Below are positions 1-11,723 of a stretch of 11,723 bases of DNA, piece after piece (position 1 is the first letter of the stretch; the number at the start of each line of letters is the position of its first letter). The DNA lies in NCBI GenBank assembly GCA_030639215.1, contig DAOWDD010000006.1, positions 1 through 11,723 on the forward strand, in the 5' to 3' direction. Position numbers and translations under genes: made by a program. The notes beneath the pieces were generated by a model that saw only the letters and a list, made by a program, of their open reading frames with translations, made no database searches and was not told the origin of the DNA. This DNA is from Dehalococcoidia bacterium (GTDB lineage Bacteria > Chloroflexota > Dehalococcoidia > Dehalococcoidales > UBA5760).

Positions 1-2366
1 AATTCGCGCAGAGCCTCCAAACGATACGATGACACTTTAGCCGCGAGTACGTTGACTCCGTTAACCACAGCTACCTGACTTCGCAAAGACACCGTTACCT
101 GCCGAGACAGCTCCCGCTCCAGAGTCAAAACCCGCCGATGCTCCGTTTCCAATTCGCCAGACAAAATAGCTACCCTGTCCTGAACTTCACCCGCTGTCGT
201 CCCCAGAGACTCAGCAATCCTATCTAAACTGAAAAATCGCCGGTTAACAAATTCTTCAGCCCCCCTACCGGTAACAGCTTCAATGCGCCGCAAGCCAGCG
301 CCGACGCTACTCTCACCAACAATTTGAAAGAAGCCTATCTCACCGGTTGAACTGACATGAGTACCACCGCAGAGCTCTGCGCTGACAGCGGCTTCCCCTA
401 TCTTCACCACACGAACTATATCACCATACTTTTCATCGAATAAAGCTATCACACCTTCCTCAATCGCTCTTGCATACGGAGTTTCTTCACTATACACCCC
501 CAGGTTTTGGCGAATTTTATCGTTGACAATATGGCTTGCCTTATGTATTTCCTCTCTTGTCAGTGCCGCCAAATGAGAAAAGTCAAATCTAAGCCGCTCC
601 GGGGTTACCAGCGAACCTCTTTGCTGGACATGCTCGCCCACTACCTGACGCAGAGCCAATTGGAGTAAATGGGTTGCCGTATGATTACGAGCAATATCAA
701 GCCGCCGTTGTCCATCCACTATCGCCTCAACAATATCACCAGCGGTTAAATTCCCCTCACTGACATATCCATGGTGTATCGTGGCATCTTGTGAACTACG
801 AGCAGTATCGGTGACAGAAAATCTGCCCGATGGGCTAATCAACTCACCGGTATCACCCACCTGCCCCCCCATTTCTCCATAGAAAGGAGTGGCCTCTAGA
901 ACAATGCTTGCCTCCTTCCCCTCTTCTACTGTTTCAACAGACCTGTTCTCAATCATTAGATAAACTATAGCCGATTTATGCTTAAGGTCGCCATAACCGA
1001 CAAAGGCGGTCTTCTGAACCTCATGCCGCATATCCAGTTTACCCGGTACATTCAGAACCCTGGCAAACTTATGGGCAGCACGGGCCTTCTCCCGCTGCTT
1101 TGCCATTTCCCTTTCAAAACCCGCTAAATCCATAGACAAACCTGACCTGGATACAACTTCTTTAGTTAGCTCTATCGGAAAGCCGTAGGTATCGTATAGC
1201 TTAAATGCCTGTTTGCCCGGGATTATCTTTACCCCCTTACCGGTTGCCTCTTCAATGATTTCATCTAATAATCCCAAGCCGGTACTGAGCGTCTCGTTAA
1301 ACCTTGCCTCTTCACTCTCGATCACCCTGATAATAAAGTCTTCTCGCTGCACTATTTCTGGATAGATATGGCCCATCATCCGAATAGTAGCTTTAGCCAC
1401 TTCAGCCAGAAATGGCTTATCCCTGGCTAATCTTCGGCTAAACATTGCGGCACGCCGTAACAGCCGTCGCAGTACATAACCCCGGCCCTCATTAGCAGGA
1501 ATTACTCCATCACCAATCAGAAAGGCGACTGCCCGGCCATGCTCAACTACCACCCGCATCGCATTAGCAGTTTCTTCATCAGAGCCATATTTCTTTTCTG
1601 CCAGTTCAGATACACACTCCAGTAAAGGCATAAAGAGGTCAGTTTCATAGACGGAAGCTCTACCCTGCATTATCGCAGTCACTCTCTCCAAACCCATCCC
1701 GGTATCAATATTGGGTTTGGGTAGTAAAGCGCGGTGTCCATCCTCGTGCTGGTTGTACTGGGTAAACACCAGGTTCCAAATCTCGGAAAAGCGCCCACAA
1801 CTACAGCCGGGACCACAGGAAGACTTCCCACAGCCAACCTCCTCGCCGAGGTCATAGTGAATCTCGCTGCAGGGTCCGCAGGGTCCGGAATTACCGGGCG
1901 GTCCCCAGAAATTCTCCTCTTCACCAAACCGCAATATTCTTCCCTTTGGAACGCCCTGCTTCCGCCAGTAGCCAAAAGCCTCGTCATCATCAAGAAAGAT
2001 GCCTATCCATAGTCGCGATGGAGGTAGCCCCAAATCCCGGGTAACAAATTCCCACGCCCAGCTAATAGCTTCCTGCTTAAAGTAGTCCCCGATACTGAAG
2101 TTACCCAGCATCTCAAAGAAGGTAAGGTGAATCAAGTCGCCTACTGATTCAATATCAGTAGTCCGAAAGCACTTCTGGCATGAAACTAAGCGGGGATTAG
2201 TCGGCTGCTTCTCACCTAAATAGTAAGGCTGAAACTGCACCATACCAGCACTGGTAAATAGCAAAGTGGGGTCGCCCTGGGGTATTAAAGAGTCGCTGGG
2301 GATGATGTCATGCCCCTTCTCTTCAAAGAATTTCAAATATGCCGACCGAACTTCATCACCTGTCAT
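1..2366 (-). CDS. alaS: Alanyl-tRNA synthetase, C-terminus cut off by window edge
   Basis: Charges tRNA-Ala with alanine in the cytoplasm and edits mischarged Ser/Gly-tRNA. About 788 codons are visible and the frame runs off the left edge; family members are usually about 870-880 residues, so only the end of the C-terminal (DHHA1/C-Ala) region is missing. The N-terminal class II core is present, with FTSAGMVQF near residue 32 and motif 3 GMGLERV near residue 222. The editing domain carries the zinc ligands HTATH (His562, His566) and CGGTH (Cys666, His670). A Cys-rich insertion (CGKSSCGPGCSC) sits before the FSEIWNLVF stretch of the core. The start is the ATG at 2366, preceded on the minus strand by an AGAGG ribosome site 7 bases away. 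It is read away from galU and has its own promoter. The identity is certain; the missing tail lies outside the window. Confidence 0.98.
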   Translation of the reverse strand, partial: MTGDEVRSAYLKFFEEKGHDIIPSDSLIPQGDPTLLFTSAGMVQFQPYYLGEKQPTNPRLVSCQKCFRTTDIESVGDLIHLTFFEMLGNFSIGDYFKQEAISWAWEFVTRDLGLPPSRLWIGIFLDDDEAFGYWRKQGVPKGRILRFGEEENFWGPPGNSGPCGPCSEIHYDLGEEVGCGKSSCGPGCSCGRFSEIWNLVFTQYNQHEDGHRALLPKPNIDTGMGLERVTAIMQGRASVYETDLFMPLLECVSELAEKKYGSDEETANAMRVVVEHGRAVAFLIGDGVIPANEGRGYVLRRLLRRAAMFSRRLARDKPFLAEVAKATIRMMGHIYPEIVQREDFIIRVIESEEARFNETLSTGLGLLDEIIEEATGKGVKIIPGKQAFKLYDTYGFPIELTKEVVSRSGLSMDLAGFEREMAKQREKARAAHKFARVLNVPGKLDMRHEVQKTAFVGYGDLKHKSAIVYLMIENRSVETVEEGKEASIVLEATPFYGEMGGQVGDTGELISPSGRFSVTDTARSSQDATIHHGYVSEGNLTAGDIVEAIVDGQRRLDIARNHTATHLLQLALRQVVGEHVQQRGSLVTPERLRFDFSHLAALTREEIHKASHIVNDKIRQNLGVYSEETPYARAIEEGVIALFDEKYGDIVRVVKIGEAAVSAELCGGTHVSSTGEIGFFQIVGESSVGAGLRRIEAVTGRGAEEFVNRRFFSLDRIAESLGTTAGEVQDRVAILSGELETEHRRVLTLERELSRQVTVSLRSQVAVVNGVNVLAAKVSSYRLEALRE

Positions 2367-2402
2367 CTACTAACCTCTAGCTAAGAATAACTACTATGTA
2401 CG

Positions 2403-2431
2403 ATTTTAGTGCAAGCTATACTAGCTGTCAA
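2403..2431 (-). promoter_or_regulatory. Sigma70-type promoter for alaS
   Basis: On the minus strand a perfect TTGACA (2426-2431) is followed by a 17-base spacer and TAAAAT (2403-2408), one mismatch from the -10 consensus. The predicted transcript start near 2396 gives a leader of about 30 bases before the alaS ATG. No T-box-like leader fits in that space. This is the best promoter match in the window. Confidence 0.7.
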
Positions 2432-2488
2432 TGAAGAGCGGTCTATCGAGATAGAACAAGGCGGATGGAATGGACAGCCTCAATATCC

Positions 2489-3349
2489 CTAGAGCAGCCT
2501 ACGTAAATACTGCCTTAGCCCCGGCCCGATATCAGGGTCCTTTAGTGCCAGGGCTATCGTCGCCTCGAGCCAACCGGAAGGGGTTCCGGTATCATAGCGT
2601 ACTCCCTCGAATTCGCAGGCACTTATCACCTGCTGTTTGAGTAACCGCTGCAGGGCATCGGTGAGCTGAATTTCCTTAATTCTACCAGGCGGTGTAGCCG
2701 CAAGAGCATCAAATATCTCAGGCACAAGGATATACCTGCCCACTATGCCTAAGTCAGACGGCGCTTCTTGCGGTTCTGGCTTCTCCGCCAGGCTCAGGAC
2801 CTGGTACAAACGATGTGAAATCTCCTTTGGCTCGATAATGCCATACTTTACCGTATCCTGGGGACTCACTCGCTCAACAGCAATGACGCTGGTCCCTCGC
2901 TGCTCGTAAACCTCTATCATCTGTTTTAGGGCCGGCACCCGGCTATCGATGATATCATCGGGGAGCAGAACGGCAAACGGTTCGTCAGCAATAATATCCC
3001 TGGCGATGAGGACAGCATGCCCGAGACCCAGCTGCTCCTTCTGCCTGATGTAGCAGATATTAACCAGGTTAGATAGCCTGCGCATCTCCTGAAGCAGCTC
3101 GGTCTCCCCTTTCTGCTCCAGAACATATTCCAACTCAAAAGAGCGGTCAAAGTAATCCTCTATGGCATGCTTACCCATAGCCGTTATCAAAATAACTTGC
3201 TCAATACCAGAATTGATTGCCTCTTCCACGGCATACTGGATTAGCGGCCTATTGACCAGTGGTAACATCTCCTTCGGCTGTGACCTGGTTACAGGCAAGA
3301 ATCTTGTGCCCCAACCGGCAGCCGTAATAATTGCCTTACGAACCTTCAC
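2489..3349 (-). CDS. galU: UTP--glucose-1-phosphate uridylyltransferase
   Basis: Makes UDP-glucose from UTP and glucose-1-phosphate in the cytoplasm. At 286 residues it has normal family length. The nucleotide-binding signature reads GWGTRFLP (12-19) followed by QPKEMLP with Lys26. The metal-binding acidic pair is in LLPDDII (Asp131, Asp132), followed by AEKP (188-191), KEIQLTDA (225-232) and YDTGTPSGW (252-260), all as in GalU. The start is GTG at 3349, supported by a GGAGG ribosome site at 3356-3360 with a 6-base spacer. The gene begins 11 bases after the stop of the ROK kinase remnant, so the two are probably cotranscribed. UDP-glucose is the donor for the trehalose-6-phosphate synthase encoded about 1.2 kb away, which suggests a shared role. 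The Trp in GWG, where Leu is more usual, is a small variation. Confidence 0.96.
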   Translation of the reverse strand: MKVRKAIITAAGWGTRFLPVTRSQPKEMLPLVNRPLIQYAVEEAINSGIEQVILITAMGKHAIEDYFDRSFELEYVLEQKGETELLQEMRRLSNLVNICYIRQKEQLGLGHAVLIARDIIADEPFAVLLPDDIIDSRVPALKQMIEVYEQRGTSVIAVERVSPQDTVKYGIIEPKEISHRLYQVLSLAEKPEPQEAPSDLGIVGRYILVPEIFDALAATPPGRIKEIQLTDALQRLLKQQVISACEFEGVRYDTGTPSGWLEATIALALKDPDIGPGLRQYLRRLL

Positions 3350-3360
3350 CTTGTTCCTCC

Positions 3361-3588
3361 TTATTCTGACTCTTGCTGAAGGGCAAAAATGGCAGCACCA
3401 AGTACCCCGGCATCACTGTCAAGCTGGCTAGAAACTATCGGCACTGCCTCAGCACCATCATCAGCCAGGGTAGGACAGTATTCTCTAGCCAGTATCTCGC
3501 ATCTAGCGGAAACGATACCGGCAGCTATTTTAGTGCCACCCAAATCCACAGCTATAACCGGTAGGCTGCACCCATCGACTTTCATCAT
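3361..3588 (-). pseudogene. ROK-family sugar kinase (glucokinase-like) remnant, internally deleted
   Basis: This short frame joins the two ends of a ROK kinase. The N-terminal part has VIAVDLGGTKIAAGIV, the ROK phosphate-binding motif, followed by an EILAREYCPTLADDGAEAV stretch typical of residues about 25-45. The C-terminal part, SDAGVLGAAIFAL, matches the last helix of ROK glucokinases. ROK enzymes are about 300-320 residues, while this frame has 75 codons from ATG 3588 (84 from ATG 3615). The ExGH region, the catalytic Asp and the zinc cysteine cluster are therefore all missing. The join falls near 3440-3450 and stays in frame, so a small protein could still be made. It cannot be an active kinase. 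It lies just ahead of galU, probably on the same transcript. ATG 3588 is preferred because a candidate promoter ends just upstream of it. An assembly collapse is the main alternative to true decay. Confidence 0.75.
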
Positions 3589-3598
3589 CTTGAATACC

Positions 3599-3627
3599 AC
3601 TTTATCCCATCTCAAACAATTTGTCGA
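3599..3627 (-). promoter_or_regulatory. Candidate promoter for the ROK remnant and galU
   Basis: On the minus strand TCGACA (3622-3627), 17 bases, then TAAAGT (3599-3604). The predicted start is only a few bases before the ATGATG pair at 3588/3585, implying a very short or absent leader. If real, it would leave the ROK remnant's promoter intact to drive galU. The match is moderate. Confidence 0.35.
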
Positions 3628-3695
3628 GACTGGTTTCGATACAGCAAGTTAGTGTAATATCCTATCCAGTCAAATCCGCTTCCCCTCTTCTAATG

Positions 3696-3725
3696 TTGAC
3701 TCAATAACTCATCCCCTGCTAAATT
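3696..3725 (+). promoter_or_regulatory. Candidate promoter for otsB, possibly leaderless
   Basis: TTGACT (3696-3701), an 18-base spacer, then TAAATT (3720-3725). The expected transcript start falls at or next to the A of the otsB ATG at 3732. No Shine-Dalgarno sequence is visible before that ATG (AAATTTAACCT), which agrees with a leaderless message. Confidence 0.4.
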
Positions 3726-3731
3726 TAACCT

Positions 3732-4541
3732 ATGTCGGATGCGTTTAACCACCTAAAACCTATTCAAGAAATTCTCGAACGAGTCCCCTTCGGGCTTATT
3801 ACCGATGTTGATGGTACGATTAGTAAGACCGCCCCCACCCCACAGCAGGCCAGGGTCTCTCCACTATGCCAACATTACCTCCTCAAACTCTCCAGTCATC
3901 TAGCCCTGGTAGCTGCTATCTCGGGAAGGCCGGCAAGTCAAGCTAAAGAAATGGTAGGAATTGACAGCATGGTCTACATCGGCAACCACGGACTGGAGCG
4001 CTGGAGAGGGGGTAAAACCGAGTTCCCGGATAGTACCCATGATTATTCCAGGGTAATCAAACCCGTGATCAAGGAATTAACCTCACTGCTCTCCTCGGAG
4101 GGTATCAGCATTGAAGACAAGGGGGTAACGGCTACTATTCACTACCGCCTCTCACCTGAACCGCAACTGGCGGAGAGAAAAATCTTAAACGCCCTGAATG
4201 CCTCAACCTGGGCCAAAAGCTTAAGGGTTATCCGCGGGAAAATGTCTTTCAACCTGCTACCCCCGATAGAGGCTGACAAAGGCACCGCGACAATGGACTT
4301 AATAAGGGAGTATAACCTGCAGGGGGGCATATACCTGGGCGATGACTACACGGATATTGATGCCTTCAGGGCAATACACACCGCCTGCCGTGACCGGAAT
4401 TTTCAGGGACTTGCCATCGGCATCATCAGCTCAGAGACGCCGGAAAAGCTGGGAACGGAAGCAGATTTTACTCTGAACGGGGTAGGTGATGTCGAGCGCT
4501 TCCTCAAGTGGATGACTGAGAGCGCCCTTCAATCAAGCTGA
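3732..4541 (+). CDS. otsB: Trehalose-6-phosphate phosphatase (HAD-IIB)
   Basis: Removes phosphate from trehalose-6-phosphate to give trehalose in the cytoplasm. It has 269 residues, normal for OtsB. HAD motif I is DVDGT (Asp25 nucleophile, Asp27 acid/base), motif II is AISGRP with Ser64, the family NHGLE is at 85-89, motif III Lys183 lies in ADKGTAT, and motif IV is GDDYTDIDAF (203-212) with magnesium-binding aspartates. The ATG at 3732 has no visible ribosome site, but a promoter directly abutting it suggests leaderless translation. The gene is divergent from the ROK remnant and galU, and convergent with otsA, which it overlaps by 38 bp at the 3' end. Synthase and phosphatase on opposite strands is uncommon because they are usually cotranscribed. 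The substrate is inferred from family and from the neighbouring OtsA. Confidence 0.93.
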   Translation: MSDAFNHLKPIQEILERVPFGLITDVDGTISKTAPTPQQARVSPLCQHYLLKLSSHLALVAAISGRPASQAKEMVGIDSMVYIGNHGLERWRGGKTEFPDSTHDYSRVIKPVIKELTSLLSSEGISIEDKGVTATIHYRLSPEPQLAERKILNALNASTWAKSLRVIRGKMSFNLLPPIEADKGTATMDLIREYNLQGGIYLGDDYTDIDAFRAIHTACRDRNFQGLAIGIISSETPEKLGTEADFTLNGVGDVERFLKWMTESALQSS

Positions 4542-6042
4542 CCGCATCCTCCAACAGACACAAGAGCCAATGAGTGATATCCTCTTCTTCAATTGACTTC
4601 TTCAGCGCACCAGCGCGCCTTTTTCTCTCCCCCGGCGGCATCATCAGCGCCTCATAAAGAGCCTCCGTTGTCCCCTCCAGGTCAGCCGGCGCCATCGTTA
4701 GAGCATAAGCACCCAACTGCTCACAAGCACCAACCGTCTCAGAAAGCACCAGGACGCCATCACGGTTGTTGACCGTGGGACCTTCCTTGGCCACCAGATT
4801 CATACCATCAATAACCGCATTAACCAGAAGAACATCATAAAGCCGCATGCCGGCCAGAGCCTGGATATAGTTATTTTCATAGAAGAAATCGATAGGATAC
4901 CACTCCTGAGTCGCGTACTTACTATTTATCGCCTCTATTAACTGGGTAGTCTCCTCCATATACCGCCGATATAGCCTCAAGTGGGTCCGGGTGGGCACCA
5001 GAAAGGCGATAAATTTGACCTGCCCTCGAAACTGGGGGTAACGCTCCAGCAATTTATCAAAGGCTTTGAAACCACGAATGATATTCTTACTGGGCTCAGC
5101 CCTATCAACGCGAACTATGGTATGCTCACCGCAAAGACTGCTCAGTTTCTGCTCATATTCCTGTAATCTGGTCGTGGAAAGCAGGTTCTTGATACCAGCG
5201 ACATCAATTGATATCGGGTATGCCTTAACCTGGGTGAGATGTCCCTCTACCTGAACAGTATGTCGGGTATAGTCCACCTCAGCCCCGTCAATGGATGATT
5301 CGCAACAGTGGATAAAATTGTGCACGTCCCGAGCCGTCTGCAGGCCGACGATATCCGCAGCACATAAACCCTGGAAAATCGCCTGCCGCATATAACCCGG
5401 CAACAACTTCCAGTAGCATGCTGACGGCCAGGGAATATGAGTAAAGTGCTGTATCACCAGATCCGGCATCTGCCGCCGCAGGTAAGCACCGACCAAGTAG
5501 AGATGATAGTCGTTAAGTATTACTATCGGGGGTGACGTACTTCTCATCGCCTCGTCAATAATTGCCCTGGCGAAGGCCTGATTCACTTCAACATAACCCC
5601 TCTCCCAGGCATCATGAACAGCGATATCGATATTGGGTGTAGTAGGTGTGTTCCACATGTAGTGCTGCAGGAACCAGAGCAAGGGGTTACAAATAACGCT
5701 ATAGTATTTATGGTATGTACTTCTGGGGCAAAATACGAAACGGAGATGTAGTCTGTCACCTTTTATCGGTGCCTTAAAACGTTTGCCCTGCGCCTTCTGC
5801 GCTATCTCCCTATCCCCCCGTCCCATAGCGCTGACAATCCAGTCAAGCTCGACATACCTGCCGAGACTACTAAGAGCAGTAACCACCCCACCACTGCCAC
5901 GGCGTGAGTGAAGCTGGCCTTCTTCCGTAAAGTAGTACTCGATAGGTCCACGGTTACTAGCCAGAATGATTCGCCTGCCGGATAACCTCCGGCTACATAA
6001 CTCATTGAGCCGGGTATCTCTACCCTCTTGGCCCATTTCCAC
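4504..6042 (-). CDS. otsA: Alpha,alpha-trehalose-phosphate synthase (GT20 family)
   Basis: Transfers glucose from UDP-glucose to glucose-6-phosphate, giving trehalose-6-phosphate. It has 512 residues. The N-terminal Rossmann domain shows LASNRGPIEY (27-36) and the phosphate-binding RRGSGGVVTAL (47-57), then NDYHL (177-181) and HFTHIPWP (199-206). The C-terminal domain shows RVDRAEPSKN (311-320), with Arg314 and Lys319 at the places of the UDP-phosphate contacts of E. coli OtsA, and DGMNLVAKE (412-420) with the donor-ribose Glu. The segment after the Arg is AEPSKN rather than the classical LDYSKG, marking a diverged GT20 subgroup. A different phosphorylated acceptor, as in glucosylglycerol-phosphate synthases, therefore cannot be excluded. 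The neighbouring otsB and galU favour trehalose. The start is GTG at 6042 behind a GGAAGGGGGG run; ATG at 6036 is an alternative two codons later. The 3' end overlaps otsB antisense. Confidence 0.9.
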   Translation of the reverse strand: MEMGQEGRDTRLNELCSRRLSGRRIILASNRGPIEYYFTEEGQLHSRRGSGGVVTALSSLGRYVELDWIVSAMGRGDREIAQKAQGKRFKAPIKGDRLHLRFVFCPRSTYHKYYSVICNPLLWFLQHYMWNTPTTPNIDIAVHDAWERGYVEVNQAFARAIIDEAMRSTSPPIVILNDYHLYLVGAYLRRQMPDLVIQHFTHIPWPSACYWKLLPGYMRQAIFQGLCAADIVGLQTARDVHNFIHCCESSIDGAEVDYTRHTVQVEGHLTQVKAYPISIDVAGIKNLLSTTRLQEYEQKLSSLCGEHTIVRVDRAEPSKNIIRGFKAFDKLLERYPQFRGQVKFIAFLVPTRTHLRLYRRYMEETTQLIEAINSKYATQEWYPIDFFYENNYIQALAGMRLYDVLLVNAVIDGMNLVAKEGPTVNNRDGVLVLSETVGACEQLGAYALTMAPADLEGTTEALYEALMMPPGERKRRAGALKKSIEEEDITHWLLCLLEDAVSLIEGRSQSST

Positions 6043-6112
6043 TCTGCCCCCCTTCCTGCTAAGAACGCATAATTCGGAGGCATTTATTCTATGTCCTCGA
6101 GAAACTAGTCGA

Positions 6113-6142
6113 ACTGTAGCACCCCGATAGCAAGCCTGTCAA
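6113..6142 (-). promoter_or_regulatory. Candidate promoter for otsA
   Basis: On the minus strand a perfect TTGACA (6137-6142), an 18-base spacer and TACAGT (6113-6118). The predicted leader is about 64 bases. Its -35 box lies back to back with that of the arsR promoter, 9 bases apart. Confidence 0.45.
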
Positions 6143-6151
6143 TACAATCGC

Positions 6152-6180
6152 TTGACAAAGCCCCGAAAATGGCTTAACCT
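6152..6180 (+). promoter_or_regulatory. Candidate promoter for the arsR operon
   Basis: A perfect TTGACA (6152-6157), a 17-base spacer and TAACCT (6175-6180). The predicted transcript start near 6187 lies inside the palindromic operator just downstream, as expected for a promoter repressed by an ArsR dimer. Confidence 0.5.
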
Positions 6181-6184
6181 ATAA

Positions 6185-6199
6185 GCATATATGCGCATA
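6185..6199 (+). promoter_or_regulatory. Probable ArsR operator
   Basis: Two overlapping perfect 10-bp palindromes, GCATATATGC (6185-6194) and TATGCGCATA (6190-6199), lie directly after the arsR -10 region and about 12 bases before the arsR ATG. AT-rich ATAT/ATGC dyads over the start of their own promoter are typical of ArsR/SmtB operators. The core ATGCGCATA recurs ahead of the permease gene. Confidence 0.55.
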
Positions 6200-6210
6200 C
6201 AGGATGAAAA

Positions 6211-6570
6211 ATGCATAGCCTGATGAAAGCACTAAAAGCACTGTCTGATGAAACCAGACTCAGGATACTAAACCTGCTGCTGGAGAGGGAGTGCTGTGTC
6301 TGCGAGGTCATGCAGGCACTCAACGTATCCCAGACGCGGGCTTCACGTAATTTAGGTATCTTATACGATGCCGGTTTTCTTAAGCTGAGGAAAGAAGGAC
6401 TATGGTCACTATACTCAATAGACAGAGATGGCATGCCAGAATATTTCACCTACCTGCTCGAAGCGGCAAAGAAGGCGCTTAAGGACAACAGACTGGCCAT
6501 CCAGGACAGTGAGCGCCTGATGAAGGCTGAGCGTGTTGGCCCTGGCCGTGTTAGGCGGTTAAGACAGTAA
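6211..6570 (+). CDS. arsR: ArsR-family metalloid-responsive repressor
   Basis: A 119-residue ArsR/SmtB winged-helix repressor. It would bind its operator as a dimer and leave DNA when arsenite or a similar thiophilic ion binds. The N-terminal ALKALSDETRLRILNLL (7-23) is the family's first helices. ECCVCEV (27-33) lies in helix 3 and corresponds to the ELCVCDL arsenite site of plasmid R773-type ArsR, with Cys29 and Cys31 as the CxC pair and an additional Cys28. The recognition helix is NVSQTRASRNLGIL (38-51), and the wing is FLKLRKEGLWSLYSID (56-71). The C-terminal tail ends in a basic stretch (GPGRVRRLRQ). The ATG at 6211 follows CAGGA with a suitable spacer; the ATG at 6223 is a weaker alternative. 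It is the first gene of the operon. The CVC motif favours As(III)/Sb(III) or trivalent organoarsenicals, but the inducer is inferred. Confidence 0.92.
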   Translation: MHSLMKALKALSDETRLRILNLLLERECCVCEVMQALNVSQTRASRNLGILYDAGFLKLRKEGLWSLYSIDRDGMPEYFTYLLEAAKKALKDNRLAIQDSERLMKAERVGPGRVRRLRQ

Positions 6571-6601
6571 CATTCTTTTTTTGCCTTAACTTGATGCGTT
6601 A

Positions 6602-6610
6602 ATGCGCATA
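6602..6610 (+). promoter_or_regulatory. Second copy of the operator-like sequence, before the permease gene
   Basis: ATGCGCATA here is identical to 6191-6199. The similarity is wider: both copies have CTTAAC, then 11 or 12 bases, then ATGCGCATA, one pyrimidine, and AGG. It lies between arsR and the permease gene, 22 bases before the permease ATG. It could be a second ArsR site controlling the structural genes. No convincing separate promoter was found here. Confidence 0.4.
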
Positions 6611-6631
6611 TAGGGAAGGAGACCTGAAGGG

Positions 6632-7666
6632 ATGGAAGCCACTGAGCTTCTGCACGGCGGGCTGAATGGCCTGACCGAATACCTATCACTACACGTGATT
6701 GCCTGCCTGGTGCCAGCCCTTTTCATTGCTGGAGCCATTTCTGCTTTTGCCTCGCAAGCTGCCATACTCAAGTACTTTGGCCCTCAGACCAAGAAACCGA
6801 TAGCCTATTCAGTAGGCTCTGTTTCGGGAGCAATCCTCGCAGTTTGCTCCTGTACAGTACTACCGCTCTTCGGCGGTATTTACAAAAGGGGAGCCGGACT
6901 CGGTCCGGCTATAGCCTTCCTATTTTCAGGACCCGCCATAAACATACTGGCCATTGTCTATACCGCTAACATACTGGGCTATGAGTTGGGAATAGCTCGA
7001 GCAGTAGGGGCTATTTCCTTTGCCGTTTGTATTGGTTTAATCATGGCTTTTATCTTCAGGAAAGAGGAAGTACAAAAAGCACAAGCCCGGGCCTTTGCCT
7101 TAGTTGAAGCTGACCCCAACGGTAAGAAACCCTGGCAATATGCCATATTCTTCGGCACCCTTATTGCTATTCTCATCACGGCTGCCTCTAAGTACTGGAT
7201 ACCTTCTGGCATCCTAGGTGGTGTTTTGGGCATCATACTGTGGCGCTGGTTTACAGGGGACGAGATTAAGGAATGGATGAAAGAGACGCTTTACTTCCTG
7301 AAGCGCATCTTGCCCTGGCTATTGCTCGGGGTATTTATCGCCGGGATTTTAGGCACGGTCATACCACCAACTGCCATGGCAACATACATGGGGGGAAATA
7401 CCATCTTTGCCAACTTCATTGCTTCTATCGGTGGGGCTCTTATGTATATCGCTACCCTCACCGAGGTGCCTATCATTAAAACGTTCATGGATTTAGGCAT
7501 GGGTAAGGGGCCAGCGCTGGCGCTGCTTCTGGCCGGGCCAGCCCTATCACTCCCCAGCATGCTGGCTATCAGAAGCATCATAGGCACCAAGAAAATGCTG
7601 GTTTATGTCGCCCTGGTGGTAGCAGCCGCCACAATCACCGGACTGATATACGGGTCAATAGCATAA
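6632..7666 (+). CDS. DUF318/YraQ-type permease, ArsP-like efflux protein
   Basis: A 344-residue inner-membrane permease with about eight to ten hydrophobic segments. Two related halves are joined by a charged cytoplasmic-looking loop (about 143-168). The first half has CSCTVLPLFGGIYKRGAG (72-89), then GPAIAFLFSGPAIN (91-104). The second half repeats the GPA theme (GPALALLLAGPALSLPS, 293-309) after LTEVPII (276-282). These are hallmarks of the family that includes ArsP (trivalent organoarsenical efflux) and SO_0444-type Cu/Zn exporters. The CSC pair (Cys72, Cys74) could be a soft-metal or thiol site. The start is ATG 6632 behind AAGGAG with a 10-base spacer. It follows the CVC-type arsR and precedes four thioredoxin-like genes, a common companion arrangement for this family. 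An organoarsenical substrate is plausible but not shown, and metal efflux is the alternative. Confidence 0.88.
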   Translation: MEATELLHGGLNGLTEYLSLHVIACLVPALFIAGAISAFASQAAILKYFGPQTKKPIAYSVGSVSGAILAVCSCTVLPLFGGIYKRGAGLGPAIAFLFSGPAINILAIVYTANILGYELGIARAVGAISFAVCIGLIMAFIFRKEEVQKAQARAFALVEADPNGKKPWQYAIFFGTLIAILITAASKYWIPSGILGGVLGIILWRWFTGDEIKEWMKETLYFLKRILPWLLLGVFIAGILGTVIPPTAMATYMGGNTIFANFIASIGGALMYIATLTEVPIIKTFMDLGMGKGPALALLLAGPALSLPSMLAIRSIIGTKKMLVYVALVVAAATITGLIYGSIA

Positions 7667-7685
7667 TAACAAGGAGGAGGCAAAT

Positions 7686-7943
7686 ATGATAAAGATAAAA
7701 ATATTCGGTTCTACCCCACCGTGTGCTAGATGCAAAGAACTGGAAAGAAGGGCAATGAATGTCGCCGGGAAGTATCCCGACCAGATAGAGGTGACTAAGT
7801 TTGACGCCTTCTCTGTGGAAGGGGACAAATACGGCATAATGCTAACTCCGGCTATGGTAATAAACGACAAGGTTATCTCAGCAGGAAAGCTTATTTCCGA
7901 AGAAGAGATAGAAAAAGCAATAAGAAAGGAAAGGGAGGTATGA
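7686..7943 (+). CDS. Small thioredoxin-fold protein A (CARC)
   Basis: An 85-residue cytoplasmic thioredoxin/glutaredoxin-fold protein with no signal peptide. The first strand IKIKIFGS leads to an intact redox motif PPCARC (Cys13, Cys16), and the cis-Pro loop is LTPAMVIND (53-61, Pro55). Length and motifs fit the small redox-active disulfide (TM0996/MTH895-like) group that often accompanies DUF318 permeases. A very strong ribosome site, AGGAGGAGG, sits just before the ATG, 19 bases after the permease stop. It overlaps the next gene by 4 bases (ATGA), so translation is probably coupled. Likely role: a dithiol electron donor or relay for the metalloid system. It differs from its three paralogs by lacking the extra Cys near the C-terminal helix. 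Confidence 0.87.
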   Translation: MIKIKIFGSTPPCARCKELERRAMNVAGKYPDQIEVTKFDAFSVEGDKYGIMLTPAMVINDKVISAGKLISEEEIEKAIRKEREV

Positions 7944-8209
7944 ATATGAAAGTAAGAATGGAGGTATTCAGCGGGGACCCGCCCTGTCCGGGGTGTGTGG
8001 CCATTCTGGCGCTGGCTGACGAGTACGCCAAAAAGCACACGGGCAAGTTGGAGGTAAGTAAGCTGGTCGGGGAGGAGGCGGTAGCTAAATTCGAGGAATA
8101 TAAGCTCGGCTGCGTGCCGGCGGTGGTTATTAATGAGAAGATAAGAATCGAGGGTATCTGTCCCAGCCGAACGACCCTAGACAACGCATTAAGGGAGGGT
8201 GGACTATGA
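7940..8209 (+). CDS. Small thioredoxin-fold protein B (CPGC)
   Basis: An 89-residue cytoplasmic thioredoxin-fold protein. The redox motif is PPCPGC (Cys16, Cys19); CPGC is close to the CPxC centres of disulfide-exchange proteins. The cis-Pro loop is GCVPAVVIN (57-65), with an added Cys58 two residues before Pro60. A further Cys74 lies in EGICPSRTTL (71-80). It thus has four cysteines and could hold two thiol pairs or bind a soft metal. It starts at ATG 7940, overlapping the previous stop as ATGA, with GGGAGG just upstream; an in-frame ATG at 7946 is possible. It overlaps the next gene by 4 bases. Its role is inferred as a redox partner in the metalloid operon. Confidence 0.86.
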   Translation: MNMKVRMEVFSGDPPCPGCVAILALADEYAKKHTGKLEVSKLVGEEAVAKFEEYKLGCVPAVVINEKIRIEGICPSRTTLDNALREGGL

Positions 8210-8469
8210 ACAAGGTAAAGATAGAGGCGTTCCTGTCAATTCCTACCTGCTCCGGCGGCATCAGCCTATCCAGACTGCTCAAGGAAATCCAGGACGAATT
8301 TGGTGATAGGGTGGAGGTAATTACCTATAAAGGGCGCAACGAGGTATTCGAAAGGTATAATTTGACTACAGCACCGGCGTTAGTTATCGGAGACCTGGTC
8401 AGGATAATGGGGGTCTGCCCCAGTAAAGAGTCGTTGATGTCGGCATTGAAAGAAGTGGGACTGGAGTGA
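8206..8469 (+). CDS. Small thioredoxin-fold protein C, degenerate CxxG active site
   Basis: An 87-residue paralog of the neighbouring thioredoxin-fold proteins. The active-site position reads PTCSGG (Cys15, Gly18), so the resolving cysteine of CxxC is missing. The cis-Pro loop TTAPALVIGD (54-63, Pro57) and the C-terminal MGVCPSKESL (68-77, Cys71) are kept. The remaining Cys15 and Cys71 leave three options: a monothiol mechanism like monothiol glutaredoxins, a long-range disulfide, or a binding rather than redox role. It overlaps the previous gene by 4 bases (ATGA). The intact frame and conserved fold argue that it is functional rather than decayed. Its function is not known from the family. 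Confidence 0.84.
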   Translation: MNKVKIEAFLSIPTCSGGISLSRLLKEIQDEFGDRVEVITYKGRNEVFERYNLTTAPALVIGDLVRIMGVCPSKESLMSALKEVGLE

Positions 8470-8480
8470 GGAGATAGAAA

Positions 8481-8723
8481 ATGGATATCAAGATTCTCGG
8501 TCCCGGATGTGCCAGGTGTCACGAGCTAGATAAAAGGACCAGAGAAGTGGTCAAGGAATTGGGCATCGATGCTAATGTCGAGTATGTCCAAGACATAAAT
8601 AAGTTAATTGAATACTCCATTCTGACCCCACCCGCTCTGGTGCTGAATGGCGAAATGGTATGTGTGGGACGGGTGCCTAGCAAGACTGAAATCAGTCAGA
8701 TTATCACTTCTGCCCTGGATTAG
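8481..8723 (+). CDS. Small redox-active disulfide protein D (CARC), TM0996/MTH895-like
   Basis: An 80-residue thioredoxin-fold protein, the closest of the four to the TM0996/MTH895 group. It opens with MDIKILGPGC, the redox motif is GCARC (Cys10, Cys13), the cis-Pro loop is LTPPALVLNGE (49-58), and it ends VCVGRVPSKTEI (60-71) before the last helix. The extra Cys61 sits two strand positions away from where paralogs B and C have theirs. The ATG at 8481 has GAGGAG 8 bases upstream and an 11-base gap from the preceding stop. In arsEFG-type operons a small thioredoxin-like protein accompanies ArsF and ArsG, and D is the candidate by position. That assignment is inference. Confidence 0.88.
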   Translation: MDIKILGPGCARCHELDKRTREVVKELGIDANVEYVQDINKLIEYSILTPPALVLNGEMVCVGRVPSKTEISQIITSALD

Positions 8724-8738
8724 GAGGAAAAAAGCGAA

Positions 8739-8755
8739 CGGTAGAAAAACTACCG
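8739..8755 (+). other. Intercistronic hairpin before the ArsF lipoprotein gene
   Basis: CGGTAG (8739-8744), loop AAAAA, CTACCG (8750-8755) makes a perfect 6-bp stem. No T-tract follows, so it is unlikely to be an efficient intrinsic terminator. It may instead mark an RNA processing or stability point that separates the thioredoxin genes from arsF. A strong AGGAGG (8722-8727) lies just before it with no start codon in range. Confidence 0.45.
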
Positions 8756-8817
8756 GCTGCCGGATACGAGATGCCGGTCAATACCCCGAATTCATTTAAG
8801 AAAGCGAGTAGATTTCA

Positions 8818-9789
8818 TTGAAAGTAACAGGTTTCTTTAGGAAATACTTACTGGTATCGATAGGATTATCAATAGGTCTTTTTCTTACGGCAGGCTGTAC
8901 GGCATCTCCCAACACACCTCCAGCAACCAACGGGGAAAAAGAGCCGACAGCCTACCAAATGGAAATAGACCTGCTTGGCATAAAATATGCGGCTACGGTT
9001 GATAGTCAGGGAAAGTTAGAGTCAAGCACTCTGGCAGCCTCTGCCGATAGTGAAATCAGTCTCTCCATAGATAGCGGCACCATAGTCCTGGACAGCGACA
9101 AGAAACCCCTCCAGACCATCGAGGCAGTAATTGACCCGAACCCACCACCTCTACCGGAAGGCGCCGACTATATTAGCCCGGTCTATAATTTGAGGCCACA
9201 AGGAGCCTCTTTTAATCCCCCGCTCAAGCTTACTCTCAGCTACGACCCTGCCCAACTACCGCAAGGACCGAAAGAGAATGATGTTTATATCGCCTGTTAT
9301 GAAGATGGCAGGTGGGAGGCGATGCGATACAAACAAGTAGATACCAAGAGGCACTTAGTAACCACTCAGATTGAACATTTCTCCAAGTATGCTGTTTTAA
9401 TACTAAATGAACAGAGCACGCCCACGCCTGAACCCAGCCCTACCCCCGGAGCAGACCGGGTAGATGTGGTCTATTTTCACCGGACCAACCGCTGTTACTC
9501 CTGCAACTATGCCGAGGCAGCGACGCTCTACGCCCTGGAAGCCTATTTCCAAGAAGAACTGGATAGCGGCAAGCTCACTTTTGAGTCGGTCAACGTTCAG
9601 GATGACAGCAATGCTGCCATTATCGAGAAGTACGGCGCCTACACCTCCCAGCTTTTCATCAATACCGTGACGGGTGATAACGAGAATATTGAGCATGTGA
9701 CTGAAATCTGGAACTTCATAGGAGATGACGAAGGTTTTACCCTTTTAATAAGAACTAAGGTTACGAACGCACTCGAGGGTACCAGTTGA
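8818..9789 (+). CDS. arsF: Lipoprotein with C-terminal ArsF-type thioredoxin-like domain
   Basis: A 323-residue exported lipoprotein. The N-terminus has FRK, a hydrophobic helix and a lipobox LTAGC (acylated Cys27). Residues about 45-195 form a beta-rich domain with SPVYNLRPQG, PPLKLTLSYDPAQLP and HFSKYAVL, similar to a domain in the exported protein encoded downstream. A TPTPEPSPTP linker (201-210) leads to a thioredoxin-like domain with VVYFHRTNRCYSC (Cys226, Cys229), FESVNVQDD and EIWNFIGDDEGF. The last domain fits the ArsF family, linked to reduction of nitrophenyl arsenicals. The only reasonable start is TTG 8818: a stop lies three codons upstream and the next ATG would lose the signal peptide. 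The ribosome site is weak, suggesting low output or dependence on upstream translation. It overlaps the ArsG-type gene by 1 base (TGATG). The gene symbol applies to the C-terminal domain only. Confidence 0.8.
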   Translation: MKVTGFFRKYLLVSIGLSIGLFLTAGCTASPNTPPATNGEKEPTAYQMEIDLLGIKYAATVDSQGKLESSTLAASADSEISLSIDSGTIVLDSDKKPLQTIEAVIDPNPPPLPEGADYISPVYNLRPQGASFNPPLKLTLSYDPAQLPQGPKENDVYIACYEDGRWEAMRYKQVDTKRHLVTTQIEHFSKYAVLILNEQSTPTPEPSPTPGADRVDVVYFHRTNRCYSCNYAEAATLYALEAYFQEELDSGKLTFESVNVQDDSNAAIIEKYGAYTSQLFINTVTGDNENIEHVTEIWNFIGDDEGFTLLIRTKVTNALEGTS

Positions 9790-10508
9790 TGGATTTCGGT
9801 AGTCTTATCTCCGGTTCTTCCGGCATTTCGGGGGCTCCCGTAATCGCAGCCTTCTCCCTGGGGCTACTCACTGCGATAAGCCCATGTCCCCTGGCTACCA
9901 ACATCGCAGCGATAGCCTACATCAGCCGGGGGGTTGCCGAACGCCGGTATGCAGTTACCGCCAGCGCGCTCTATACCTTGGGGCGGGTGCTAGCCTATTC
10001 TGTGCTGGGCGTGTTAATCGTCAAGGCTGGGCTGGAAATTCCCGGAATAGCCTCACTACTGCAAGACACCGGCGAGAAAATCCTGGGTCCAATATTGATT
10101 ACGGTTGGAGCTATCCTGTTAAATATACACCGGCTTCGTTTTGGCAGCGGGAATGCCAAGCTATCATCCATAGGTGACAGGGTCAGCCGCTGGGGAATGG
10201 CAGGCAGCTTTTTACTGGGGATTCTCTTCGCCTTAGCCTTCTGTCCCTACAGCGCCGTCTTGTACTTCGGAGTACTAATCCCGATGGCTTTTAAATCGAC
10301 CGGGGGCATAGCATTACCCGCAGTGTTTGCCATCGGTACCGGGCTCCCGGTACTAATATTCGGCATTTCGTTATCATTCGGCGTGAGCCGGGTTTCCTCC
10401 TGGTTTGAAAAACTTACCCGCGCTCAGCCAGTCATCCGCATGATAACCTCATGGGCATTGATCGGAGTAGGAATATACCTCCTAATATTGTGGGTACAGA
10501 CGGGTTGA
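9789..10508 (+). CDS. arsG: CcdA/DsbD-type membrane protein, ArsG family
   Basis: A 239-residue inner-membrane protein with about six hydrophobic segments in two related halves. The first half has LGLLTAISPCPLATNIAA (24-41, Cys33) and the second LFALAFCPYSAVLYFG (146-161, Cys152). These correspond to the paired Cys-Pro sites that CcdA/DsbD proteins use to pass electrons across the membrane. The SPCPLATNIAAIAYISR stretch is typical of the ArsG family, proposed to export trivalent aminobenzyl-arsenicals. Efflux and electron transfer to the ArsF domain outside are both possible. The start is ATG 9789 in a TGATG overlap with arsF, implying translational coupling; a TTG one codon earlier (9786) is also open. 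It is the last gene of the operon, and no intrinsic terminator was found after it. Confidence 0.86.
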   Translation: MDFGSLISGSSGISGAPVIAAFSLGLLTAISPCPLATNIAAIAYISRGVAERRYAVTASALYTLGRVLAYSVLGVLIVKAGLEIPGIASLLQDTGEKILGPILITVGAILLNIHRLRFGSGNAKLSSIGDRVSRWGMAGSFLLGILFALAFCPYSAVLYFGVLIPMAFKSTGGIALPAVFAIGTGLPVLIFGISLSFGVSRVSSWFEKLTRAQPVIRMITSWALIGVGIYLLILWVQTG

Positions 10509-10543
10509 AAGATGGAAAAGCATAAGCGATTCCTCATGACTAT

Positions 10544-10572
10544 TTGATAATTAACACCCGGTATGTTAGTAT
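10544..10572 (+). promoter_or_regulatory. Candidate promoter in the gap after arsG
   Basis: TTGATA (10544-10549), 17 bases, TAGTAT (10567-10572). It lies in the 170-bp gap (10509-10678) before the exported beta-protein gene. The gap is AT-rich and repeats TAGTAT (10567 and 10581). No terminator hairpin or RNA gene was seen in it. A separate promoter would put the last gene outside the metalloid operon. Confidence 0.35.
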
Positions 10573-10678
10573 TAGTTACTAGTATGATAATATTACTCGG
10601 TTATCACGGAGACACAAGCCATTCCGAGGGCATTTAAAGAGTAAGTTATCGTTTTACAACCAAATAAGGACAAGGGGA

Positions 10679-11723
10679 ATGAATAGGAAACTGTTTAAAA
10701 CAGCCTCGCTGTGGGTCGTCCTTGCACTGGTAGTACCGCTGATAGCGGTACTGTTCACAGCAAAGCCGGCCGAGGCTGGCTGAGGAAGCGGCGGCGGGTC
10801 GTCAGGTCCGACGACTGTGAGTCTTGAGGTGGATGTCAGCCCGCTGGGCAGCGGTTCTATCGAAGTAGATGGGGACGCGCCGTGTTCTCTTAATTCCTAC
10901 CCTGATACCATTGGCATCGAGACCGGTGACGATGTTCTCCTTGAGGCAATACCAGAATCCGGCTACCACTTCGTCAACTGGAGCGGAGAGCCTGTCTGGG
11001 ATGGAGAATCGACCAGCATTGAGAACCCCACAGAGGTGAGGGTTATCAATGCAATGGATATCACCGCCCACTTTGCCGCCGACTCTAATGAGTTCATCTC
11101 CGAGGATAAGATAATCAGTATTACTATTCCCGATGGAGCCACCGCCCTGGATGGAGAGGGTAACCCGCTTACCGATGTCAAGTTCCTTGTGGTGGAGAGT
11201 GTACCTGACCCACCTGAGGGCGTCAGCATTGTCGGACCGCCCTATCAACTGGGACCCGACGGGGCCACCTTTGACCCGCCGGTTACCCTGACCTGGAACT
11301 ATGACCCGGCCGATATCCCCGACGGGGTAGATGAAGAAGAGCTGGGCATCACCTATTACGATGAGGATGCTGCCAGGTGGCAGGAGTTAGAATCCACGGT
11401 CCATCCGGAAACGAATACCATTACCGCTCCGGTAGGTCATTTCACCACCTTCACTGTTATCGCACCACTCTCAACGGCGCCGGCTGCTTTTACCTTAAGC
11501 CCACTGAGCATCTCCCCACCCGAGGTTAGCGCCGGCGAGCCGGTATCTATCAGTCTTGTGGTGACCAACACAGGAGAGGTAGCCGGCAGCCATACCGCAA
11601 CCCTCAAGATAAACGGGGCGATAGTAGAAACAAGGGAAGTAAGCCTTGTCGGCGGCACCAGCGAAACGGTAACCTTTGCCACCTCCCACGATGAGACGGG
11701 CATCCACTCGATAGAGGTTAACG
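10679..11723 (+). CDS. Exported multi-domain beta-protein, frame interrupted by in-frame TGA, runs off window
   Basis: An extracellular protein cut by the right edge. ATG 10679 follows AAGGA with an 8-base spacer. It starts a clear signal peptide (MNRK, hydrophobic core, AKPAEAG). Codon 35 (10781-10783) is TGA, yet the same frame continues open for more than 300 codons with clear domains. These are a Gly/Ser linker, an InlB/Listeria-type repeat (SPLGSGSIEVDG to GYHFVNWSG to ITAHFA), and a beta-domain with PPYQLGPDGATFDPP, YDPADIPDGVDEEEL and GHFTTFTVI. A CARDB-like domain follows (LSISPPEVSAGEPVSISLVVTNTG). No good ribosome site lies after the TGA; GTG 10817 is the first poor candidate start. 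The options are a nonsense mutation (pseudogene), a sequence error, or readthrough/selenocysteine. The beta-domain resembles that of the ArsF lipoprotein. Function is unknown; surface or cell-envelope attachment is a guess. Confidence 0.65.
10798..10815 (+). other. Hairpin just downstream of the in-frame TGA
   Basis: GTCGTC (10798-10803), loop AGGTCC, GACGAC (10810-10815): a perfect 6-bp stem whose loop starts 20 bases after the TGA. The distance and the G at the start of the loop fit loose rules for bacterial SECIS elements, and the loop resembles the AGGUCU of E. coli fdhF. It lacks the bulged U. It could equally be chance in a GC-rich Gly/Ser linker. Confidence 0.35.

Follow-up and report, generated by a model that had tools for sequence, protein, structure and literature searches.

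An ArsR-headed, arsenic-type gene cluster with a thioredoxin triad, and a probable selenoprotein beside it, in a Dehalococcoidia bacterium

The arsEFG module (ArsE, ArsF, ArsG) was reportedly described by Chen, Zhang and Rosen in 2019. In the available extract of PMC9144182, ArsG and ArsP are assigned as organic-arsenical transporters, and ArsE and ArsF are placed among organoarsenical resistance genes. The extract of PMC13188914 lists a selenocysteine version (UxC) of the SO_0444 transporter; it also describes the SAO and Tso operons of Haft and co-workers, which, going by that extract and the NCBIfam model names, combine thioredoxin-like proteins with an ArsR-type TsoR or a PF03773-like SaoE.

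Here we analyze a window of 11,723 nucleotides (the whole stretch examined) on contig DAOWDD010000006.1 of a Dehalococcoidia bacterium, a little-known subsurface organism. Eight tightly packed, co-oriented + strand open reading frames occupy positions 6211-10508, with intergenic gaps, from arsR to arsG, of 61, 19, -4, -4, 11, 94, and -4 bp. They form two modules: ArsR, a PF03773 permease and three thioredoxin-fold proteins (Trx1-Trx2-Trx3) in one, and Trx4-LipoF-CcdA (i.e., arsE-arsF-arsG) in the other. The arsE, arsF and arsG genes are types known from ars operons, while the triad is the new part. Trx4-LipoF-CcdA match ArsE, ArsF and ArsG in the order E-F-G of the arsEFG module; unlike in that module, the ArsF domain is preceded by about 200 further residues within a lipoprotein, the triad and permease accompany the set, and the substrate is putative. 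A published ars-type operon with the same three redox gene types has arsC in 7/8 instances according to the extract of its description, which makes no mention of a thioredoxin triad, whereas no arsC is adjacent here. No ArsC, ArsM or ACR3 was found within the window. The conserved neighbourhood reaches one gene further downstream than the operon (10679 onward).

The first gene (6211..6570, +) encodes an ArsR/SmtB metalloregulator with a CVC motif (ECCVCEV; NF033788, 81 bits, cut-off 55), and CVC or CIC is present in 16 of 17 ArsR-like rows. As far as sequence can indicate, its fold and CVC metal site are those of an As(III)-responsive ArsR; it also matches TsoR weakly, below cut-off. Upstream lies a promoter-like TTGACA-17-TAACCT (6152..6180, +), read from the sequence and not listed by a consensus promoter scan of the window, with a counterpart (TTGACA-17-TAAACT) in relatives L036 and L038. 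The palindrome that follows, CATATATGCGCATACAGG (6186..6203), is a putative operator, symmetric at 14/18 positions here, 18/18 in L036 and 16/18 in L038. Its core, ATGCGCAT (6191-6198), has two copies in the window against 0.18 expected, a count reached in 4/200 shuffles; the second copy (6602..6609), between the arsR and permease genes, is also found in L036 and L038.

Against Thioredoxin_3 (cut-off 24.8), Trx1 (7686..7943, +; PPCxxC), Trx2 (7940..8209, +; SGDPPCPGC, CVP, and CPS) and Trx3 (8206..8469, +; CSGG replacing CxxC) score 58.5, 38.5 and 28.3 bits. The triad is contiguous and in order in 15/16 loci (the window, L002-L015, and L036), 14 of which were retrieved by Trx2, so that Trx2 is present there by construction; L037-L040, L119 and L120 are the same loci as L003, L002, L004, L005, L006 and L007, respectively, and were counted once. 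The cysteine signatures are fixed: Trx1 keeps CxxC in 15/15 relatives, Trx2 keeps SGDPPCPGC and CVP in 15/15 (and CPS in every aligned row except L013), and Trx3 keeps PxCSGG in 14/15, the exception being the truncated L003. A PF03773-type permease (by BLASTP) shares the cluster in 14/16 loci and ArsF plus ArsG do so in 7/16, and the triad also occurs where both are lacking. Its distribution is rare and patchy, at 5/393 class genomes. Partial Trx3 matches of only 32-34 residues in G400, G450 and G591 were not taken as triads. A weak Trx3 match in G283, at the C-terminus of a 467-residue protein, was rejected as a triad. Trx1 resembles Tso and Sao thioredoxins below cut-off (TsoC, 34 bits of the required 45; TsoX, 24 of 52; SaoT, 29 of 65), and soft metals are thus indicated as much as arsenic. 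In contrast to the Tso and SAO systems, the triad loci seen carry cysteine rather than selenocysteine, and all scores against the Tso and Sao models stay below cut-off, short of membership.

The permease (6632..7666, +) is a member of PF03773 (ArsP_1/DUF318; 268 bits, cut-off 32) and, by sequence, a candidate ArsP. Its VCSCT motif is kept in 13/14 relatives' rows; the one row that lacks it comes from L002, which has a second copy with an internal deletion. Although it shares a Pfam family with ArsP, the SO_0444 Cu/Zn transporter and SaoE, it lacks an ArsP-level assignment: no ArsP-specific NCBIfam model was matched, and the only NCBIfam matches are to SO_0444 (115 bits, cut-off 300) and SaoE (108 bits, cut-off 325), both far below threshold. 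A structural model of the permease built from 12 sequences (pLDDT 67) was set aside, as its best Foldseek match in the PDB had E 0.014 and none reached E<=0.001; searching the PDB by sequence likewise yielded no credible relative for the permease, ArsG or LipoF.

In the second module, Trx4 (8481..8723, +) belongs to the ArsE / redox-active disulfide protein 2 family (TIGR00412, 98.5 bits, cut-off 62) and thus groups with ArsF and ArsG; it also matches Thioredoxin_3 (87.5 bits, cut-off 24.8) and has GCxxC in 10/10 aligned rows (the window and nine relatives). LipoF (8818..9789, +) carries a C-terminal ArsF domain at residues 215-316 (NF040494, 92 bits, cut-off 60), with RCYSC here and RCxxC in 6/6 relatives, and because its carrier is a predicted lipoprotein, this domain most likely lies outside the membrane. 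The CcdA-like membrane protein ArsG (9786..10508, +; NF040495 equivalog, 268 bits, cut-off 200; also DsbD_2 and DsbD_TM) retains both CcdA-type cysteines, in SPC and FCPYS, and hence may move electrons, not arsenicals. All three proteins thus score as members of the ArsE, ArsF and ArsG families, while a role in aromatic-arsenical nitro reduction or efflux is putative.

A preliminary description of this DNA stands as an observation and, in part, as an interpretation. The eight-gene run with short or overlapping junctions (gaps of -4 to 94 bp), the CVC-type ArsR above the NF033788 cut-off, the pairing of an ArsF-domain lipoprotein with ArsG, the placement of components on either side of the membrane, and the lack of ArsC or ArsM at the locus were all borne out, as was conservation of the set in relatives. 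Its four thioredoxin-fold proteins all exceed the Thioredoxin_3 cut-off, although Trx3 has CSGG instead of CxxC, and its remark that four thiol proteins are more than arsEFG needs holds, Trx4 being ArsE and the other three a separate module. Its ArsP-like permease survives at the level of PF03773, while the sole subfamily matches, below cut-off, are SO_0444 and SaoE. The description makes no mention of the downstream gene.

Gene context in relatives supports an arsenic role, as sequence neighbours go, and with it the earlier call of an arsenic-type operon. One class relative (L109) has the order ArsR-ArsE-ArsF-ArsG-ArsC-like-ACR3, its ArsF reaching 50 bits of the required 60. In another locus (L041), the ArsR shares 72% identity with that of the window and is accompanied by a PF03773-type permease, a Trx4-like protein, a DGC protein, a lipoprotein that scores as thioredoxin and not ArsF, CcdA and ACR3. 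In L099 an ArsR 65% identical to ours stands beside ArsC-like, ACR3 and ArsM genes, the single ArsM seen in relatives, with neither ArsE/F/G nor the triad. In L039, ACR3 follows a copy of the operon's promoter region and arsR start, with the palindrome core altered (ATGCCCAT) and two other open reading frames between ACR3 and the operon. A Prevotella plasmid (L153) carries ArsF-ArsG-thioredoxin-PF03773-ArsC-ACR3. The ArsC-like matches in L109, L099 and L013 (136 bits, cut-off 174) are below model cut-offs. ACR3 was found in two of eight triad genomes tested (G406 and G414), and not in G000 (75% complete), G401, G402, G405, G673 or G691.

Starting from gene content, gene order, cysteine conservation, and the ACR3 and ArsC-like genes that accompany the set in some relatives, we infer a substrate and a series of functional steps. 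The best explanation, which we hold to be somewhat more probable than even, is an ArsR-controlled arsenic detoxification operon of two modules, one for transport with a thiol relay and one for extracytoplasmic reduction. ArsR would detect a trivalent arsenical at its CVC site and then release the promoter. Trx1-Trx2-Trx3, in the cytoplasm, would work one after another to relay thiols or carry the arsenical, hold the substrate in its reduced state and hand it to the permease, where VCSCT is the likely soft-metalloid contact; in this scheme Trx2 (CPGC and two more cysteines) would serve as the active dithiol and Trx3 (CSGG) as a single-thiol carrier. In the other module, cytoplasmic ArsE may donate electrons to the CcdA-like ArsG, whose two cysteines would carry them on to the ArsF domain at the surface, and this flow would supply reducing power outside the membrane.

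An organic-arsenical pathway, in which ArsE and ArsF reduce a nitro or pentavalent group, ArsG exports aromatic arsenicals and the permease is ArsP, with nitroaromatic or methylated substrates, would suit the above-cut-off ArsE, ArsF and ArsG families, the PF03773 membership shared with ArsP, and the gene assignments in the extract of PMC9144182. NCBIfam, too, names ArsF and ArsG after nitroaromatic-arsenical activity, although this is one tested substrate class. Against it, the set is accompanied in relatives by ACR3 and by ArsC or ArsC-like genes, the permease has no match to an ArsP-specific model, and ArsG retains its electron-conduit cysteines. As man-made feed additives, nitroaromatic arsenicals are an unlikely selective pressure on this lineage. 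We consider this pathway unlikely, and the nitroaromatic or organoarsenical substrate of the preliminary description is not upheld: nothing supports nitroaromatics, and the neighbours in relatives are ACR3, ArsC or ArsC-like.

Just as unlikely, in our judgment, is an operon for soft metals or organometals (copper, zinc, mercury or an alkyl metal) that resembles SO_0444, Sao and Tso, with the triad as cysteine counterparts of selenoprotein thioredoxins. The permease's restriction to SO_0444 Cu/Zn and SaoE matches and the resemblance of Trx1 to TsoC, SaoT and TsoX, and weakly of ArsR to TsoR, point that way, but none of these matches reaches its cut-off, inspection by eye of the relatives' listed open reading frames revealed no MerA, MerB or copper gene, and relatives in which ArsE/ArsF/ArsG occur alongside ACR3 and ArsC-like genes indicate arsenic. 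A general extracytoplasmic thiol-disulfide pathway (split DsbD/CcdA, cytochrome c or disulfide repair) that happens to be under ArsR is very improbable. It would account for the CcdA-like ArsG with a CxxC lipoprotein, for the DsbD_TM protein (99 bits) after the triad in L012, and for exported CxxC proteins downstream in L011 and L015 (by eye or just below cut-off), yet it fits poorly with a CVC ArsR and two ATGCGCAT palindrome copies, with a permease in 14/16 clusters, and with triad loci devoid of any ArsG; the rare, patchy distribution likewise suits housekeeping poorly.

The gene at 10679 (10679..11723, +; running off the contig) is a neighbour of the operon and may be a member of it. It encodes a predicted exported selenoprotein with a signal peptide, selenocysteine, InlB B-repeat and CARDB, and very probably represents an undescribed exported selenoprotein family of Dehalococcoidales, the window's order. 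The in-frame TGA behind the signal peptide (10781..10783, +), the predicted Sec codon, occupies the same alignment column in 35 of the 43 copies compared, with one further copy having TGA two residues on; these copies are the best rows of ranked lists, and the total is at least 43. Among the matches listed, coding continues behind the conserved TGA in homologues. Sec sits one or two residues past the signal peptide (UGC, UGG or UPG); cysteine forms (CPC or CGC) replace it at the same column in G784, G777 and G741 and two residues on in G776, genomes (70-88% complete) in which SelA was not found. SelA is present in 19/23 TGA genomes among the matches listed, was not found in G400, G423, G793 or G788, and occurs in G404, which holds one distant cysteine match (L154). 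SelA and SelB exceed cut-off in G000, and tRNA-Sec is found in G402 and G403. Some genomes have several copies; copies lie near selA, in two genomes also with selD, selB and tRNA-Sec. Many database relatives lack a signal peptide at their N-terminus, as they would if a start codon past the TGA had been chosen, and sources that name them mostly use "hypothetical protein." Reassignment of TGA in the lineage was rejected, as TGA is the stop codon of five of the operon's eight genes, and so was a pseudogene, as 35 copies from many genera share this TGA.

A SECIS-like hairpin (GGTCGTC-AGGTCC-GACGACT; 10797..10816, +) lies 13 nt past the TGA and, we presume, resembles the E. coli fdhF element. Its 7-bp stem is paired in 95% of cells versus 68% at most when slid. 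It is conserved without covariation (0 pairs changed on both sides), is no more stable than shuffles and has no SECIS match in Rfam; as its bases also encode SSGPTT, a SECIS reading is further weakened. The boldest reading, which we consider unlikely, makes the selenoprotein an outer partner for the ArsE-ArsG-ArsF relay in a selenium-assisted extracytoplasmic arsenic or soft-metal system.

This locus presents ArsE-ArsF-ArsG and PF03773 permeases as modules, one for redox and one for transport, that can be separated, and its triad, in which one member is consistently single-thiol, offers a testable relay hypothesis. If the reading of the downstream gene is true, a mature exported protein of this mostly uncultured bacterial order would begin almost at once with selenocysteine.

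Eight plus-strand genes form an operon at 6211–10508 (junctions of 61, 19, −4, −4, 11, 94 and −4 bp), as the preliminary description had observed, and profile searches establish their families. An ArsR/SmtB regulator (NF033788, 81 bits) and a permease matching PF03773 (268 bits) are followed by four Thioredoxin_3 proteins (Trx1 to Trx4), a lipoprotein with a C-terminal ArsF domain (NF040494, 92 bits against a cut-off of 60) and a CcdA-like protein that is an ArsG equivalog (NF040495, 268 bits against 200). As Trx4 belongs to the ArsE family (TIGR00412, 98.5 bits against 62), the last three genes correspond to arsE-arsF-arsG in the same order. The operon thus combines ars redox genes of an established type with a conserved thioredoxin triad (Trx1-Trx2-Trx3) that is new: our literature searches, which took in passages of PMC2963123, PMC9751042 and PMC9144182, turned up no description of it.

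Sixteen independent loci were compared: the window, 14 that searches with Trx2 turned up in species-representative genomes, and L036 of a genus member. Their genes were assigned by BLASTP with the window's proteins. The triad was contiguous and in the same order in 15 of the 16, the exception being L003, with a truncated Trx3 about 1 kb off. A PF03773-type permease lay within the cluster in 14 loci (Pfam was run on those of the window and L012 only), being absent from the L013 cluster and not seen on the short contig of L008. Trx4-like genes occurred in 11/16 loci, and ArsF with ArsG in seven (window, L002, L004, L006, L007, L008, L036), the five with record titles being labelled Dehalococcoidia or Dehalococcoidales; locus L005 stops directly after Trx3. 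Since the triad is found in loci without ArsF/ArsG, it is a separate module independent of them. This independence works both ways: a Leptolinea plasmid carries an ArsR, a redox-active disulfide protein 2 and a PF03773 permease, and the triad is absent within the stretch read. At L003 (genome G402; the same locus as L037, there at 9431–10890) the triad is split, with about 1 kb between Trx2 and a Trx3 missing its N-terminal part; ArsF/ArsG are absent, and the locus has the appearance of decay or insertion. DGC-domain proteins (PF08859) recur in or beside permease-thioredoxin clusters (L041 5682–6092; L039 13649–14065).

Cysteine signatures are well kept across these proteins. Trx1 CxxC and Trx2 SGDPPCPGC and CVP are conserved in 15/15 relatives, and Trx3 PxCSGG, in which glycine therefore replaces the second active-site cysteine, in 14/15 (the sole miss is the truncated L003); a single cysteine remains in the final 88 residues of six full-length Trx3 rows (L009–L012, L014, L015). 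The permease VCSCT motif is present in 13/14 and the ArsR CVC-type motif in 16/17. ArsG SPC and FCPYS are conserved in six ArsG relatives, the seventh alignment row being a different CcdA (29% identical, SPC only).

The triad is a patchy accessory module. Its Trx3 profile (A1) matched 2/400 phylum genomes at E<=1e-4 (the source genome and G283), 5/393 class genomes at E<=1e-8 (one match a 34-residue fragment) and 8/61 relatives, 6 of 9 genus members among them, with G400 and G450 partial only; ArsG was above cut-off in 4/321 phylum genomes. The G283 match was rejected as a triad. That locus (L017, 1483–2874) encodes a 467-aa protein, uroporphyrinogen-decarboxylase/methyltransferase-like by eye, which adjoins a CobW-like gene and has a triad-like C-terminal thioredoxin-like domain (CAAC).

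The preliminary description had proposed reduction and export of organoarsenicals (nitroaromatic or trivalent). This substrate was not upheld: in relatives, ACR3 and ArsC or ArsC-like genes lie beside the set. Gene neighbourhoods, including that of L039 described below, do favour arsenic. Class relative L109 has the order ArsR-ArsE-ArsF-ArsG-ArsC-like-ACR3, with ACR3 (452 vs. 283 bits), ArsE (98.5 vs. 62) and ArsG (240 vs. 200) above cut-off and ArsF (50 vs. 60) and the ArsC-like protein (86 vs. 174) below. In L041, an ArsR that shares 72% identity with that of the window precedes a permease, Trx4-like protein, DGC protein, thioredoxin lipoprotein, CcdA and ACR3; in L099, one 65% identical adjoins ArsC-like, ACR3 and ArsM genes (ArsM 352 vs. 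263). A Prevotella nigrescens plasmid encodes consecutively an HTH regulator, ArsF, ArsG, a Thioredoxin_3 protein, a PF03773 permease (222 bits), ArsC and ACR3. Counting against arsenic, searches of 19 genomes found ACR3 in just 8; these 19 included 8 triad genomes, of which 2 (G406, G414) had it and the source genome (75% complete) gave no match.

The sequence ATGCGCAT occurs twice in the window, upstream of arsR and of the permease gene (expected 0.18; two reached in 4/200 shuffles), and centres a perfect 18-bp palindrome in L036 (symmetry 16/18 in L038, 14/18 in the window). In genus member L039, a stretch of about 200 bp ahead of ACR3 duplicates the operon's promoter region and first arsR codons, with the palindrome core altered and two ORFs between ACR3 and the operon; this ACR3 gene lies at 5640–6991, and farther downstream comes the operon, whose arsR is a different copy. 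Elsewhere in the window, a ROK-type sugar kinase (by eye; 3361–3615) of 84 aa, against 328–329 aa in syntenic L036, L038 and L039, is probably a truncated gene or an assembly error.

In the model we propose, ArsR would govern the whole system, the triad would act as a cytoplasmic thiol relay or carrier for the permease, and ArsE-ArsG-ArsF would carry reducing equivalents to the outer face. What is observed is the anatomy; which substrate is handled, which way electrons flow and what Trx3 does are what we infer. The authors of the compared ars operon paper argued from the cytoplasmic location of ArsC that transmembrane flow was less likely.

The next gene (10679–11723, plus strand, running off the contig) encodes a signal peptide, an in-frame TGA directly after it (10781–10783), an InlB B-repeat and a CARDB domain, and had no NCBIfam match at E<=0.01. 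From these sequences we predict an exported selenoprotein family with selenocysteine right behind the signal peptide. Syntenic copies in three genus members retain the TGA. Among 43 copies, the top-ranked of longer match lists with duplicate fetches merged, 35 carry TGA in the same alignment column and one (L082) two residues further on; three have TGC (G784, G777, G741), G776 has cysteines two and three residues further on, and three remoter matches, lipoprotein-like or unrelated, have TGT, TGC or TCT (L154, L156, L155), their genomes (G404, G794 and G795) carrying SelA. SelA was above cut-off in 19/23 TGA-form genomes, and none of the four Cys-form genomes yielded a SelA match (70–88% complete; Fisher p = 0.004, uncorrected for ancestry, three of the four being one genus). 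Of the four TGA genomes without a SelA match (G400, G423, G793, G788), two are >90% complete, which argues mildly against the selenoprotein reading. Among 120 listed of 574 database relatives, 47 passed a hydrophobic-start test, 39 of them with CPC, CGC, CSC or CC directly behind the signal peptide and 8 without (by eye); no such start is present in the remaining 73, as would be expected of gene calls that begin downstream of the TGA.

Copies of the predicted selenoprotein lie near selA in the source genome (L080), L083, L086 and L090, and near selD, selA, selB and tRNA-Sec in L091 and L094, where SelD has a GAGUASK site. A hairpin 9–15 nt past the TGA is conserved, with no covariation and stability no greater than shuffles. 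Genomes hold up to several copies (four in the source genome). PKD/Ig-domain lipoprotein-like proteins adjoin selenoprotein genes (L091 6057–6947; L039 15624–16901), and in two loci (L036 3822–5423; L039 17851–19452) the selenoprotein gene is followed by one for a 533-aa protein with an exported CxxC (GIGCHDC) segment; the L036 protein, the one searched, has a weak match to an SfLAP-type membrane model, below cut-off.

The gene lies 170 bp from the operon on the same strand, with no terminator-like site between them on that strand and one weak promoter-like site; because other copies are located elsewhere, this closeness may be plain synteny. Selenocysteine use in this phylum is described in formate dehydrogenases (PMC4918011, PMC5736913, PMC4959059) and in SelD (PMC4918011), and we found no such exported family in the literature, including the accessible parts of PMC13188914 and PMC12013277. 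This predicted neighbouring selenoprotein family is more surprising than the operon itself.
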